Shown piece by piece: positions 1-64,000 of a stretch of DNA of 64,000 bases. The first letter of the stretch is position 1. Every line of letters starts with the position of its first letter. Source of the DNA: an uncultured Deferribacterales bacterium (GTDB taxonomy: Bacteria; Chrysiogenota; Deferribacteres; Deferribacterales; Mucispirillaceae); contig CANTXF010000044.1 of NCBI GenBank assembly GCA_947853665.1, positions 1 to 64,000 on the forward strand. The letters are read 5' to 3'. The translations under genes were made by a program, and so were the position numbers. A model generated the notes under the pieces. It ran no database searches. It had not been told where the DNA came from and worked only from the letters and a program-made list of their open reading frames with translations.

Positions 1-444
1 GAGGCGGCAAGAGCCGGGGAGGCGGGCAGAGGCTTCGCCGTTGTTGCGGACGAGGTAAGGAAGCTGGCCGAGCGCACCCAGAAAGCCACCAGCGAAATAG
101 AAGGCATAATAGCAGATTTTCAGAAAAAATCCGCCAAGGCGTCGGAAGAAATGACTTCCGCCGGGGAAACGGTGGAAAAAGGCGTGGAGGTTATAGAAGC
201 CACTTCTTCCTCTTTCGTCTCCGTGGTGGATGGAGTGGGGAGCGTTGCCGAAAGCACCAACGGGCTTATGGCTTCCGTTTCCGAGCAGTATGAGATCGTT
301 CATGCCGTAAGCGATAAAACTCAAGTTATCGCAAGCGGCATAGAGGAGAGCAACGCCGCCGTGTCGGAGGTAGCTCTTACCGTATCACATCTGCAGGAGA
401 GGGCCGAGCGCATGAAAACCCTGGTTGGGCAGTTTAAGGCTTAA
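1..444 (+). CDS. Methyl-accepting chemotaxis protein, C-terminal end (partial)
   Basis: The frame is open from the first base, so the gene starts outside the window; only the last 147 codons are present. The opening residues ([20 protein letters not shown], then KLAERT) are the highly conserved hairpin tip of the MCP signalling domain, which contacts CheA and CheW. The remainder is the descending coiled-coil arm with heptad-like Ala, Ser and Glu. The ligand-binding part is not visible, so the stimulus is unknown. The protein ends QFKA with no CheR/CheB tether pentapeptide. A hairpin terminator follows 50 bases after the stop, so the gene ends its transcription unit. Confidence 0.95.
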
Positions 445-494
445 ACTCAGGCGTATATTTTAAATTGCGGCGCAGGGATAAACCCGCGCTTTTT

Positions 495-530
495 CCCCTT
501 TTCGCGTACGGCGGGAAGGGGTTTTTATTT
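495..530 (+). terminator. Rho-independent terminator after the chemotaxis receptor
   Basis: The arms CCCCTT (495-500) and AAGGGG (516-521) form a stem extended by partial GC pairing inside, followed by a T-rich run (522-530). It lies downstream of the receptor stop codon. Confidence 0.75.
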
Positions 531-644
531 GCCGTGCCCCGTAAAATATTGTTTTTTTCCAAAAAAACATTGAATTATACATCTTTGTTCTGATAATATA
601 CAAAATTGGCCGCACGGTAAACGGTACCGGTGCGTTAAAAATAA

Positions 645-875
645 TCGCAAGCTATACCCTTACATAGATTAATAAAGTTACGGGAAATATTTATAATACG
701 GCGGCTTGCTCATATCAATAAATAATAAGACTAAAAAGCGCTTGGCAAGGCGCTGTCTAAGTGGCTTTTGCCCCGGATTTGCCTGCCTGAGCAGGTCTTA
801 TTATGAATATTTTTGACGTTACGGAGCATTATTATAATTATTTGCCGTAACTATCTGCTTCAGGGGATAGCCGCC
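645..875 (+). repeat. Dispersed intergenic inverted-repeat element, copy A
   Basis: A non-coding block of about 230 bp whose ends are imperfect inverted repeats. The left end reads GCTATACCCTTACATAG, then AGTTACGGGAAATATTTATAAT-like sequence; the right end, reverse-complemented, reads GGCTATCCCCTGAAGCAGAT, then AGTTACGGCAAATAATTATAAT. The centre carries CTTGCTCAT, a hairpin-forming GCGCTTGGCAAGGCGC segment and GTCTTATTATGAAT. The same layout recurs at 15175, 19362, 19537 and 57327. It contains no credible ORF. With the terminator at 495 it accounts for most of the 445-901 gap; 531-644 is AT-rich and shows nothing definite. Confidence 0.8.
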
Positions 876-901
876 AAAATAAAAATAAGGTGCCAGGTTT
901 G

Positions 902-1966
902 ATGGAGACCATTGTACAACAGCTTCTGAACGGCCTTACCGTCGGCGGCATATACGCGTTGATAGCCCTTGGCTACACCATGGTATACGGCATAATAAAG
1001 CTTATCAACTTCGCTCACGGCGATATTTTTATGGTAGGGGCCTTCGTGGGGCTGCTGGCCGTCAACCTTATAGCCGACAGCTTTATCGTAGCCGTTCTGG
1101 CGGCGGTTGTTTTCTGCGGGTTTCTGGGTATTTTCGTCGAAAAGGTGGCTTACAGGCCGCTGCGCGAAAATTCGCCTAAAGTGGTTATAACCTCCGCCCT
1201 GGGGCTTATGCTTATAATACTCCTCGCCGTTTTCGCAAGGGGAGACGTGGCTGGTATCGTTTCCTCGGGTACTTTCTGGATAGGCGCGGTTCTTATCCTT
1301 GCAGTAATGTTCTGGCTCATAAGGGGCCGGGTAAGCGGCAGGAACAAAAACGGCAATTCCCGCATAAACGCCCTTATAAGCGCCATAGGAATGTCCATAG
1401 TGATTTCCAATATGGTTATGCTCCTTAACGGGCCTCAGAGGGAGGTTTACCCGCGTCTTCTGCCGGATTACAGCTTCAGCGCCGGCCCTTTCCATATTTC
1501 CGCCCTTCAGCTTTTTATCATAGCCGTATCGTTCGTTCTTATGTATCTTCTTTATTATATAGTGCATAAAACAAAAACCGGCCTTGCCATGAGGGCCGTT
1601 TCCCATAACCTTAACGCGGCCAGGCTAATGGGCATAAACCCGGACAGGATAATATCCTTTACGTTTCTTATAGGCTCCTGTCTCGCCGCCGTGGCCGGCG
1701 TTCTTGTGGGCACGTATTACAACATAGCCGACCCGAACGTGGGCATGATGTACGGCCTCAAAGCCTTTGTCGCCGCCGTGCTGGGGGGCATAGGCAGTAT
1801 TCCGGGGGCCGTGGTGGGCGGCATAGTCCTGGGCGTGGCGGAGGTTATGGGGGTGGCGTTTATATCGCCTTCTTTCAGGGACGCGATAGCTTTCGGCATA
1901 TTGATTTTTATTCTTATAGTAAAGCCCACCGGCCTGTTCGGCACGAAAATGAAGGAAAAGGTGTGA
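902..1966 (+). CDS. livH: Branched-chain amino acid ABC transporter permease LivH
   Basis: Inner-membrane permease of a HAAT-family importer for Leu/Ile/Val or related acids. About 354 residues, mostly hydrophobic, with the family's N-terminal block GGIYALIALGYTMVYGIIK followed by LINFAHGD and a late loop GGIGSIPGAVVGG that couples to the ATPase. I chose ATG 902 (METIVQQLLNGL) because other LivH proteins begin this way; a GTG at 890 in the same frame would add four residues. It is the first gene of livHMGF and is one base from livM. No periplasmic binding protein (livJ/livK) is present in the window, so substrate specificity cannot be read and the binding protein must be encoded elsewhere. 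Confidence 0.93.
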   Translation: METIVQQLLNGLTVGGIYALIALGYTMVYGIIKLINFAHGDIFMVGAFVGLLAVNLIADSFIVAVLAAVVFCGFLGIFVEKVAYRPLRENSPKVVITSALGLMLIILLAVFARGDVAGIVSSGTFWIGAVLILAVMFWLIRGRVSGRNKNGNSRINALISAIGMSIVISNMVMLLNGPQREVYPRLLPDYSFSAGPFHISALQLFIIAVSFVLMYLLYYIVHKTKTGLAMRAVSHNLNAARLMGINPDRIISFTFLIGSCLAAVAGVLVGTYYNIADPNVGMMYGLKAFVAAVLGGIGSIPGAVVGGIVLGVAEVMGVAFISPSFRDAIAFGILIFILIVKPTGLFGTKMKEKV

Positions 1967-1967
1967 T

Positions 1968-2810
1968 ATGGACACTGTCGCCGGTTTATTCTTGAACGAC
2001 TATGTAATGCAGATCGTTACCATGATCTGTATAAATATAATAATCGTCAGCGGACTGAACCTTATAACTGGCGTTACGGGTATGCTTTCCCTCGGTCATT
2101 CCGCCTTTATGAGCATAGGGGCGTACGCGTCCGCTCTGCTTATGATGAAGGCGGGCTTTCCTTTCTGGCTTTCCATCGCGGGGGCTACATTTTTCGCCGG
2201 GGCGGCCGGCGCTCTTCTGGGCCTTCCCATACTGCGCCTGCGGGGGGATTATCTCGCTATCGCCACTTTGGGCTTCTGCGAGATAGTAAGGGTTATATTC
2301 CTTAACCTTCCGGCGGCGGGCAAGGCGCTGGGGATAAATTCCATCCCTTACGCCACCTCCGCTCCCGTGGCGGTGATACTTGCCGTTCTGGGGCTTCTTT
2401 TTATGCGCAATCTGGAAAGGTCGAAATTCGGCCTTGCCCTGCGCAGCATCAGGGAGGACGAGATCGCCGCCGAAATGATGGGTATAAACGTGGCCCGCTA
2501 TAAGGTGCTGGCTTTTACCATAGGCTCCGCCTTCGCGGGCCTGGGAGGGGCTCTTTACGCCCACCAGATCACTTTTATAAGCCCTAACGATTTCGGCTTT
2601 ATGAAATCCATAGAACTGCTGTGCATGCTTGTGCTTGGCGGCATGGGCAGCCTTATAGGAGTGGTCGCGGGCACCGTTACTCTTACCGCCATTCCTGAAA
2701 TACTGCGCTTTGCTTCCGAATACAGGATGGTTACATACGGAACCGTGCTTATATTTATGATGGTTTTCAGGCCCCAGGGTCTTTTCGGAAATATCCGGGT
2801 AAACGTGTAG
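1968..2810 (+). CDS. livM: Branched-chain amino acid ABC transporter permease LivM
   Basis: Second permease of the importer, 280 residues, which lacks the long N-terminal extension of the E. coli protein. The LivM signature GVTGMLSLGHSAFMSIGAY is near the N-terminus, and GGMGSLIGVVAG near the C-terminus is the ATPase-coupling loop. It starts one base after livH ends and is followed seven bases later by livG, so translation is likely coupled. It forms a heterodimeric channel with LivH. Confidence 0.93.
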   Translation: MDTVAGLFLNDYVMQIVTMICINIIIVSGLNLITGVTGMLSLGHSAFMSIGAYASALLMMKAGFPFWLSIAGATFFAGAAGALLGLPILRLRGDYLAIATLGFCEIVRVIFLNLPAAGKALGINSIPYATSAPVAVILAVLGLLFMRNLERSKFGLALRSIREDEIAAEMMGINVARYKVLAFTIGSAFAGLGGALYAHQITFISPNDFGFMKSIELLCMLVLGGMGSLIGVVAGTVTLTAIPEILRFASEYRMVTYGTVLIFMMVFRPQGLFGNIRVNV

Positions 2811-2817
2811 GTTCTTT

Positions 2818-3612
2818 ATGGAAAAGCATGACAAAATCCTGGAACTGAAAAACGTATCTCTCCACTTCGGCGGCCTTAAAGCCGTAAACGACGTAAGTTT
2901 CTCCATGGGGGCAAACGAGATACTTAGCCTTATAGGCCCTAACGGAGCCGGAAAGACGTCCACCTTTAACCTTATAACCGGCGTTTATACGCCTACTTCC
3001 GGCGACGTGCTTTATAAAGGCCGCCGGGTAAACGACCTTAAACCCTATGAGATAACCCGCGCCGGTATGGCCAGAACCTTCCAGAATATCAGGCTTTTTA
3101 AGCAGCTTACTGTGGAGGAGAATATAATCCTGGCCATGCATAACCTGCGTAAGATAGATCTGGTTCGCTCCGTTCTTTCCACCCCCTTTTATTACAGAGA
3201 GCTGGGCGGCGTAAAAAAGCAGGCGGAAATTTATCTGGATTATTTCGGCCTTATGGAGCACAGGAATATCAGGGCGGAGAACCTGCCCTACGGCAAGCAG
3301 AGGGAGCTTGAAATATGCCGCGCCCTCGCCACGGGGGCGGACGTTCTTCTTCTGGACGAACCGGCGGCCGGGATGAACCCCTCCGAAACGGAGCAGCTTA
3401 TGGTTACCATAAACCGCATAAGAAAGGAGCTTTCCAAAGGCGTTTTTCTTATAGAACACGATATGAAGCTGGTAATGGGCATATCCGACCGTATAGTGGT
3501 GCTCGACTACGGCAGAAAGATAGCCGAAGGCTCCCCGGAGGAAATAAGGAACGACCGCCGCGTTATAGACGCCTATCTAGGCAAAGAGGTGGAAGAAAAT
3601 GCTGAAGCTTGA
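2818..3612 (+). CDS. livG: Branched-chain amino acid ABC transporter ATPase LivG
   Basis: Cytoplasmic ATPase of 264 residues. Walker A is GPNGAGKT (residues 40-47), followed by the LivG pattern of a Q-loop at RTFQNIRLF, a degenerate signature LPYGKQRELEICRAL and Walker B VLLLDEPAAGMNPSE, then the H-loop LIEHDM. The degenerate signature is normal for LivG, which pairs with LivF. It overlaps livF by 14 bases, which suggests coupled translation. Confidence 0.95.
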   Translation: MEKHDKILELKNVSLHFGGLKAVNDVSFSMGANEILSLIGPNGAGKTSTFNLITGVYTPTSGDVLYKGRRVNDLKPYEITRAGMARTFQNIRLFKQLTVEENIILAMHNLRKIDLVRSVLSTPFYYRELGGVKKQAEIYLDYFGLMEHRNIRAENLPYGKQRELEICRALATGADVLLLDEPAAGMNPSETEQLMVTINRIRKELSKGVFLIEHDMKLVMGISDRIVVLDYGRKIAEGSPEEIRNDRRVIDAYLGKEVEENAEA

Positions 3613-4303
3613 TTCCGTATGCACCAGATACGGCAACATATACGCCCTTAAAGGCGTAAGCATTCATGTTAACGAAGGCGAAATCGTAACTATAATAGGC
3701 GCTAACGGAGCGGGAAAATCCACCACCCTAAATACCATATCCGGTATCGTCCGCTCCGTTTCGGGGAGCGTTTTCTTTAACGGGGCGGATATTACGTCCA
3801 TGCCGACGGAAAAAATAGTTGAAAGCGGGCTTATACAGGTTCCCGAAGGGAGGGAAATATTTCCTTTGCTCACCGTTTACGAAAACCTTATACTTGGCGC
3901 TTATTTAAGGAAAGATAAAGCTGCCGTGGCAAAGGACGTGGAATACGTTACCGGCCTTTTTCCCAGGCTTTCCGAGCGTTTTAAACAGCTTGGCGGCACC
4001 CTGTCCGGCGGGGAGCAGCAGATGCTCGCCATTGCCAGGGCCCTTATGTCAAAGCCGAAGCTGCTGCTTATGGACGAGCCGTCTTTAGGGCTTTCTCCCA
4101 TATACGTTCAAAATATTTTCAGCGTTATAAAAGAGATAAATAAAGAAGGCACGGCGGTGCTCCTTGTGGAGCAGAACGCCAATATGGCCCTTTCCGTGGC
4201 CTCAAGAGGCTACGTTATGGAAACGGGGAAAATAATAATGGAAGACAAAGCCTCCAACCTGCTGGATAACGAAAGCGTCCGCGCGGCCTATCTGGGCATT
4301 TAA
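3599..4303 (+). CDS. livF: Branched-chain amino acid ABC transporter ATPase LivF
   Basis: Second ATPase of the importer, 234 residues. Walker A is GANGAGKS (34-41), the signature is LSGGEQQMLAIARAL, Walker B is LLLMDEPSLGLSP and the H-loop is LVEQNA. It starts inside the end of livG and is the last gene of the operon. Its stop codon overlaps by four bases the stop of the convergent sensor kinase, and no separate terminator is visible, so transcripts from both sides would overlap. Confidence 0.95.
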   Translation: MLKLDSVCTRYGNIYALKGVSIHVNEGEIVTIIGANGAGKSTTLNTISGIVRSVSGSVFFNGADITSMPTEKIVESGLIQVPEGREIFPLLTVYENLILGAYLRKDKAAVAKDVEYVTGLFPRLSERFKQLGGTLSGGEQQMLAIARALMSKPKLLLMDEPSLGLSPIYVQNIFSVIKEINKEGTAVLLVEQNANMALSVASRGYVMETGKIIMEDKASNLLDNESVRAAYLGI

Positions 4304-5880
4304 AGGCTTTCTTCGCTTTCCTTTACGGCCGGCTTATCGCCGCCCACCTCGCTTAAAGGCAGCGTTATCGTTATTTTCGTATATTCGCCCAGGCTGGATT
4401 CCAGGTTCATGGAGCCCTTGTGGGCTTTTATTATCCTTACGACTATGGAAAGCCCAAGGCCCGTTCCGGGAAATTCTTTTTTAACGTTGCTTCCCCTGTG
4501 GAAACGCACGAACACCTTGTCTATATCCTCCTCCGGTATGCCCACCCCGTGGTCGGTGCAGCTTATCGAGTAGGAGTCTCCCTCTATTCCCGCTTTGAGC
4601 AGTATCTTTCCGTTCTGGCGGGAATACTTTACGGCGTTGGATATAATGTTTGACATAACGCTCGAAAAGGTCTCCCCGTCCACATATATTACGTCGTTTT
4701 CGTTTATCTCTATTGCAAGCTCCAGATTTTTCGCCTTTATTTCCAAATCGAAAAGCTCTGATATTTCGCTTGCCATTTCACGGATATTTACGGGTATCTT
4801 ATGATATACGTGCTGCTCGTGCTCCAGGCGGCTAAGGGTTATTATGTCGTTGAACATATTTTTTATGGCGTTTATGTTGTTTTTCATGGAAGAGGCGAAT
4901 TTGGTGCGCACCTCATCGTTCTGAAGTATGCGGGAGTCGTTTAAAAGCTCCGAATAGGAAAGTATTTTAGTAAGGGGCGTTCGTATCTCGTGGGATACGG
5001 AATCGAGCAAATCCGTTTTAAGCTGGTTAAGGCTACCCAGCGTTTTATTTTTCCGCTCAAGCTCGTTTACCGCCGCGATATATTTTGACACCGCCTCTGA
5101 AAGCCTGGCCTTCATTATCTCGTCGTTGGAGGCTATCTGGGCGCTCATCTGGTCGAAAGCCTTGGAAAGCGTCTCTATTTCGTCGTCCGTAGTTATATCC
5201 GTGCGGACTCTGCTGCCCCGGCCTATGGCGTCCGTAGCGTTTGTAAGGGTTCTTATATGGCGAACGATAAGCCAGTATATAAGAAAGCATATCACGGCCA
5301 GGATGCTTACGAAGCCCACAATTATGGTGTAAATGACGATCTTACTGCTTGCGGCCATGGTTTTTTCTATTTCTTCCAGGGAAAAGGTAATGGATATAAG
5401 GCCCCTGAAATCGTTTACCCTGTAATCCTGATGCCTGTGGCAGCTCAGGCACCACTCGTTTATATAAAGGGGCGCCGCGTACATATACACGTTTCCCAGT
5501 TCCGGGTCGCTTGCCACCTTAGAATATTCGTTTTTCATGTTGTCCTTCATTTCGTGCATGGCTTCTATCTCGAAGGGCGAGGGGGCGTTTTCCGGGTTTA
5601 TGAGCTTGTCGCTCGTTATATGGAAGCGAAAGGACGCCATATTATCCGCGTAGCGGGAAAGCTCTTTAGTGGCCACGGCGGGAACTGGCTCTATCCTGTC
5701 CCTGTTTTCCGCAACCCACTGGCGGGTTACCACTATCATCTGATGTATGGCTTGGGCCCTTATATGGGCCTGCTCCAGTATGGTCCTCTGCTGATTTTCC
5801 CACAGGAGGGTCACGGAGGGTATCATAATTATCAGGATTACCACGGAAAGCAGGAATATGATTTTCGCCATTAGTTTCAT
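4300..5880 (-). CDS. Membrane sensor histidine kinase with periplasmic c-haem motif (DUF3365/Tll0287-like)
   Basis: 526 residues. TM1 is about 7-27. A periplasmic domain (about 30-180) has the Tll0287-like features FRFHITSDKLINPENAP and a CXXCH motif CLSCH (144-148), which should bind haem c. TM2 is about 181-206, followed by HAMP, a coiled stretch, HisKA with the phospho-acceptor His297 in SHEIRTPL, and a complete HATPase (N box NIISNAVKYS, DHGVGIP, GTGLGLSIV). It lies 43 bases after napH on the same strand, so it is probably co-transcribed with napMADGH. Haem in a periplasmic sensor suggests detection of redox state or a gas such as NO (inference). No response regulator is adjacent. The ribosome-binding site is weak, and a second ATG lies three codons downstream. 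Confidence 0.85.
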   Translation of the reverse strand: MKLMAKIIFLLSVVILIIMIPSVTLLWENQQRTILEQAHIRAQAIHQMIVVTRQWVAENRDRIEPVPAVATKELSRYADNMASFRFHITSDKLINPENAPSPFEIEAMHEMKDNMKNEYSKVASDPELGNVYMYAAPLYINEWCLSCHRHQDYRVNDFRGLISITFSLEEIEKTMAASSKIVIYTIIVGFVSILAVICFLIYWLIVRHIRTLTNATDAIGRGSRVRTDITTDDEIETLSKAFDQMSAQIASNDEIMKARLSEAVSKYIAAVNELERKNKTLGSLNQLKTDLLDSVSHEIRTPLTKILSYSELLNDSRILQNDEVRTKFASSMKNNINAIKNMFNDIITLSRLEHEQHVYHKIPVNIREMASEISELFDLEIKAKNLELAIEINENDVIYVDGETFSSVMSNIISNAVKYSRQNGKILLKAGIEGDSYSISCTDHGVGIPEEDIDKVFVRFHRGSNVKKEFPGTGLGLSIVVRIIKAHKGSMNLESSLGEYTKITITLPLSEVGGDKPAVKESEESL

Positions 5881-5923
5881 ATCGGAATAATACGATGAAA
5901 CCGGCTTCTAAATCAAGGGAGAC

Positions 5924-6718
5924 TTATTTTATCCTGAATTTGAGGGTATCCGTTTTTCTGTTGTCCGGGCATATGCTTACGCATTCCCCGCAGTTGTGGC
6001 ACTGGGATGAGGCGCCGTCCTTTCTGGGGTCGAGAACCATAGGGCACGCCTTTACGCAGCGGGAGCAGCCGGAGCAGCTGCCGGAATATTCCACCCGCAG
6101 GCCCTTCGAGCTTTTAAAAATACTCAGCACCGTTCCCGTAGGGCAGAAAAATCTACACCAGAAACGGTATACGAAGAAAGTTTCTATTATTAGAACTATA
6201 GGGATGAATATAAATTCCGCCGTGAGGGTGAAATGCTTTATCAGCATTACGGCCTGGGATGATAGTACGGAAGGGGGCGATATAAGGTAAAGCAGCGGAA
6301 CGCCGGCCGCGCCTACAAGTATGAAGCCGGATATGAGAAGGGCGTAGCGGAAAAAATTAGCTTTCGATGGGCCGCTTTCGCTGTAAACCGGTTTCAGAGG
6401 TTTAAGCCCCAGTTTTTTTCTTAAAGCTTCTATACCGTCCAGTATAAGATAATAGGGGCAGGCCCAGCTGCACCATACGCGGCCCAGCAGCACGGCTATA
6501 AGCAGAGGCAGCGTTACGGAAGCTATCATAACCGCCTTAATCTCGTGGGAGGCAAACACTGCCTGAAGCACGGCCAGAGGGTCGGACACGGCTAGCTCCC
6601 CCACGTCCATAGATATGTAGGTGCCTTTTATAAAATAGATTTCCAGCATATTCAGCGCCGGAACTATAAACATAAGCAGAAAAAAGAACCACTGGATTAT
6701 TCTGCGGCAACGGCTCAT
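5924..6718 (-). CDS. napH: NapH, membrane iron-sulfur protein of a quinol dehydrogenase
   Basis: 264 residues. Four transmembrane helices carry the NapH/NosR cytoplasmic motifs CSWACPYY and FWCRFFCPTG, followed by two 4Fe-4S ferredoxin motifs, CSGCSRCVKACP and CHNCGECVSICP. In this family NapH oxidises menaquinol and passes electrons to NapG. The open frame extends upstream inside napG, but I chose the ATG at 6718 (MSRCRRIIQW) because it overlaps the napG stop codon by one base (TAATG) and gives the expected N-terminus. It is the last structural nap gene, and the sensor kinase follows. Confidence 0.92.
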   Translation of the reverse strand: MSRCRRIIQWFFFLLMFIVPALNMLEIYFIKGTYISMDVGELAVSDPLAVLQAVFASHEIKAVMIASVTLPLLIAVLLGRVWCSWACPYYLILDGIEALRKKLGLKPLKPVYSESGPSKANFFRYALLISGFILVGAAGVPLLYLISPPSVLSSQAVMLIKHFTLTAEFIFIPIVLIIETFFVYRFWCRFFCPTGTVLSIFKSSKGLRVEYSGSCSGCSRCVKACPMVLDPRKDGASSQCHNCGECVSICPDNRKTDTLKFRIK

Positions 6719-7335
6719 TATTTGCCCATCCTTTTTAAAAAGTGGTAATATCCCGCCGTAGCCGCGTCGGGCATATCCTTTGGGATTATGGAAATGGAGC
6801 GGGGCCGGGTGGGGCAGCGCTCCACGCATAGGCCGCAGCCGGTGCATTTTTCCGTGATTACGGGCGTAAGGCCGTTTTCAAGGCGTATGGCTTCGTGCTG
6901 GAGGGGGCACACGTTGAAGCACGAGCTGCACAGAGCCGCCATGCCGTCGGCTTCCTCCCCGCTTTCCTGCCGGTCGTAAATGTAATTGTTGCAGGTTTCC
7001 TCGTTTATTCTGGCTATACCTATGGAGGTCTGCTCCATTTCCGTAACTTTAGGGTCTATCGCTCCCGTCGGGCACACGCTTGTGCATTTCATGCACAGGT
7101 GGCATCCCGCTTCCTCGGCGTATATGAACGGCGTGCCTATTTCGCCGTATTCCGTTTTTGTGGAACGCTTTACTACATCGTAAGGGCACACTTCCACGCA
7201 GCGGGAACAGCGCACGCAGAGCTTCATAAAGCGCTTTTCGTCCACGGAGCCCGGCGGCCTCATTCTGTTTATTTTATAATGGCCTGAGAAAGGATTTTCG
7301 TTAAGAGCGTTTTTTATGGAATCGAATAAACTCAT
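6718..7335 (-). CDS. napG: NapG-type ferredoxin with four 4Fe-4S clusters, no Tat signal
   Basis: 205 residues with four cysteine clusters: CVRCSRCVEVCP, CHLCMKCTSVCP, a spread cluster ending LCSSCFNVCP, and CTGCGLCVERCP. This is the NapG/MauM arrangement. Canonical NapG is exported by Tat, but here the protein begins MSLFDSIKNALNEN with no twin-arginine motif or hydrophobic stretch, and the start is fixed by a four-base ATGA overlap with napD. The mature protein may therefore stay in the cytoplasm, or may be exported with a partner. It works with NapH in electron transfer from the quinol pool. Confidence 0.88.
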   Translation of the reverse strand: MSLFDSIKNALNENPFSGHYKINRMRPPGSVDEKRFMKLCVRCSRCVEVCPYDVVKRSTKTEYGEIGTPFIYAEEAGCHLCMKCTSVCPTGAIDPKVTEMEQTSIGIARINEETCNNYIYDRQESGEEADGMAALCSSCFNVCPLQHEAIRLENGLTPVITEKCTGCGLCVERCPTRPRSISIIPKDMPDAATAGYYHFLKRMGK

Positions 7336-7643
7336 TGTCCGCGTTTCTTTTTAAAGATTTCCTCAAAATTTATATCCGGTTTTACGTCGCCGTTTAAAAG
7401 CCCTTCCACTTCCTCTCCGAAATGAAAGGCGTAGTGGGCCACGTCTTCCACCGCGTCGCTTTCCAGCAGGGCCTTTTCCGTTTCTTCTATCCCTTGAGCG
7501 CTTTCGGCTTCCGTAACGATTACTATTTTGCCTTTATTCATATCCTTATCATATATTTCCACGTTAGGAAAGGATGCTATCAGTTTTTCTACCTCGCCGG
7601 CCCGGTTTGCGTTAAAATATACGACGCTTGCTGCAAATATCAT
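7332..7643 (-). CDS. napD: NapD, NapA maturation chaperone
   Basis: 103 residues. It has the small ferredoxin-like NapD fold pattern: a beta strand with ASVVYFN, then LIASFPNVEIYDKD and GKIVIVTEAES, as in proteins that bind the NapA Tat signal before molybdenum cofactor insertion. The acidic C-terminal tail (DINFEEIFKKKRGQ) is longer than in E. coli. It lies downstream of napA and overlaps napG by four bases. Its position in the nap cluster supports the call more than its weak sequence similarity. Confidence 0.85.
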   Translation of the reverse strand: MIFAASVVYFNANRAGEVEKLIASFPNVEIYDKDMNKGKIVIVTEAESAQGIEETEKALLESDAVEDVAHYAFHFGEEVEGLLNGDVKPDINFEEIFKKKRGQ

Positions 7644-7666
7644 GTATTTCTCCAGGATTTATCGAC

Positions 7667-7692
7667 GGCGGCCCGCTTAAAAGCGGGCCGCC
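7667..7692. other. Strong hairpin between napA and napD
   Basis: A perfect 12-bp inverted repeat, GGCGGCCCGCTT (7667-7678) and AAGCGGGCCGCC (7681-7692), with a two-base loop and no T run on either strand. A second repeat (GCGGCCGT 7736-7743, ACGGCCGC 7760-7767) lies closer to the napA stop. Both are in the only sizeable gap inside the nap operon. They may stabilise the napA messenger or partly terminate transcription before napDGH (inference). Confidence 0.6.
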
Positions 7693-7784
7693 TGACCGTG
7701 ATGGAGGAGGTATCGCGTAATGGGATGCGAAACCTGCGGCCGTCTTCCGGGTGTAGAAAACGGCCGCTAAAGTATCTTAATCTT

Positions 7785-10214
7785 TTAAGAGAATTTCGGG
7801 TTGTCAAGCTCTTTGCGGTCAACCACGTACCTTTCGGCCACGTTTTTGGGCCCGCTGAACCTGGTAATCTTAACAGCGGACACTTTGTAGTCCGGCTCGG
7901 AGGAACCGGCGTCTATAACATCGCTGCATATAAAGTTTACCATACGGTCGGCTTTCTGGTCGTGCATGGGCACGAACACCACGCCCTCGAGAGTCATGTT
8001 GACGACTCTTGCCGGCAGGATATTGTAGCCTCTCACGCTTTCGACCTTAACCATATCGCCCTGCTTTATGCCCAGCTTCTTCGCATCGTTTACGTGTATC
8101 TCCACGAAGGAGTTGGGGTGAGCCTGGGCAGTTTCCGGTATGCGCATTGTCATGGTGCCCGTATGCCATTGCTCCAGAACCCGGCCCGTGGTCATCAGGA
8201 ACGGATACTCTTTCGAGGTCTGCTCGCTGGTGTTTTCGTGGCCGCGGCAAAATACGTTCATCCTGCCGTCGGGACGTCCGTAAAAGTATATCCTTTTAAC
8301 GTTTTCGGGTATTTTATACCCGTATCTCGCAGGGTCGTCGAAAATGGGGTCCATCCCCGGGACGTAGCGCTTGTAGGTGCCGGGGTGCTTTTCGTCCGGG
8401 CAGGGCCACTGAACGCCGGTAACGGATTTTTTAAGGCGAGCGTAGGTGGCTCCTTTAAGGGTTTTTTCCGTATTGGCGGTGCAGCCCGTATAATCGTTCC
8501 AGGCCATTTCGTTCATTTTGGATATGTCTTCCTCGCCCGACCACTGGATATATTTGCCGAGACCCATACGCTTTGCTATCTGGCATGCTATCCAGAGATC
8601 CGGCTTGGCCTCTCCGGGAGGGTTGACGGCTTTAGTGGTAAGGAAGCTGCGGCGCTCGGAGCAGCCGTATACGCCTCCCTTTTCGTAGATGAAGGCGGCT
8701 GGCAGCACGACGCTTGCAAGCTGGGCCGTCCTCGTTGGGAAAATATCTATTACGACGGTAAAAGCGTCCCTCATTCCGGGAATGAACCTGTTTGTGTTAG
8801 GCAGAGACTGGGCCGGGTTGGTAGTGGATATTACCACGGCTTTTACCGGTTTCGTCTCGTCGTTTTCCGCGCCGAGGCTCGAGAAGAGCTTTACGGCGTG
8901 CATTCCGGGTTTGGGGTTTATGGCCTTGGAGGGATTTATGCAGTTTTCGGAAACCTTCCAGTAAGCCTCCACTTTTTTACGCCAAGGCTCCGCCGCTACG
9001 GGCCGGCATCCCGGAAGCAGGTGGGAGAGGGAACCGGTTTCCCTTACTCCGCCGCACGCGTTTGGCTGACCCGTAAGCGAGAAGGAATCCGCTCCCGGCT
9101 TTCCGAACATGCCGGTTATAGCGTGGAGGTTGTGCACAAGGTTGTTTGCGAACACGCCGTTGGAACGCTGGTTCAGGCCCATGCACCACATGGAGAGGGA
9201 AGCGCCGCTCTTGGCGAATATTTCCGAGGCCTGCTTCACGTGGGCCGCCGGGCATCCCGTTACCGACTCGACGAATTCCGGAGTGTATTTGTCTATGAAT
9301 TTAACGTATTCCTCGAAAGTTATTTCCTCGGAACCGTCGCCTTTTGTAAAGCGCGAATGGTTGGCTATGAAATCTTTGTCATGCCAGCCGTTTTTGATTA
9401 TTTCGCGGGCCATGCCGTTGAATATGGCCGCGTCCGTACCCGGCTTGAAAGGCATCCAGAGGTCCGCTATGTTGGCGGTTTTGGTTCTTCTGGGTTCGCA
9501 GACTATCACCTTTACGCCGGGGTTGTCCTTCTTATAGCGGGCTATCCTTCTGAAAAGGATAGGGTGGGCTTCCGACGTGTTGGAGCCGGTCAGAAATATA
9601 CATTTTGCTTTTTCTATGTCTTCGTAGGCTCCCGCCGGTTCGTCGGAGCCTAAAGAGCCGAGGTAGGCACCGACGGCGGAAGCCATGCAGAGGCGCGGGT
9701 TGCCGTCCACCATGTTTGAGCCGAAGCCGCCTTTCCAGAGTTTGTTGAAAGTGTAGCTTTCCTCCGTGGTGCACTGGCCGGAGCCGTAATAAGCCACGGA
9801 GTCGTAGCCGAATTTTTTATGGTATTCCTTGAATTTCTTTTCTATGAGGGAAAGGGCCTCGTCCCATGTGGCCGGCTGGAGCTTGCCCTTTGCGTCCCTT
9901 ATAAGGGGGGTCGTGAGCCTGTCCGGATGGTAGGCAACTTTAAATATGTTCATGCCTTTTACGCAGAGGAAGCCTTTCGTGTTGGTTTTGGAGTCCACGT
10001 TGCCTTTCATGGCCACCATTTTGCCGTCCTTAACCCCAACGTATACGCTGCACCCCGTGCCGCACATACGGCAGACGCCTTTTACCCAGTTGTCTACGGC
10101 TGCTCCGGCCGTTTCCTGAGCCCCGGCCTTTTCAGGCGCGATACCGGCCGCCGCCGCGGCTCCCGCCGCCAGAGCGGCCTTTATGAAATTTCTTCTGGTA
10201 ATATCGGTAATCAT
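7785..10214 (-). CDS. napA: NapA, periplasmic nitrate reductase catalytic subunit
   Basis: 809 residues of the bis-MGD molybdoenzyme family, reducing nitrate to nitrite in the periplasm. A Tat signal (TRRNFIK, residues 6-12, then an Ala-rich segment) precedes the 4Fe-4S ligands C48, C51, C55 and C84. C176 in RLCMASAV is the expected molybdenum ligand. The C-terminus has the molydopterin dinucleotide-binding fold (LMTTGRVLEQWHTGTMT). napB and napC are absent; the order M-A-D-G-H matches the sulfate-reducer type (Desulfovibrio desulfuricans napCMADGH minus napC), where NapA functions without NapB. It follows napM by 12 bases. Confidence 0.96.
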   Translation of the reverse strand: MITDITRRNFIKAALAAGAAAAAGIAPEKAGAQETAGAAVDNWVKGVCRMCGTGCSVYVGVKDGKMVAMKGNVDSKTNTKGFLCVKGMNIFKVAYHPDRLTTPLIRDAKGKLQPATWDEALSLIEKKFKEYHKKFGYDSVAYYGSGQCTTEESYTFNKLWKGGFGSNMVDGNPRLCMASAVGAYLGSLGSDEPAGAYEDIEKAKCIFLTGSNTSEAHPILFRRIARYKKDNPGVKVIVCEPRRTKTANIADLWMPFKPGTDAAIFNGMAREIIKNGWHDKDFIANHSRFTKGDGSEEITFEEYVKFIDKYTPEFVESVTGCPAAHVKQASEIFAKSGASLSMWCMGLNQRSNGVFANNLVHNLHAITGMFGKPGADSFSLTGQPNACGGVRETGSLSHLLPGCRPVAAEPWRKKVEAYWKVSENCINPSKAINPKPGMHAVKLFSSLGAENDETKPVKAVVISTTNPAQSLPNTNRFIPGMRDAFTVVIDIFPTRTAQLASVVLPAAFIYEKGGVYGCSERRSFLTTKAVNPPGEAKPDLWIACQIAKRMGLGKYIQWSGEEDISKMNEMAWNDYTGCTANTEKTLKGATYARLKKSVTGVQWPCPDEKHPGTYKRYVPGMDPIFDDPARYGYKIPENVKRIYFYGRPDGRMNVFCRGHENTSEQTSKEYPFLMTTGRVLEQWHTGTMTMRIPETAQAHPNSFVEIHVNDAKKLGIKQGDMVKVESVRGYNILPARVVNMTLEGVVFVPMHDQKADRMVNFICSDVIDAGSSEPDYKVSAVKITRFSGPKNVAERYVVDRKELDNPKFS

Positions 10215-10226
10215 CAGTATCGCCTC

Positions 10227-10628
10227 CTATTTAGCGTGGACGGATTTTTTCTCTTTTTTCACGGTAAAATCGTGAGCTTCGTGGCAGTTAACGCATATTA
10301 TGCGTCCTTCTTTCGCTTCTGTTTTTCTTTTTATGACGGACGTCTCGCCCGGATGGCACGATATGCAGTTGTCAATGCTGGAAGCGGCGCGGAAATTGCT
10401 TTCGTCGCCGTGGCAAGTGGCGCAGCTTACGTTATTAAGGCCGTGCATGCTGGCCGCCCACTGCTTGCCCGCCGGAGATTCGGATTTCATTTCCGATACG
10501 GAGTTTTCCCCGTGGCAGTACAGACAGTCGTTGCCTTCCATTTCCACCGGATGGGTGTCCGCGGCCCATACCGCGGCGGCCGTACCGAAAAGGCAGGCGC
10601 AGACCGTAAGAAGCAGGTATTTCTTCAT
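10227..10628 (-). CDS. napM: NapM-like periplasmic tetraheme cytochrome c
   Basis: 133 residues. A Sec signal peptide (about 1-22, cleavage near VWA-ADT) is followed by four CXXCH motifs at 35-39 (CLYCH), 69-73 (CATCH), 88-92 (CISCH) and 112-116 (CVNCH), with extra His residues available as sixth ligands. A small tetraheme cytochrome directly before napA matches NapM of sulfate reducers, a proposed electron carrier to NapA in systems lacking NapB. It is the first gene of the nap operon; the leader has GGAGGGGAATC ahead of the ATG. It shares its upstream region with the divergent nitrite reductase gene. Confidence 0.85.
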   Translation of the reverse strand: MKKYLLLTVCACLFGTAAAVWAADTHPVEMEGNDCLYCHGENSVSEMKSESPAGKQWAASMHGLNNVSCATCHGDESNFRAASSIDNCISCHPGETSVIKRKTEAKEGRIICVNCHEAHDFTVKKEKKSVHAK

Positions 10629-10711
10629 GATTCCCCTCCAAAATTCGATAAATCAAATTACCAAATATATATGTAAATTTGTTGCCAAAAAGAGGCGGTT
10701 CCCTGCAATAA

Positions 10712-10733
10712 TTGTTAAGACGCGTCTTTACAA
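10712..10733. promoter_or_regulatory. 22-bp near-palindrome between the divergent nap and nitrite reductase genes
   Basis: The sequence TTGTTAAGACGCGTCTTTAC ending in AA is identical to its reverse complement except at one symmetric pair. A second copy of the half-site TCTTTACAA lies at 10759-10767. It sits 84 bases from the napM start and 91 bases from the nitrite reductase start, where one dimeric regulator could serve both promoters. The responsible protein is not identified; candidates are the partner of the c-haem kinase or the Crp/Fnr protein at 15429. Confidence 0.55.
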
Positions 10734-10823
10734 TTTTTACGTCACATTTACTTTATTATCTTTACAATCCGGAATATGGATTTGGGTCACCAAACGATAA
10801 ATCATTTCAGAGGAGGAATGTTT

Positions 10824-12602
10824 ATGCAAAGAGGGTTCAAATTTTTTATGTTTGCTCTCATGGCCGCTTTCCTGGCCGCAGGCTCCGTGTACGCCGCCCA
10901 GGAAAAGGCGGCGGTTCTCGACAAGGCCGTTAAAGCCGCCAAGGCGAAACCGGCCAACGCCGTCGATCCCGCAACCTGCTTCGGAGGCTGCCACGAAACC
11001 GTGGAAACTCTGCACGGCAGGGGTATGCACAAGAATGTAAACTGTGTAAGCTGCCACCAGATTCCCGAAGATCACGCTTCGGCTCCGTCGGCTGAAAACC
11101 GCCCCGTAACCAGAATGGACTGGCAGGCCTGCGGCGCGTGCCACGAGGACGAGATGAATTCCTTTATGGAAGTCGACATCACTTCCCGCCCCGCCCGCAA
11201 CGACAAGTCCAACCAGGGCGGCAGGGCTCCGAACCCGGCCTGGGATAAGCTCATGGCTCCCCACGGCTTTACCAAGGAGCACGCGGCAACCCGTTCCCAC
11301 GCTTTTATGCTGATCGACCAGTTCATTGTTGACAGGGCTTTCGGCGGGCGTTTCCAGGGTATAGACGGCTGGAACTATATTTTTGAAACCGGCAAGGTAT
11401 GGGACGTTCTTAAAGACACCCATCCGGAAGAACCGAATCAAAAGGCTTTCATGCGCCAGACTGCCACCGCCAATAACCCCGTCTGCATGAACTGCAAAAC
11501 CATGGACCACATGCTCGGCTGGGCTTACATGGGAGATCCCGTTGAAGGCACCACCTGGTCCCGCACATCGAACCCCGTGCAGATGGCCAAAAGCATGAAC
11601 CACGCCCTTAACTGCTTCTTCTGCCACGATCCCCATTCCGCCGAGCCCCGCATAGTGCGCGACGCGCTTATCGACGCTATGACTAACCCGGAGGCTAAAG
11701 ACAACCTGTATCAGAAAAACGCGGGCAAAAACGTATCCGTTGAAGTTCTGACCATGGGCGAAAGGGGCTTCGACAGAAAGATAGCCATACTCAAAAAAGA
11801 CGACCCCAAGCGTAAAATCCTCCAGTGCGCCCAGTGCCACGTTGAATACAACTGCAACCCCGGCACGGAGGCGAACGGCGGCAAACCCATAGCCATGGCC
11901 GACAGAAGGACGAACCATTTTCCCTTTAAGGACGCTCTGAACCTGTACGACCATTATTTCAAAAAAATAAACTTCCAGGATTTTAAAAACAGGTTCGACG
12001 GCGCTCCCCTCTGGAAAGGCCAGCACCCCGACGCCGAGACCTACTACGAGTCCAAGCACGCTATGGCGGGCATAGGCTGCGATTCCTGCCATACTCCCGC
12101 TATAAAGGACAAAAAGGGCCGGCTGCAGTACACCTCTCACTTTGCCGCTTCCCCTCGTCACCAGCTTGAAGCTACCTGCCTTACCTCCGACTGCCACGGC
12201 ACGGGAGCAGACAAAAACTGGGACGCTAAAAAATACGACGCCAGGTATATAGCTTCCTCCACCAACTGGGATAAAGACAAAGCCCTTTATTCCATAAACT
12301 CCATAAAAGCTTATACTACTAGCAAGATGAGAAAAGCCGAGTTCTGGCTCGTTACCCTGACGGACGGCATAGCCGCCGCTCAGCGTATGGGCGTTTCTCC
12401 CGACATTATCAAAAAGGCTCAGGCGAAACACTCCGAAGCCCACCTTCTCTGGGAATACTGGACCGCGGAAAACTCCGACGGTTTCCATAACCCCGAGCTT
12501 GCCAGGGAATCCCTTACCAAGTCCATAGACTTGTCCATGGAAGGGTACAAACTTGTGGAAGACGCGATGGCCGCCAAAGGCGCCGCTCTTGCCAAAAAGT
12601 AA
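10824..12602 (+). CDS. Octaheme cytochrome c nitrite reductase (ONR/NrfA-related)
   Basis: 592 residues with a Sec signal (about 1-24). Start chosen at ATG 10824, seven bases after AGGAGG (10811-10816). Eight haem sites: CFGGCH (52-57, three spacer residues), CVSCH (74), CGACH (103), CMNCK (221-225), CFFCH (264), CAQCH (335), CDSCH (419), CLTSDCH (452-458, four spacer residues). The Lys-ligated fourth haem is the catalytic hallmark of NrfA/ONR. CHVEYNC supplies the active-site Tyr342 with Cys344 two residues later, the spacing of the cross-linked Tyr-Cys pair in Thioalkalivibrio ONR; HPDAETY (His401) matches the catalytic His segment. It should reduce nitrite to ammonium in the periplasm. The first and last haem motifs are non-canonical. 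Confidence 0.92.
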   Translation: MQRGFKFFMFALMAAFLAAGSVYAAQEKAAVLDKAVKAAKAKPANAVDPATCFGGCHETVETLHGRGMHKNVNCVSCHQIPEDHASAPSAENRPVTRMDWQACGACHEDEMNSFMEVDITSRPARNDKSNQGGRAPNPAWDKLMAPHGFTKEHAATRSHAFMLIDQFIVDRAFGGRFQGIDGWNYIFETGKVWDVLKDTHPEEPNQKAFMRQTATANNPVCMNCKTMDHMLGWAYMGDPVEGTTWSRTSNPVQMAKSMNHALNCFFCHDPHSAEPRIVRDALIDAMTNPEAKDNLYQKNAGKNVSVEVLTMGERGFDRKIAILKKDDPKRKILQCAQCHVEYNCNPGTEANGGKPIAMADRRTNHFPFKDALNLYDHYFKKINFQDFKNRFDGAPLWKGQHPDAETYYESKHAMAGIGCDSCHTPAIKDKKGRLQYTSHFAASPRHQLEATCLTSDCHGTGADKNWDAKKYDARYIASSTNWDKDKALYSINSIKAYTTSKMRKAEFWLVTLTDGIAAAQRMGVSPDIIKKAQAKHSEAHLLWEYWTAENSDGFHNPELARESLTKSIDLSMEGYKLVEDAMAAKGAALAKK

Positions 12603-12618
12603 TTTATAAGCAGTATTC

Positions 12619-12640
12619 CGGGGCGGCTTGCCGCCCCGGT
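12619..12640 (+). terminator. GC hairpin after the nitrite reductase gene
   Basis: A perfect 10-bp stem, CCGGGGCGGC and GCCGCCCCGG, with a two-base loop, starts 17 bases after the stop codon. It is followed only by TTCC rather than a T run, so it may be a leaky terminator or mRNA-stabilising hairpin that lowers expression of the downstream resB and ccsA relative to the reductase. Confidence 0.55.
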
Positions 12641-12660
12641 TCCATAAACACCGGAACAAT

Positions 12661-13980
12661 ATGAAAAAAATAATAAATTTTCTCGGTTCGGCCGGTTTTG
12701 CGGTCGTGCTGGTGTCGCTTATAGCGGTTTTATCCGTTGCCGGCAGCTTTATCCCACAGGGGGACGGAGCGGCCGTTATGGATAAGCTTTCGTCTTTTTT
12801 CGGTTCCGACGCGGCGCAGGTACACGCTTTCCTTATTTCTACCGGGCTTATAGACGTTTACGGCTCCGCGCCTTTTCTTGTTCTTATGTTTCTTTTTGCC
12901 GTTAATCTTGTTTTATGCACGCTTAAACTCGTTCCCTTTGCCCGGAAAGGTTTTAATAACTATAACGTTAAGCTAGCCGAAACGGCCTCAGTATCCCTTA
13001 CGGAGGCTGAAATTGCGGAAAAGCTGGCGAAAGCCGGCTGGAAAAGCTCCCGCGAAGGCTCCGTTTACAGGGTTTCCAGACACGCCTGCGGCAGATACGG
13101 CGTGATAATACTGCATGCCGGTATCGTGGCAGTGCTTCTTGGCGCATTTATCGGGCGGACGGCCGGCTTCAACGGCTTTATGAACATACTTGAAGGCACT
13201 TACGACGACGTGGCCGTGCTGCCCTCGGGGGAGCTTGCCTCTCTCGGGTTCGAGGTGCGCTGCGACGATTTCGAGGCGGAGTATTACGCGGGCACTTCCC
13301 GGCCTAAGGCCTATACCAGCAGGGTTACGATTCTTGAAAACGGAGCGGAGGTTAAATCGGCTGATATCGACGTAAACCATCCGCTTAAATATAAAGGCGT
13401 GGTTTTCTATCAGACGAATTTCGGGGTTTATCCCAATAAAAACGCCAGGGTACGTTTCCATACGGAGAAAAACGGCTCCGAAAGGAAAGATATGGAGGTA
13501 TCCTTCGGGGAGCTTTTTATGCTTACGGGCGATTATGCCGGTAAAATAACGGATTTTGCCCCCACTCTCGCTTCCGACAGCGAAGGGCGCATATATTCCG
13601 CCTCCGACGAAATGAATAACCCGGCTTTCCTGCTTGAGGTATACAAAGTGGACGAGCCGGTTTTAAGGGGCTGGATACTTAAAAACAGGCCGGAAAGCGG
13701 CTTTATCGGGGAGCTTGGGCTAAGCGTCGTTTTCGACGGGCTGTGGGGCATAGAATATACGGGGCTTTCTGTAAAAAAAGACCCTGGAACCCCTATCGTC
13801 TACGCCGGGTTTGCCATTATATTTCTGGGGCTTATTTTTATTTACTTTTTTAATTATACCGCGGTATTTTTTACAGTTGAGGATAAAGACGGGAAAAGGC
13901 TGATACGCTACGCCGTAAGGCGGCAGCGCCGATACCCTTTCGTTAAGCCGGACGACGGCTTTAAACGCTTATTTTCTTGA
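12661..13980 (+). CDS. resB: ResB-family cytochrome c biogenesis protein
   Basis: 439 residues. Membrane segments lie at about 5-27, 70-90, 155-175 and near the C-terminus (YAGFAIIFLGLIFIYFFNY), with a large periplasmic domain between the last two; this is the ResB/Ccs1 topology. With CcsA it exports haem and attaches it to apocytochromes (system II). Start chosen at ATG 12661 (MKKIINFLGSAGFAVV); the frame runs upstream to a TTG without support. It lies between the octaheme reductase and ccsA, which suggests a role in maturing that enzyme. The charged tail after the last helix is cytoplasmic. Confidence 0.88.
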   Translation: MKKIINFLGSAGFAVVLVSLIAVLSVAGSFIPQGDGAAVMDKLSSFFGSDAAQVHAFLISTGLIDVYGSAPFLVLMFLFAVNLVLCTLKLVPFARKGFNNYNVKLAETASVSLTEAEIAEKLAKAGWKSSREGSVYRVSRHACGRYGVIILHAGIVAVLLGAFIGRTAGFNGFMNILEGTYDDVAVLPSGELASLGFEVRCDDFEAEYYAGTSRPKAYTSRVTILENGAEVKSADIDVNHPLKYKGVVFYQTNFGVYPNKNARVRFHTEKNGSERKDMEVSFGELFMLTGDYAGKITDFAPTLASDSEGRIYSASDEMNNPAFLLEVYKVDEPVLRGWILKNRPESGFIGELGLSVVFDGLWGIEYTGLSVKKDPGTPIVYAGFAIIFLGLIFIYFFNYTAVFFTVEDKDGKRLIRYAVRRQRRYPFVKPDDGFKRLFS

Positions 13981-14035
13981 TTTTTAAGACGGTGTCTTTT
14001 ATGCTGACAGTTTTATATCTGGGGGCTGGTTTTTT

Positions 14036-15106
14036 ATGCTTACCGACTTGACAGCGGTTTCCGGGCTTTTATATCTGGGAGCGATGGTGTTTTATACCGG
14101 GTTCCTTTTTTTCAGGAAGATGTGGCTTGGCAGGGCGGCCACGGTTTTGTGCGTTTTGGGCGTTCTGTTCCACGCGGGCGCGTTTTTGTTCCGGTGGAAG
14201 AGTTTTTACTCCCTTTACGGCGACTCTCTTTTAAGGTCGGTGCCTATAACCAATCTGTATGAGTCGCTGCAGTTTTTCGCTCTGCTGCTTATGGTTGTTT
14301 ATATTATATTCGAATTTAAATCCCGTATGAGGGCTGCCGGGGCTTTCGCCGCCGCTGTGGCTGGGGCCACCGTGCTTTTTATAGACGCAGTAGGCGCTTC
14401 CGGGCAGATGCAGCCTCTCGTGCCCGCTCTCCAGAGCAACTGGCTTCTGGCCCATGTGTCTTTGAGCTTTATCGCTTATGTGTTTTTCGCTTTGTCGGCC
14501 ATAGCGGCCTTTCTCTATCTTATACTTACATCCGCCAAAAGGACGTCAGCGGCCTATATATTCTGGACGGCCGTTGTTGGTATCGCCACCTCCGGGCTTT
14601 TCGCCCTTATTTTTGACGGAGTGATAGCTTATTTTAACGGGGATCTGGCGAAGTTCCGCCTTTTTTCCGCCACTTTGAACAACAGCCTTACGGCCGTTAA
14701 GCTGATGTTTCTGTTTTTTACCATGTTCGTCGTGCTGTTTTTCTGGTACGAGGGTCTTAATATAAGAAAAGTGTTAGGCAGGTTCGAGCTGGATACGGAT
14801 AAGCTGGACGTGCTTACTTATAAATTCGCGGTAATGGGCTTTGCCATTTTTACCGTCGGCGGTCTTATTTTCGGAGCGGTATGGGCTGAGCAGGCCTGGG
14901 GCAGATACTGGAGCTGGGACCCTAAAGAAACCTGGGCCTTTATAACATGGCTTGTTTACGGCGTTTATCTGCACGGCAGGATTACGGGACGTTGGAGCAA
15001 AAGTCTGGCCGCATGCCTTGCCGTAATCGGTTTTATACTGACTATTTTTACATATCTTGGCGTAAATCTTCTGCTTTCCGGCCTGCATAGCTACGGCAGT
15101 CTTTAA
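14036..15106 (+). CDS. ccsA: CcsA, haem-handling cytochrome c assembly protein
   Basis: 356 residues and about eight transmembrane helices. The tryptophan-rich WWD segment WGRYWSWDPKETWAF near the C-terminus is the haem-presenting loop of CcsA/CcmF/CcmC proteins, followed by ITWLVYGVYLHGR with a conserved His. It is the partner of the ResB protein 55 bases upstream. Wolinella encodes a fused CcsBA protein (NrfI) beside nrfA that is needed for the CXXCK haem; this unfused pair beside a CXXCK octaheme enzyme may have the same dedicated role (inference). A terminator follows. Confidence 0.9.
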   Translation: MLTDLTAVSGLLYLGAMVFYTGFLFFRKMWLGRAATVLCVLGVLFHAGAFLFRWKSFYSLYGDSLLRSVPITNLYESLQFFALLLMVVYIIFEFKSRMRAAGAFAAAVAGATVLFIDAVGASGQMQPLVPALQSNWLLAHVSLSFIAYVFFALSAIAAFLYLILTSAKRTSAAYIFWTAVVGIATSGLFALIFDGVIAYFNGDLAKFRLFSATLNNSLTAVKLMFLFFTMFVVLFFWYEGLNIRKVLGRFELDTDKLDVLTYKFAVMGFAIFTVGGLIFGAVWAEQAWGRYWSWDPKETWAFITWLVYGVYLHGRITGRWSKSLAACLAVIGFILTIFTYLGVNLLLSGLHSYGSL

Positions 15107-15119
15107 AGCGTGATTTCCG

Positions 15120-15150
15120 GAGCCGTTAAGCTGCCGGGCGGCTCTTTATA
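15120..15150 (+). terminator. Terminator after ccsA
   Basis: A hairpin of GAGCCG (15120-15125) with CGGCTC (15139-15144), followed by TTTATATTTT, lies 14 bases past the ccsA stop. Confidence 0.65.
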
Positions 15151-15174
15151 TTTTAAAAGGCGTCTGAAATTTCA

Positions 15175-15394
15175 GGCGGCTGTCTACTGACGCAGATAGT
15201 TATGGAAGATGATCATATAATGCTCTTTAGCCGTCACAGATATTCATAATAAGACCTGCGCTGCAAGGTAAACTTAAGCCAAGTCCCATTTGGGCAGCGC
15301 CTTGCCAATGGCTTCGGGTGAGATTATTTATTGCCGCCGCTATTATAAGTATTTTCCATAACTTTATATTAATATATGTAAGGGGATAGCCGCG
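15175..15394 (-). repeat. Dispersed intergenic inverted-repeat element, copy B (inverted)
   Basis: The same element as at 645, in the opposite orientation. It begins GGCGGCTGTCTACTGACGC, then AGATAGTTATGG, and contains CATAATAAGACCTGC and GGGCAGCGCCTTGCCAATGG. It ends CATAACTTTATATTAATATA, then TGTAAGGGGATAGCCGC, which is the reverse complement of copy A's left end. It fills the gap between the convergent ccsA and the Crp/Fnr gene; nothing else is visible there apart from the ccsA terminator. Confidence 0.8.
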
Positions 15395-15428
15395 TTACAT
15401 ATTATTGAATCGGCCCGCACGGGGCGGT

Positions 15429-16070
15429 TTATATGAGGGTTATCCTTTTGCCCGTTTCTTTTATTATTCCGTCGTTTTTAAGCCTGGCGAAAAGTCTGGA
15501 TACTGTTTCGGGCGTCGTTCCCAGAAGCAGGGCCAGCTCTCCCTTTGCTACGGGAAGGGCAAAGCTTGATTCCCCCGTTTTTTCCGACAGGCTTTTAAGG
15601 TATTTTACCAGCCTTCCCATGGCGTCGTCCGCCGTAAGCCCGTTTATCATATCCACCAGATACCTTAGCCGGGAAGCCATCAAGCCGAACATACGCATCA
15701 TGAAATCCGGGTTTGCTGCGGAAAATTCCCTGATTTTTTCTATATTCAGGGCCAAAAGCTCCGACTTTTCCAGAGCGGAGGCGTTTACCGGATATTTGTC
15801 CATATTGGCAAGTATAGCTTCGGCGAAGGTTTCGCCCGGCGTTACGAACCGTATTACCGTTTCTCTGCCGTCGCTTGAGGCGCGTGAAAGCTTTATGCCT
15901 CCGGAGGCCACGTAATACATGTTTTCCGCCGCGCTTCCTTCCGTAAAAAGTATTTCTCTGGGTTCTAAGGTAATGAATTTTGAAAGGCCGTTCAGCTTAT
16001 CCGTAAATACCTTTTCTTCCGTTCCCAGAAAATTTTTCGCCAGATATTTTACAGCAGTATTTTTATCCAT
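15429..16070 (-). CDS. Crp/Fnr-family transcription regulator, HcpR-like
   Basis: 213 residues: N-terminal cyclic-nucleotide-type beta-barrel (about 25-125), a long dimerisation helix, and a C-terminal winged helix. The recognition helix TPETVSRLFARL keeps the E-x-x-S-R residues that in FNR read TTGAT. There are no cysteines, so unlike FNR it cannot hold an Fe-S cluster; HcpR-type and DNR-type members use haem to sense NO (family knowledge). It is divergent from hcp with 70 bases between them, and a TTGA-N6-TCAA site abuts its start codon, which implies control of hcp and of itself. HcpR is the most likely identity. Confidence 0.85.
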   Translation of the reverse strand: MDKNTAVKYLAKNFLGTEEKVFTDKLNGLSKFITLEPREILFTEGSAAENMYYVASGGIKLSRASSDGRETVIRFVTPGETFAEAILANMDKYPVNASALEKSELLALNIEKIREFSAANPDFMMRMFGLMASRLRYLVDMINGLTADDAMGRLVKYLKSLSEKTGESSFALPVAKGELALLLGTTPETVSRLFARLKNDGIIKETGKRITLI

Positions 16071-16071
16071 T

Positions 16072-16087
16072 ATTGACCGGTATCAAT
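16072..16087. promoter_or_regulatory. FNR/HcpR-type operator upstream of hcp
   Basis: ATTGACCGGTATCAAT has perfect half-sites ATTGA and TCAAT separated by six bases. The centre is about 61 bases before the hcp ATG and within 10 bases of the divergent regulator's start codon. A possible -10 element, TATATT (16104-16109), would place the site near -37 to -41, the class II activator position. The half-site matches the E-x-x-S-R recognition helix of the neighbouring regulator. Confidence 0.75.
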
Positions 16088-16140
16088 TTATTTTTTTACA
16101 AAATATATTACCATCTTAAAAATTTTGAAAGGAGAATAAA

Positions 16141-17787
16141 ATGTTTTGTTATCAATGTCAGGAAACTAAAGGAAACAAAGGCTGCGATACGGCAGGCGTA
16201 TGCGGCAAAAAAGCTTCCACCGCCGGATTGCTGGATTTGCTTTTATACGTGGCCGAAGGGGTCTCGTTTTTTACGGAGCATATAAGGCCTATGGATATAG
16301 ACGTTTCCACGGCGGACGCTTTCGTCAGGGACGCTCTTTTTATGACCGTTACCAACGTTAATTTCGACGACGAAGCGATTGAAAATATGATAAGAAAAGG
16401 CGTATCCGTAAGGGAGGAGCTTAAGAAAATAGGACGGGCCAAGCACGAAGTCGGCACGCCCTGCACTTGCAAACTGCCGGAATCGTCCCGCTATATGGCC
16501 GGGGATTCGGAGGAAATGAGGGAAAAGGCAAAAACCATCTCCGTTTTGAACGGGGAAAACGAGGATATAATAAGCCTTCGGGAGCTTCTCATATACGGCC
16601 TTAAGGGAGCGGCGGCCTACGCCCATCACGCCGCGGTTTTAGGATATGAGGATCAGGACTTTTATAAATTTATGCATAAGGCTCTTGCCTACATCGCCTG
16701 GGGAGAGCTGGACGGCGGAACCCTCCAGGCTATGGTTCTCGAATGCGGAGCGCAGGCCGTTAACGTTATGGCCATGCTCGATAAAGCCAATACGGAAACT
16801 TTCGGCCTTCAGGAAATAACATCCGTCAAAAGGGGCCTTAAAGGCGGCAAGGGCATACTTATAAGCGGCCACGATCTTTTGGACCTTTACGAGCTTCTGA
16901 AACAGACGGAAGGAAAGGGGATAAATATATATACCCACGGGGAGATGCTGCCCGCCCACGCTTATCCCAGGCTTAAGGCCTTCTCGCATCTGGCGGGGCA
17001 TTTCGGCGGAGCCTGGCACGAGCAGCAGAAAGAGCTGCCCTTATTCGCAGGCCCCGTCCTTTTTACCACAAACTGCATACAAAAGCCGGGGGAAAGCTAT
17101 AAAGACAGGGTTTTTACTACCGGGGTTACCGGATACGAGGGCGTTAAACATATCGGTGAAAGGCCTGGCGGCGGTGAAAAGGACTTTTCCGCCCTTATAG
17201 AAGCCGCTCTCGGCTCTCCCGATCTTACGCCTTCCGACAACGGTGAATTTACTGTGGGCTTTGCGAAAGACACGGTAATGTCCGTGGCGGATAAGGTAAT
17301 AGAAGCTGTAAAATCCGGAGCAATAACCAAATTCGTCGTTATGGCCGGGTGCGACGGGCGGCATAAGGACAGGGAGTATTTCCGCCATGTGGCCGAAGGG
17401 CTGCCGAAAACGGCCGTAATACTTACCGCCGGGTGCGCCAAATACCGCTACAACGATTTGGATCTGGGAAATATAGGCGGCATACCCAGGCTTCTGGACG
17501 CCGGCCAGTGCAACGACAGTTATTCGATAGCTTATATAGCCCTTAAACTGAAGGAGGCCTTCGGTCTGGAGGATATAAACGACCTGCCCGTGGCCTTCGA
17601 TATAGGCTGGTATGAGCAGAAAGCCGTGGCAGTTCTTCTCGCCCTGCTGCATCTGGGCTTTAAAAACGTGCGCATAGGGCCTACACTTCCCGCTTTTCTT
17701 TCGCCTAACGTGGCGAAGGTTCTTATCGACGCTTTCGGCCTTATGAAAACCGACACGGTTGAAAACGACCTGAAAGCCATGGCATAG
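16141..17787 (+). CDS. hcp: Hybrid-cluster protein (hydroxylamine reductase / NO reductase), Hcp
   Basis: 548 residues with a strong AAAGGAG leader. The N-terminal 4Fe-4S ligands are C3, C6, C15 and C21 (C-x2-C-x8-C-x5-C, the spacing of the strict-anaerobe type). Hybrid-cluster ligand regions are visible at YAHHAAVLGYED, LECGAQAVNVM, ISGHDLLDL, TTNCIQKPGE, MAGCDGRHKDREYF and TAGCAKYRYN. Hcp removes NO or hydroxylamine produced during nitrate and nitrite respiration. The Crp/Fnr regulator is divergent, and a membrane ferredoxin follows eight bases downstream. Confidence 0.97.
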   Translation: MFCYQCQETKGNKGCDTAGVCGKKASTAGLLDLLLYVAEGVSFFTEHIRPMDIDVSTADAFVRDALFMTVTNVNFDDEAIENMIRKGVSVREELKKIGRAKHEVGTPCTCKLPESSRYMAGDSEEMREKAKTISVLNGENEDIISLRELLIYGLKGAAAYAHHAAVLGYEDQDFYKFMHKALAYIAWGELDGGTLQAMVLECGAQAVNVMAMLDKANTETFGLQEITSVKRGLKGGKGILISGHDLLDLYELLKQTEGKGINIYTHGEMLPAHAYPRLKAFSHLAGHFGGAWHEQQKELPLFAGPVLFTTNCIQKPGESYKDRVFTTGVTGYEGVKHIGERPGGGEKDFSALIEAALGSPDLTPSDNGEFTVGFAKDTVMSVADKVIEAVKSGAITKFVVMAGCDGRHKDREYFRHVAEGLPKTAVILTAGCAKYRYNDLDLGNIGGIPRLLDAGQCNDSYSIAYIALKLKEAFGLEDINDLPVAFDIGWYEQKAVAVLLALLHLGFKNVRIGPTLPAFLSPNVAKVLIDAFGLMKTDTVENDLKAMA

Positions 17788-17795
17788 GAGCGCCG

Positions 17796-18767
17796 GTGAA
17801 AAAAGTCCCGGTATTTTTTAAGAAGCATGCGCGGTTTATCGTGCAGCTTCTTTTTTTCCTCTATTCCGCAGGCATCGGCGTAAGGTTTTATTTTTATTAT
17901 AAGGCCGTGCTTGCCGGTGATTACTCTGCTGTGAAACCGGCCGGGGTAGAGGCTTTTCTGCCTATAAGCGCCCTTGTGGGCCTTAAACAGCTTCTTACTG
18001 CGGGCGTTTACGACACGGTCCATCCGGCCGGGCTTACGGTGTTTCTTGCGGCCGTATTTATGAGCGCTCTTTTTAAAAAGAGCTTCTGCGGCTACGTATG
18101 CCCGGCCGGGTTTGTTTCGGAACGCCTTTCCTCTCTTGGGGCGGGCCTTCACGTACCGCGCCCGCTGCATTATCCGCTGCTTTCCGTAAAATATATTCTG
18201 CTGGCCTTTTTTCTGTATCTTATATTTTATTCCATGGACGCATATTCCGCCCGGGCCTTTATCCTATCCCCCTATAACAAGGTCGCGGACGCGAAGATGA
18301 TGCTGTTTTTCATGCCGCCCTCCTTTACAGCGTCGGCGGTTATCGGCGGAATAATACTTTTAACGCTGGTTTTCAAAAATTTCTGGTGCCGCTACCTGTG
18401 TCCCTACGGCGCCCTTTTGGGTCTTGTTTCCCTGTTGTCTCCCTTTAAGGTAAAGCGGAACGCTCAAAGCTGCGTTTCATGCGGAACCTGCTCCAAAGCG
18501 TGCCCTATGGATATAGACGTGGAAAAAAAGGGTACGGTCCTTGCGCCGGAATGTATCGGCTGCATGAACTGCGTAAAAGCCAGATATTCCGATAAGTGCC
18601 TTTCCGGCGGGCCTTTTTCTTCCCGCCCATATATCTATGCCGCGCTCTCCGCCGCCGTGTTTCTCGCGTTTTTCGCGGCGGCCCTTATATCGGGTTTCTG
18701 GTATTCCTCCGTTTCCGGCGAAGAATACGGACGCTGGCTCGGCGTAATAGACGGCCTTTCCCATTAA
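17796..18767 (+). CDS. NapH/MauN-like membrane 4Fe-4S protein, probable electron donor to Hcp
   Basis: 323 residues starting at GTG 17796 (AGGAG leader, eight bases after hcp). Membrane helices lie near 15-32, 78-92, 127-148, 175-195 and at the C-terminus (AALSAAVFLAFFAAALISGF). It carries the NapH-type motifs FCGYVCPAGF and FWCRYLCPYG, one complete ferredoxin motif CVSCGTCSKACP, and a second that is altered: CIGCMNCVKARYSDKC, where the usual CP after the third Cys is missing. Co-transcription with hcp suggests it passes quinol-derived electrons to Hcp. It should not be confused with the nap operon's own NapH, from which it is clearly diverged. Confidence 0.82.
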   Translation: MKKVPVFFKKHARFIVQLLFFLYSAGIGVRFYFYYKAVLAGDYSAVKPAGVEAFLPISALVGLKQLLTAGVYDTVHPAGLTVFLAAVFMSALFKKSFCGYVCPAGFVSERLSSLGAGLHVPRPLHYPLLSVKYILLAFFLYLIFYSMDAYSARAFILSPYNKVADAKMMLFFMPPSFTASAVIGGIILLTLVFKNFWCRYLCPYGALLGLVSLLSPFKVKRNAQSCVSCGTCSKACPMDIDVEKKGTVLAPECIGCMNCVKARYSDKCLSGGPFSSRPYIYAALSAAVFLAFFAAALISGFWYSSVSGEEYGRWLGVIDGLSH

Positions 18768-18888
18768 CCGCAGGAGGTGCTTATTGCGGCGGCATTTTTC
18801 AGGCGGCGATATTTCTTTTATTTTACATCTGTTTTAAGTTATAATAACCTTTAAGCCGTATATTGCGGTTTTAGAGGAGTTGTAATTT

Positions 18889-19344
18889 ATGAAAAAAATC
18901 AAATCTATCGGCCTAGTAGCCCACGACGCCAGAAAAAAAGATATGGTGGAGTGGGTGGAATTTAACGGAAAAAGGCTGGGCAGACACAGACTTATATGCA
19001 CGGGAACCACCGGCCGGCTTGTGGAGGAGGTCTACGATGCCAAATATCCGGAACTGCACGTGGATATAGTAAAGCTGAAATCTGGCCCTCTGGGTGGCGA
19101 TCAGCAGATGGGGGCGCTTATCGCCGGAGGTGAGCTTGATATACTCATATTTTTTATAGACCCGATGACGACCCAGCCCCACGATGTGGATATAAAGGCT
19201 CTTGAGCGTATGTGCTCCGTATATAACGTGGTGATAGCTTGCACCCGTTCTACGGCGGATTTTGTGATATCCTCCCATCTGTTTGAGGAGGACTATGATC
19301 CCGTGGTTTCAGATTATGCCGGATACCTGCACAGGAGCGTATAA
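18889..19344 (+). CDS. mgsA: Methylglyoxal synthase
   Basis: 151 residues. It converts dihydroxyacetone phosphate to methylglyoxal and phosphate, a glycolytic bypass used under phosphate limitation. The family motifs are intact: LVAHDARKKDM, CTGTTGRLV, KSGPLGGDQQMGALI with the catalytic Asp, IFFIDPMTTQPHDVDI, and ACTRSTADFVISS. Length matches E. coli MgsA. The leader has GAGGAG 9 bases before the ATG. It stands alone, preceded by a short gap and followed by repeat copies C1 and C2. Confidence 0.96.
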   Translation: MKKIKSIGLVAHDARKKDMVEWVEFNGKRLGRHRLICTGTTGRLVEEVYDAKYPELHVDIVKLKSGPLGGDQQMGALIAGGELDILIFFIDPMTTQPHDVDIKALERMCSVYNVVIACTRSTADFVISSHLFEEDYDPVVSDYAGYLHRSV

Positions 19345-19361
19345 AAGCGCTTATTTTTAAC

Positions 19362-19515
19362 GCGGCCGTATCTTTACGCGGATTAGTATAAAGTTATGGA
19401 GAATATTTATAATAAGGCTGCTTGTTCACGGCGATAAACAACCGGTGCGAACTGGTATCGCAATCCGTTCCGCAGCCCGCTCTGCCGAGGGGCTTATTAT
19501 GAAGGGTCGGCGGCG
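19362..19515 (+). repeat. Dispersed intergenic element, copy C1 (partial)
   Basis: Aligns with the left half of copy A: GCCGTATCTTTACGCGGATT, then AAAGTTATGGAGAATATTTA, then CTTGTTCACGGCGATAAACA. It ends GGGGCTTATTATGAAGGGTC without the distal inverted repeat. It is followed immediately by the full copy C2, so this is a tandem arrangement with one truncated member. Confidence 0.65.
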
Positions 19516-19536
19516 TTTAAAGAGCCTATATATAAT

Positions 19537-19770
19537 TAGCCGCAGCTATGCCCTTACACGGATCAGCGTAAAGTTATGGAAGATATTTATAATACACGAC
19601 TTGCTCATATCTATGAATAATAAGGCTAAAAGCGTTCGGCAGGGCGCTGTTTGACGGGCAAGGCCCCATAGTCCGCTTTGCCGCGCATGTCTTATTATGA
19701 ATGTTTTTGACGGCTAAGGCACATTATTATAATTATTTGCCGTAACTATATGCGTCGGAGGACAGCCGCC
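19537..19770 (+). repeat. Dispersed intergenic element, copy C2
   Basis: Full-length copy in the same orientation as copy A and the closest match to it. It starts TAGCCGCAGCTATGCCCTTA and contains CTTGCTCATATC, GAATAATAAGGCTAAAAGCG and GTCTTATTATGAATG. It ends CATTATTATAATTATTTGCC, then GTAACTATATGCG and GACAGCCGCC. C1 and C2 fill most of the gap between mgsA and the MFS gene; the remaining 19771-19947 has a GC hairpin (CCGGCCTG with CAGGCCGG) but no gene. Confidence 0.8.
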
Positions 19771-19947
19771 GGTTTTTATAGCGGAGCGGTTTGCGGCGGC
19801 GGTTAATGACCGGCCTGAAGCCTATTTCTGATGGCAGGCCGGGCGGCAAACAGACAGGCGGCGCGGCGGAATTTATTGCGGCCGTTTCCCATATCTATCC
19901 GCGAGGGGGAGTGGAACGGCTGCCTTTTTAAAAAAGGGGGGGATTAT

Positions 19948-21195
19948 ATGGAAGGGGAGGCGCCGGAGGGTAAGCGTGCCGGGTATCTTTTTATCACTCT
20001 TATCGCGGGGGCGGCGTATTTTACCGTTTTTGCCCACAGGTTCGTTCCGGCCGTAGTGGCCGTCGATATGAGCCGCGATATAGGGGCGGGAGCGGCAATG
20101 CTCGGTATGCTCAGCTCCGGTTATTTTTATATGTACGGTCTTTCGCAGATGCCTTACGGCGTTCTGGTGGATTCCGTAGGGCCGCGCAGGATAATGACCG
20201 TTTCTTTCATTACGGCGGGTCTGGGCGGCGTTCTTTTCGCTTTTTCTCCGGGGCCCGGCTGGTCTTTCGCCGCAAGGCTTATATTGGGCCTTGGCTGCGC
20301 GGCCGCTCTCGTTTCGTCCATGACTCTGCTGGCCCGCTGGATACCTAAAGATAAATTTCCCGCTTACCTTACCCTGCTGTACGTTATAGGCGGGCTTGGC
20401 CCTCTTGCGGCTGCTTCGCCGCTTGCCTGGCTCAGCTCCCATATAGGATGGCGCGGCGCGTGTTTTTCCATAGCCGTTTTTACCCTGGCCTATTCGGCCG
20501 TCCTTTTCGCCGTAGTGCGCGATTATCCTCCGGGGCGCGCGCCCTCCGCCGCAGGCAGGGTTCGGGGAGGAATGTTCGCGGGAGTAAAAACTGTTGCCGG
20601 CAGCTTTAAATTCTGGATGACGGTGATTTTCGGCATAGGCGTGCCTTCGATTTATCTCGTTTACTGCGGTCTCTGGGCCGGGCCTTTTCTTACCCATGTT
20701 TACGGGTTTGAGAAGCATGCGGTGGGCGGCGTGCTTTCCTTCGGCGCGGCGGGCTCCGTGCTGGGCTTTTTGCTGGGCCCTCTGCTTTCCGACAGGATAC
20801 TGATGTCACGCCCTAAGGTAATGGTTCTTTTCGGATGCCTGCTTTTTATATGCCTTTTGCCCTTTATATTGCGGATAAGGCTTTCCTTTCCGCTTTTGTG
20901 CGCTCAGGCCGCATTTATAGGCGTTTTTTCATGCGGAGCCCAGCCTGTGGTGATTATGGCGGTTAAGGATATGTTTCCCGTAAGCATAACGGGAACGGCC
21001 CTGGGTATGTTCAATACTTTTCCCCTTTTATGCGGGGGCCTTTTGCAGCTTCTTATAGGCGTGATACTGTCCGTCCTGACGGAAGGAGACCGGACTGCTT
21101 CCGAAGCGGATTATGCCGGGGCCTTTTCCGTAATGGCCGCCGTGTGCGTCGCCGGAATAGGGGCCGCGTTTTTTATTTCGGACAGAAAGGTCTAA
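19948..21195 (+). CDS. Major facilitator superfamily transporter
   Basis: 415 residues, about 12 transmembrane helices with the loop 2-3 signature as GVLVDSVGPRRIM (variant of GxLaDrxGrR). Start chosen at ATG 19948 (MEGEAPEGKRAGYLF), preceded by GGGGGGGA; the frame extends 39 codons upstream without a better start. The N-terminal pattern FAHRFVPAVVAVDMSRD resembles uncharacterised MFS members. The substrate cannot be inferred. The gene is single, and its end overlaps by four bases the convergent DKNYY gene. Confidence 0.85.
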   Translation: MEGEAPEGKRAGYLFITLIAGAAYFTVFAHRFVPAVVAVDMSRDIGAGAAMLGMLSSGYFYMYGLSQMPYGVLVDSVGPRRIMTVSFITAGLGGVLFAFSPGPGWSFAARLILGLGCAAALVSSMTLLARWIPKDKFPAYLTLLYVIGGLGPLAAASPLAWLSSHIGWRGACFSIAVFTLAYSAVLFAVVRDYPPGRAPSAAGRVRGGMFAGVKTVAGSFKFWMTVIFGIGVPSIYLVYCGLWAGPFLTHVYGFEKHAVGGVLSFGAAGSVLGFLLGPLLSDRILMSRPKVMVLFGCLLFICLLPFILRIRLSFPLLCAQAAFIGVFSCGAQPVVIMAVKDMFPVSITGTALGMFNTFPLLCGGLLQLLIGVILSVLTEGDRTASEADYAGAFSVMAAVCVAGIGAAFFISDRKV

Positions 21196-23897
21196 AACAG
21201 GCCGCCAAGAGCTTCGGAAATATATTCGTCGTTTTCCGGCTCTTTTACGGGTACGCCTTTGCGCCAGAAAATATACCCGTCCGTGGCGTAGCCGTTTCCG
21301 AGAAGGTGCGTGGCTTTTTGTGAGCCTAAGGGTATATCTCCGTAATAACATTCGTTTCCGTCGGTGGCGTAACCGTCTCCGAGAAATACGAAGGAGGCGG
21401 CGTCCGCTTCCGGAATTTTTACGTTGCCGCAGAAAACGGAGCTTTTATCTTTAAGGTAATCCCCGCCCAGAAGCTCCGCCGTTCCCATATCGAGGTTTTC
21501 CACTGAAAGGCCGCGGAAAAACATGCCGTTTCTGTCCAGAGAGAAAGATGGCTCCGTTTCCACTATGTCGAAGCTGTTGGCGTCGGCCTCGAAAAGGTTT
21601 ACCGTAAAGCCTTCTTCCGTTTTTTCGGCGTAGCAGAAAAGCACGTCGTCCTTTATATATCTGCCGCCCAGAACCATTACGTTTTCCGGGAATATACCCT
21701 CTATCTTTTCCGTTTCCAGATAAACGCCGTTTATGTCCTTATAAAACGAATATTCTAGAAGGGTAAAGGAGGGGGCGTCTATATAGGGTATCGCCTCGCC
21801 GTTTTTAAAGAGGAAGTTTTTGTCTTTCCACACGTCCTTTATATCGTGGGCGCAGAATGTGGCTGGGTCGGCGGCTTCTATTTTCCTGCCCCTGAAATAA
21901 ACTCCGGAGGAATCCTTGCCGTAAAGGAGGCCGCCGCCGTGCCCGCGGGCTTCTCCACCGCGAAGCAGGATAAACGTTTCCGGGTCCGCCCCGTCGGCGG
22001 GTTTGCCCATAAAATATACCCTTTTTGCGTCTTTCGCGTAATCGTTTCTTCCGCCGGAGTTTCTTTTTTCTTCTTCCGAGGATATGGTGTCGAGGACGCT
22101 TTCCGCTCCGGCGGTTTTGATTTCCGTTTCTTCTTCCGGCACGGGGGAGAAAGTGTCCCTGTCGGCTCCTTCTATTATGCGGCTTTCATAGTAGACGTTT
22201 TTACGGTCCTTAAAATAGGCTCCCGTTACCGGCTCCATATCTTCTATATATTTTTTGGAATACTGTTCGTCGAAGCTGTATTTCGCGAACCTGTCGGAGG
22301 CGGAGCCGTAGCCTTCCGGCCTGAACGACGAGGCGTCCGCGTTTTTTATCTGCCTGTCCCTGAAAAAGATAGTGTTTCCGTCTCTTGCGTAGCCGAAGCC
22401 CAGAGGTTCGAAGGTTTTGGGCGAAGCTGGGATCTTTTTGCCGCAGAAAAAGACGGAGAAAGCGTCCGTTACGTATCCGTCTCCGTACCTGTCGCTTATA
22501 TCCGCCGTGGCCCCGTCAGCGCCTTCTATTACGCAGCCTTTATAGTAAACGTTTTTCTTGTCGGCTGCGAAAAGCCCGCGGACCTTTATTTCCGCCGGGT
22601 CGGTTTCCGGCAGAACGGTAACGCAGCCGTTTTTTACGAAAAACACGTTATACGGGTCGGCGATATAGCAGTCGCTGAATACCTTTATGCCTCGCGGCAC
22701 GCAGCCGTCTATAATTTCCGGACCCCAGTAAACGTTGCTTCTGTCTTTGAAAAAACGTTTTTCTATATGCTCGAAAGAGGCGGCGTCTATATAGTCTATC
22801 CTTTTGCCTTCAAAATATACGTTTTTGCCGTCCGAGCCGAAATATACCCCATCGTTTTCCCTGCCGTCGCCTACGGCGTAAAAGGCCGCAGGGTCGCACC
22901 CTTCCACGGGAGCCCCGCAGTAATATACGGTTTCCCCGTCGGTGGCGTATCCGTAAGCCGGCCTTAACGCTCTGAAATTCCTGCCGCCGCATATCGGTAT
23001 ACCCTTAAAGTAGCCTCTTTTAGCGTCCCTGGCATACTCCCAGGGGATAACGGCAAAGGTTCCCGCGTCCGCCCCTTCCATCATGTCGGAGCCGTAGTAA
23101 ACCCGGTTGGCGTCTTTGGCGTAGTAGCTTCCCAGGGATACGAAAGTAAAAGGGTCCGCTCCGTTTATAACGGAGCCGTATACGTTCAACACGTTTTTTC
23201 CGTCGGTAAGATAAAGGGCGTCTTCCGTAAGGATATTGGGCTCTTCCGGCGTGGCGCTGAGCACGGCGCTTTCCGCTCCGTTTTCAAGGCGCTTGCCGAC
23301 GATTGAGGCAAATTTTGCAGCCACTTCCGCTTCCACCTGCCCGGCGCGCTGTTTTCCGCTTTCGGCCGAATATTCCTCCAGTGCCCGGAGGTAAAGCTCG
23401 TCCAGATGCTCCGGCAGAGATTTTTTACCGTCGCTTTCGCCTTTTATTTTAATCTCTTTCCGGCCTATCTCTATGAAGCAGGCCAAATTTTCCGCGTCGC
23501 CCATGGATACAGCGCATATATCCGGCTCCGCCTCTTCGCGGAAGTTTGCTGCGGAAGCTAAAACAGCCGCGCTTTCAAGGGCCTGCCGTATGCTTTCAGC
23601 CGTGAGGATTCTTACGAATTCAAGCACGGAGTTTTTTTTGTCGTAAAGGAGTCTCATCATGTCTTTTCTGCCGCGGGGGCCGGACCGGGCCATTTCCTCC
23701 GCGAAAAAGTCCGCCGGGGAAAGGCCGTCTTTTAAGGCGCCGCGCCCGTTTAAAAATTCTTCGAAAACCTGCGTGAAGGCGGAACCGCTTTCCGTGTACG
23801 TTACCCTTTCGGGGGCGGCTATGCCGGATGCAAGCCACGAGGCGTACATGGTTTCCCGTATTTTCACTTTACCTATAACGAACCATTTGTTTGACAT
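21192..23897 (-). CDS. Giant DKNYY-repeat protein, function unknown
   Basis: 901 residues with no signal peptide or membrane segment. The N-terminal 230 residues are unrelated, mostly helical and acidic, and unrecognised. From about 230 to the end there are about 20 tandem units of 30-45 residues with the pattern Y-x-x-D-x-x-x-V-Y-Y-x-G-x-x-I-x-x-A-D-x-x-S-F, for example YYAKDANRVYYGSDMMEGAD and YFKDRKNVYYESRIIEGAD. This is the DKNYY family (Pfam), usually found in much shorter proteins or lipoproteins and of unknown function. The repeat is probably a beta-rich solenoid or propeller-like binding surface (inference). It is flanked by divergent lipoprotein and convergent MFS genes, so there is no operon context. 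Confidence 0.85.
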   Translation of the reverse strand: MSNKWFVIGKVKIRETMYASWLASGIAAPERVTYTESGSAFTQVFEEFLNGRGALKDGLSPADFFAEEMARSGPRGRKDMMRLLYDKKNSVLEFVRILTAESIRQALESAAVLASAANFREEAEPDICAVSMGDAENLACFIEIGRKEIKIKGESDGKKSLPEHLDELYLRALEEYSAESGKQRAGQVEAEVAAKFASIVGKRLENGAESAVLSATPEEPNILTEDALYLTDGKNVLNVYGSVINGADPFTFVSLGSYYAKDANRVYYGSDMMEGADAGTFAVIPWEYARDAKRGYFKGIPICGGRNFRALRPAYGYATDGETVYYCGAPVEGCDPAAFYAVGDGRENDGVYFGSDGKNVYFEGKRIDYIDAASFEHIEKRFFKDRSNVYWGPEIIDGCVPRGIKVFSDCYIADPYNVFFVKNGCVTVLPETDPAEIKVRGLFAADKKNVYYKGCVIEGADGATADISDRYGDGYVTDAFSVFFCGKKIPASPKTFEPLGFGYARDGNTIFFRDRQIKNADASSFRPEGYGSASDRFAKYSFDEQYSKKYIEDMEPVTGAYFKDRKNVYYESRIIEGADRDTFSPVPEEETEIKTAGAESVLDTISSEEEKRNSGGRNDYAKDAKRVYFMGKPADGADPETFILLRGGEARGHGGGLLYGKDSSGVYFRGRKIEAADPATFCAHDIKDVWKDKNFLFKNGEAIPYIDAPSFTLLEYSFYKDINGVYLETEKIEGIFPENVMVLGGRYIKDDVLFCYAEKTEEGFTVNLFEADANSFDIVETEPSFSLDRNGMFFRGLSVENLDMGTAELLGGDYLKDKSSVFCGNVKIPEADAASFVFLGDGYATDGNECYYGDIPLGSQKATHLLGNGYATDGYIFWRKGVPVKEPENDEYISEALGGLF

Positions 23898-24060
23898 TTT
23901 CGCCCCGTTTTTCGCAGCGCGCGTAAAATATGGTGTACGGATTATTTTATTTATGCTATCACATATCCTGCGGTTTGAAAATACCTCTTGAAAGAGATTT
24001 TGATTTATTATAATAAAAATACCAGAATCTGGTTAAAATAACTTTGGAGATATTTTAATT

Positions 24061-24573
24061 ATGAAAACATTTTTAATCGCAGCATTATCGTCTCTGGTTC
24101 TTTTCGCCTGCTCCCAGAACGCCGGCAAAAAGGAAGGCACCGTGGTTCAGGCCCCCGCGGCGGAACAGAAGGCGGATGGCGGCCAGCCAGCGAAAACCTC
24201 TTCCATGATGCCTATGGACCCGGACAAGCTCATCCCGGAGGTGGCGGCAAAATACAGCGGAGTTACCGTTTCCGTTATTAAAAAGGCGGATAACAGCAGC
24301 TCCGAGATCGTCGTTCCTTTTTCGCAGAAGGTAGCTATCGAGGGCACGCCCCTTTCCGTAGAGGTTTTCAGCCTGTTTCCCGAATTTAAGATGGTTGAGG
24401 GCGGGGTGACCAACACCTCCATGGAGGAGACCAACCCCGGAGCCAAGGTAAAAATATATAAAGACGGCAAGGAAGTTTTCAACGGCTGGCTTTTCCAGAG
24501 CTTTCCCGGCATGCACGGCTTCGACGACCCCGAGTTCGATGTTATAATGGTAAATTCCGTTCTGAAAAAATAA
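24061..24573 (+). CDS. Lipoprotein, DUF2155-like
   Basis: 170 residues. Lipobox LFAC gives a lipid-modified Cys at residue 17, followed by a Gln/Ala/Lys linker. The C-terminal domain (KVAIEGTPLSVEVFSLFPEF ... KVYKD-like KIYKDGKEVFNGWLFQSFPG, then MHGFDDPEFDVIM) resembles the DUF2155 domain of deltaproteobacterial proteins; I recognise the W-L-F...P-x-x-H pattern but no function is established. It should be anchored in the outer or inner membrane facing the periplasm. Single gene with its own terminator. Confidence 0.75.
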   Translation: MKTFLIAALSSLVLFACSQNAGKKEGTVVQAPAAEQKADGGQPAKTSSMMPMDPDKLIPEVAAKYSGVTVSVIKKADNSSSEIVVPFSQKVAIEGTPLSVEVFSLFPEFKMVEGGVTNTSMEETNPGAKVKIYKDGKEVFNGWLFQSFPGMHGFDDPEFDVIMVNSVLKK

Positions 24574-24582
24574 TCTCCTTAC

Positions 24583-24608
24583 AAGCCCGCTTTCCGGCGG
24601 GCTTTTTT
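24583..24608 (+). terminator. Terminator after the DUF2155-like lipoprotein
   Basis: AAGCCCGC (24583-24590) pairs with GCGGGCTT (24597-24604) and is followed by TTTTTT. Confidence 0.9.
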
Positions 24609-24713
24609 CTGGACAATCATCTTTTTGAATGTTAATATAATTGTATAAGTGTTAATATACACAGTTTTTGTGTTATCGTTTGGTTTATTGTATTTTATAA
24701 TGGCGGTGCGGTT

Positions 24714-25328
24714 ATGGACGACACTGACAGCAAGCTTAAAGACGCTTTAAAAGAGGTCGTGGTTCTTTATGTGGAAGACGAGGAAGAGATCAGGAATCTG
24801 GCTTCCAGATATTTAAGCCGGTCCGTTCCCAATCTGCTTGTGGCCGGAAGCGGGGAGGAGGCCCTGCGTATATCCGGCGGAAAGGACATAGACATACTCG
24901 TAACCGATATAAACATGAAAACCATGGACGGGGCGGAGCTTGCCATAAAGATAAAGGAGCGCAACCCGTCCTGCTATATAATATTTTCCACCGCTTGCTC
25001 CAATACGGACAGGCTTATGCAGGCCGTGGACATAAACGTGGACAAATATATGGTAAAGCCCATAGATTTGAAGGAGTTGGCGGATTCCATAGGGTTGTTT
25101 GCCGAGCGGGTGTTCATGGTAAAGCATCTGGAAGACGGCGGCGACCCTAGCTGCTGCGAGGTGATTTCCGGCGACGTATATAAAACCCTTAACGAAGCCT
25201 TATCTCATATTGACGAAGGCATGGCGGGCCTTTCCGGCGAAAGGCAGTCGGAAAATCTCATAAAGTGCGTGCGCGGCTTCGAGGCTGCCCGCTCCTGCAT
25301 TGAAAAGGTTTTAAAAGAGCATTTTTAA
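24714..25328 (+). CDS. Orphan response regulator with helical C-terminal domain
   Basis: 204 residues. Receiver domain about 13-130: acidic pocket E21/D22, phospho-acceptor D65 in LVTDINM, Thr93 and Lys115 in MVKPID. The C-terminal 70 residues (DVYKTLNEALSHIDEGMAGL onward) are helical with no DNA-binding or enzymatic motif seen, so output is probably by protein contact. No kinase is adjacent. The closest kinase in the window is the c-haem sensor at 4300, but any pairing is speculative. It overlaps the convergent YgjP-like gene by four bases. Confidence 0.85.
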   Translation: MDDTDSKLKDALKEVVVLYVEDEEEIRNLASRYLSRSVPNLLVAGSGEEALRISGGKDIDILVTDINMKTMDGAELAIKIKERNPSCYIIFSTACSNTDRLMQAVDINVDKYMVKPIDLKELADSIGLFAERVFMVKHLEDGGDPSCCEVISGDVYKTLNEALSHIDEGMAGLSGERQSENLIKCVRGFEAARSCIEKVLKEHF

Positions 25329-25990
25329 AAGGGCGGGTAAACCGCCGGGAATTTTTCCGTCAGCCATTTTTCCGCTTCCTCATAGTATGGGCATACGCTT
25401 TTCAAACGGGCGTAAAAGTCTTTAGAATGGTTCATTATTTCCGTATGGACAAGTTCGTGGAGAGCTATGGCGTCTATTACGAAAAGGGGAGCCAGTATCA
25501 GCCTTTCGCTCATGGTTATAACGCCTTTCGACGTGCAGCTTCCCCAGCGTCTTTTCGTGTTCCTTACCGCCGCTTTGGCAAATCCGAAGCCTTTTTCCTC
25601 CGCCATGTGCCGCACTCTGGCAGGCAGCAGAAAACACGCCCGTTCCTTATAGAATTTCGCCGCTTTCTCATGCTCCGTAAGGTCTTGGCCGGAATATATT
25701 ATTTTTTCTTTTTCGTTTATCTGTGTAAAACGCCCCATTGAAATAATTTTTTCAAACGTATATATTTCACCGAGATATATGAGGGAGCCTTCCGGGGCTT
25801 TAAGCCTTTTTGAGGCGTTTTCGGCTGCTGCTAGATGCTTTTCTATCCAGCTTTGCTTAAGGAGGATGAGCCGGGCGGCTTTTTCGTCCGTCCAGCTTTG
25901 CGGAACGGAGAGAATAACCTCGCCTGAAACCGTTATCCGCAGCGCGGCCGTTTTCCTCGTTTGCCTGCGCAGGGTATAGTTTATATCCAT
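25325..25990 (-). CDS. YgjP-like zinc metalloprotease (DUF45)
   Basis: 221 residues. The C-terminal half carries the zinc motif HELVHTEIMNHSKDFYARL, the HExxH-like form HELxH followed by a third His, typical of YgjP/WLM-type gluzincins of the M48/SprT group. It also has the preceding conserved RWGSCTSKGVITMS block and a closing CPYYEEAEKWL. It is cytoplasmic, of unclear substrate; members sometimes accompany restriction systems, but none is present here. It is divergent from ygiQ, and both starts lie within about 50 bases. Confidence 0.88.
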   Translation of the reverse strand: MDINYTLRRQTRKTAALRITVSGEVILSVPQSWTDEKAARLILLKQSWIEKHLAAAENASKRLKAPEGSLIYLGEIYTFEKIISMGRFTQINEKEKIIYSGQDLTEHEKAAKFYKERACFLLPARVRHMAEEKGFGFAKAAVRNTKRRWGSCTSKGVITMSERLILAPLFVIDAIALHELVHTEIMNHSKDFYARLKSVCPYYEEAEKWLTEKFPAVYPPF

Positions 25991-26038
25991 AGGCTTATTC
26001 AGGCATATTTCGCCGCTTTTTGCAAGGAGAAGAACCTT

Positions 26039-27751
26039 TTGTTTCTGCCTATTACCGAAAAAGAAATGCGCTCTCTCGGGTGGGAAAGGCCCGACGTTAT
26101 ACTCGTTTCAGGCGACGCCTATATAGACTCTCCCTTTTCCGGCACGGCGGTTATAGGCAAGTATCTTATGTCAAAGGGTTTTAAGGTGGCCGTTATCCCT
26201 CAGCCGGAAACGGGCGGCGGAAAGGATATATGCCGTTTCGGAGAGCCGGCGCTTTTTTGGGGAGTGTCCGCCGGGTGCGTAGATTCGCTTGTCGCCAATT
26301 ACACGGCTTCCGGCAAGCCGCGCCGTTCGTGCGATTTTACGCCGGGAGGAGTAAACGGCAGAAGGCCGGACAGGGCTTCGATAGTATATACGGGCCTTAT
26401 AAGGCGGTTTTATAAAAATACCGTTCCCATAGTGCTGGGCGGCATAGAGGCCAGCCTGCGCCGCATCGCCCATTACGATTTTAAAACGGATAAAATACGC
26501 CGCAGCCTCCTTTTTGACGCCAAGGCGGATATAATAAGCTATGGAATGGGCGAAGCCTCCGTGCTGGAGCTTGCCCGCGCTTTGAAGGAAGGCAGGGACT
26601 GGCGCGATATAAGGGGCATCTGCTTCGTGTCCGGCCGTAAGCCTGATGGGGCCGTGGAGCTGCCTTCATACGAGGAGGCGGCCGCGGATAAGGCGGCGTT
26701 TGCAAGGATGTTTAAAATATTCTACGATAATTCCGACCCCGTTTCGGGCGTCAGACTGGCCCAGAAAACCGGAGACAGGTACCTTGTGCAGAACGAGCCG
26801 CCTCTTATTACTGAAAAACTGCTGGACGAAATAAACGAGCTGGATTACGAGCGGGAGGCCCATCCCCTTTCCGGAGGCGAAGTAAGGGCCGCGGAGACGG
26901 TGCGGTTTTCCATGGCGAGCCACAGAGGGTGTTTCGGCAGTTGTTCCTTCTGCGCCATAACCGTTCATCAGGGCAGGGCGGTAGTATCGAGGAGCGAGGC
27001 TTCCCTTTTAAGGGAGGCGGCGGCTTTGACCGGTAAGAAAAATTTCAGGGGAATAATAACGGACGTCGGAGGCCCTACCGCCAATATGTATAAAATGGGG
27101 TGCGAAAAAATGTCGAAATACGGCGCGTGCCGCCATAAGCGCTGCCTTTATCCGAAACCGTGCCCATCCTTGAACGTAAGCCATGAGCCTCTTATAAGGC
27201 TCCTTGAAAAAATATCTTCCCTCAAGGGCGTAAGAAAGGTGTTCGCCGCTTCCGGAGTAAGGCCGGATATTGCCGCGGCGGACGCGGAGCACGGCGGGGC
27301 TTATATAGAGGCGCTGGCCCGCCGCCATGTTTCCGGCCAGTTGAAGCTGGCCCCGGAAAGCGCCGATAAGCGCACTCTTGCCCAGATGAAGAAGCCGGGG
27401 ACGGAGAGCTTTAAGGATTTTATCAGGGTATACGGAGAGGCTTCCCGACGCGCGGGTAAAAACCAGTTTATAACCTGCTACTTTATGGCGGCCCATCCCG
27501 GCTGCGGCATGGCCGGTATGGAAAGAACCAGGGATTTCGTAAAAAAGTATCTTTCCTTTTCTCCGGAGCAGGTGCAGATATTTACGCCTACTCCGTCTAC
27601 ATGGTCTTCATGCGTGTATTATACAGGCTTTGGAGAGGACGGGGAGCCCGTTTTTTCCGTTAAGGACACGGCGGAAAAGATCCGCCAGAAGGCCGTTCTT
27701 ATCCCGGAAAAGGCTAAAGCCGGAGGCGCCGGAAGAGGCAGGCGTAAATAA
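26039..27751 (+). CDS. ygiQ: YgiQ-family radical SAM protein
   Basis: 570 residues. An N-terminal UPF0313 block (PITEKEMRSLGWERPDVILV, then SGDAYIDSPFSG) precedes the radical SAM triad in GCFGSCSFCAITVHQGR (CxxxCxxC). It then has the family blocks DVGGPTANMY, a second Cys-rich segment CRHKRCLYPKPCPSL, and QLKLAPESAD. The frame is open from 25961, but only a TTG at 26039 has a good site (AAGGAG eight bases upstream) and gives the family N-terminus without overlapping the divergent gene. The reaction of YgiQ is not established. Confidence 0.93.
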   Translation: MFLPITEKEMRSLGWERPDVILVSGDAYIDSPFSGTAVIGKYLMSKGFKVAVIPQPETGGGKDICRFGEPALFWGVSAGCVDSLVANYTASGKPRRSCDFTPGGVNGRRPDRASIVYTGLIRRFYKNTVPIVLGGIEASLRRIAHYDFKTDKIRRSLLFDAKADIISYGMGEASVLELARALKEGRDWRDIRGICFVSGRKPDGAVELPSYEEAAADKAAFARMFKIFYDNSDPVSGVRLAQKTGDRYLVQNEPPLITEKLLDEINELDYEREAHPLSGGEVRAAETVRFSMASHRGCFGSCSFCAITVHQGRAVVSRSEASLLREAAALTGKKNFRGIITDVGGPTANMYKMGCEKMSKYGACRHKRCLYPKPCPSLNVSHEPLIRLLEKISSLKGVRKVFAASGVRPDIAAADAEHGGAYIEALARRHVSGQLKLAPESADKRTLAQMKKPGTESFKDFIRVYGEASRRAGKNQFITCYFMAAHPGCGMAGMERTRDFVKKYLSFSPEQVQIFTPTPSTWSSCVYYTGFGEDGEPVFSVKDTAEKIRQKAVLIPEKAKAGGAGRGRRK

Positions 27752-27818
27752 GACGGTCGGGTCATATTTTTACTCTGGCTTTATATGTTTTTTAAAAGCT
27801 CAATGGTTTTATATGCGG

Positions 27819-27849
27819 AAAAAGCCCGCTCTTTGTGAGCGGGCTTTTG
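27819..27849. terminator. Bidirectional terminator between ygiQ and the four-repeat lipoprotein
   Basis: AAAGCCCGCTC (27821-27831) pairs with GAGCGGGCTTTT (27837-27848); A and T runs flank both sides, so it serves both convergent genes. Confidence 0.9.
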
Positions 27850-27882
27850 TAAGAAGGAGAAAGATAACGATACCCGGGCTGC

Positions 27883-29388
27883 TTAAGAGGCGGGGCAGCC
27901 CAATTCTTTTTTAATATTATTTATGACTTCCAGAGCTTTTTGCATATTGGGCTGTATTATTGTCATCATGCTGAATTCCTCCGATGTTTTGTCGAAGGTG
28001 GCGTATTGGGTCATGGCTTCCGCTATAGAAGCGAACTGGGAAGCCACATAGTCGATTTTAGTCTGTTCCGCGGGTATCTCGCAGCCATTGAGAAACATAT
28101 CGATTACCGTTGTAAAGCAGTATTTTATATTTGCGCCCGCCTGGGAGGAAACGCCTTCGGCGGGAGCGTCCTTAATGAGTTTAACGTAGGAATCAAGATA
28201 CATATTCAGAACAGGCACGTTGTTGAATTCCTTTATAAGGTTCGTTTTTGCTTCTTCGTCGGAAAAGAAAACGTCCGTTACGGAGGATTTGAACGACGCC
28301 GCGTCTTTTTCAAAGTCGGCGTAGGAGAAGCCTTTTGCTTTAAGGGCGGACGCTACTACCGGCGCGTATTGCCTGTTAAGTGCCGCCGGGTCGAACAGGG
28401 GTTTTTCCGCTCCGTTATCCAGCATAGCCTGAAAAAAGGCCTGGCCGTTTTCCTTGGGCGTCTGGGCTGCGTCGCCGCCGGGGAAGCCGTCCAGAAGCTT
28501 TATGAACATGGAGGGAAAAGCCTGCATAACAAAATCCGTCTCAGGAGTTTCTTCCCCGCCTCCGGATGTGCCGCCTGAGTTTTTCACTATTTCCTCTATG
28601 GCGCTTACGAAAGTAAGAAGGGCCGTATAATTGCCGTCGGGGGCCAGCACATTCATGACTTTGAATTCCGTATTGGGCTTATCGTAAGTAGTATAGAGCT
28701 TCGTTACGTCGTTAAGGCCGTATAATGTCTGGGATATACCGGATATTACGCCTGTTTCGGCCGGTATGGAGTTGTTTACGTTATCAAGATAGCCGGGCAG
28801 GTTGGCGAAAAGATACACGATGTTTTCTCTCGCGTTTTGGGAAAGCTGCTCCGGGGTCCCTTGGAGCCTGGCGGAATAGTCGTTTGCCAGAAGTATTATT
28901 GAATCGGAGTTTTTATTAATAGTTTTAAGCGAGTTTAAAAGCTTCGTGCCATCCGTCCCGCTCATAAAGGCAGTCATAACCGTCTGGATGAACGTGTTTG
29001 AGTTTACGTCCAGATTGGAGTAAACGGTTAATTCCGCCGAAACGGAGCTGCCCGCTATTATATGCGCCATGGCGGAGGCTGTTTCCGCGTTGGTTACTTC
29101 CCCTATGCCGACGGCCGCAGGCATCTGACCCTTGCCTGTAATGTTGCGGATAAGAGCCACGACATTCTCTTTGGCCTGCTGGCTCATGCCCTCCGCGGGG
29201 ATTCCCGTAACGTGAACTGCGTACGAATCGTAAAAGGCGCTTTCTACCGTTTCCTGAGGGTCGGTGGGAACGGTGGTCTCTCCACCCTCCCCAGGAGTTA
29301 CGCCTGTGATTGAGTTATTGTCGGAGCTGCTGGAACATCCGATAAGGGCTAACATACATACAGATAAAACTAACAGAATTTTTTTCAT
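27883..29388 (-). CDS. Unrecognised lipoprotein with four internal repeats
   Basis: 501 residues. Lipobox LIGC gives lipid-Cys18, followed by a Ser/Gly/Thr-rich linker. I do not recognise a family. Four copies of a roughly 105-125-residue helical unit are visible, each with P-x-x-x-[ML]-S-Q-x-A-x-x-N-[IV] near its start: GIPAEGMSQQAKENV (62), GTPEQLSQNARENI (177), a degenerate GFPGGDAAQTPKENG (301) and DAPAEGVSSQAGANI (407). Units 2 and 4 also share Y-T-x-[YF]-D-K-x-x-x-E-F-x-[VM]-M. Start at the ATG six bases after GGAGG; a TTG lies directly before it. Two Fur-like palindromes precede it, the same pair type as for the TonB receptor upstream, so iron regulation and a role beside that receptor are inferred. 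Confidence 0.85.
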   Translation of the reverse strand: MKKILLVLSVCMLALIGCSSSSDNNSITGVTPGEGGETTVPTDPQETVESAFYDSYAVHVTGIPAEGMSQQAKENVVALIRNITGKGQMPAAVGIGEVTNAETASAMAHIIAGSSVSAELTVYSNLDVNSNTFIQTVMTAFMSGTDGTKLLNSLKTINKNSDSIILLANDYSARLQGTPEQLSQNARENIVYLFANLPGYLDNVNNSIPAETGVISGISQTLYGLNDVTKLYTTYDKPNTEFKVMNVLAPDGNYTALLTFVSAIEEIVKNSGGTSGGGEETPETDFVMQAFPSMFIKLLDGFPGGDAAQTPKENGQAFFQAMLDNGAEKPLFDPAALNRQYAPVVASALKAKGFSYADFEKDAASFKSSVTDVFFSDEEAKTNLIKEFNNVPVLNMYLDSYVKLIKDAPAEGVSSQAGANIKYCFTTVIDMFLNGCEIPAEQTKIDYVASQFASIAEAMTQYATFDKTSEEFSMMTIIQPNMQKALEVINNIKKELGCPAS

Positions 29389-29438
29389 CAATTCCCTCCA
29401 CGAAACTGATAAGGTTTATTAATTATCAAATAATTTTA

Positions 29439-29455
29439 TTGATAATTGTTTTCAA
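29439..29455. promoter_or_regulatory. Fur-like operator 1 upstream of the four-repeat lipoprotein
   Basis: TTGATAATTGTTTTCAA fits TTGATA-N5-TATCAA with one mismatch; about 50 bases upstream of the lipoprotein ATG. Confidence 0.6.
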
Positions 29456-29463
29456 TAATATTT

Positions 29464-29480
29464 TTGATAATTATTGTCAA
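29464..29480. promoter_or_regulatory. Fur-like operator 2 upstream of the four-repeat lipoprotein
   Basis: TTGATAATTATTGTCAA fits TTGATA-N5-TATCAA with one mismatch and contains TGATAATTATTGTCA, close to the 7-1-7 Fur consensus TGATAATNATTATCA. It is 25 bases from site 1, and a further TATCAA half-site lies at 29424-29429. Confidence 0.65.
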
Positions 29481-29531
29481 TAAGTTTTTTAATAAAAAAA
29501 ATTAAAAATCGTCCGTTTTCAGCCGATATGC

Positions 29532-31634
29532 CTAAAATCTGGCGGCAAACTTAACGGAGGCGAACACTCCCGGCTCGTAAATATCCACGGAAGTCTGGTA
29601 GAGCTTGTTAAATATATTGTTTACTTCCGCCGAAAGGCTGTACTGTCTTTTTTCTCCGAAATCTACCCCCATGGCTATATTTGCCGTAGCCCAGGACGAG
29701 TATTTCAGATAGCCGTTATATTCTGCGTGAACCGTGTCCAGAGTATCCTCCGTTTCGCTGGCGAACCGGCTGAACAGGTCGATTTTAAAATCAGCGGCGT
29801 TACGGAAGCTATGGGAGTAAATAAGGCCCGCCCTTCCGGAAACCAGCGGCACCCCAGTTTTCCATGTAGTTTTCCCGGCGTCCTCGTATCTGCGCTGCAT
29901 TACCGTTACGGAGGCGTAAGGTTTGAGACTTAACGGCGATTCGTAGCTTAGGGCCAGCTCCGCTCCGTGGGTAAGGGCGGAGGATACGTTTTTGTATCTG
30001 GTGGTGTTGCTGCCGGAGCTTACGGGCTCCTGAGCGATATAGTTATCCGCAAGGGAGAGGAAATATACCGCGTCCATGTTCACACCGTAGCCGCCGTAGC
30101 GGAATCCCAGCTCGAAGTTGTTGCTTTTTTCCGGCTTAAGGTTTGGGTTGGGGTATATGGTGCCGCCGCCCATAGACGAAATAAGATACTTTTCCTGCAA
30201 TGTGGGAGACCTGAAGCCTTGAGAAAAGTTGAACCTTACCGTAAGGTTTTCTATGCCCTGCCACATTATACCGGCGCTGAAGACGGGAGCGTTGCTGGAA
30301 AAATCTCCCACCGCGCCTAAATCGTCCGGCCCCAGTATTTTAGGCGGAATTGTGCCGTCTTTATAAATCTGCACGCCTTCGGCTTTCGTCATGTTGGAGT
30401 AGTTGTACGTCCAGCGCACGCCGTAGTTCAGGGTAAAATCCAGAGGAAGATACGATTCTCCCTGCGCGTACAGGGCGTGGGAATATTCGTATCCCTTGTT
30501 TTTCGACTTCTTGTTGTAGTAGGTAAGTGAAAACTGGCTCGAGGTATCGGCCTCCGTGTCCGCGTCCAGAGTGTTGTAGGCGAAATCATACCCGGCTATT
30601 ATATAGGTATGGTCCCCCGCAGCCCAGTCGGACTGGATTGAAAGCCCCCACTGGCCGTTGACGTTATCGGCGTAGTTGTCCAGTATCATGGGCATATATA
30701 CGACGTTCGGGTCTATATCCACGTGGTTGCGCATTTTTTTGCGGTTTTCCTGCCAGAAAAGGTCGGCTCTTAAACGGGGCATAAAAGAGGCCAGATTTTT
30801 TCCCTCGAAAAACGCCGCCGCTTTCTGCCTTTGCCATTCCGGTATATCCACGTAAAAATTTTCATAACCGGCCGCCTGGCTGCCGGACATTATATCGGCT
30901 TTAAAATAATCGTAGCTGAGGCCGACTTTATAATCTTCGCTGATATTATAGGCAAGATAGGCTCCGTAATTTCCTTGGGAAAAGGACGTGTTAGGAGCAA
31001 GGCCCAGCGGTGTGCGCAGTTTTTTCTGGTCGTTATAGGAGGCGGAAATCCTGTATTCGAATCCTCCGGCGGAGCCGTAAAGGGAAGCGGCTTCCGCAAA
31101 GCCGGAGGACGCTCCGTTAAAGGATGCGCTCACGTCTCCCTGAAACGGCTTTCCGCCGCCTTTTTTTGTGATTATGTTGATTACGCCGCCTATGGCGTTT
31201 GAGCCGTATAAAACGGAGGACGGGCCTTTTGTTACCTCTATGCGCTCTATCATAGACGGGTCTATCATAAGGGCCGAGCCTTCCATGGATTTGTTTTCCA
31301 CTATCTGCTGGCCGTCTATAAGCACGAGGGTTCTGTTTACACCTTCGCCCCTCATGGATATGCGTTTAAGCCCCTGACCACCGGAATTTACCACCTGAAT
31401 ACCCGGAACGTCCTGTAAAAGCTCTCCTACGGTTCTTGCCGGGGATTTTTTAATATCCTCCTCCGTGATAATGGAGACGGAGGCGGGAACGTCCTCTATC
31501 TCCTTTTCCACCTTTGTGGCCGTTACTGTTACTTTCGGGGTTTCAATCCGGTCCCCGTCCTGGGCGAGGGCGTTTCCCGTCCACTGTAAGCATGCTGCCG
31601 CGGCGGTTAAAACGAAAAAAAACTTTCTTACCAT
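29532..31634 (-). CDS. TonB-dependent outer-membrane receptor
   Basis: 700 residues. Signal peptide about 1-24 (MVRKFFFVLTAAAACLQW, then TGNALA). Plug domain from about 30 (PKVTVTATKVEKEIEDVPAS, then VSIITEEDI; ARTVGELLQDVPGIQV; RVLVIDGQQ-like RTLVLIDGQQIVENK; SVLYGSNAIGGVINIITKKG), followed by a 22-strand-type barrel ending in Phe. Start at ATG 31634 after GGGAGA; the frame runs 21 codons further without need. It imports a metal chelate, cobalamin or similar; the substrate is not readable. Two Fur-like palindromes lie upstream. No tonB, exbB or exbD is in the window. Confidence 0.95.
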   Translation of the reverse strand: MVRKFFFVLTAAAACLQWTGNALAQDGDRIETPKVTVTATKVEKEIEDVPASVSIITEEDIKKSPARTVGELLQDVPGIQVVNSGGQGLKRISMRGEGVNRTLVLIDGQQIVENKSMEGSALMIDPSMIERIEVTKGPSSVLYGSNAIGGVINIITKKGGGKPFQGDVSASFNGASSGFAEAASLYGSAGGFEYRISASYNDQKKLRTPLGLAPNTSFSQGNYGAYLAYNISEDYKVGLSYDYFKADIMSGSQAAGYENFYVDIPEWQRQKAAAFFEGKNLASFMPRLRADLFWQENRKKMRNHVDIDPNVVYMPMILDNYADNVNGQWGLSIQSDWAAGDHTYIIAGYDFAYNTLDADTEADTSSQFSLTYYNKKSKNKGYEYSHALYAQGESYLPLDFTLNYGVRWTYNYSNMTKAEGVQIYKDGTIPPKILGPDDLGAVGDFSSNAPVFSAGIMWQGIENLTVRFNFSQGFRSPTLQEKYLISSMGGGTIYPNPNLKPEKSNNFELGFRYGGYGVNMDAVYFLSLADNYIAQEPVSSGSNTTRYKNVSSALTHGAELALSYESPLSLKPYASVTVMQRRYEDAGKTTWKTGVPLVSGRAGLIYSHSFRNAADFKIDLFSRFASETEDTLDTVHAEYNGYLKYSSWATANIAMGVDFGEKRQYSLSAEVNNIFNKLYQTSVDIYEPGVFASVKFAARF

Positions 31635-31680
31635 AATCTCTCCCTTGTTTTTATTAATAACAATTTTCCGAGACAAGTTT

Positions 31681-31697
31681 TTGATATGAATTATCAA
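31681..31697. promoter_or_regulatory. Fur-like operator 1 upstream of the TonB receptor
   Basis: TTGATATGAATTATCAA is a perfect TTGATA-N5-TATCAA palindrome centred 55 bases from the receptor ATG. Confidence 0.7.
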
Positions 31698-31740
31698 TAG
31701 TGAAATATTAAAACCATTCTATAGTAAAAATCAAGTTTTT

Positions 31741-31759
31741 ATTGATATAGTTTATCAAT
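31741..31759. promoter_or_regulatory. Fur-like operator 2 upstream of the TonB receptor
   Basis: ATTGATATAGTTTATCAAT is a 19-bp palindrome of the same TTGATA-N5-TATCAA type, 61 bases from site 1. The likely binder is Fur, for example the family member at 37384. Confidence 0.7.
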
Positions 31760-31808
31760 AAAAGTATAGGTTTTTAATGATTGAAAAATGGTAAAAGAAA
31801 CTTGAATC

Positions 31809-31996
31809 AAAAACGGGAGCGGGTTTATTTGTCCCCGCTCGTTTGGGAGCAAGCTCGGATTAGAAACATCCGCATAAATAAGGCGGATGTTTTCTATCCA
31901 CCAAAACGGGAGCGGGCTTATTTATCCCCGCTCGTTTGAGAGCAAGCTCGGAACAGAAACATCCGCATAAAACGAGGCGGATGTTTTCTATCTACC
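31809..31996. repeat. Tandem 93-bp repeat of a double hairpin
   Basis: Two nearly identical units (31810-31902 and 31903-31995) with the start of a diverged third unit (ACCAAATGGGGACGCGC). Each unit holds a GAGCGGG...CCCGCTC hairpin (31817-31840 in unit 1) and a terminator-like hairpin ACATCCGC...GCGGATGT plus TTTT (31866-31893 and 31959-31987). It lies in the divergent gap between the TonB receptor and the small ORF at 32078, where terminators are not expected. The rest of the 31635-32077 gap holds the two Fur-like sites and AT-rich sequence. Confidence 0.8.
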
Positions 31997-32077
31997 AAAT
32001 GGGGACGCGCATTATTTGCGGGCGGAAAGCGAGCCTCTATTGGCACAAATAATTTAAACGAGGCTTATAATATACTT

Positions 32078-32344
32078 ATGAAAGAAGTTATTCGTTCGGA
32101 TGGAGACGCAGCGGCAGATAACGCTTGTAAGGCTATGCCAAAAGTTCTTCCTGAGGTTAATAAAAAGATAAAAATCGGAAATAACTGCGGCGCAGGTATA
32201 AAGGCATGTTATATTACATTTGAATATAATAATAATTTATATATTAGTTTTAACGGCCCTTATGATGAAGTGAAGGAGATTACGAATGTTATGAATTGGA
32301 AAAAGAAGAAAATAAAAACAGCGAGAGCAATTTTTCCGGTTTAA
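32078..32344 (+). CDS. Small hypothetical protein, AT-rich
   Basis: 88 residues, unrecognised, mixed alpha/beta by appearance (KACYITFEYNNNLYISFNG looks like two beta strands). Base composition is much more AT-rich than the neighbours. A TATAAT (32066-32071) lies only seven bases before the ATG and there is no clear ribosome-binding site, so if real it may use another start or be expressed poorly. Protein-like sequence continues in other frames to about 32480 (for example GKAEKLPGDFISRYPYNY in the +3 frame), which suggests a decayed gene or gene pair rather than an intact one. It could also be non-coding. Confidence 0.35.
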   Translation: MKEVIRSDGDAAADNACKAMPKVLPEVNKKIKIGNNCGAGIKACYITFEYNNNLYISFNGPYDEVKEITNVMNWKKKKIKTARAIFPV

Positions 32345-32522
32345 AGTATATTGCATCGGTAAAGCAGAAAAATTACCGGGTGATTTTATAAGTAGATATC
32401 CTTATAATTACAGCTTTGCAGGTCAGTTTTTTTATTGTGCGACGCAAGCCGCTCTATTGCGTTTATCAATAGTCTTAATATTATCCGCTCAAAGCTCTCA
32501 TCACGCTATTTTTATACATAAA

Positions 32523-32546
32523 AAGGCCCCTAAAAAGGGGCCTTAT
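32523..32546 (-). terminator. Terminator after the cyclophilin gene pair
   Basis: AAGGCCCC (32523-32530) pairs with GGGGCCTT (32537-32544). Read on the minus strand it follows the 32547 stop codon closely and ends in a T-rich tail. The preceding 32345-32522 is AT-rich with no supported gene. Confidence 0.8.
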
Positions 32547-33209
32547 TTATTTTATCTTTACGGTTTCTATGATCACCGGTCTTAGCGGCAGGTCTGACTG
32601 GAAAGGCCCCCCGTGTCCCGTAGGCAAGGCGCCTATGGCGTCCACGGTTTCCATGCCTTTTACCACTTTGCCGAATACCGCGTAGCCGTAGCCTTGCAGG
32701 GATGGTTCGCGATAGTTCAGGAAATCGTTGTTCTCAAGGTTTATAAAGAACTGGCTCGTAGCTGAATTAGGATCGCTGGTTCTGGCCATGGCTATGGTGC
32801 CTCTGTCGTTTTTAAGGCCGTTGTCCGATTCTATTTTTATAGGCGCGTTGCCGTCCTTATGGCGCAGGCTGTTATCGAATCCGCCGCCCTGTATCATAAA
32901 CCCTGATATTACCCTGTGGAATATAAGGCCGTCGAAAAATCCGGAATTAACGTAATCCGTAAAATTCTTTACTGTTACAGGCGCCTTGTCTGGATAAAGC
33001 TCCAGCTCGATGGGGCCCATATTGGTTTCCATTATTACGTTTAAGGTTTTCGCCTTTTTAGCCCCCGCTTTTTTAGCGCCGGCTTTGGCGGAAGGCTTTT
33101 TTGCCGCTTTGGCCGCCCGTTTTTTCGCCGTGGCTTCCTTCGCCGCGGCGGAAGGGGATACTTTTTTGACGGGCTTTTTTCCGCCGGATGGCTTTTCGGT
33201 TTTATCCAT
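32547..33209 (-). CDS. Cyclophilin-type peptidyl-prolyl isomerase with basic Lys/Ala tail
   Basis: 220 residues. The C-terminal 165 residues are a complete cyclophilin: [16 protein letters not shown] carries the catalytic Arg (FHRV) and the FMIQGGG core, then [20 protein letters not shown] and YAVFGKVVKGMETVD. The first 55 residues are an unusual tail made almost only of Lys, Ala, Pro and Ser (KKAGAKKAGAKKAK), like the tails of bacterial histone-H1-like proteins. There is no signal peptide, so it is cytoplasmic and may bind nucleic acid or ribosomes through the tail (inference). It follows the secreted paralogue by 23 bases. Confidence 0.93.
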   Translation of the reverse strand: MDKTEKPSGGKKPVKKVSPSAAAKEATAKKRAAKAAKKPSAKAGAKKAGAKKAKTLNVIMETNMGPIELELYPDKAPVTVKNFTDYVNSGFFDGLIFHRVISGFMIQGGGFDNSLRHKDGNAPIKIESDNGLKNDRGTIAMARTSDPNSATSQFFINLENNDFLNYREPSLQGYGYAVFGKVVKGMETVDAIGALPTGHGGPFQSDLPLRPVIIETVKIK

Positions 33210-33232
33210 ATCTGTTTCTTTCTCCCGCGCCG

Positions 33233-33796
33233 TTATTTAATTACTTTTACGCTCTTTATCACGACGTTTTCAAGAGGCACGTCCTGATAAAAGCCTTTAT
33301 TGCCCGTCTGTACGGAAGCTATTTTATCCACGGTTTCCATGCCTTTTATCACTTTGCCGAATACGGCGTAGCCCCAGCCGGCGGTGGTTTTCGCTTTGTA
33401 GTTAAGGAAAGAGTTTGTTTTATGGTTTATGAAAAACTGGCTTGTGGCCGAATGCGGGTCGTTGGTTCTGGCCATGGCTATTGTGCCCCGTTCGTTTTTA
33501 AGGCCGTTGTCGGCTTCGTTTGCTATCGGGGTTTTAGCGGCCTTTTCCTTCATGCTTTCATCGAATCCGCCGCCCTGTATCATAAATCCGTTTATTACCC
33601 TGTGAAATATGAGGCCGTTATAATAGCCGGAATTTACGTAGTCGAGAAAATTCTTAACCGTTTCCGGGGCTTTGTCCGGATAAAGCTCAAGCTCGATGTC
33701 TCCCATAGAGGTGGACATAAGCACTTTAACCGGCGCGGCCCATGCCGAAGCCGTCATCGCCAGAGCGATAAGCGCCGCCAATAATATTTTTTTCAT
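33233..33796 (-). CDS. Periplasmic cyclophilin-type peptidyl-prolyl isomerase
   Basis: 187 residues. The signal peptide [20 protein letters not shown] is followed by a complete cyclophilin domain: [57 protein letters not shown]. It catalyses proline isomerisation of exported proteins. The domain is closely related to the adjacent cytoplasmic copy (shared [10 protein letters not shown] and LDYVNSG/TDYVNSG segments), so the pair arose by tandem duplication with different targeting. It lies 24 bases downstream of the paaK-like gene's stop codon. Confidence 0.95.
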
Positions 33797-33820
33797 AGTT
33801 TTCGTTTCCTCCTGAACAAA

Positions 33821-35053
33821 TTAATTTCTGTTATTTATCACCCGCTTTGCCTTGCCTTCGCTTCTTTGCAGAGTGCCCTGGGGCACCAGCTTAAGCTCCG
33901 CGTGGAAAGAGAGAGTGTCGTATATTTTTTCCGATATCCGCTCTTTAAGTCCGGAGGGACACCGGCCTTCCGTTTCCATTATAAGGGTTATGGAATCTTT
34001 GCCGCTTTTTTCTTCCAGAGTGATTACGTAATTGTCGGAAACTTCCGGGAACATCATCAGTATGGACTCCACCTGGGACGGATAAAAATTTACCCCTTTT
34101 ACTTTAAGCATTTCGTCGGTGCGGCCTTTAAGCCGGGCCACCCGCAGGGTTTCAAGGCCGCAGGAGCATTTATCCCTGCCTACGATTCTCGTAATGTCGC
34201 TCGTTCTGTAGCGTATAAGGGGCAGTCCTTCCCGGGCGACTGAGGTTATTACCATCTCGCCTTCCTGACCGTCCGGCAGTGGCTCGCCTGTTACCGGGTC
34301 TATTATTTCTATTATATAGCAGTCGTCCCAGATGTGTATGCCGCACCGCCCGGGGCAGTCTATGCCCATTCCCACGCCTCCGGCTTCCGTCATGCCTATT
34401 ATATCGTAGGCTTTTATGCCGAGGGCTTTTTCTATTCTGTCCCTCATGCCGTCCGACCATACCTCCGCGCCGAAAATACCCGTTTTGAGCATTGTGGAGG
34501 AAAAATCGAAGCCGCTTTCCTCCGCTATTTCCATAAGCCGCAGAGGGTAGGAGGCTATGGCGGCCAGGGCCGTTACGCCCAAATCCTTTATAAGCTTAAG
34601 CTGCAGGCCGCTTCTGCCGGCGCCTGCGGGCACCATAAAGGCTCCCAGCTTTTCCGCTCCGAAATGGAAGCCGAACCCGCCGTTAAAAAGGCCGAAGGCA
34701 GGCGTTACCTGTATAATATCGTCGGAAGTCAGCCCGGCGGTCTTCATGCAGCGGCACATCATATCTCCCCAGTTGGATACGTCCCCGGCCGTCATAGGGT
34801 TTATTATGGGGGTTCCTGTGGTGCCGCTTGACATGTGCATGCGGGTTATCTTGTTTTTATCCGCGCAAAGGTATTTAAAGGGATAACCCACGCGCAGCAT
34901 TTCCTTCGTAAGGAATGGAAGCTCCGCGAGCTCCTCGTAGGAGTCTATGCGTTCCGGCAGCCGGAATTGGGCTGCGTAATCCGGGTTGTATTTCCTTATC
35001 CTTGCCGATGTTTTCTCGAAGCCTTCTTTCTGCCTGTCGCTTAACCGCTTCAT
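33821..35053 (-). CDS. paaK: Phenylacetate-CoA ligase-like AMP-forming enzyme (PaaK)
   Basis: 410 residues. It activates an aryl acid, typically phenylacetate, to its CoA thioester. The adenylation motifs are SSGTTGTPIINP (P-loop), DIIGMTEAGGVGMG, IEIIDPVTGEPLPDGQEGEM, RTSDITRI and GVNFYPSQVESIL; the family's CSCG metal-binding segment is present at DKCSCGLETL. It overlaps iorB by four bases; iorAB makes aryl-acetyl-CoA from aryl-pyruvates. The ligase could run in the acid-forming, ATP-generating direction or salvage aryl acids (inference). Indoleacetate is an alternative substrate. Confidence 0.92.
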   Translation of the reverse strand: MKRLSDRQKEGFEKTSARIRKYNPDYAAQFRLPERIDSYEELAELPFLTKEMLRVGYPFKYLCADKNKITRMHMSSGTTGTPIINPMTAGDVSNWGDMMCRCMKTAGLTSDDIIQVTPAFGLFNGGFGFHFGAEKLGAFMVPAGAGRSGLQLKLIKDLGVTALAAIASYPLRLMEIAEESGFDFSSTMLKTGIFGAEVWSDGMRDRIEKALGIKAYDIIGMTEAGGVGMGIDCPGRCGIHIWDDCYIIEIIDPVTGEPLPDGQEGEMVITSVAREGLPLIRYRTSDITRIVGRDKCSCGLETLRVARLKGRTDEMLKVKGVNFYPSQVESILMMFPEVSDNYVITLEEKSGKDSITLIMETEGRCPSGLKERISEKIYDTLSFHAELKLVPQGTLQRSEGKAKRVINNRN

Positions 35054-35547
35054 AAGTCACTTCCCAGCCCGAACAGCAGGGCCTGCTGATTGAGTTTTTT
35101 ATTTTGAGCCAAAATCCGGACGCTTTTTTCCGGGTGGAAGATTTCGGGAAACCTTGCTATGGTTTTCCCCAGCAGTATAGCTCCTGCGTGCATTACGCCG
35201 CCGAATTTTCCGGCGGCTGCCTTTCCTGCGTCTACGTTTATTATTTCAAAAGGGCCGCCTTCATAAAAGCCGTCCGTAATTATAACTCCTTTTTCCGACA
35301 GGAAGCGCAGGCAGCGCTCTACCTCGCCCGAATCCGTGCTCAGCAGAAGATCCGCCTCTCCGGCCCCAATGGAAGCCGACATGGCTTTTCCTATTTTCAG
35401 CGTGGTGTAGACGCTGCCGCCTCTCATAGCCATTCCGTGGGTCTCTGCCGATATGGTTTCGTATCCCAGGGCAGAGGCCAGGTTCCCGAGCAGATAATTC
35501 AGGGTTATTACTCCCTGTCCGCCTCTGCCGCATATTACGCATCGCAT
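35050..35547 (-). CDS. iorB: Indolepyruvate:ferredoxin oxidoreductase beta subunit
   Basis: 165 residues of the 2-oxoacid oxidoreductase gamma-domain family: GRGGQGVITLNYLLGN, SAETHGMAMRGGSVYTTLKI, and LSTDSGEVERCLRFL. It forms a complex with IorA, which carries the thiamine cofactor. It overlaps the PaaK-like gene by four bases and shares a single base with the end of iorA, so the three genes are one operon. It lacks the extra domains found in fused forms. Confidence 0.93.
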   Translation of the reverse strand: MRCVICGRGGQGVITLNYLLGNLASALGYETISAETHGMAMRGGSVYTTLKIGKAMSASIGAGEADLLLSTDSGEVERCLRFLSEKGVIITDGFYEGGPFEIINVDAGKAAAGKFGGVMHAGAILLGKTIARFPEIFHPEKSVRILAQNKKLNQQALLFGLGSDL

Positions 35548-37304
35548 TATTTATCCTCCGCTATCACGCCTCTGGGGCACACTTCCACGCAGCAAAGGCA
35601 TCCGTTGCAGGATGCGCCGTCTATTTCCACTGTTTCGCCGTTAAAGGTTATGGCGGGGCATTCAAAAACCTCGTAGCACATTCCGCAGTCCGTGCAGCCG
35701 GGGTTTACTTTAGGCGGCTTGCCCGCCTTCATTTTAGTTTTCGTAACGCACTCCCTGCGGAATATGACGACGGCGGGGCAGTTTTCTTCTTTAGCAGCGG
35801 CGATAGCCGCCTTTACAGCGGCGACGGAGGCTTTTATGTCGTAAGGGTCGATAACGGTTACGCTGTTTATGCCAAGGCCCTTTAACGTCTGCTCTATGGT
35901 TATATGGCCCTCCGCGTGGGGCACGGGCTGAAATCCGGTCATGGCGGTGGTCGCGTTGTCCAGTATGGCAACCGCTATGGGGGAACCGTTTATTTTGGCG
36001 TTAAGCAGCGCCGGTATGCCGGTATGGAAAAAGGTGGAATCGCCTATCGTGCATATTACGGGCTTTTCCGGGTTTTCCCGTTTAAGACTTTCGGCGAAAG
36101 TTATGGAAGCGCCCATACAGATACAGGTATCCACGGCTTTTAAATTGGTTCCCAGAGTGTAGCAGCCTATATCTCCCGGGTATATTCCAGAAGGGGCGGC
36201 CCTTTTTATTGCAAAAAAAGCGCTTCTGTGGCCGCAGCCCGCGCATAGGCGCGGCTTAGGCCCGGGGGCCGTTTCCGCCGGAGCGTATATTTTTTTATTT
36301 TCCGGTTTTTTCTCCATAAAAAGGTTTAATGCGTTTTCGCACGAGTCGGCTGTAAATTCCCCGGCGGAGGGCACGGTGCCCGTGTCCTTTCCATAGACCC
36401 TGTTTCTCGTTACGAAGCTCCTTTCAAGCAGGGGGAAAGTTTCTTCAAGAACGAGTATTTTTTCGTAGGAATTTTCGATTTTCGATATAAGGCCCTCCGG
36501 TATGGGATAGGGCATATCGAGCTTTATAAAATCCGCCGAGCCTTCAAACCTGTCTTTCATATCCGCGCAGACTGCCGCCGGATAGCCGCAGGCTACAACG
36601 GCGAAAGGGGCTTTCGGTTTTATTTCCAGCTCCGAGTAGAAATCCTCCGCTATTTCTTTCAGCTTTTCCGTCAGCTTTATATGGAGGGCCGCCCTGTGCT
36701 TCGGAGTAGCCGCCCAGCGGGAAGGGTCTTTTACGAAACGGCCGTGCCTTGGGGCCTCCGTTTCTTCCGGCAGGTCGAAAGACTGCCTGGAATGGCATAC
36801 CCGCATGACAGGGCGCACCATAACGGGCACGCCGTATTTCTTCGATATTTCAAAAGCCTTTTTAGTAAGGCGGAAAGCGTCCGCCGGGTTGGCCGGGTCC
36901 GTTACGGGGATTTTGGCGGCATAGGCGTACATCCTGCTGTCCTGCTCCGTCTGGGAGCTGTGGGGCCCCGGATCGTCGGCGGATATTATTGCCAACGCTC
37001 CTGATACGCCGGTATAAGCCACGGAAAAAAGCGGGTCGGCCGCGACGTTAAGGCCTACCTGCTTCATGGCGCAGGCCGACACGCTGCCGGAAATTGCCGC
37101 GGCCGCCGCAAGCTCCAAAGCCAGCTTTTCGTTTAAGGCCCATTGTGCGTAGCGCTCCGGGGCGTATTTCTGAAAAGACGAAAGTATTTCGCTTGAGGGA
37201 GTGCCGGGATAGGCGTAAAAAGAAGAAGCCCCCGCCGCTTTGGCCGCGTACGCCATAAGCTCGTTGCCAAGAAAAAAACCTCTGCCCATATACTTTAACC
37301 CCAT
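35547..37304 (-). CDS. iorA: Indolepyruvate:ferredoxin oxidoreductase alpha subunit
   Basis: 585 residues. It oxidatively decarboxylates aryl-pyruvates to aryl-acetyl-CoA with reduced ferredoxin. The pyrimidine-binding half begins GRGFFLGNELMAYAAKAAGA and has YPGTPSSEIL. The TPP-binding half has CAGCGHRSAFFAI, GDIGCYTLG and GDSTFFHTGIPALLNA. The C-terminus is a two-cluster ferredoxin domain (CTDCGMCYEVFECP, CNGCLCCVEVCP). A second in-frame ATG at 37289 has a better ribosome-binding site (GGGG at seven bases) and may be the true start. It is the first gene of the iorAB-paaK-cyclophilin run. Confidence 0.94.
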   Translation of the reverse strand: MGLKYMGRGFFLGNELMAYAAKAAGASSFYAYPGTPSSEILSSFQKYAPERYAQWALNEKLALELAAAAAISGSVSACAMKQVGLNVAADPLFSVAYTGVSGALAIISADDPGPHSSQTEQDSRMYAYAAKIPVTDPANPADAFRLTKKAFEISKKYGVPVMVRPVMRVCHSRQSFDLPEETEAPRHGRFVKDPSRWAATPKHRAALHIKLTEKLKEIAEDFYSELEIKPKAPFAVVACGYPAAVCADMKDRFEGSADFIKLDMPYPIPEGLISKIENSYEKILVLEETFPLLERSFVTRNRVYGKDTGTVPSAGEFTADSCENALNLFMEKKPENKKIYAPAETAPGPKPRLCAGCGHRSAFFAIKRAAPSGIYPGDIGCYTLGTNLKAVDTCICMGASITFAESLKRENPEKPVICTIGDSTFFHTGIPALLNAKINGSPIAVAILDNATTAMTGFQPVPHAEGHITIEQTLKGLGINSVTVIDPYDIKASVAAVKAAIAAAKEENCPAVVIFRRECVTKTKMKAGKPPKVNPGCTDCGMCYEVFECPAITFNGETVEIDGASCNGCLCCVEVCPRGVIAEDK

Positions 37305-37383
37305 ACGGCGTAACCACGAATCTGAAAATACTATACGACGCGCCGTATTATGTCAACGGCTTCCCCGGTTTAGGCCGCCGGTT

Positions 37384-37833
37384 TTATTTATCCCGGCATT
37401 TGGAGCAGAGGCCGGTAAGATACATGGAATGGCCGGTAAGCTGATAGCCGTATTTTTTCGCTATGGATTCCTGCATGGCTTCCAGCTCCGGGTCGTTAAA
37501 TTCTATATTTTCCCCGCATTCGGAGCAGATAAGGTGGTCATGGTGCGTTCTGCCTATTACTGCCTCGTAAACGGGTTTTTCGTTGCCGAACTTTACCTCG
37601 CGCACGATGCCCGCTTCAGTAAGCAGTTTGAGGGTGCGGTAAATGGTAGCCAGGCCTATGTTTTTATCTATTGTTTTCATTTTCGAGAAAAGTTCGTCCG
37701 TATCTATGTGGGTGTTTCTCGTCATAAATTCGTTAAAGATTATCTTGCGCTGGGAGGTCAGCCGTAATTTTTTTGTGGAGAGAAAATCAGTGAAAAACTT
37801 TTCCGTTTCGCTGGTCGGGTTGTTTTTTTCCAT
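37384..37833 (-). CDS. Fur-family metal-dependent repressor
   Basis: 149 residues. The N-terminal winged helix contains RLTSQRKIIFNEF and IGLATIYRTLKLLTEAGIV (the Fur recognition helix), followed by the metal-binding dimerisation domain HHDHLICSECG and a C-terminal CSKC, giving two CxxC zinc-type pairs. Fur is the likeliest type; PerR and Zur share the architecture. The Fur-like TTGATA-N5-TATCAA sites ahead of the TonB receptor and the four-repeat lipoprotein are candidate targets. It is transcribed alone. Confidence 0.9.
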   Translation of the reverse strand: MEKNNPTSETEKFFTDFLSTKKLRLTSQRKIIFNEFMTRNTHIDTDELFSKMKTIDKNIGLATIYRTLKLLTEAGIVREVKFGNEKPVYEAVIGRTHHDHLICSECGENIEFNDPELEAMQESIAKKYGYQLTGHSMYLTGLCSKCRDK

Positions 37834-37987
37834 ATGGCGCTCCTTGATTAAAAACGTGCGGCCTTTATAGGTCAGATTAGCTTAAAAGCCGGTGGCGGTA
37901 AAGTTTTTTTTGCCCGGTCGGAAGGGATACGGCTTTTTTATGCCGTATATGGTAATTGTCAGTGAAAAAGTAACGGCCTTAATATTT

Positions 37988-39328
37988 TTATAACATATCA
38001 CGCAGTTTCGTTCTTATAAGTTTTCCGTTGAAAGTCCTTGGGATATGATCCGTAACGCGTATATCCTTGGGACATTTCCATGGCTCCAGGCGCAGACTCA
38101 GATATTTATAGATATTCGTTCTGTCGAAGGTCTCGTCCGTTTTTAAAAACAATACCGGCACGCTGCCAGCCGTATTGTCGGCCTTGCCTACGCATGCGCA
38201 GTCTATCACTCCAGGATAGCCTTTGGCCGCGTTTTCTATTTCGTCTGGAGCGATTTTTATTCCTCCTACGGATATTATGTCCGATTCCCGCCCGACAAAA
38301 TAATAGAACCCTTCTTCGTCCCTGTATACCACGTCCTTCGTAATATATACTCCGTTTTTCAGAACGGAGGCCGTAAGCTCTGGCTTGTTAAGATAGCCTT
38401 TCATTATTATGGGGCTTTTTATGGCGAGGAATCCTTTATTGGTTTCCCCAAAGCCGGATATGGCTTTCATATTCTCATCCAGTATCATAATATGCGAATT
38501 AATATTTGGTGTGCCTATGCAGCCGGTCTTTTCGATATGGAGGGCGTTGTCGAAGCCCGTCATAGTGCCTGCTTCCGTGGAGCCGTAAATATTATAAATC
38601 TTTACTCCGGGAGCGATCTCCATGAAACGCTTTATATCGCTTTGAACGGCCGTGGAGCCTCCCAGCTCTATATAAACCAGGTTTTCATAATATTTTGCCG
38701 GATTTTCGGGCGTGAATTTAAGAAGAATATTAAAAGCGGAAGGGTTCATCGCTATGGATGTTACCTTATATGTTTCCAGGATTTTAAAAAAATTATCAAG
38801 AGGCAGTATGCCGTCTGTTATAACCGCTGAGCTGCCGTGAACCATATTGGCGTAGAACCTTCTAAGAGCGTAGGAATGGTTGAGCGGAGCGGCTATCAGC
38901 GCCACATTGTTTTCAGGCATATCTATACAGCTTAATATATTCTCCACCGTTGCGTAGTGGCTTTTATGGGTGTGGATTATGCCCTCCGGCGTTCCGGTGG
39001 TTCCGGTGGTAAAAAGTATATCGGAAACGCTATTTTCATCCGGCTCATATATTTCCGCGCCGGAAACGGCGGATTGCTTCATATCCTTAAGGTCGAAATT
39101 TTTAAATTCCTTTTCTCCGAAAACTAATTTCGCACCGACTGCTTTTTTTATGTTTTCCAGCTCTCCGGGAACGATTTTTTTTTCAACCGGTACTATGACT
39201 CCCCCGGCCAGAAGGGTTCCCAATATCATGACGGTAAAAAGGGAGTTCTGCATACCTGATATTATTACCGGGTCTCCGGGTTTTAAACCGCATTGTCTGA
39301 GATGTAGGGCAAAAAAGCCCATGCACAT
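37988..39328 (-). CDS. AMP-dependent acyl-CoA ligase with damaged 5' end
   Basis: 446 residues from ATG 39328, which has an AAGGAG six bases upstream. Adenylation motifs: ILFTTGTTGTPEGIIHTH (P-loop), YNIYGSTEAGTM, and VGRESDIISVGGIKIAPDEI with the C-terminal Lys (NGKLIRTKLRDML). The same frame stays open upstream to 39442 and reads a normal ligase N-terminus (IIEAILEHSKNLPDRTAVI, then SGDGKLSYKEL), but it has no ATG, GTG or TTG. An ATG at 39435, overlapping the preceding stop, is one base out of frame and stops after five codons. Thus either a one-base loss removed the true start or the shortened form is used. The substrate is unknown. The region is lower in G+C than its surroundings. Confidence 0.85.
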   Translation of the reverse strand: MCMGFFALHLRQCGLKPGDPVIISGMQNSLFTVMILGTLLAGGVIVPVEKKIVPGELENIKKAVGAKLVFGEKEFKNFDLKDMKQSAVSGAEIYEPDENSVSDILFTTGTTGTPEGIIHTHKSHYATVENILSCIDMPENNVALIAAPLNHSYALRRFYANMVHGSSAVITDGILPLDNFFKILETYKVTSIAMNPSAFNILLKFTPENPAKYYENLVYIELGGSTAVQSDIKRFMEIAPGVKIYNIYGSTEAGTMTGFDNALHIEKTGCIGTPNINSHIMILDENMKAISGFGETNKGFLAIKSPIIMKGYLNKPELTASVLKNGVYITKDVVYRDEEGFYYFVGRESDIISVGGIKIAPDEIENAAKGYPGVIDCACVGKADNTAGSVPVLFLKTDETFDRTNIYKYLSLRLEPWKCPKDIRVTDHIPRTFNGKLIRTKLRDML

Positions 39329-39434
39329 TGAAAGCTCCTTATAAGATAGTTTCCCGTCGCCGGAGATAACGGCCGTTCTGTCCGGCAGATTTTTAGAGTG
39401 TTCTAAAATTGCTTCGATTATGGTAATAGCCGCA

Positions 39435-39962
39435 TCAGTTCCTTATTAAGTTTTTCAATTTTTTCCAGCATTCGTCGAAGCCTTCGTCCTCCGGGCTCCT
39501 TACGGAACCTGTTTTCCCTTTTACAGGATTCGGGAAAATCAAATAATCGTCTCCTTTCAGCACCATGAATTTTGTCGCGACGGATATGGCTTCTATAATA
39601 CTGTGCGTTACGAATAATATTGTTATTTCAGCCCCTGCTTTATGCCATATATCCACGATTTCCCTGCCCAAAGTCGTTCTCGTGTCCGCGTCGAGGCTGG
39701 CGAATGGCTCGTCCATAAGTATTACGGACGGCTTCTGCGCCAGGGCTCTGGCTATGGCTGCGCGCTGCTTCATGCCTCCGGAAAGCTGATGCGAGTAATA
39801 ATCCCTGAAGCCGGAAAGCCCCACCATATTAAGATAATGGTTTACTATCTTATCCGTTTCTTTTTTTTGTTTTTTTGGAGCGTTTATCTCAAGAGGATAG
39901 GCTATATTTCCATATACCGTTTTCCATGGAAAAAGCTGATCGAAGGTATTTTTACTATAATA
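39435..39962 (-). pseudogene. 5'-truncated ABC transporter ATPase (nitrate/sulfonate/taurine type)
   Basis: The C-terminal two-thirds of an ATPase: Q-loop region TFDQLFPWKTVYGNIAYPLE, signature HQLSGGMKQRAAIARALA, Walker B VILMDEPFASLD, H-loop FVTHSI. An ATG at 39827 would yield a 130-residue fragment, but ABC homology continues upstream in frame to about 39962, where it stops abruptly at the 3' end of the acetyltransferase gene; Walker A and the first ~80 residues are missing. No permease or binding protein is nearby. This is a relic joined to its neighbour by a deletion or recombination, so it cannot hydrolyse ATP. Confidence 0.85.
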
Positions 39963-40753
39963 TCTTTTCCTTCGTTAAGGCTTAATTCTTCCCAGAAAGC
40001 GTTGTAGGCTTCCCGTATTCCTACCAGTTTGACCGTGAAAACGTCCGTATATTTTTTTATTATGCCGTGTTTTTTTAAAAATTTTTCGGTGCATACGGTC
40101 TTTACATTCAGCTTTAAATCCCTTACATACATAGAGTATGTTCTTAAGGCTTTTTCTCCGTTTTCGTTTATATAATATCCGGTAAATTTTTTATGATATC
40201 GATGTTCGGCCAGCAACGCCTGTTCCACAAAATGGACGAAAGAAAAACCCTCTCCTTCGTTATTTATATCTATGCTTAAAAACTTTGCCTTTTCGTATTG
40301 ATGGAGCAAAAATGCGAAAGGAGAGTCGCCTCCCCAGGCGTCTATATTTTTTAACGAGGTGAGGTAATCTCTATCCTTTCCCCATACGGCAAAGGAGTAT
40401 ATAGGGTGTGATGTCCTTCTGAAACCGCTTCTTTTGCGGGCGGCGTCGCCCAGTATGCCGGTAGCGCTTTTGGTTGAGTTATAATCGAAAGCGCCGCCTG
40501 CGCAGAATTCAAAATTAAACGTTGGTATAAGCAGGGTTCCCCTTTCTCCTACCGATTCCATTAGGGCGTCCAGAACCGCGTTCATTGCGTCGTTTTTAAT
40601 CTCTTCCGTGGTCTTACCGCGCTCTTTTAATTTTTCGAAGGTTTTGTAAAGAATGTGGGTGCTGTCCGAAGCGACATACAAAATATCGCCTTTCCGCACG
40701 CCTATCTTTTTAAATGCTTTTATCAGTGTGTTTTTTATATCCATAGCTGCCAT
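39902..40753 (-). CDS. AAC(3)-like N-acetyltransferase
   Basis: 283 residues of the aminoglycoside 3-N-acetyltransferase fold: VRKGDILYVASDSTHI, LLIPTFNFEFC, GILGDAARKRSGFRRTSHPI (the conserved R-S-x-H-P block), SPFAFLLH and VHFVEQ. Members in surface-glycan and natural-product clusters acylate amino sugars, so drug resistance should not be assumed. The last ten or so residues are translated from the DNA of the truncated ABC gene in another frame, so the natural C-terminus is probably lost. An alternative start lies three codons downstream. Composition is AT-rich compared with the rest of the window. Confidence 0.8.
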   Translation of the reverse strand: MAAMDIKNTLIKAFKKIGVRKGDILYVASDSTHILYKTFEKLKERGKTTEEIKNDAMNAVLDALMESVGERGTLLIPTFNFEFCAGGAFDYNSTKSATGILGDAARKRSGFRRTSHPIYSFAVWGKDRDYLTSLKNIDAWGGDSPFAFLLHQYEKAKFLSIDINNEGEGFSFVHFVEQALLAEHRYHKKFTGYYINENGEKALRTYSMYVRDLKLNVKTVCTEKFLKKHGIIKKYTDVFTVKLVGIREAYNAFWEELSLNEGKDIIVKIPSISFFHGKRYMEI

Positions 40754-40938
40754 GTAACATAACCCGGAGCGTTTTTATTTATTGTAAATTTTATACTGCA
40801 CTAAACGTCAGTTTAATTTTTAATATATATATATATATTGTATTCTTTTCAACGTAAATGATAAAATTATTCCTGACGGCAATAAAAAGCTTGCAAAAAA
40901 AATTCGGATTGGATATATATTTATCTCGCAAACGCGTT

Positions 40939-41012
40939 GCGCTCATAGCTCAAATGGATAGAGCATTTGACTACGGATCAAAAGGTTGGGGGTTCGACTC
41001 CTCCTGGGCGCA
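40939..41012 (+). tRNA. tRNA-Arg (anticodon ACG)
   Basis: 74 bases fold as a cloverleaf: acceptor GCGCTCA with TGGGCGC, D arm AGCTC...GAGC, anticodon stem TTTGA/TCAAA around loop CTACGGA (anticodon ACG, reads CGU and, as inosine, CGC/CGA), T arm GGGGG TTCGACTC CTCC. CCA is not encoded. An AT-rich upstream region (40754-40938) is the likely promoter. The ORFs overlapping it are spurious. Confidence 0.95.
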
Positions 41013-41025
41013 CTCATTAAAAATG

Positions 41026-41052
41026 CCCGCGGAATTTTCTGCGGGTTTTTTT
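41026..41052 (+). terminator. Terminator after tRNA-Arg
   Basis: CCCGC (41026-41030) pairs with GCGGG (41041-41045), followed by seven T. Between here and 41247 no gene is visible; an inverted repeat CCCGCTT...AAGCGGG near 41183-41200 may terminate dgt from the other side. Confidence 0.85.
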
Positions 41053-41247
41053 ATCAGAATAATACCCTTTCGCAAACCGGCGTAAAATTATTGCGGAACA
41101 TTTTGCAGGCGGCTTCCAGGCAGCGGCTGATAATTATGCCCGGGCGCCTTTTGCGGGCGCTTTTTAGTAAGCTCCGGGTTTATCCCGCTTATGAAGCGGG
41201 CGTTACTGTCATTTTCCGCTGTTATCGGCGCCGCGATACGGCAGCCC

Positions 41248-42567
41248 TTATATTTCGTCCTTGCTGGAGCCAGTTCCCGGAGAGTAGAGCCTGTTATATA
41301 TTTTGGCGGCGAAGGAATCCGTCATGCCGGATATATAATCGCATATTCCGCGTTCCTTTGAGCCGCTTTCCTCCCGGTGGAGAGTCCAGTTCTTTATCAG
41401 CTTTTCAGGAGAATCTGAGAAGGCTTCGAAAATCTTTTTAATTACGTACTGTCCTCTTATTTCTAGCATCTGCACTTCCGGCGCGTTTACCACAAGCTCC
41501 ATAAGCACTTTGTCTTTAAGAAGCTTTATAAGGCTTTTCGCCTCGTCGCTGAAAGCGGCGTTATATTTTAATAGAGGATGAGTAAAGCCAGGCACTTCCT
41601 TTATATACAGGCTGTTAAGGAGCAGGGCGGATATGCCGCCGACAAATTTTTTACGCTTTTTCGAATCGTAATAAATATCGTCGAATTTTTCGCCGCGGTC
41701 TATAAATAAATCCCGGCCCAGCCAGTCTTTATAGCCGCTGTTCATAAATATCGGGCTTATGCTGTCTTTCAGGTCTTTAGGGAGTATGAGCCGCCTTGCT
41801 ATCATATCCTCAAAATCGTGGGAGGAGTTTGCTATATCGTCTGCGGCCTCCATAACGGAAGCGTCGAAGGATTTGTAAAGAGGCTTTACCACGTTTCCCT
41901 TGACGGAGAAATCCTGAAATTTATTTCTGTCACTTTCCGAAAATATTTCCAGAGCGTGTTCCACTGCGTCCGTTTCTTCCCCGTAGCGGCATTTGGGAGG
42001 CAGAGAAGCCGCATGGCCGCCGGAAATCGCCGCCTCGTAGCTTACCGGATATTTAAGCACCGCCAGCAAAAGCCTTCTCGTAGGGTTTATGCCGGCAGTT
42101 TCGTGGTATTTTTCCAGCTTCGTTAAAATACGCAGGGTCTGGGCGTTTCCTTCAAAGCCTCCCTTGTCCTTCATCAGAGAGTAAAGGGCCTTTTCTCCTC
42201 CGTGGCCGAAGGGCGGGTGGCCCAGGTCGTGGGCGTAGCAGGCGCTTGCCGTAACCGTGCGGAAGGAGTTGTATGCGTCGTTAATATAAGGGGAAAGGCT
42301 TTCGTCGTATTTTATGAAGTTTCTCTGTATTCTGGCGGCTATTCCGCAGCCTATCTGGCATACTTCCAGAGTATGGGTAAGGCGCGTGCGGTGAAAGTCG
42401 CCTTCGTCCGCGCCGGTAACTTGAGTTTTGCCCTGCAGGCGCCTGAAAGACGATGAATGTATTATCCTCGCCTGCTCGCGTTCGTAAGGCGTTCTTTCGT
42501 CCCCGTCCCTTTGGTAGTCCCCCAGGGTAAGAGTTTTTTCCAGTTCCTTAAGCTCCTTGCCGCTCAT
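41248..42567 (-). CDS. dgt: Deoxyguanosinetriphosphate triphosphohydrolase-like protein
   Basis: 439 residues. It hydrolyses dNTPs to deoxynucleosides and triphosphate. HD-domain metal ligands are H65 (RLTHTLEV), H113/D114 (HDLGHPPFGHGGE) and a later D in DDIANSSHDFED. The N-terminal block RTPYEREQARIIHSSSFRRL, then QGKTQV is typical of the short bacterial dGTPase type. Start chosen at ATG 42567 (MSGKELKELEKTL), which overlaps the stop of the RND gene by four bases; the longer frame upstream is inside that gene. It is thus co-transcribed with the efflux genes, though functionally unrelated. Confidence 0.94.
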   Translation of the reverse strand: MSGKELKELEKTLTLGDYQRDGDERTPYEREQARIIHSSSFRRLQGKTQVTGADEGDFHRTRLTHTLEVCQIGCGIAARIQRNFIKYDESLSPYINDAYNSFRTVTASACYAHDLGHPPFGHGGEKALYSLMKDKGGFEGNAQTLRILTKLEKYHETAGINPTRRLLLAVLKYPVSYEAAISGGHAASLPPKCRYGEETDAVEHALEIFSESDRNKFQDFSVKGNVVKPLYKSFDASVMEAADDIANSSHDFEDMIARRLILPKDLKDSISPIFMNSGYKDWLGRDLFIDRGEKFDDIYYDSKKRKKFVGGISALLLNSLYIKEVPGFTHPLLKYNAAFSDEAKSLIKLLKDKVLMELVVNAPEVQMLEIRGQYVIKKIFEAFSDSPEKLIKNWTLHREESGSKERGICDYISGMTDSFAAKIYNRLYSPGTGSSKDEI

Positions 42568-45500
42568 ACCGCCTCCTCTTCCGGCAGCACGCCGTTTCCT
42601 TCGCCCCTTAAGAAAAAGGAGAGCAGGGCCGGTATCACAAACATGGTAAACACGGTGGAAAGAGCCAGGCCGCCCAGAATAACGCTTCCCAGACCTCTGT
42701 AAAGCTCCGCTCCGGCTCCGGGGGAGACTACGAGAGGCAGCATGCCTATAAGGGACGTAAGGGTACTCATACATATAGGCCTGATTCTCGTCCTTAACGC
42801 TTCGTTTATGGCGTCGCGCCCGCTCATGCCGTAGCGCACGTTGTTAAGGGACTGGTAAACTATCAGTATTGGGTTATTCACCACCGTTCCTATAAGCATT
42901 ATGAAGCCCAGCACCGTAAGCACGTCCATAGGCTGGTTCGCTATGAAGGCGTTTACGGCTGCAAGGCCGAGAAAACCGCCGGAAGCCGCCAGAGGCACGG
43001 AAAACATTATTATAAACGGATAAAGGAAATTATCGAACAGGGCGGACATAAGAAGGTAGGTTATAAGCACCGCCAGCAGCAGGTTGCCCGTAAGAGCCAC
43101 TTTGGCATCCTCCAGCTTGCTGGAGGCTCCGCTTGTGGATATTTCTATACCGTCGAGAAGCCCTTGAGCCTTTAAAGGCTCTATGGCCTTTGTCATTATG
43201 GCGTTCTGCAGCTCTTCCAGCACCATGCCGGACTGGACGGAAACCATTATATTAAAAGACCTTTGGGAATTATACCTGCGTATTCTGTCCACGCCCATTA
43301 TTTCCTTCATTTCGGAAAGGCTGTATATGGGCACTGGCTGGCCGTTTTGGGCGGTAACGAGTATGGAGTATATATCCTGGGGGTTTTCATGGTTAAGCTC
43401 GTCCTTACCCTGTATCATTATATCTATCGTTCCCAGCGCGTCGTCTTTGAATTCGCCCACTTTTCTGCCGTCCAGATACGCGTCCACGGCTATGCCAAGC
43501 TCGCTGGCCGATATTCCGGCGGCTTTAAGGGCCTCCCTGTCCGGAAATATCTGCACCTCCGGATATACCGGCGTGGCCGACGGGTTTACCCTTACCTGAG
43601 CCTGCGGCAGCTCCTCGATTATTTTATTCTGAATAAGGTTTACCATGCCGGTAAGCCTGTCGTAATCCATTGCGCCGCCTACGTTCAGCATAACCATATT
43701 GCCAGAGCCTCTCCCCACGTTAAAAAGGGGAGACTGGGAGGTAGAGCCGGTAACTCCCGGTATATCGGCTATTATCTCCGATATAAGGGGCTGTAGCTCC
43801 GCTGCCCGCTCTTCGTCCGCGCTGGTTACGGAAAGGCGCACCATAGTGCTTCCCCCCACGAACATAAATGTTTTTACGGCGGGGTAGCCGTCTTTTTCGT
43901 TTTCCATATAGGGTTTGAGCCTTTCGTATATGTATTCTCCCATATCGGCCCGCTCTTTGTAGGAATAGCCCGGCGGCACGGATATGCGGGATTCCACGAG
44001 GTTTTTGTTGCCTAGAGGCAGATAGTCCATTTTAGGCATAAGAAAATACGCGCCGCCGGCGGACAGCACCGTAAGGATAATTATTACGGAAAGGCGCAGG
44101 GGCAGGCTGGCGTTTATCCTTTTCGATACGGCCATTATACCGTCTACGAAAAAGGTGCCGAAGGCTATTATTAATCTTCCGGCCCGTCCCTCTTTCTTTT
44201 TCTGGTGGCTCCGGCTGTAAAGCAGCCTTGTGAGCACGGGGATTACCAGTATTGACACTACGAGGCTTATTCCCACGGCGGAGCTTACGGCGAGGGCTAT
44301 GTCTCCGAAAAGCTGCCCCGCCTCTTCCTTTATGAATACTACGGGCAGAAACACCGCCACGGTGGTAAGGGTGGAGGCCAGTATCGCTCCCCATACCTCT
44401 TTTGAGCCTTCGTAAGCGGCCTGAAACGGGTTTTTGCCCATGGCCATGTGCCTGTCTATATTCTCAAGCACCACTATGGAGTTGTCTATAAGCATGCCTA
44501 CGGAAAAAGCTATCCCTGCAAGGCTTATTACGTTCAGAGAACGGCCCATGGCGTTCATTATGAAAAACGTGCCTATTATGCTTATGGGTATTGTGGTTGC
44601 GATAACCAGAGTGGAGCGTACGCTCCTTAAAAAAAGCAGCAGAACGATTATTGCGAGGATTCCGCCTTCCACTATGTTGGATTTTACTAGGGCTATCGCT
44701 TTAAGTATATAGCCCCGCTGGTCCGATACCCATACGAATTGTATGCCCTGTTCCTTTAGTATCCCGTCGTTAAGGTTCGTAACTACCGTTTCTATATCGT
44801 CCGTCAGTTTCAGTACGTTGGCTCCGGCCTGGGCTATGACTCCCACGTTTATGGCGTCGCTCGTGTTAAGGCGCACGATCGTGTTCTTTTTAGCGAAACC
44901 GTAGTCTATTTCCGCTATATCGCCCATTTTAACCCGGGAGTTGCTGCCGGCAACTACCACTATATCCTTTATGTCGTCCGGCGTTTTTACCTCGCCTATG
45001 GTTCTGAAGCGGTAATCGCGGGAGCCGAAATCGAGGGTCCCGGCGGAAATGTTTATGTTTTCCTGGCTCAGGGCGCTTACAACCTGGCTGATCGTCAGGT
45101 TGTAATAGCTTAAAAGGTTAGGGTCTATTTTTATCTGTATCTGCCTTGCGCTCCCTCCCCAGTAGGAAAGGTCCGCAACGCCGTCCACCCGTTCCAGATA
45201 GGGCTTTACTATTTCCTCGAAATAGGTGCCGTACTCGTCTATGCTTTTCGGATTGCCGGGCACGGTCGTTAAGGCCAGCTCCACGACGGATATGGAGTCC
45301 GTATTGGAGGAGCGTATAGTAGGCTGGTCTACGTCGTCCGGGTATCCCCGCACCTCGTTTAGCTTATTGAGGACGAGCAGTATGGCGTCGTTTATATCCA
45401 TGCCGAGATCGAACATAAGGGTAATATTTGAGGAACCGTTCGACGCGGTGCTTTCAAAATCTATAAGGCCGGGGATGGTTTTAAGCACCCTTTCCTGCCG

Positions 45501-45695
45501 GTCTACAACTTCCTTTTCCATTTCGTATGGGGAGGCGCCCGTCCAGGATGTTCTTACGGTTATCTGGGGATATTCTATCGTAGGTATCAGCCTGTAAGGC
45601 ATGCTAATAAGGGCCTGCACGCCGAAAATAACGACGAAGAATATGCCTACGAGCACCTTTACAGGATTTTCTATGGCAAATTTTATTATGTTCAT
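42564..45695 (-). CDS. RND efflux transporter, inner-membrane pump
   Basis: 1043 residues, standard AcrB-family length, 12 transmembrane helices and two large periplasmic loops. It starts MNIIKFAIENPVKVLVGIFF and has the TM4 proton-relay region VGMLIDNSIVVLENI followed by the GSKEVWGAILASTLTTVAVF motif. It belongs to the hydrophobe/amphiphile or MdtBC-like branch by overall appearance; the substrate is unknown. It follows the adaptor gene by one base. No outer-membrane TolC-type channel is in the cluster, so it must borrow one encoded elsewhere. Confidence 0.96.
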   Translation of the reverse strand: MNIIKFAIENPVKVLVGIFFVVIFGVQALISMPYRLIPTIEYPQITVRTSWTGASPYEMEKEVVDRQERVLKTIPGLIDFESTASNGSSNITLMFDLGMDINDAILLVLNKLNEVRGYPDDVDQPTIRSSNTDSISVVELALTTVPGNPKSIDEYGTYFEEIVKPYLERVDGVADLSYWGGSARQIQIKIDPNLLSYYNLTISQVVSALSQENINISAGTLDFGSRDYRFRTIGEVKTPDDIKDIVVVAGSNSRVKMGDIAEIDYGFAKKNTIVRLNTSDAINVGVIAQAGANVLKLTDDIETVVTNLNDGILKEQGIQFVWVSDQRGYILKAIALVKSNIVEGGILAIIVLLLFLRSVRSTLVIATTIPISIIGTFFIMNAMGRSLNVISLAGIAFSVGMLIDNSIVVLENIDRHMAMGKNPFQAAYEGSKEVWGAILASTLTTVAVFLPVVFIKEEAGQLFGDIALAVSSAVGISLVVSILVIPVLTRLLYSRSHQKKKEGRAGRLIIAFGTFFVDGIMAVSKRINASLPLRLSVIIILTVLSAGGAYFLMPKMDYLPLGNKNLVESRISVPPGYSYKERADMGEYIYERLKPYMENEKDGYPAVKTFMFVGGSTMVRLSVTSADEERAAELQPLISEIIADIPGVTGSTSQSPLFNVGRGSGNMVMLNVGGAMDYDRLTGMVNLIQNKIIEELPQAQVRVNPSATPVYPEVQIFPDREALKAAGISASELGIAVDAYLDGRKVGEFKDDALGTIDIMIQGKDELNHENPQDIYSILVTAQNGQPVPIYSLSEMKEIMGVDRIRRYNSQRSFNIMVSVQSGMVLEELQNAIMTKAIEPLKAQGLLDGIEISTSGASSKLEDAKVALTGNLLLAVLITYLLMSALFDNFLYPFIIMFSVPLAASGGFLGLAAVNAFIANQPMDVLTVLGFIMLIGTVVNNPILIVYQSLNNVRYGMSGRDAINEALRTRIRPICMSTLTSLIGMLPLVVSPGAGAELYRGLGSVILGGLALSTVFTMFVIPALLSFFLRGEGNGVLPEEEAV

Positions 45696-45696
45696 A

Positions 45697-46743
45697 TCAG
45701 TTTGCCGCTATCCGTATTTTAGAGCCGTCTTTTACTTTGTCGCCCCCTTTCATGACGACCCTGTCGCCTTCCGCAAGGGCTCCGGACCCTACGGCGATAT
45801 CTCCTCCCGCGTATCCCACAATTTCTACGGGGATGAAACGCACCGTGTTTTCAATGATTTTATAAACGCCTTTTTCCTGGTTGTTGTCTATTACCGCGTC
45901 TCTGGGCACGAAAAGGGCTTCCACGCTTTTTCCGCTGGGCACCCTTACCACCGCCCGCACGCCTTCCTTAAGGTACGGAGACGCGCCTATGGCGATTCTC
46001 GCCTCGAAGGTTCTCGTGGCCGCGTCCCCTTTGGAGTTTACGGATATTACCGTCCCCGTAAAATCCTTCCCCGATGCACTCACGGGCACTTTCTGTCCCG
46101 GCTTTACATAGGGCAGCACTTTTTCCGGCAGATATATTCTCGCCTCGTAAGTAAGGGAAGCCACGCTTGCCGCCGTTCCTCCAAGTGTCATCCATTCGCC
46201 CACCTCTATGGGGACGTCCGTTATCACGCCGTCGAAGGGAGCTTTTATCGTCATTTTCTCTTTTTCGGTTTTTAATTTTTTCTCGTCCGCCTGGGCGGCT
46301 TTATAGGCGCTTTCCGCGTTCTGGTAGTCCGTCAGTGAGTCCTGATATTTTTGCTGGGATATGGAGTTCTGGCTGTAAAGGGACTGGTTTCTGGCGTAAT
46401 CCCTTTTTGTTTTTTCAAGATTAAGCAGAGCCTGCTTCGTGCCTGCTTCCGCCGCGAGTATGCTGTAAGTGAGGAAAGCGTCGTCAAGCTGGGCTATGGG
46501 CTGGCCCTGCCTGACCCTGTCTCCGTCCTTTACGAAAACCTTTATTATTTTGCTGGCGCTTTCGGAGGCCACGTCCGATGTTTTCGTAAAGAAGGCGGAA
46601 CCGGTAAGGGCTATATTGGGCTGGGTGGAGCCTTTTTTTACTACCGCGTCCGTTATAAGAACCGACGGGGCGTTCCCGCTTTGAGCCTGGGCCGCGCATG
46701 CCGCCATAAGGGTAAAAAATAATATGACAGGAAAAAGACGCAT
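45697..46743 (-). CDS. RND efflux periplasmic adaptor (membrane fusion protein)
   Basis: 348 residues. Start chosen at ATG 46743 (MRLFPVILFFTLMAACAAQA) with GGAG nine bases upstream; the frame runs 29 codons further. The N-terminus is a signal peptide, and LMAAC could be a lipobox. The lipoyl/hairpin/beta-barrel order is visible: VFVKDGDRVRQGQPIAQLDD, a coiled-coil hairpin (about 95-160), MTIKAPFDGVITDVPIEVGE, then VRVPSGKSVEALFVPRDAVI. It links the pump to the outer-membrane channel. First gene of the adaptor-pump-dgt operon. Confidence 0.94.
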   Translation of the reverse strand: MRLFPVILFFTLMAACAAQAQSGNAPSVLITDAVVKKGSTQPNIALTGSAFFTKTSDVASESASKIIKVFVKDGDRVRQGQPIAQLDDAFLTYSILAAEAGTKQALLNLEKTKRDYARNQSLYSQNSISQQKYQDSLTDYQNAESAYKAAQADEKKLKTEKEKMTIKAPFDGVITDVPIEVGEWMTLGGTAASVASLTYEARIYLPEKVLPYVKPGQKVPVSASGKDFTGTVISVNSKGDAATRTFEARIAIGASPYLKEGVRAVVRVPSGKSVEALFVPRDAVIDNNQEKGVYKIIENTVRFIPVEIVGYAGGDIAVGSGALAEGDRVVMKGGDKVKDGSKIRIAAN

Positions 46744-46906
46744 AAAAGAAACTCCGGGTAAATTTACCTTGTTTTCATACTTTAGACGGTATAATCCGAT
46801 ATATGTTACATTTTTTTTGCAGTTTTTCATATTTATACTTTGGCGTTGCGCGTCGCAGGATGATATAGTATCTTATTGACAACTATATTCCGAAAGCGGA
46901 GGTGTC

Positions 46907-48151
46907 ATGAAGATACTTGCCCTTAACTGTGGCAGTTCGTCGGTAAAATATCAGCTTTACGAGTGGAATAAAAAAAAGGTCCTGGCAAAAGGCGCTGTCG
47001 AGCGTATAGGGCTCGTAAACACCTTCATAACCCACAGCACGGACCATAACAACCACCGTCTCGAGTTCGACTGCCCGGACCACACCTCCGCCATAATGCT
47101 TATCATGAAATTTCTCCTGGATGAGGAATTCGGCGTTATAAAAGAGCTTTCAGACATTTACGCCGTAGGGCACAGGATAGTCCACGGAGGGGAGCGATTC
47201 GACAGGAGCGTTCTTATAGACAGCGAGGTTATTGAGGAGATAGAAAACCTTTCCGATCTGGCGCCCCTTCATAACCCGCCCAATCTTGCCGGTATATACG
47301 CCGTTAAAAAGCTCCTGCCTGATGTGCCGCAGGTGGCCATATTCGACACGGCTTTTCATCAGACCATGCCGGAATTCGCGTATATGTATGCCATACCGCG
47401 CAAATGGTACGACAGATACTACGTAAGGCGTTACGGCTTCCACGGCTCAAGCCATCTCTACGTTTCCCGCCGGGCGGCCGTAATGCTGGGCAAGCCCTGG
47501 AACGAGTGCAATATAGTATCCCTGCATATTGGAAACGGCGTAAGCATAACGGCCATAGAAAACGGCCTGTCCGTAGATACGTCTATGGGGTTTACTCCTC
47601 TTGAGGGCGCCATTATGGGCACAAGGTGCGGGGACATAGACCCGGCCGTGCCCATATTCATGCAGCAGGCCGCTGGCCTCAGCGCGGACGAAGTAAACGT
47701 TATCCTGAACCGCAGATCCGGTATACTGGGCATCACCGGCAAATATACCGACCGCAGGGATGTTATCAGGGTAGCCGGAGAGGGGGACAGATACTGTAAG
47801 CTGGCCCTTGAAATGGAGCATTACCACCTTAAAAAATATATAGGCATGTATTACGCCGTTCTGGGCCGCATAGACGCCGTGGTATTTACCGCCGGAGTAG
47901 GGGAAAATTCGCCCCACGCAAGGGAGATGTCCGTGGCTGGCCTTGAGCATATAGGCATAGCCATAGACGCGGAAAAAAATAAAAACGTGCTTTCTTCCAG
48001 CGGCGAGACGGATCTTTCCGCCCCAGGCTCCGAAGTGAAAATATTTATGATACCCACCAACGAGGAGCTGGTTTTTATCGAGGACGTGGTAGGCATACTG
48101 AACGGCTCTTATTCCGACCCGTTTACGTACAACTACACTTTCAGCAACTAA
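46907..48151 (+). CDS. ackA: Acetate kinase
   Basis: 414 residues. It interconverts acetyl phosphate and acetate with ATP/ADP. The family signatures are MKILALNCGSSSVKYQLY at the N-terminus, VGHRIVHGGERF, FDTAFHQTMPEFAYMYAIP, RRYGFHGSSH, SLHIGNGVSI and VFTAGVGENSP. The leader has GGAGG four bases before the ATG. No phosphotransacetylase gene is adjacent, so acetyl phosphate must be made by an enzyme encoded elsewhere. It would give substrate-level ATP in this anaerobe. Confidence 0.97.
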   Translation: MKILALNCGSSSVKYQLYEWNKKKVLAKGAVERIGLVNTFITHSTDHNNHRLEFDCPDHTSAIMLIMKFLLDEEFGVIKELSDIYAVGHRIVHGGERFDRSVLIDSEVIEEIENLSDLAPLHNPPNLAGIYAVKKLLPDVPQVAIFDTAFHQTMPEFAYMYAIPRKWYDRYYVRRYGFHGSSHLYVSRRAAVMLGKPWNECNIVSLHIGNGVSITAIENGLSVDTSMGFTPLEGAIMGTRCGDIDPAVPIFMQQAAGLSADEVNVILNRRSGILGITGKYTDRRDVIRVAGEGDRYCKLALEMEHYHLKKYIGMYYAVLGRIDAVVFTAGVGENSPHAREMSVAGLEHIGIAIDAEKNKNVLSSSGETDLSAPGSEVKIFMIPTNEELVFIEDVVGILNGSYSDPFTYNYTFSN

Positions 48152-48211
48152 CTGAACGGGGCTGCACTTTGCGGAGGATTCCCGCAAGGCTGGGCCGGGG
48201 ATAGGTGGCCG

Positions 48212-48730
48212 TTATATTGCGCGTATGACCCTGCACGGGTTTCCGAAGGCCAGCACTCCCGCCGGTATGTTTTTTGTAACGACGCTTCCCGCCCCGATTA
48301 CGGAATTTTCCCCGATTGACACTCCCGGCAGTACGACGGAATTTCCTCCTATCCATACGTTGTCGCCTATATTTACCGGCGCCGTTTCCGATACTGAAGG
48401 CCCTCCCAGCCGCAGAGCCGGGTCTATGGGGTGCCCCACGGCATATATCTGCACGCCGGGAGCCAGCATCACGCTGCTGCCTATATTTACTTTGTCGCAG
48501 TCCAGTATTGTTACGTTGAAATTCGCGTAAAAATTTTCCCCGATTTGTATATTAGTGCCGATATCGCAGAAAAAGGGCGGCTCGATGTATATGCTGCCGC
48601 AGTCCCGCCCGAAAAGCTCATTCAGTATGGAGCGGCGCAGGGCTTCGTCCGGCTCCGAGGAATTATATCTCCTGCATAGTTCCCTGGCTCTGGCCAGCGC
48701 TTTTCGCATTTCGTCCCCGGTTTTTTCCAT
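48212..48730 (-). CDS. Hexapeptide-repeat sugar O-acetyltransferase (Maa/LacA-like)
   Basis: 172 residues. An N-terminal helical segment (RARELCRRYNSSEPDEALRR) typical of maltose/galactoside acetyltransferases precedes left-handed beta-helix repeats (IYIEPPFFCDIGTNIQIGEN, NIGSSVMLAPGVQIYAVGH with the catalytic His, NIGDNVWIGGNSVVLPGVSI, then IGENSVIGAGSVVTKNIPAG). It acetylates a sugar acceptor from acetyl-CoA; the acceptor is unknown. Convergent with ackA and otherwise alone. Confidence 0.92.
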   Translation of the reverse strand: MEKTGDEMRKALARARELCRRYNSSEPDEALRRSILNELFGRDCGSIYIEPPFFCDIGTNIQIGENFYANFNVTILDCDKVNIGSSVMLAPGVQIYAVGHPIDPALRLGGPSVSETAPVNIGDNVWIGGNSVVLPGVSIGENSVIGAGSVVTKNIPAGVLAFGNPCRVIRAI

Positions 48731-48831
48731 GCTCCGTTCTCCCGTTTATTATTGATGGACATGATAATATAATTTTCTTATATTGTAACCGGAATTGTTT
48801 TTCCTCGTCTTAATATTTTAAGAGAGGGGAT

Positions 48832-49407
48832 ATGGCGGAAAAAAGCGACAGCGATATAATCGGCCTCGTGCTTTCGGGCGACGCCGATTCGTTTGAAACT
48901 CTTATAGACAGGTATAAAGACAGGATCTTTAAGATAGTTTCCGCCCATGTTCCGCCGGAATCCGTGGAGGAAACGGCAAACGACGTGTTTTTCAAGGCGT
49001 ATAAGTCCCTTGCTAACTTTAAAAGCGATTCGCCCTTCCTTCACTGGCTTTCGGTAATAGCCGTGAACACCTGCCGCGATTTCTGGCGGGCAGGCTATTC
49101 CAATAAGGAATATTCCATGGCGTCTTTCGACGAGGATATGGAAAAAAGTCTGGAAAACCGGCCTTCCGGCAAAACCCCAGAGGAGGAGCTGCTTGAGAAC
49201 GAAAGGAAAAAAATGCTTTATAAAGCCATGGACGTTTTAAAGCCTAACGAAAGGATAATAATAAATATGCTTTACACGGAAGAAAGGAGCGTGGCCGAAA
49301 CGGCGGAGCTTTCCGGCATGACGGAATCCAACGTTAAGGTTATCGCTTTCAGGGCCAGGAAAAAGCTGGCGGACGCTCTTAACGAAATTACGGGAGGCGC
49401 TTTATGA
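48832..49407 (+). CDS. ECF-type RNA polymerase sigma factor
   Basis: 191 residues. Region 2 (SFETLIDRYKDRIFKIVSAH, then DVFFKAYKSLANFK and WLSVIAVNTCRDFWR) and region 4 (MDVLKPNERIIINMLYTEER, then SVAETAELSGMTESNVKVIA, FRARKKL) are complete. A GAGAGGGG leader precedes the ATG. Its stop overlaps the next gene by four bases; that gene has the size and topology of a small anti-sigma factor, and the one after encodes a periplasmic LTxxQ-type sensor, so this is probably an envelope- or metal-responsive sigma factor (inference). Confidence 0.94.
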   Translation: MAEKSDSDIIGLVLSGDADSFETLIDRYKDRIFKIVSAHVPPESVEETANDVFFKAYKSLANFKSDSPFLHWLSVIAVNTCRDFWRAGYSNKEYSMASFDEDMEKSLENRPSGKTPEEELLENERKKMLYKAMDVLKPNERIIINMLYTEERSVAETAELSGMTESNVKVIAFRARKKLADALNEITGGAL

Positions 49408-49691
49408 AAACCAAATTTGACGAAGTATCGGTGGAATCCCTTCTGGCCGGTCTTAAAAACAGGCCGGATATAAAGGCTCCCGAAGATTTTGCCGCCTCGG
49501 TAATGTCCCGCATAAGGCAGGACGCGGATAAAAGCGTAAGATCTTTCGACGGGCTGTTCCTTCGCTTTTCCATAGGGGCGTCGGTTGTGGCGGCGGCTTC
49601 GCTGCTGCTTGCCATAAATCTTTTTACTTCCTATACGCCGGGAGCGGCGGAGTACGCGGCCGTGGATTATTTTAATATGTCCATTTTCTAG
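49404..49691 (+). CDS. Small membrane protein, probable anti-sigma factor
   Basis: 95 residues. A cytoplasmic N-terminus with two short helices (SVESLLAGLKNRPDIKAP, then FAASVMSRIRQDAD), one transmembrane helix (about 57-76, IGASVVAAASLLLAINLF) and a short periplasmic tail. Four-base overlap with the sigma gene is the usual arrangement for a cognate anti-sigma factor, and the size matches CnrY of the nickel-responsive CnrYXH system. No ZAS or RseA motif is present, so the call rests on topology and context. Confidence 0.7.
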   Translation: MKTKFDEVSVESLLAGLKNRPDIKAPEDFAASVMSRIRQDADKSVRSFDGLFLRFSIGASVVAAASLLLAINLFTSYTPGAAEYAAVDYFNMSIF

Positions 49692-49704
49692 AGAGGCTTT
49701 AAGG

Positions 49705-50223
49705 ATGTTCAGGAAAAAACGGGTGATTTTCGCGCTTCTGATAATATTTGTATGCGGCTTCGTTTCCGGCGCCGCGCTTGCTCCCGTGATGGTACATAAA
49801 ATGGCCGGGAACCCTTATTCCCGCGAAAAGTTGTCGGAAAGGGTGTTTAACGCCAACTATCTTAACGACGTGGGCCTTACGGAAAACCAGCGCGAGATAG
49901 TAAACGGCATAATAGCCAAATATGTGGACAAATACAGGACTGCGCGGGACAGCTTCTCAAATTCCAGAAATTTTATATACAGCGAATTCAATACCGCCGT
50001 CAAAGAGGTGCTTACTCCGGCCCAGTACGAGCGTTACCGTATAAATTCCGATAACGATATCAGGCGGCGCAGGGAGTATCACGATAAAATGGAGCGGGCC
50101 GTCATGGACGAGAAAAAGGTGGACACGGAAATGTTCGTCCGTGAAAGGGACGGCAAGCGCAGGCTGAAAGAGGAGCTGGACTATTACGACGGCCTTTTGG
50201 AGAAAAAATACGGCGGAATGTAG
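49705..50223 (+). CDS. Membrane-anchored periplasmic sensor of the LTxxQ/CpxP-CnrX type
   Basis: 172 residues. An N-terminal anchor or signal (FALLIIFVCGFVSGAAL) is followed by a highly charged helical periplasmic domain with two family-type motifs, LTENQREIVNGIIAKYV and LTPAQYERYRI, as in CpxP, Spy, ZraP and CnrX. His and Met near the membrane (VMVHKM) and later (EYHDKMERAVM) could bind metal. It lies 13 bases after the putative anti-sigma gene. CnrX-like sensing of metal or misfolded protein that releases the sigma factor is the inferred role. The C-terminus is rich in Lys and Glu. Confidence 0.75.
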   Translation: MFRKKRVIFALLIIFVCGFVSGAALAPVMVHKMAGNPYSREKLSERVFNANYLNDVGLTENQREIVNGIIAKYVDKYRTARDSFSNSRNFIYSEFNTAVKEVLTPAQYERYRINSDNDIRRRREYHDKMERAVMDEKKVDTEMFVRERDGKRRLKEELDYYDGLLEKKYGGM

Positions 50224-50225
50224 GC

Positions 50226-51941
50226 TTATTCTCCAAAAGCCTCTTCTATAGCGGCTTTCGTTTCTTTTCTGGATTCGTTTATCGCGTCGGTTATTTCCGC
50301 TTTATATTCGTCCCGGTTTATCATTTCCTCCAACGTGAGCATACCTTTGTCTATTGCGAGGCCTACGGCCGTTCCCGCGGCTATACCCCCTACGGGGGAT
50401 GTGAGTATGCCGGAAACCGCCCCTACGGCAAGCCCCGCCGCCGCTCCGGCGGCTTTTTGCGCCGCAGCCTTCGCCACCGCTTTGGAAGCCGTTTTAAAGC
50501 TCGTTTTGGCGGCTATTTTCCCGGCGACGGCTCCTGCTACCGCCCCTGCGGCAAGCCCTCCTCCGGCAGACGCTGTAAGCCTTTTTTTAAGAGCCAGGGT
50601 CCCGGATATTTCGCTGTTTTCGTATATATCCCGCATATTGGCGTCCAGGGCTACTGAATATTCGCCGTTTTTATATTCCACGCGGTTTTCGCCCAGTATT
50701 TTTTCAACGGCCGACGAAAGCTCCGCGGCTCCACGTTCAAAGCTGCCCAGGGCGTTAGTCAGGTTGTCGTTTTCAGGGGTAAGGGCTTTCTTTAAGTTTT
50801 CTTCCATATAGCTTTCAAGGGAACCGGAAAGAAGCCGCAGTATTCTGCCGTATTCGGCCGTAAGGCTGTAATACCAGTCTAGATACTTATCCGTGCCCGC
50901 TATCATGGCGTCGTAGGCTTCGTCCGCAGCCTTTTCCAGCTCGGCCTTCGAGCGGCCGTAAAATTTTTCCTTTTCTATGTTTATCTTACGCCAGGTACCC
51001 AGCTTGTATGCGGCTCCGTTTATAAGCTCCACCGAAATTTCCGCGGCTTTCCTGGCCTTTTCCGCCGTTTCCGGCCGGCTTACAAGATAGCTTTGAGTTC
51101 CGGCGAACAGGGCCGGGTATATAAAAAGCAGAACCAGCGTCGCCATAAAAGGGAGGACGAACCTGTCCGACGGCCTTGCCGGGCTTCCGTCTACGGGAAG
51201 GAATACGGAAAGGACCTCGCTTTTTTTCATAAAAAAGAATGCGAAAAAATTAATCAGAAAATAAAATAATATTCCGCTTCCGAAAAAGAACACCGGGGCC
51301 AGGACAAGGGCGTATGCAGGCACCGGGCCTCCCTGGAGGGCCGTGAAAATGGCGCCCGTTACGGAGTCTCCCGCCCGGAAAATTTCCGCTATCGCGTAGG
51401 CTATCGGGTTGTCTGAAAAAATTACGGCAAGATCGTCCCGGCTTTTGACGCCTCCCGCCGCGTACGTTATCAGAGGAAAGATAAGAGCCATCAGAAAGGC
51501 GGCGGTAAGGCGCGAGAACCGCACGCTGCCGTATTCGGCGTAGTTTTCGCTGTATATGTATCCGGCCGCTTTTCCCGCCGCGTATTTCGCAAGCAGGAAC
51601 ACGAACGGCGCAGGCAGCAGGGCGGCCGTTTCGGCAAGGGAAAAAACGCGCAGCCTTACCGGGACTGCCGCCGCTGCCAGCAGGGAGGCGAAAGCAGCCA
51701 GAGCGTAAGGTATCGTTCTTGATTTAAGTAAAAACAGAGGGGCTTTCGCGCTGTACCTTATAAGCCGTTCTCTTTTTGCAAGGGTTATTCCTCGCATGAC
51801 GGAAACCGCCGCTGGAGCGGCCAGCAAGGGTATTATAATGGCGTAAGGCAGGGGGCTGCCAGCTCCCGAGCATAATGCGGCCAGGGCCAGCAGCGCCGCC
51901 GCGGCGGCGATTTTAAGAATGGAAATAAAAAAGTCTTTCAT
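50226..51941 (-). CDS. Multi-spanning membrane protein with C-terminal glycine zippers, unknown
   Basis: 571 residues, unrecognised. The first ~290 residues hold about eight hydrophobic helices, with a Pro/Gly-rich early loop. A soluble helical region (about 300-470, EKARKAAEISVELINGAAYK onward) follows. The C-terminus has long Gly/Ala zippers (AGGGLAAGAVAGAVAGKIA; AAGAAAGLAVGAVSGIL; GGIAAGTAVGLAIDKG) that could insert in a membrane or oligomerise. Start chosen at ATG 51941 with AAGG eight bases upstream. It converges with the sigma cluster, two bases from the sensor's stop, so it may or may not be related to it. Confidence 0.7.
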   Translation of the reverse strand: MKDFFISILKIAAAAALLALAALCSGAGSPLPYAIIIPLLAAPAAVSVMRGITLAKRERLIRYSAKAPLFLLKSRTIPYALAAFASLLAAAAVPVRLRVFSLAETAALLPAPFVFLLAKYAAGKAAGYIYSENYAEYGSVRFSRLTAAFLMALIFPLITYAAGGVKSRDDLAVIFSDNPIAYAIAEIFRAGDSVTGAIFTALQGGPVPAYALVLAPVFFFGSGILFYFLINFFAFFFMKKSEVLSVFLPVDGSPARPSDRFVLPFMATLVLLFIYPALFAGTQSYLVSRPETAEKARKAAEISVELINGAAYKLGTWRKINIEKEKFYGRSKAELEKAADEAYDAMIAGTDKYLDWYYSLTAEYGRILRLLSGSLESYMEENLKKALTPENDNLTNALGSFERGAAELSSAVEKILGENRVEYKNGEYSVALDANMRDIYENSEISGTLALKKRLTASAGGGLAAGAVAGAVAGKIAAKTSFKTASKAVAKAAAQKAAGAAAGLAVGAVSGILTSPVGGIAAGTAVGLAIDKGMLTLEEMINRDEYKAEITDAINESRKETKAAIEEAFGE

Positions 51942-52046
51942 TGGACGCCTTTTCACGCTATTATAAACTCGTAGTACAAATTTACAGCAACCGGCGCTTA
52001 TTGTCCACACACTCTTACGCTGCTATACGCCGGAAGGGACCCGCAA

Positions 52047-52838
52047 ATGGCGAGAAAACGCGTGAACAAGCTTCAGGGCCGTTTCTGGATAACCAGCGGC
52101 GGCAAAAATTTTGCCGGCCAGGGCCGTATAGAGCTTCTGAAAGGCATAAAGGAAACCGGCTCCATTTCGGGCGCGGCAAAGCAGATGGGCATGAGCTACA
52201 AAGCCGCCTGGGACAGTGTGGACGCCATGAACAACCTTGCGGAAAAACCCCTTGTGGAAAGGGCCAGCGGAGGCCGTCACGGTGGCGGCACCGTCCTTAC
52301 CCAGGCGGGAGAGGATTTTATAGCCCTATATGAAAAATATATGGATATGTTCGACAAGGTGCTGCAGTTTATGGAAGAAAATCCGGAGGTGGGCGGCATG
52401 ATAGATAAGCTGACCTTTAAATCTTCCGCCGACAATTCGTTTTTCGGCGTTGTTAAAAATATCGAAAGGGGAGCGGTTTCCGCCATAGTGGAAGTGGACG
52501 CAGGCTCCGGCCTTACGATTACGGCTTCCATTTCCAACGACAGCGCCGACAGGCTGGCCATCGCTCCAGGTTCGAACGTGTGCGCCCTTATCAATTCAAA
52601 TCAGCTTACCGTTATGCTTAAGGACGACAACGTGGTTACAAGCGCCCGCAACAGGTTCGACGGCATGGTTAAAGTGGTCAAGAAGGGCGCTGTAAACAGC
52701 GAGATAGTAATGGAAATAGACGGCGGCCATAATCTTTGCGTCCTTGTTACGAACGAAAGCGCCGAAAGAATGGGCATCGCCTACGGCATGGAGCTTACCG
52801 CCTTCTGCAAAGCTCCCGGCGTGGTTCTTGTGGCCTAG
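52047..52838 (+). CDS. modE: ModE-family molybdate-responsive regulator
   Basis: 263 residues. The N-terminal winged helix has the ModE pattern GRIELLKGIKETGSISGAAK, then MGMSYKAAWDSVDAMN and the wing GGRHGGGTVLTQAG. Two MOP/TOBE domains follow (about 128-195 and 198-262; SAIVEVDAGSGLTITASISN and SEIVMEIDGGHNLCVLVTNE), which bind molybdate. It represses molybdate uptake in other bacteria and can activate molybdoenzyme genes. napA in this window needs molybdenum, but no modABC genes are nearby and I could not find a convincing ModE site. Confidence 0.93.
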   Translation: MARKRVNKLQGRFWITSGGKNFAGQGRIELLKGIKETGSISGAAKQMGMSYKAAWDSVDAMNNLAEKPLVERASGGRHGGGTVLTQAGEDFIALYEKYMDMFDKVLQFMEENPEVGGMIDKLTFKSSADNSFFGVVKNIERGAVSAIVEVDAGSGLTITASISNDSADRLAIAPGSNVCALINSNQLTVMLKDDNVVTSARNRFDGMVKVVKKGAVNSEIVMEIDGGHNLCVLVTNESAERMGIAYGMELTAFCKAPGVVLVA

Positions 52839-54035
52839 TCAGCCGGATATTCTCGACCTGATTCTTTCCCGTAAAAAATCGTCGAATACGGAATCCGGGT
52901 CTATGCCGTATTCCGCGTGGTTTGCCGGAGAGGTTACCTTTATATCCTGCTTTTTAGCCAGGTTCATAAAGCCTCTTTTTCCTTTTCCGTCCTTTCCCAT
53001 AAGTATTACCTTTGGTCTGGACTGGTCTTTTCTGTTTACCTCGCATACTATCGCCGTGTTTCCATCGCTCAGCTTTACGAAAGTGCCTACCGGGTAAACG
53101 CCCATAACGCTTACGAACGCCTTTACAGCGTCCTCGCTGTATTGCCTGCCCATGCCTGCGTATATCCTTTTTACCGCGTCAGTGTTATTCTGAACGCCGG
53201 GATATTCCGTTCCTCCGCACAGCATGGTTTCGTAGGCTTCCGCTACAGCCAGTATTTTCGAGATTTTTATAATGTATCTTTCGTTAAGGGACGCCGGGTA
53301 TCCCGAGCCGTCGCAGCATTCATGGTGCTGCCCTATGGCTATCAGGGCCTCCGTCTCTACTTTGCCGCTTTTTTCCAACATTTCGTAGCCCCAGCCGGGA
53401 TGCTTTTTAAGTATGGTAAGCTCCACGTCGGAAAGGGGGCCGTTTTTTTTAAGTATTTTTTCCGGCACTCTGGATTTGCCGACGTCGTGAAAAACCGAGG
53501 CGATGCCCAGGTTCATAAGGTCTTTCTGCTTAAGCCCCATTATCAGCCCCATGGAAAGGGCAAGACAGCAGACGTTGAGGCCGTGGGCGCAGTCCTCCTC
53601 GTCTACGGATGCGGCGGTAATGGGAGGCATACTGGCAAATATATGCTGAGTATCGGAGGAAGCCTGTATTATATCCGAAATTATGCCGGAAACCGTCTCT
53701 ATATCGACGGGCCGGCCTTTTTTCGCGTTGTTTATGGCGTTGTTTACAGTGTTCTTGGCTTTTCCCGCAAGCTCCATGGCGGCGGCTATGGCTACGGACG
53801 GTATATCCTCCCCCGCGGGCACGGAATAATCGTGCTTTTTTGTTTCCTCGGGGGCTTCTTTCCCGCCGTTCCATATATATACGTGTCTGACTCCGAAAGA
53901 GGCCAGCTCCTCCGCCTTGCCTGCGTCCGTAAGGGGCACTCCGTATTCGTTAAACGGAATTCCCGATTTGTCGCAGCGAACGACTATCATGCCAGGCTTT
54001 AAATCGGAAATCTTTATCTGTAACAGTGCGGACAA
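52839..54035 (-). CDS. HD-GYP domain protein, probable cyclic-di-GMP phosphodiesterase
   Basis: 398 residues. An N-terminal DUF3391-like segment (LKPGMIVVRCDKSGIPFNEY ... VYIWNGG) precedes an HD-GYP domain (about 120-330). The metal ligands are in HDVGKSRVPEKIL; the GYP loop is HHECCDGSGYPASL, with Cys-Cys where Arg-x is common. It also has KISKILAVAEAYETML. A C-terminal PilZ-like segment reads YPVGTFVKLSDGNTAIVCEV. It should cleave cyclic-di-GMP. Convergent with modE, which ends one base away. Confidence 0.92.
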   Translation of the reverse strand: MSALLQIKISDLKPGMIVVRCDKSGIPFNEYGVPLTDAGKAEELASFGVRHVYIWNGGKEAPEETKKHDYSVPAGEDIPSVAIAAAMELAGKAKNTVNNAINNAKKGRPVDIETVSGIISDIIQASSDTQHIFASMPPITAASVDEEDCAHGLNVCCLALSMGLIMGLKQKDLMNLGIASVFHDVGKSRVPEKILKKNGPLSDVELTILKKHPGWGYEMLEKSGKVETEALIAIGQHHECCDGSGYPASLNERYIIKISKILAVAEAYETMLCGGTEYPGVQNNTDAVKRIYAGMGRQYSEDAVKAFVSVMGVYPVGTFVKLSDGNTAIVCEVNRKDQSRPKVILMGKDGKGKRGFMNLAKKQDIKVTSPANHAEYGIDPDSVFDDFLRERIRSRISG

Positions 54036-54101
54036 GGTTCTTCCACCTGATTCGGGCGCTGGCGTTTATAATGCTGAACGGCGCGCCCGTATTTTATCCT
54101 T

Positions 54102-55760
54102 TTAGTATTTTTCACCCGGAAGCAGATGGGTTATCGAGTAAACGTCGTCTCCTATTTTTTCCAGAGTGCTGAGTATATCCACAAACAGCAGGCCCGCCTC
54201 AAGGGTGCATACTCCTGCGTTCAGGCGTTTTATATGATTCTTTTTAAAGGTTTTGCGCTGTTTGTCTATGGCTTCTTCTTCCTGCTCCGGGTCGTCCTGG
54301 GCCGGGCGGCCGGCTTCGTAGTATCCGAACACCTTTTCCGTAAAGCCGGACACGCTGGAAAATATCTCCTTAAGCTCCGCCTCTGCGTCGCCCGTAAACG
54401 TTATCTTTTTATCGGCCAGCTTCTGGCTTATTTTTATCAGCTTTTCTGCCCGCTCCCCTATCTGCTTTATTTCCCCCACCGCGTGGGCCATATTCTTAAC
54501 CGCCGCTTCCGATTTTGCCGAAAGGGGCTTCATGGTAAGTTTTTCCAGAAAACCGGATATTTCCGTCTCAAAGATATCCAGATGATTTTCCAGGTCCTTT
54601 CCGAATACGGCCGCTTCCCCGTTTTTCTCCAGAAGGGCGCTCCTGGAATATTCAAGAATATTTATAGACGTGCGGAACATCCTACCGACTTCCTTTTTTA
54701 CGAGGCCTGCGGCTATTTCTGGAGTGGATGTAAGCGCGTCGGAAAGATGCACCAGTTTAGGCAGTTCTTTTATCTGGGTGTCCGGCTTTATTATTTTTTC
54801 GCACAGCTTGGCCAGCAGAGGAATAAAAGGCAGGAACACAAAAGTATTTATAACGTTGAACATCGTGTGGATATTGGCTATATGGCGTGCCGCGTAGGGA
54901 TATGTTCCGTCCGGGGTCATATAGGCTACGTCTCCCGGCGTCATAAAGTTTATAAGGTTCATAAACGGGTGCAGGAAAACCATCATGTAGGCCACGCCTA
55001 TAAGGTTAAAGAGAAAATGGCCCAGGGCGGCCTGTTTGGCCGTTCTGCTCGCGTTCAGAGCCGCCAGGTTGGCGGTTATGGTAGTGCCTATGTTTTCTCC
55101 CAGCACCAGAGCGGCGGCGGCCTGAAAATCAAGCACCCCGGTTGTGGCAAGGGCTATCGTTATACCTATCGTAGCCGACGAGCTCTGCACTATAAGGGTG
55201 GTTACGGCACCCGCGGCGACGGCCAGCAAAGGCATTTTAGAAAAATATATGAAAACCTCGGTAAAAGTCTGCGATTTGGAAAGGGGCACGAAGGCGTTAG
55301 TCATTATATCCATGCCGAAAAACAGCAGGCCGAAGCCGAATATTATCTCGCCAGCGTATTTTACCGCCGGTTTTTTTACGAAAAGGAGCATTATCACGCC
55401 GATGCCTATTGCCGGCATGGACACGGCGGTTATTTTAAAGGCTATTATCTGGGCCGTTATTGTGGTGCCCACATTGGCTCCCAGTATAACGCTTAAAGCC
55501 TGAGTCAGGTTCATAAGCCCGGCGTTTACGAACCCTACCACCATTACCGTGGTGGCGGAGGAGCTCTGTATTACCGTGGTTACCACTGCGCCTACGCAGG
55601 TGCCTATGATCCTGTTGCTGGTGAGCTTTTCCAGTATCCTTTTAAGGCTTTCCCCCGAGGCTTTCTGCAGGCCCTCCGACATCAGCTTCATGCCGAAGAG
55701 AAAGAGACCCAGACCGCCTATGAGACCGAATATTACCGTGCTTATCTGCGATATTGTCAC
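54102..55760 (-). CDS. Na+/phosphate cotransporter (NptA-like) with PhoU domain
   Basis: 552 residues, starting at GTG 55760 with AAAGGAG six bases upstream. Two inverted Na/Pi cotransporter repeats carry the QSSSATT signature (TTVIQSSSATTVMVVGF and TLIVQSSSATIGITIAL), with GANVGTTITAQ and GENIGTTITAN. The C-terminal 200 residues are PhoU-like helices (EIKQIGERAEKLIKI). It imports or exports phosphate with sodium, regulated by its own PhoU part. Single gene; an SOS-free, AT-rich leader lies upstream. Confidence 0.93.
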   Translation of the reverse strand: MTISQISTVIFGLIGGLGLFLFGMKLMSEGLQKASGESLKRILEKLTSNRIIGTCVGAVVTTVIQSSSATTVMVVGFVNAGLMNLTQALSVILGANVGTTITAQIIAFKITAVSMPAIGIGVIMLLFVKKPAVKYAGEIIFGFGLLFFGMDIMTNAFVPLSKSQTFTEVFIYFSKMPLLAVAAGAVTTLIVQSSSATIGITIALATTGVLDFQAAAALVLGENIGTTITANLAALNASRTAKQAALGHFLFNLIGVAYMMVFLHPFMNLINFMTPGDVAYMTPDGTYPYAARHIANIHTMFNVINTFVFLPFIPLLAKLCEKIIKPDTQIKELPKLVHLSDALTSTPEIAAGLVKKEVGRMFRTSINILEYSRSALLEKNGEAAVFGKDLENHLDIFETEISGFLEKLTMKPLSAKSEAAVKNMAHAVGEIKQIGERAEKLIKISQKLADKKITFTGDAEAELKEIFSSVSGFTEKVFGYYEAGRPAQDDPEQEEEAIDKQRKTFKKNHIKRLNAGVCTLEAGLLFVDILSTLEKIGDDVYSITHLLPGEKY

Positions 55761-56081
55761 AAAACGCTCCTTTTATGGTATAAAAACGGCGTATCATCAG
55801 TTTTTTATAATAGTTGAAAACATACGTTATTGTCAAACTAAACGGAAAGGGAGGGTCTTTTGCCCGCGTTATTTCCGGGCGTCCGCATGGGTATCATCAA
55901 AAGCCGCGTATTATAGGGGCGCCTCCTGTATACATTTCTTTCGTTCTGTTCCTTGGCATGGCGGGGAGGGACAGCCTCTTTTAAGGGACGTATTTTTCCG
56001 CGGAACCGCCGTTAAATATTATGTTGCGGTTTTAAGGCAAGTTGCATAAAATATTCACGATTATGCTTGCAGGAGATTAAA
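55761..56081. other. Intergenic region between the divergent Na/Pi and lysA genes
   Basis: 321 bases with no supported gene. It holds a weak hairpin GCCCG...CGGGC near 55862-55880, and an inverted repeat GCATAA...TTATGC just upstream of the lysA ribosome-binding site (56044-56066). I see no lysine riboswitch and no copy of the dispersed element. Confidence 0.5.
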
Positions 56082-57323
56082 ATGACAGAAAAACGCCTTC
56101 CTTTTTCAAAAGAAACCCTTGAAAAGATCGCGGAGAAATATCCTACGCCTTTCCATATATACGACGAGAAAGCCATAAGGGAAAACGCCGTGGAATTTTT
56201 AAAAGCCTTTTCTTGGGCGGAGGGCTTCAGAGAATATTTCGCCGTAAAGGCTCTTCCGAACCCTTCCGTGCTTAAGCTCCTTGCTTCATTAGGCTTCGGG
56301 GCCGACTGCAGCTCCATGGCGGAGCTTATTCTGTGCGAAAAGGCGGGTATAGGGGGCGAGATGATAATGTTTACCTCCAACGACACGCCTGCGGAGGAGT
56401 ATAAAAAAGCCTTCGAGCTTGGCGCCGTAATAAATCTGGACGATATAACCCATATAGATTTTCTTGAAAAGACTCTCGGCCGCCTGCCGGAGCTGCTTTG
56501 CTTCCGCTATAACCCCGGCCCGCTGAAAGGTGGGAACTCCATAATAGGAAAGCCGGAGGAAGCCAAATACGGCCTTACTACGGAGCAGATGAAGGAGGCC
56601 TATAAAATAGCTGCGGAAAAAGGCGTAAAGCGTTTCGCCATGCATACCATGGTGGCTTCTAACGAGCTTAACCCTGATTATTTCGCAGAAACCGCCCTTA
56701 TCCTTTTCAGGCTGGCTGCGGAAATAGAGGACTCTCTCGGCATAAAAATGGAGTTCGTCAACCTGGGAGGCGGCATCGGCATTCCGTACAGGCCGGACCA
56801 GACGCGCATAGAATGGAGCGTCCTTTCCGAAAAAATAAAGAAAATATACGATACTGTATTTTCGGCGCGTTCCCATAAGCCTAAAATATTTTACGAGCTG
56901 GGCAGGGCCATAACCGGCCCTTACGGCTATCTGGTTACGAGAGCCATACACAGAAAGAGCATATATAAAAATTATATCGGCGTGGACGCCTGCATGGCGA
57001 ACCTTATGAGGCCAGGCATGTACGGGGCCTACCACCATATTACTGTCGCCGGCAAGGAGAAGGCCCCGCTTTCCGAAATGTACGACGTTTCAGGCTCTCT
57101 CTGCGAAAATAACGATAAATTCGCCGTTGACAGAAAGCTGCCGGAAATAGAAATCGGAGATTTACTGGTAATACACGATACGGGAGCCCACGGCCACGCT
57201 ATGGGATTTAACTATAACGGCAAGCTGCGTTCGGCCGAATTGCTCCTTAAAGAAGACGGTTCCGTGGAGATGATACGCAGGGCGGAAACTCTTGACGACC
57301 TTTTCGCCACGCTTAATTTTTAA
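56082..57323 (+). CDS. lysA: Diaminopimelate decarboxylase-like PLP enzyme
   Basis: 413 residues. It decarboxylates meso-diaminopimelate to lysine, the last step of the pathway. Fold type III barrel: PLP-binding Lys56 in YFAVKALPNP, then GADCSSMAELILCEKAG, HTMVASNEL, FVNLGGGIGIPY for phosphate binding and ELGRAITGPYG. The C-terminal domain has SGSLCENNDKFA and HDTGAHGHAMGFNYNGKLRS. Start chosen at ATG 56082 after AGGAG; a TTG 15 bases earlier precedes that site. This sequence type differs from E. coli LysA, and related decarboxylases such as carboxynorspermidine decarboxylase are less likely given the CE-x-x-D motif. Confidence 0.88.
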   Translation: MTEKRLPFSKETLEKIAEKYPTPFHIYDEKAIRENAVEFLKAFSWAEGFREYFAVKALPNPSVLKLLASLGFGADCSSMAELILCEKAGIGGEMIMFTSNDTPAEEYKKAFELGAVINLDDITHIDFLEKTLGRLPELLCFRYNPGPLKGGNSIIGKPEEAKYGLTTEQMKEAYKIAAEKGVKRFAMHTMVASNELNPDYFAETALILFRLAAEIEDSLGIKMEFVNLGGGIGIPYRPDQTRIEWSVLSEKIKKIYDTVFSARSHKPKIFYELGRAITGPYGYLVTRAIHRKSIYKNYIGVDACMANLMRPGMYGAYHHITVAGKEKAPLSEMYDVSGSLCENNDKFAVDRKLPEIEIGDLLVIHDTGAHGHAMGFNYNGKLRSAELLLKEDGSVEMIRRAETLDDLFATLNF

Positions 57324-57326
57324 TTC

Positions 57327-57456
57327 GGCCGCAGCTTTGCGCAGTCCGGCATAAAGCTGGATATTTGTAATAATAAGGGTCTTGCTCCGTGCCGGTTATG
57401 CAAGGGGATAGCTTTATAATTAATATATATAACTATCTGCCTTAAGGCGCAGGGGC
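57327..57456 (+). repeat. Dispersed intergenic element, copy D (short, degenerate)
   Basis: About 130 bases that keep both ends: GGCCGCAGCTTTGCGC ... CATAAAGCTGGATATTTGTA and TTTATAATTAATATATATAA, then CTATCTGCC; inner CTTGCTCCG matches CTTGCTCAT of copies A and C2. The centre is deleted relative to copy A. It lies between lysA and the HD protein gene. Confidence 0.55.
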
Positions 57457-57554
57457 GTTTAATTTTTTTGCAGGCCGTCTTGCTCTATAAGGGATGACGG
57501 CGGAGTTTATTTTTTTATCTGCCGCGTTTTGCCGCGGCGCGGGAGGATTGTTTG

Positions 57555-58142
57555 ATGGATGCTGGCATTTCGAGGGACGGGGCGCTTTCTCTTCTGAAGC
57601 GCTATAATAAGGAAAAATTTCATATATACCATGCCCTTATGGTTGAAGCCGTCATGCGCTGGTTTGCCTGCGGGGAAGGCTTTGGAGACGAGGCGGATTT
57701 CTGGGCGTTAGCCGGTCTTCTCCATGATATAGATTTTGAGGAATTTCCGGACGAGCACTGCGTTAAGGCGGCGGAGATACTTGCCGGGGCCGGAGCATCC
57801 AATGAGCTTATCCGGGCCGTCTGCTCCCACGGCTACGGAATATGCAGCGACGTAAAGCCGGAGCATACTATGGAAAAAATACTTTACGCCGCCGACGAGC
57901 TTACGGGGCTTATAGGAGCCGCCGCCAGAATGCGCCCTTCCAAAAGCTGCCGGGATATGGAGGTTTCAAGCCTTAAAAAGAAATTTAAGGATAAATCCTT
58001 TGCCGCAGGCTGTTCCAGAGACGTGATACGCGGCGGCGCGGAGATGCTTTCCTGGGAGCTGGACACGCTTTTTGAAAAAACTCTCAAAGCCATGGCTTCA
58101 TGCGAGGAAAGCGTTAACGCGGAGCTTGAAAAAATATCTTAA
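57555..58142 (+). CDS. HD-domain hydrolase
   Basis: 195 residues. The HDIG-type domain has its first His in HIYHALMVEAVMRWFACG and the HD pair in LAGLLHDIDFEEFPDEH, then AVCSHGYG and a late Asp in YAADELTGLIGAAARM. This is the small uncharacterised bacterial HDIG group often annotated as a hydrolase; the substrate is unknown. Start at ATG 57555 after GGAGGATTG; a TTG one codon earlier is less likely. Single gene with its own terminator. Confidence 0.88.
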   Translation: MDAGISRDGALSLLKRYNKEKFHIYHALMVEAVMRWFACGEGFGDEADFWALAGLLHDIDFEEFPDEHCVKAAEILAGAGASNELIRAVCSHGYGICSDVKPEHTMEKILYAADELTGLIGAAARMRPSKSCRDMEVSSLKKKFKDKSFAAGCSRDVIRGGAEMLSWELDTLFEKTLKAMASCEESVNAELEKIS

Positions 58143-58205
58143 AAAAATATCTTTTCATTAAATATGGCCGTCAGGCGTATTTTCCGGCGGATTAGAGCGA
58201 TCATA

Positions 58206-58233
58206 AAAAGCCCCGGCATGTCCGGGGCTTTTA
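58206..58233. terminator. Bidirectional terminator between the HD protein and DUF2156 genes
   Basis: AAAGCCCCGG pairs with CCGGGGCTTTT across a short CATGT loop, flanked by A and T runs for both converging genes. Confidence 0.9.
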
Positions 58234-58303
58234 CGGTTTAAGCCGAAGATTTTAAAAAGAGGGCTGCAAAATATACTCCGGCGCTTTCCGCCGGGGATTT
58301 AAG

Positions 58304-59176
58304 TTATTTTTTCAGCTTTACGCGGTATTTTTTCATCATGTCGTCAGGGTAATAGGTGGATTTAGCCTGACGCAGAGAGTCCTTTCCAAGATCCTGCTCG
58401 AAGTTCATATACTTATACTTTCCTTCCAGGGTTTTAGCGAAAGAGTTATAAAGGTGCTGAAATATGCCTTTATACTCTCTGCATCCTTTGGCGAAATGCA
58501 GCACGAAGGTTTCGTCGTTAAGCTCCTCTCCAAGAACGAAGCCGGAGGGTTTGCCGTCTGCGTAGCTTATCATTCCCATAAGGTTGAATTCCGTCATTTT
58601 TTCAAGGGCTTCCAGGGTTTCCTCATAATCGGAGCCGTGGTTCGGGCTTTCGCGTATTTCCTTTTCCCACACGTCGAGAACGGCTTTCGCATCATCGAAA
58701 AGCTCCGGCGTAAGAGGCAGGTCTTTCGTTTCGTAGCCTTCGTTATACTGCTTGAGTAAATTGCGCTTTTTGGCCAGCTTGCGGCCCGCCATGGAAGCAA
58801 GGCGCCCGGTCAGATATATATAGTCCGAATCGCCCTCCGTAAAACCGTACTCGAAATATTTTTCCGGGAAATACTCAAGCCAGTTTTCCTGTATGGGGAA
58901 AAAGAAATCCGTATGCTCCGCCATAAGCAGGATTTTTTCAAGAGGTATGGTCTCTATGGGGCATACCGGCATCATATATCTGAACCCGTCGTAGGTAACG
59001 CCTCTCAGAAAGGTGCAGCTTCCGCAGACGGCTATTTCGTATTTGTGCGGTTCACGGAAAAGATACGCGTTCGTAAAGCTGTATTCCGAAAGATACGAGT
59101 TTTTCGCCCTTAATATGGGGGCCAGGCGGGCCCTGTCGTCGTAGCCGAGTTTTTTAAATTCCGTTAAGTCGTTCAA
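58304..59176 (-). CDS. DUF2156 (phosphatidylglycerol lysyltransferase C-terminal-like) protein
   Basis: 290 residues, two GNAT-like folds. It begins with an aromatic segment (RAKNSYLSEYSFTNAYLFRE) and has DYIYLTGRLASMAGRKLAKK, then NLLKQYNEGYE, GKPSGFVLGEELNDETFVLH and the conserved C-terminal block FEQDLGKDSLRQAKSTYYPD, typical of stand-alone DUF2156 proteins related to the aminoacyl-transferase domain of MprF. It is soluble. It may transfer an aminoacyl group to a lipid or peptide, but the substrate is not established. Divergence from the next gene's direction is absent: MATE is upstream on the same strand. Confidence 0.88.
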   Translation of the reverse strand: MNDLTEFKKLGYDDRARLAPILRAKNSYLSEYSFTNAYLFREPHKYEIAVCGSCTFLRGVTYDGFRYMMPVCPIETIPLEKILLMAEHTDFFFPIQENWLEYFPEKYFEYGFTEGDSDYIYLTGRLASMAGRKLAKKRNLLKQYNEGYETKDLPLTPELFDDAKAVLDVWEKEIRESPNHGSDYEETLEALEKMTEFNLMGMISYADGKPSGFVLGEELNDETFVLHFAKGCREYKGIFQHLYNSFAKTLEGKYKYMNFEQDLGKDSLRQAKSTYYPDDMMKKYRVKLKK

Positions 59177-59217
59177 CTCTTTCTCCTTTTATGGTATGGC
59201 CGCGGGGCCGTGTAAGG

Positions 59218-60585
59218 CTAAATTGCCGCTTCCCGCCATTTGCCGGACATAAAGCGCCGGGTTGAGAGGGCGGCGTGTATAAAAAATCCGGCGTCAAGGG
59301 CGCACCATACGCTTAAGCCGCCCAGGCCGAAAAATACTCCCAGCAGATACGCCAGAGGCATCCTCACAAGCCATACGGAGCTTACCGCGTATCTCATAGT
59401 GGCCTTAGTGTCTCCAGCTCCGTTCAGGGCTCCGGACATGGCCAGGTTAAGGGCGATAAAAGGCTCCGATATCATGCAGATATAGAGGTACATCATTACC
59501 TCGTCTATTACCAGAGGATTTTTATCCAGTATTTCCGCTATGGGTCTGGCGTTCAGCACCACTACGAACACCATTACGGAAACTATCGCCACCGACATGG
59601 CCGCGGTGGTTATCCCGGCCCTGTAAGCGTCCTTAAACCGCTTCTCTCCCATAAGGTTGCCTATTATCACGGCGTTAGCCATATTGAAGGCGAAAGCGGG
59701 CATAAATATGGCCGCCTCTATTCTAAGGCCGGTGGTATAGGCCGCCATTACCTCCACGCTGTTGGGCAGCATGGCCAGTATTACGAAAAGAACAGTGGCT
59801 CCAAGCTGCCAGCTTATGGATACCACGCCGCTGGGCCAGCCGATTGATAGTATCTGCTTAAGCAGGTACCTCGAAAATCTGTAAGTTCCGCCCAGAATCC
59901 TGCGTATTACTGCCAGGTCTATGCAGAATGCCGTAAAAACGCTCGCCACGGTGGATACCGCTATTCCCTTGTAGCCCAGGGATGTAAAATTTATGAATAT
60001 CACGTTGAACACTATATTGAGCACAGCCGCCAGTATCATGACGTACATTGTGGTTTTCATCCTGCGGCAGGAGCGCAGCACGCCGTTCATGTTTATAAGC
60101 AGCATGTGGAAGAAAAGGCCGAAGGAATATATCCTTAAAAGCGTTACTCCGTATGCTTTTACGCTGTCGGGGGCGTTCATGGCGGTTATTACCCAGGGGG
60201 CGAAAATCATGCCCAGAATCCCTATCATCGCTCCGGCCGCGCAGGCGGAGGAAACGGCGGTAAACACGGCCGATTTGAACGACTCCTTATCCGGCCCGGA
60301 AAAAAGGCGGGATACCACGGACACTGTGCCCATGGTTATGGCGTGCCCCGCCATTATGAAAAAGTTATACACCTGTGAGGAAAGGCCGACCGCCGCCTTT
60401 ATCTCCTTTCCCAGAAGGCCCGCGATGTAAACGTCCGTCAGGTTCATAAAGAACTCGAAGAACATTATCATTATCATGGGCCAGCTTACGGTCCAGCTTT
60501 GTTTAAGCAGTTTAGGCAGCTCCAGTCTGTTTATCTCGCCTTGAATTTTTTGCTTAACAATATATACTTTTTCATGTAAAGTCAT
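59218..60585 (-). CDS. MATE-family multidrug/metabolite efflux transporter
   Basis: 455 residues, 12 transmembrane helices in two MATE repeats. N-terminal half: SWPMIMIMFFEFFMNLTDVY, IAGLLGKEIKAAVGLSSQV. Second half: GWPSGVVSISWQLGATVLF and MAAYTTGLRIEAAIFMPAFA. Pairs of conserved Pro and Asn at helix 1 and 7 are present. I chose ATG 60585 (MTLHEKVYIVKQ); the frame extends 28 codons upstream with a Pro/Ala-rich start that looks non-coding. The ribosome-binding site is weak. The substrate is unknown. Confidence 0.92.
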   Translation of the reverse strand: MTLHEKVYIVKQKIQGEINRLELPKLLKQSWTVSWPMIMIMFFEFFMNLTDVYIAGLLGKEIKAAVGLSSQVYNFFIMAGHAITMGTVSVVSRLFSGPDKESFKSAVFTAVSSACAAGAMIGILGMIFAPWVITAMNAPDSVKAYGVTLLRIYSFGLFFHMLLINMNGVLRSCRRMKTTMYVMILAAVLNIVFNVIFINFTSLGYKGIAVSTVASVFTAFCIDLAVIRRILGGTYRFSRYLLKQILSIGWPSGVVSISWQLGATVLFVILAMLPNSVEVMAAYTTGLRIEAAIFMPAFAFNMANAVIIGNLMGEKRFKDAYRAGITTAAMSVAIVSVMVFVVVLNARPIAEILDKNPLVIDEVMMYLYICMISEPFIALNLAMSGALNGAGDTKATMRYAVSSVWLVRMPLAYLLGVFFGLGGLSVWCALDAGFFIHAALSTRRFMSGKWREAAI

Positions 60586-60700
60586 CTTTTGGCAATAGCA
60601 TAAAAACGCCGCCGTTGAAAGAGGTATTTGCAGCGGTTTCCGTGTTACGGCGGCGGCCGGAGGCTTCATTGCCTTTTTCAGCGTATCCGAGGTGTCTTAA

Positions 60701-61486
60701 ATGATTTCCTATCTCGCCCTTATGGCATATATAATCGCTTTCTGCCATATAGCCTTTTTTCTCGTGTTCGGCAGCAGGATATTGAAAACCCTTTTTAATA
60801 TCTTTATGGGCGCGGGCTTCGTGATCAATATAACGGAGCTGGTTTTAAGCTGGTATAAAACCGGTTATTTTCCCTCCTCCAGCCTTTACGATTTTATGAA
60901 TATCATGTCGGCGGCCTTCGTCGTAACGTATTTTATAATTTACGCAAAATACGAGCGGCCTCTCATAGGGCTTTTCATAAGCCCGTTCAACGTGGTTTTT
61001 TCCGCCGCCGCCATAGTTGCGCCGGTTTCCGCTTCCTATACCTTTGTGGATTCCATATGGCGCTACGGCCATTTGCCCTTCGTCATACTGGGGACTACCT
61101 TTTTTATAGCGTCCTTTCTGTCGGCCGTTATGTATTTCATACAGGAGCGCCAGCTTAAAGGAAAAAAATTCGGCATGGTGTTTCAGAGGTTTCCGCCTCT
61201 CGATACTATAAACAAAATTAATTCCACGACCCTGAAGCTGGGCTTTTACTTTTATACCATAGGGGCGGTGCTGGGCTTCGCCTGGATGGCCGACGGCGGC
61301 TTTGAAAGTCTTTTGGCCTCGTCAAAAATAATTTTTTCCATGGTAACGTGGGTCGTTTTTGCCGTTATAATGGGGCTTAAACGGTGGAAAGGGCTCTCCC
61401 CGCGCCGGATGGCTTTTTTTACGATAGCCGGTTTTCTCTGCGTTCTCGTAACCTATATCGGCGTGGCCGTTTTTCTTATCAGGTGA
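60701..61486 (+). CDS. hemX: HemX, CcsA-like membrane protein of the haem operon
   Basis: 261 residues, about eight transmembrane helices, related to the CcsA/CcmC cytochrome c assembly family (SSLYDFMNIMSAAFVVTYFI, WRYGHLPFVILGTTFFIASF, and a C-terminal TIAGFLCVLVTYIGVAVFL). The tryptophan-rich WWD loop is reduced to GAVLGFAWMADGG, typical of HemX. In Bacillus HemX limits the amount of HemA. It lies three bases before hemA, first gene of hemX-hemA-hemC-hemD. Confidence 0.88.
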   Translation: MISYLALMAYIIAFCHIAFFLVFGSRILKTLFNIFMGAGFVINITELVLSWYKTGYFPSSSLYDFMNIMSAAFVVTYFIIYAKYERPLIGLFISPFNVVFSAAAIVAPVSASYTFVDSIWRYGHLPFVILGTTFFIASFLSAVMYFIQERQLKGKKFGMVFQRFPPLDTINKINSTTLKLGFYFYTIGAVLGFAWMADGGFESLLASSKIIFSMVTWVVFAVIMGLKRWKGLSPRRMAFFTIAGFLCVLVTYIGVAVFLIR

Positions 61487-61489
61487 TAT

Positions 61490-62752
61490 ATGCAGCTTGC
61501 GGTTTTAGGATTGAACCATAACACTGCGACCGTAAACGTAAGGGAACGTTTTGCGGTCAAAAAAGAGAATCTCGAAGAGCTTTACGGCAAGATAATGTCC
61601 GACGGCCGGGTGTTCGAGGCCTGCGTGGTTTCCACCTGCAACAGGGTGGAATATTATGTCGTCACGGAGGCTTCCTTCTGCGATAAATCCCACGTGCTTG
61701 ACATCCTATCCACCCATTGCGGCCTGGATACCGCGGAGCTTAACAAATATACTTATTTCAAATCCGGCCGGGAGGCTGTAAAGCATATATTCGCCGTGGC
61801 TTCCGGGCTTGACAGCCTTGTTCTGGGCGAGCCGCAGATATTCGGCCAGATAAAATCGGCCCTTGAAAGCTCCAGGGAATATGGCGGCTTCGGCGGTTTT
61901 TTAAACAGACTTTCCGAATATACCCTGAAAACCGCCAAACGAGTCAGAACCTTTACCGGTATTTCGGAAAACCCCGTTTCCGTAAGCTATGCCGCCGTGG
62001 AGCTTTCCAAAAAGATATTCAATAATCTTGAAGAAGCCGGCGCCCTCATAATAGGCGCCGGGGAGATGTGCGAGCTGGCCGCAAGGCACCTTGTAGGTTC
62101 CGGCATCGGCTCCGTAACCGTTACCAACAGAACGTTGGAAAAGGCGGAGAAGCTCGCCGGGGAATTCGGCGGAAAGGCTATTTCCTTCGATGAGTTTCCG
62201 GAAAGGCTTTCGGAAGCCGATATAATCATAAGCTCCACCGGCGCTCCCGGCTATGTTGTAACCGGTGATATGATGAAATCCGCCATGGCCAAACGCCGCC
62301 ACAGGCCCATGTTTTTTATAGATATAGCCGTTCCCAGGGATATAGACCCTGCCGGCACGGATGTGGAGAACGTCTACGTTTACGATATAGACGACCTTAA
62401 AAGCGTCGTCGAGGCCAATAAAAAAGAGCGGGAAAAGGAAGCCAAAAAAGGCTGGGAGATAGTCTGCGCTTATTCCGACAAATTTGACGAGTGTATGGAG
62501 TCTCTTAAAATAACTCCCGTTATTAAACAGCTTCGCAGCTCTTTCGACGAGGCCGGCAGGGAGGAGCTTCAGAAATTCTGCGACAAAAACAAGGTTACGG
62601 ACCCGGACGAAATCGCAAGGCTGAACCATCTCGTAGTTTCCACCTTAAATAAAATACTCCATACGCCCTTTACCAATCTCAAGCATCACGCGGCCGACGG
62701 AGGCAAATACTCCATAGGCGACGTTATAGACCTTATATTTTTAAAAAAATAA
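61490..62752 (+). CDS. hemA: Glutamyl-tRNA reductase
   Basis: 420 residues. It makes glutamate-1-semialdehyde from Glu-tRNA, the first step of C5-route tetrapyrrole synthesis. Catalytic Cys50 is in VVSTCNRVEYY; GLDSLVLGEPQIFGQIK is the family signature; NADPH binding is at ALIIGAGEMCELAARHL; a C-terminal helical dimerisation domain ends NKILHTPFTNLKHHA. It follows hemX by three bases. The high haem demand of the respiratory cytochromes encoded here makes this operon important. Confidence 0.97.
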   Translation: MQLAVLGLNHNTATVNVRERFAVKKENLEELYGKIMSDGRVFEACVVSTCNRVEYYVVTEASFCDKSHVLDILSTHCGLDTAELNKYTYFKSGREAVKHIFAVASGLDSLVLGEPQIFGQIKSALESSREYGGFGGFLNRLSEYTLKTAKRVRTFTGISENPVSVSYAAVELSKKIFNNLEEAGALIIGAGEMCELAARHLVGSGIGSVTVTNRTLEKAEKLAGEFGGKAISFDEFPERLSEADIIISSTGAPGYVVTGDMMKSAMAKRRHRPMFFIDIAVPRDIDPAGTDVENVYVYDIDDLKSVVEANKKEREKEAKKGWEIVCAYSDKFDECMESLKITPVIKQLRSSFDEAGREELQKFCDKNKVTDPDEIARLNHLVVSTLNKILHTPFTNLKHHAADGGKYSIGDVIDLIFLKK

Positions 62753-62767
62753 AGCCGGAGAGACTTT

Positions 62768-63691
62768 ATGAAAAAAGAACTCGTTATCGCGACCAGAGGG
62801 AGCAAGCTCGCCCTCTGGCAGGCCGAATATATAAAATCCAGAGTGGAGGAAGCCCATCCGGGAGTCCTTTGCAGGCTTAATGTTATCAAAACCACCGGGG
62901 ATAAGATTCTGGACGTTCCCCTTGCGAAAATAGGCGGCAAGGGCCTTTTCGTAAAGGAAATAGAAGTGGCCCTTACGAACGGCGAGGCTGATTTGGCGGT
63001 TCACAGCATGAAGGACGTTCCCATGGACCTGCCTGAAGGTCTGGAGCTTTTCGCCTGCCCCGAAGCGGAAACTCCCAACGACGCTTTCGTTTCCTTCGCT
63101 TACGGTTCCATAAGCGGCTTGCCGGACGGGGCCCGTGTGGGCACTTCTTCCTTAAGGAGGAAGCTCCAGCTGCTTGAAAAACGGCCAGACCTTAAGGTGC
63201 TGGATTTGCGTGGCAATTTGCAGACGCGGCTTAAAAAGCTTGAAGAAGGCGAGTATGACGCTATAATACTGGCGGAAGCCGGCCTGCGCCGTTTGGGGCT
63301 TACGGAGCATATAAAGCAGGCGATACCTACGGACGTTATGCTTCCGGCCTCCTGCCAGGGCATACTGGGCGTTGAGACCAGAACCGGGGACGGGGAGGTT
63401 ACCGATCTTCTTAAATTTCTTAAGCACCCGTCCACGGAAACGCGCGCTCTCTGCGAAAGGGCTTTTTTAAGGAAGCTCCAGGGAGGCTGCCAGGTGCCCA
63501 TAGGCTGCCATTCCGTTTTGGAGGGGGGCGGGCTTTCCGTTACGGGGCTTCTTTTCAGTCTGGACGGACGGAAAAAAATAGAAAAAAAGATGAAAGGCCC
63601 CTCCGCCGAACCGGAGAAGCTGGGATACGCCCTGGCGGACGAAGTGATAAAGGCCGGCGGCGACAAAATACTTAAGGAAATTTATTCTTAA
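62768..63691 (+). CDS. hemC: Hydroxymethylbilane synthase (porphobilinogen deaminase)
   Basis: 307 residues. It polymerises four porphobilinogen units using a dipyrromethane cofactor on Cys241 (LRKLQGGCQVPIG). Other family blocks: ATRGSKLALWQAEYIKS, IGGKGLFVKEIEVAL, AVHSMKDVP, GTSSLRRKLQLL and LRGNLQTRLKKL. Starts 15 bases after hemA with a GGAGAG leader and is followed three bases later by hemD. Confidence 0.97.
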   Translation: MKKELVIATRGSKLALWQAEYIKSRVEEAHPGVLCRLNVIKTTGDKILDVPLAKIGGKGLFVKEIEVALTNGEADLAVHSMKDVPMDLPEGLELFACPEAETPNDAFVSFAYGSISGLPDGARVGTSSLRRKLQLLEKRPDLKVLDLRGNLQTRLKKLEEGEYDAIILAEAGLRRLGLTEHIKQAIPTDVMLPASCQGILGVETRTGDGEVTDLLKFLKHPSTETRALCERAFLRKLQGGCQVPIGCHSVLEGGGLSVTGLLFSLDGRKKIEKKMKGPSAEPEKLGYALADEVIKAGGDKILKEIYS

Positions 63692-63694
63692 ATC

Positions 63695-64000
63695 ATGGCG
63701 AGAATCTCCAAGCGGGTGCTTGTAACAAGGCAGTTCGAGCAGGCGGGCAGCTTCGTGAACGCCCTTTCGGACAGGGGGCATTTTGCCTATCTTCTGCCGA
63801 TGATAGAAACGGTGCAGCTCTGCCCCGCCATAGACGACGGCATTTACGAGGTCATCCTTTTTACAAGCGCCAACGCTGTAAAGCATTTCGCTCCCTATAA
63901 CGAAAGGGTCAGGGGGCTCGTTTATATAGCCGTAGGGCCTAAAACGGCCCAGGCCATGCAGGTTTACTTAGGCGTTTCCGCCGACAGGATACCCGTTGTT
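63695..64000 (+). CDS. hemD: Uroporphyrinogen-III synthase, N-terminal part (partial)
   Basis: The first 102 codons are present and the frame runs off the window. It begins MARISKRVLVTRQFEQAGSF and has LLPMIETVQ, VILFTSANAVKHFAPYN and IAVGPKTAQAMQ, the standard HemD blocks. It cyclises hydroxymethylbilane to uroporphyrinogen III. Its position directly after hemC confirms the call despite HemD's low sequence conservation. It is unknown whether it is fused to a methyltransferase domain downstream. Confidence 0.9.
   Translation, partial: MARISKRVLVTRQFEQAGSFVNALSDRGHFAYLLPMIETVQLCPAIDDGIYEVILFTSANAVKHFAPYNERVRGLVYIAVGPKTAQAMQVYLGVSADRIPVV

Follow-up and report, generated by a model that had tools for sequence, protein, structure and literature searches.

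An inverted-repeat element of about 230 bp recurs between the genes of an uncultured Deferribacterales bacterium, which raises the question of whether it is a transposon remnant, a structured RNA or an extragenic palindrome of another kind. A sequence-only reading of one 64-kb stretch of this genome (64,000 nucleotides, hereafter the window) had described five such copies as MITE-like, and had proposed a consensus, searches of the genome and its relatives, and a check for target-site duplications and a partner transposase. The window copies were reproduced by direct reading, alignment and profile search (Table 1), and the repeat family is real: four of the five are strong by profile, and copy 5 stands on its ends and its duplication. 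The count itself fell short, since a degenerate sixth copy, situated directly after a tRNA gene (40939-41012), had been overlooked. The positions given were correct within a few bases, copy 1 being better placed at 646-875. The claims that all window copies are intergenic and that two are in tandem (from 19362 and 19541) were borne out, though copy 3 of this pair lacks its right end, which is missing at the point where copy 4 starts.

Table 1. Copies of the element and their target-site duplications in the window.
Feature	Position	Strand	Evidence or sequence
Copy 1, full length	646-875	+	Profile match 650-875, E 8e-58; direct reading
Copy 1, left target-site duplication	638-645	.	AAAATAAT
Copy 1, right target-site duplication	876-883	.	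AAAATAAA; 7 of 8 bases agree with left
Copy 2, full length, inverted	15175-15394	-	Profile match 15175-15393, E 7e-46
Copy 3, partial	19362-19538	+	Profile match, E 6e-17
Copy 4, full length	19541-19770	+	Profile match 19542-19770, E 7e-54
Copy 6, degenerate	41059-41206	+	Profile match, E 2e-5
Copy 5, deleted centre	57326-57457	+	Both ends legible; profile only at right end
Copy 5, left target-site duplication	57319-57325	.	TTTAATT
Copy 5, right target-site duplication	57458-57464	.	TTTAATT

Copy 1 lies between an open-ended frame ending at 444, putatively of methyl-accepting type by reading only, and a gene for a livH-type permease (Pfam) that starts at 890 or 902 and ends at 1966. Copy 2 is flanked by convergent genes for a cytochrome c assembly protein (14036-15106) and a Crp-type regulator (15429-16070). 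Copy 4 has an MGS-domain gene upstream (18889-19344) and an MFS transporter gene downstream (19831-21195). Flank comparison showed that the target-site duplication of copy 2 is no longer recognisable, and none was recognisable for copy 4. The profile match of copy 5 is restricted to its right end (57406-57452, E 0.045); we accepted this copy because both of its ends are legible, as is a perfect duplication of 7 bp. It is inserted into a decarboxylase gene's stop codon, which occupies 57321-57323 and is inside the left duplication. As a separate observation, the window encodes a 901-amino-acid protein with six DKNYY-family stretches (21192-23897, minus strand).

We then consider the genome as a whole, a draft of 2.43 Mb in 68 contigs, many of which end inside copies, such that copy numbers are approximate. 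With copy 1 as query, BLAST returned 45 matches, the best of which were 84-87% identical across nearly the whole 231 bp. A profile built from an alignment of the BLAST-found copies gave 153 genome matches, some of these being one palindrome detected on both strands; merging of strands within the retrieved DNA left 121 rows at E ≤ 1e-4, counting fragments and a few 'core-only' relatives. The consensus and genome search that had been proposed thus located about 120 distinct copies or fragments on many contigs, far above chance, of which no fewer than 40 are nearly complete. Median identity was 83% to the consensus and 74% between pairs, the closest pair reaching 92.5%. This roughly star-like divergence suggests spread from a few source copies followed by drift.

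The alignments defined a unit of about 231 bp with constant length and fixed ends. In one orientation the 231-bp consensus starts CGCA(A/G)CTATACCCTTACG and finishes CGTTAGGGGATAGCCGCC. The whole element is an imperfect palindrome, its right half approximating the reverse complement of its left half, so that the ends pair as terminal inverted repeats and the inverted repeat continues through the whole length. The consensus folds into a single long hairpin with 84 predicted pairs and a GC-rich centre. No gene was seen inside the 231-bp unit, a length insufficient for a transposase.

Evidence for mobility came from the flanks. For the 55 two-ended copies we compared left and right flanks, using as control flanks re-paired between different copies (2000 re-pairings). 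At an offset of 8 bp, flank identity was 70% versus 43% in the re-paired controls (z = 11.5); z was 3.2-4.8 at 5-7 and 9 bp and about 0-1 at 10-12 bp. A duplication score of at least 7 was found in 21 of the 55 copies, compared with a mean of 2.6 and a maximum of 9 in the controls. Examples are TAATACTA, TTAAAAAT, AAATTAAA, TTTTGTTT and TTATTTTA. The A/T content is 73-100% over the 10-11 bases flanking each side and about 50% farther out; because the controls retain this A/T-richness, base composition does not account for the 8-bp signal. Copies closer to the consensus had no better duplications (Spearman 0.10, p 0.45), giving no age signal. The 8-bp duplications are the trace of staggered-cut insertion and set the element apart from repeats that merely look palindromic.

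These data confirmed the earlier description of the copies as MITE-like mobile inverted repeats, by way of 8-bp duplications in A/T-rich DNA. A constant length with constant ends and no transposase gene inside, terminal inverted repeats, a constant duplication and many dispersed copies are structural features by which MITEs are recognised (criteria reviewed in PMC10969869), and we found these four here. The element is therefore very probably a MITE, a non-autonomous DNA transposon of 231 bp that is palindromic throughout. It constitutes a well-documented high-copy family, occupying roughly 1% of the genome, in a little-studied bacterium, and its copies probably account for many of the contig breaks in the assembly.

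From the ends, the duplications and the target bias, all of which are observed, we infer an enzyme and a cut-and-join chemistry. Presumably a DDE-type transposase supplied in trans recognised the matching ends; the element would have been excised or copied and then inserted where the two strands of A/T-rich DNA had been cut 8 bp apart, with gap filling at these cuts giving rise to the 8-bp direct repeats. All copies would trace back to one consensus in a roughly star-like manner, with drift since then. Insertions within genes were presumably purged by selection, which would leave copies in A/T-rich intergenic DNA. With neighbouring genes called as simple open frames, 39 of the gaps holding copies are between co-directional genes, 19 are convergent and 9 divergent, and 5 copies overlap an open frame; relative to tandem genes both orientations occur (25 and 14). 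Long joined frames at three loci (L035, L065 and L093) were considered as possible gene interruptions, yet none yielded a convincing interrupted gene, the neighbours at L093 being convergent genes that end at the element. Adjacent copies occur on contig C12 (about 9,765-10,241) as well as in the window (19362-19770), and a preference for A/T-rich targets would encourage such side-by-side insertion.

Which transposase moved the MITE, and was that enzyme lost or missed? The earlier remark that no transposase is visible holds genome-wide for the six Pfam families sought, and the partner search found none. PF01609, PF12762, PF01610, PF03400 and PF13610 (including the IS1595, ISL3, IS1 and IS6/IS240 families) had no match in the draft genome. 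PF00872 identified a single intact IS256-type transposase (contig C16, 253918-254964), the only DDE match from the six families; it was rejected as partner, since its ends (GAGCCTGTTTTGAA...) differ and its DNA contains no profile match. Solitary element ends on contigs C64 (L049) and C54 (L065) were likewise examined as possible traces of a full-length insertion sequence, and their surroundings proved to be ordinary genes or other repeats. In the draft genome the terminal-repeat pattern was, beyond the known copies, about as frequent as a reversed control pattern (comparison by hand). The partner may have been lost, may be foreign, may be hidden at a contig break or may come from a family beyond those six. 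Mobilisation by an undescribed or unrecognised transposase family, for which the full-length palindrome would perhaps be mechanistic as a hairpin single-strand intermediate, is suggested by the fact that the ends, the 8-bp spacing and the palindrome fit no resident transposase among those sought; we regard this as improbable.

The proposed search of relatives was run and confined the family to its source: by profile search the element is present in 1 of 46 genomes of the order, a set that includes no other genome of the genus. Absence from the other 45 is as expected of a lineage-specific invader. Weak matches in two of these genomes, G005 and G006, were judged to be chance, the G006 sequence proving on inspection to be A/T-rich DNA of a different sort. 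The exact inner motif was found neither in a GTDB-based contig collection, from which the genome itself is possibly excluded, nor in viral contigs; distant BLAST found nothing in plasmids and phages, and the right-end sequence alone gave only short, chance-like plasmid matches. These absences hold at the sensitivity of the searches. G+C is about 50% in the window versus 31% in two 3-kb loci (L041 and L043) of same-family genomes.

The stability of the consensus hairpin (-80 to -98 kcal/mol) is what might be expected if the repeats were a conserved structured RNA or a terminator or mRNA-end element, the long hairpin being kept for its effects on transcript termination or stability. Terminator-like sites around copy 1 (2 versus 0.4 expected) and the excess of convergent over divergent gaps, albeit in small numbers, point the same way. 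However, pairing has drifted. Paired cells amounted to 82.3% versus 81.1% when partners were dealt anew, and changes were mostly one-sided; two-sided compensated cells numbered 161 versus 109 (s.d. 10) in shuffles, a modest excess attainable through subfamily relatedness. Nor do the copies fold better than simulated sequences, with a mean of -66.7 kcal/mol versus -68.9 kcal/mol for independent-column simulations. Rfam gave no match, copies occupy both orientations and divergent gaps, and a structured RNA leaves the 8-bp duplications unexplained. The suggestion that the repeats act as structured RNA at mRNA ends was thus not upheld as a conserved function, and we consider such a function highly improbable. 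Because the covariation and folding tests were negative, the palindrome is better seen as inherited from the transposon than as maintained. Incidental effects of copies on neighbouring genes are possible. Terminator-like hairpins in single copies, and the promoter-like sites described next, are no more than hints.

The MITE also supplies palindromes and possible promoters beside genes, and some copies could in addition have been co-opted, outward promoter-like sites near both ends driving the neighbouring gene. The consensus carries a rightward TTGACG-15-TATAAT and a leftward TTGCCG-17-TATAAA, the best promoter-like scores per copy are 9.4 and 9.1 versus 8.5 and 8.4 in mononucleotide shuffles, and copy 1 abuts the livH-type gene, whose start lies about 15-25 bp past the element. 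The 15-bp spacing is however sub-optimal, the controls for these scores are simple shuffles, and a palindrome with A/T-rich arms makes TATAAT-like words likely anyway. Such co-option, which would add to the MITE reading, is unlikely though not far-fetched.

ERIC is palindromic along its whole length, and ERIC and RUP duplicate TA, whereas the duplications here are of 8 bp; any relation in sequence was checked by Rfam and record searches only. RU-1/ERIC, RU-2 and RU-3 (PMC2229807, PMC2759123) and pneumococcal RUP/BOX (PMC3049150) are likewise intergenic, non-autonomous mobile repeats of about 100-230 bp. Being intergenic, palindromic and high in copy number, the element could also be taken for a short extragenic palindrome of REP/ERIC type that does not derive from 8-bp staggered insertion, but a 231-bp unit with defined ends and 8-bp duplications argues otherwise and makes this scarcely credible. 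REP palindromes are not known to generate 8-bp duplications. Although alike as high-copy extragenic palindromes, REP and the GTAG- and CGTC-tagged palindromes measure 20-40 bp and are tagged at a single end (PMC3733652), and we rejected an identification with them on comparison with the 231 bp found here. Among bacterial MITEs that insertion sequences mobilise, MITEAba12 of Acinetobacter (PMC6382973) offers a close parallel. Like the present element it is short and gene-free, has terminal inverted repeats and possible outward promoters, and duplicates a fixed length of A/T-rich target. At 113 bp, however, MITEAba12 has ends of 16 bp, duplicates 9 bp and has a known parent, ISAba12 (PMC6382973), whereas the element described here is 231 bp, palindromic over its full length and flanked by 8-bp duplications, with its parent not found and its copies far more diverged. 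The repeats are a new MITE family of a well-known kind.

A second class of intergenic repeat was also observed, in the window (31810-32005) and at loci L051 (590-770), L054 (260-440) and L053 (150-370). These are mosaics of short hairpins in the fixed setting AGCTCGGAACAGAA-stem-ATTAATAAG-stem'-TTTTCTRTCCACCAA, in which the hairpin module alternates with a companion module, AAAACGGGAGCGGG...CCCGCTCGTTTT. The 8-bp stems vary among modules while pairing is kept (ACATCCGC/GCGGATGT, ACATTTGC/GCAAATGT, ACGTCTGC/GCAGACGT and ACCTTCGC/GCGAAGGT), a stem covariation that contrasts with the MITE. Embedded within the hairpin mosaics are 'type B' relatives of the MITE (L050, L051, L053, L054 with two copies, L055 and L056), which have only the inner ∼150 bp in common with it (GTTTTTATAATAAGGCG...GGGGCTTTTGCCCC...) and differ in their outer arms.
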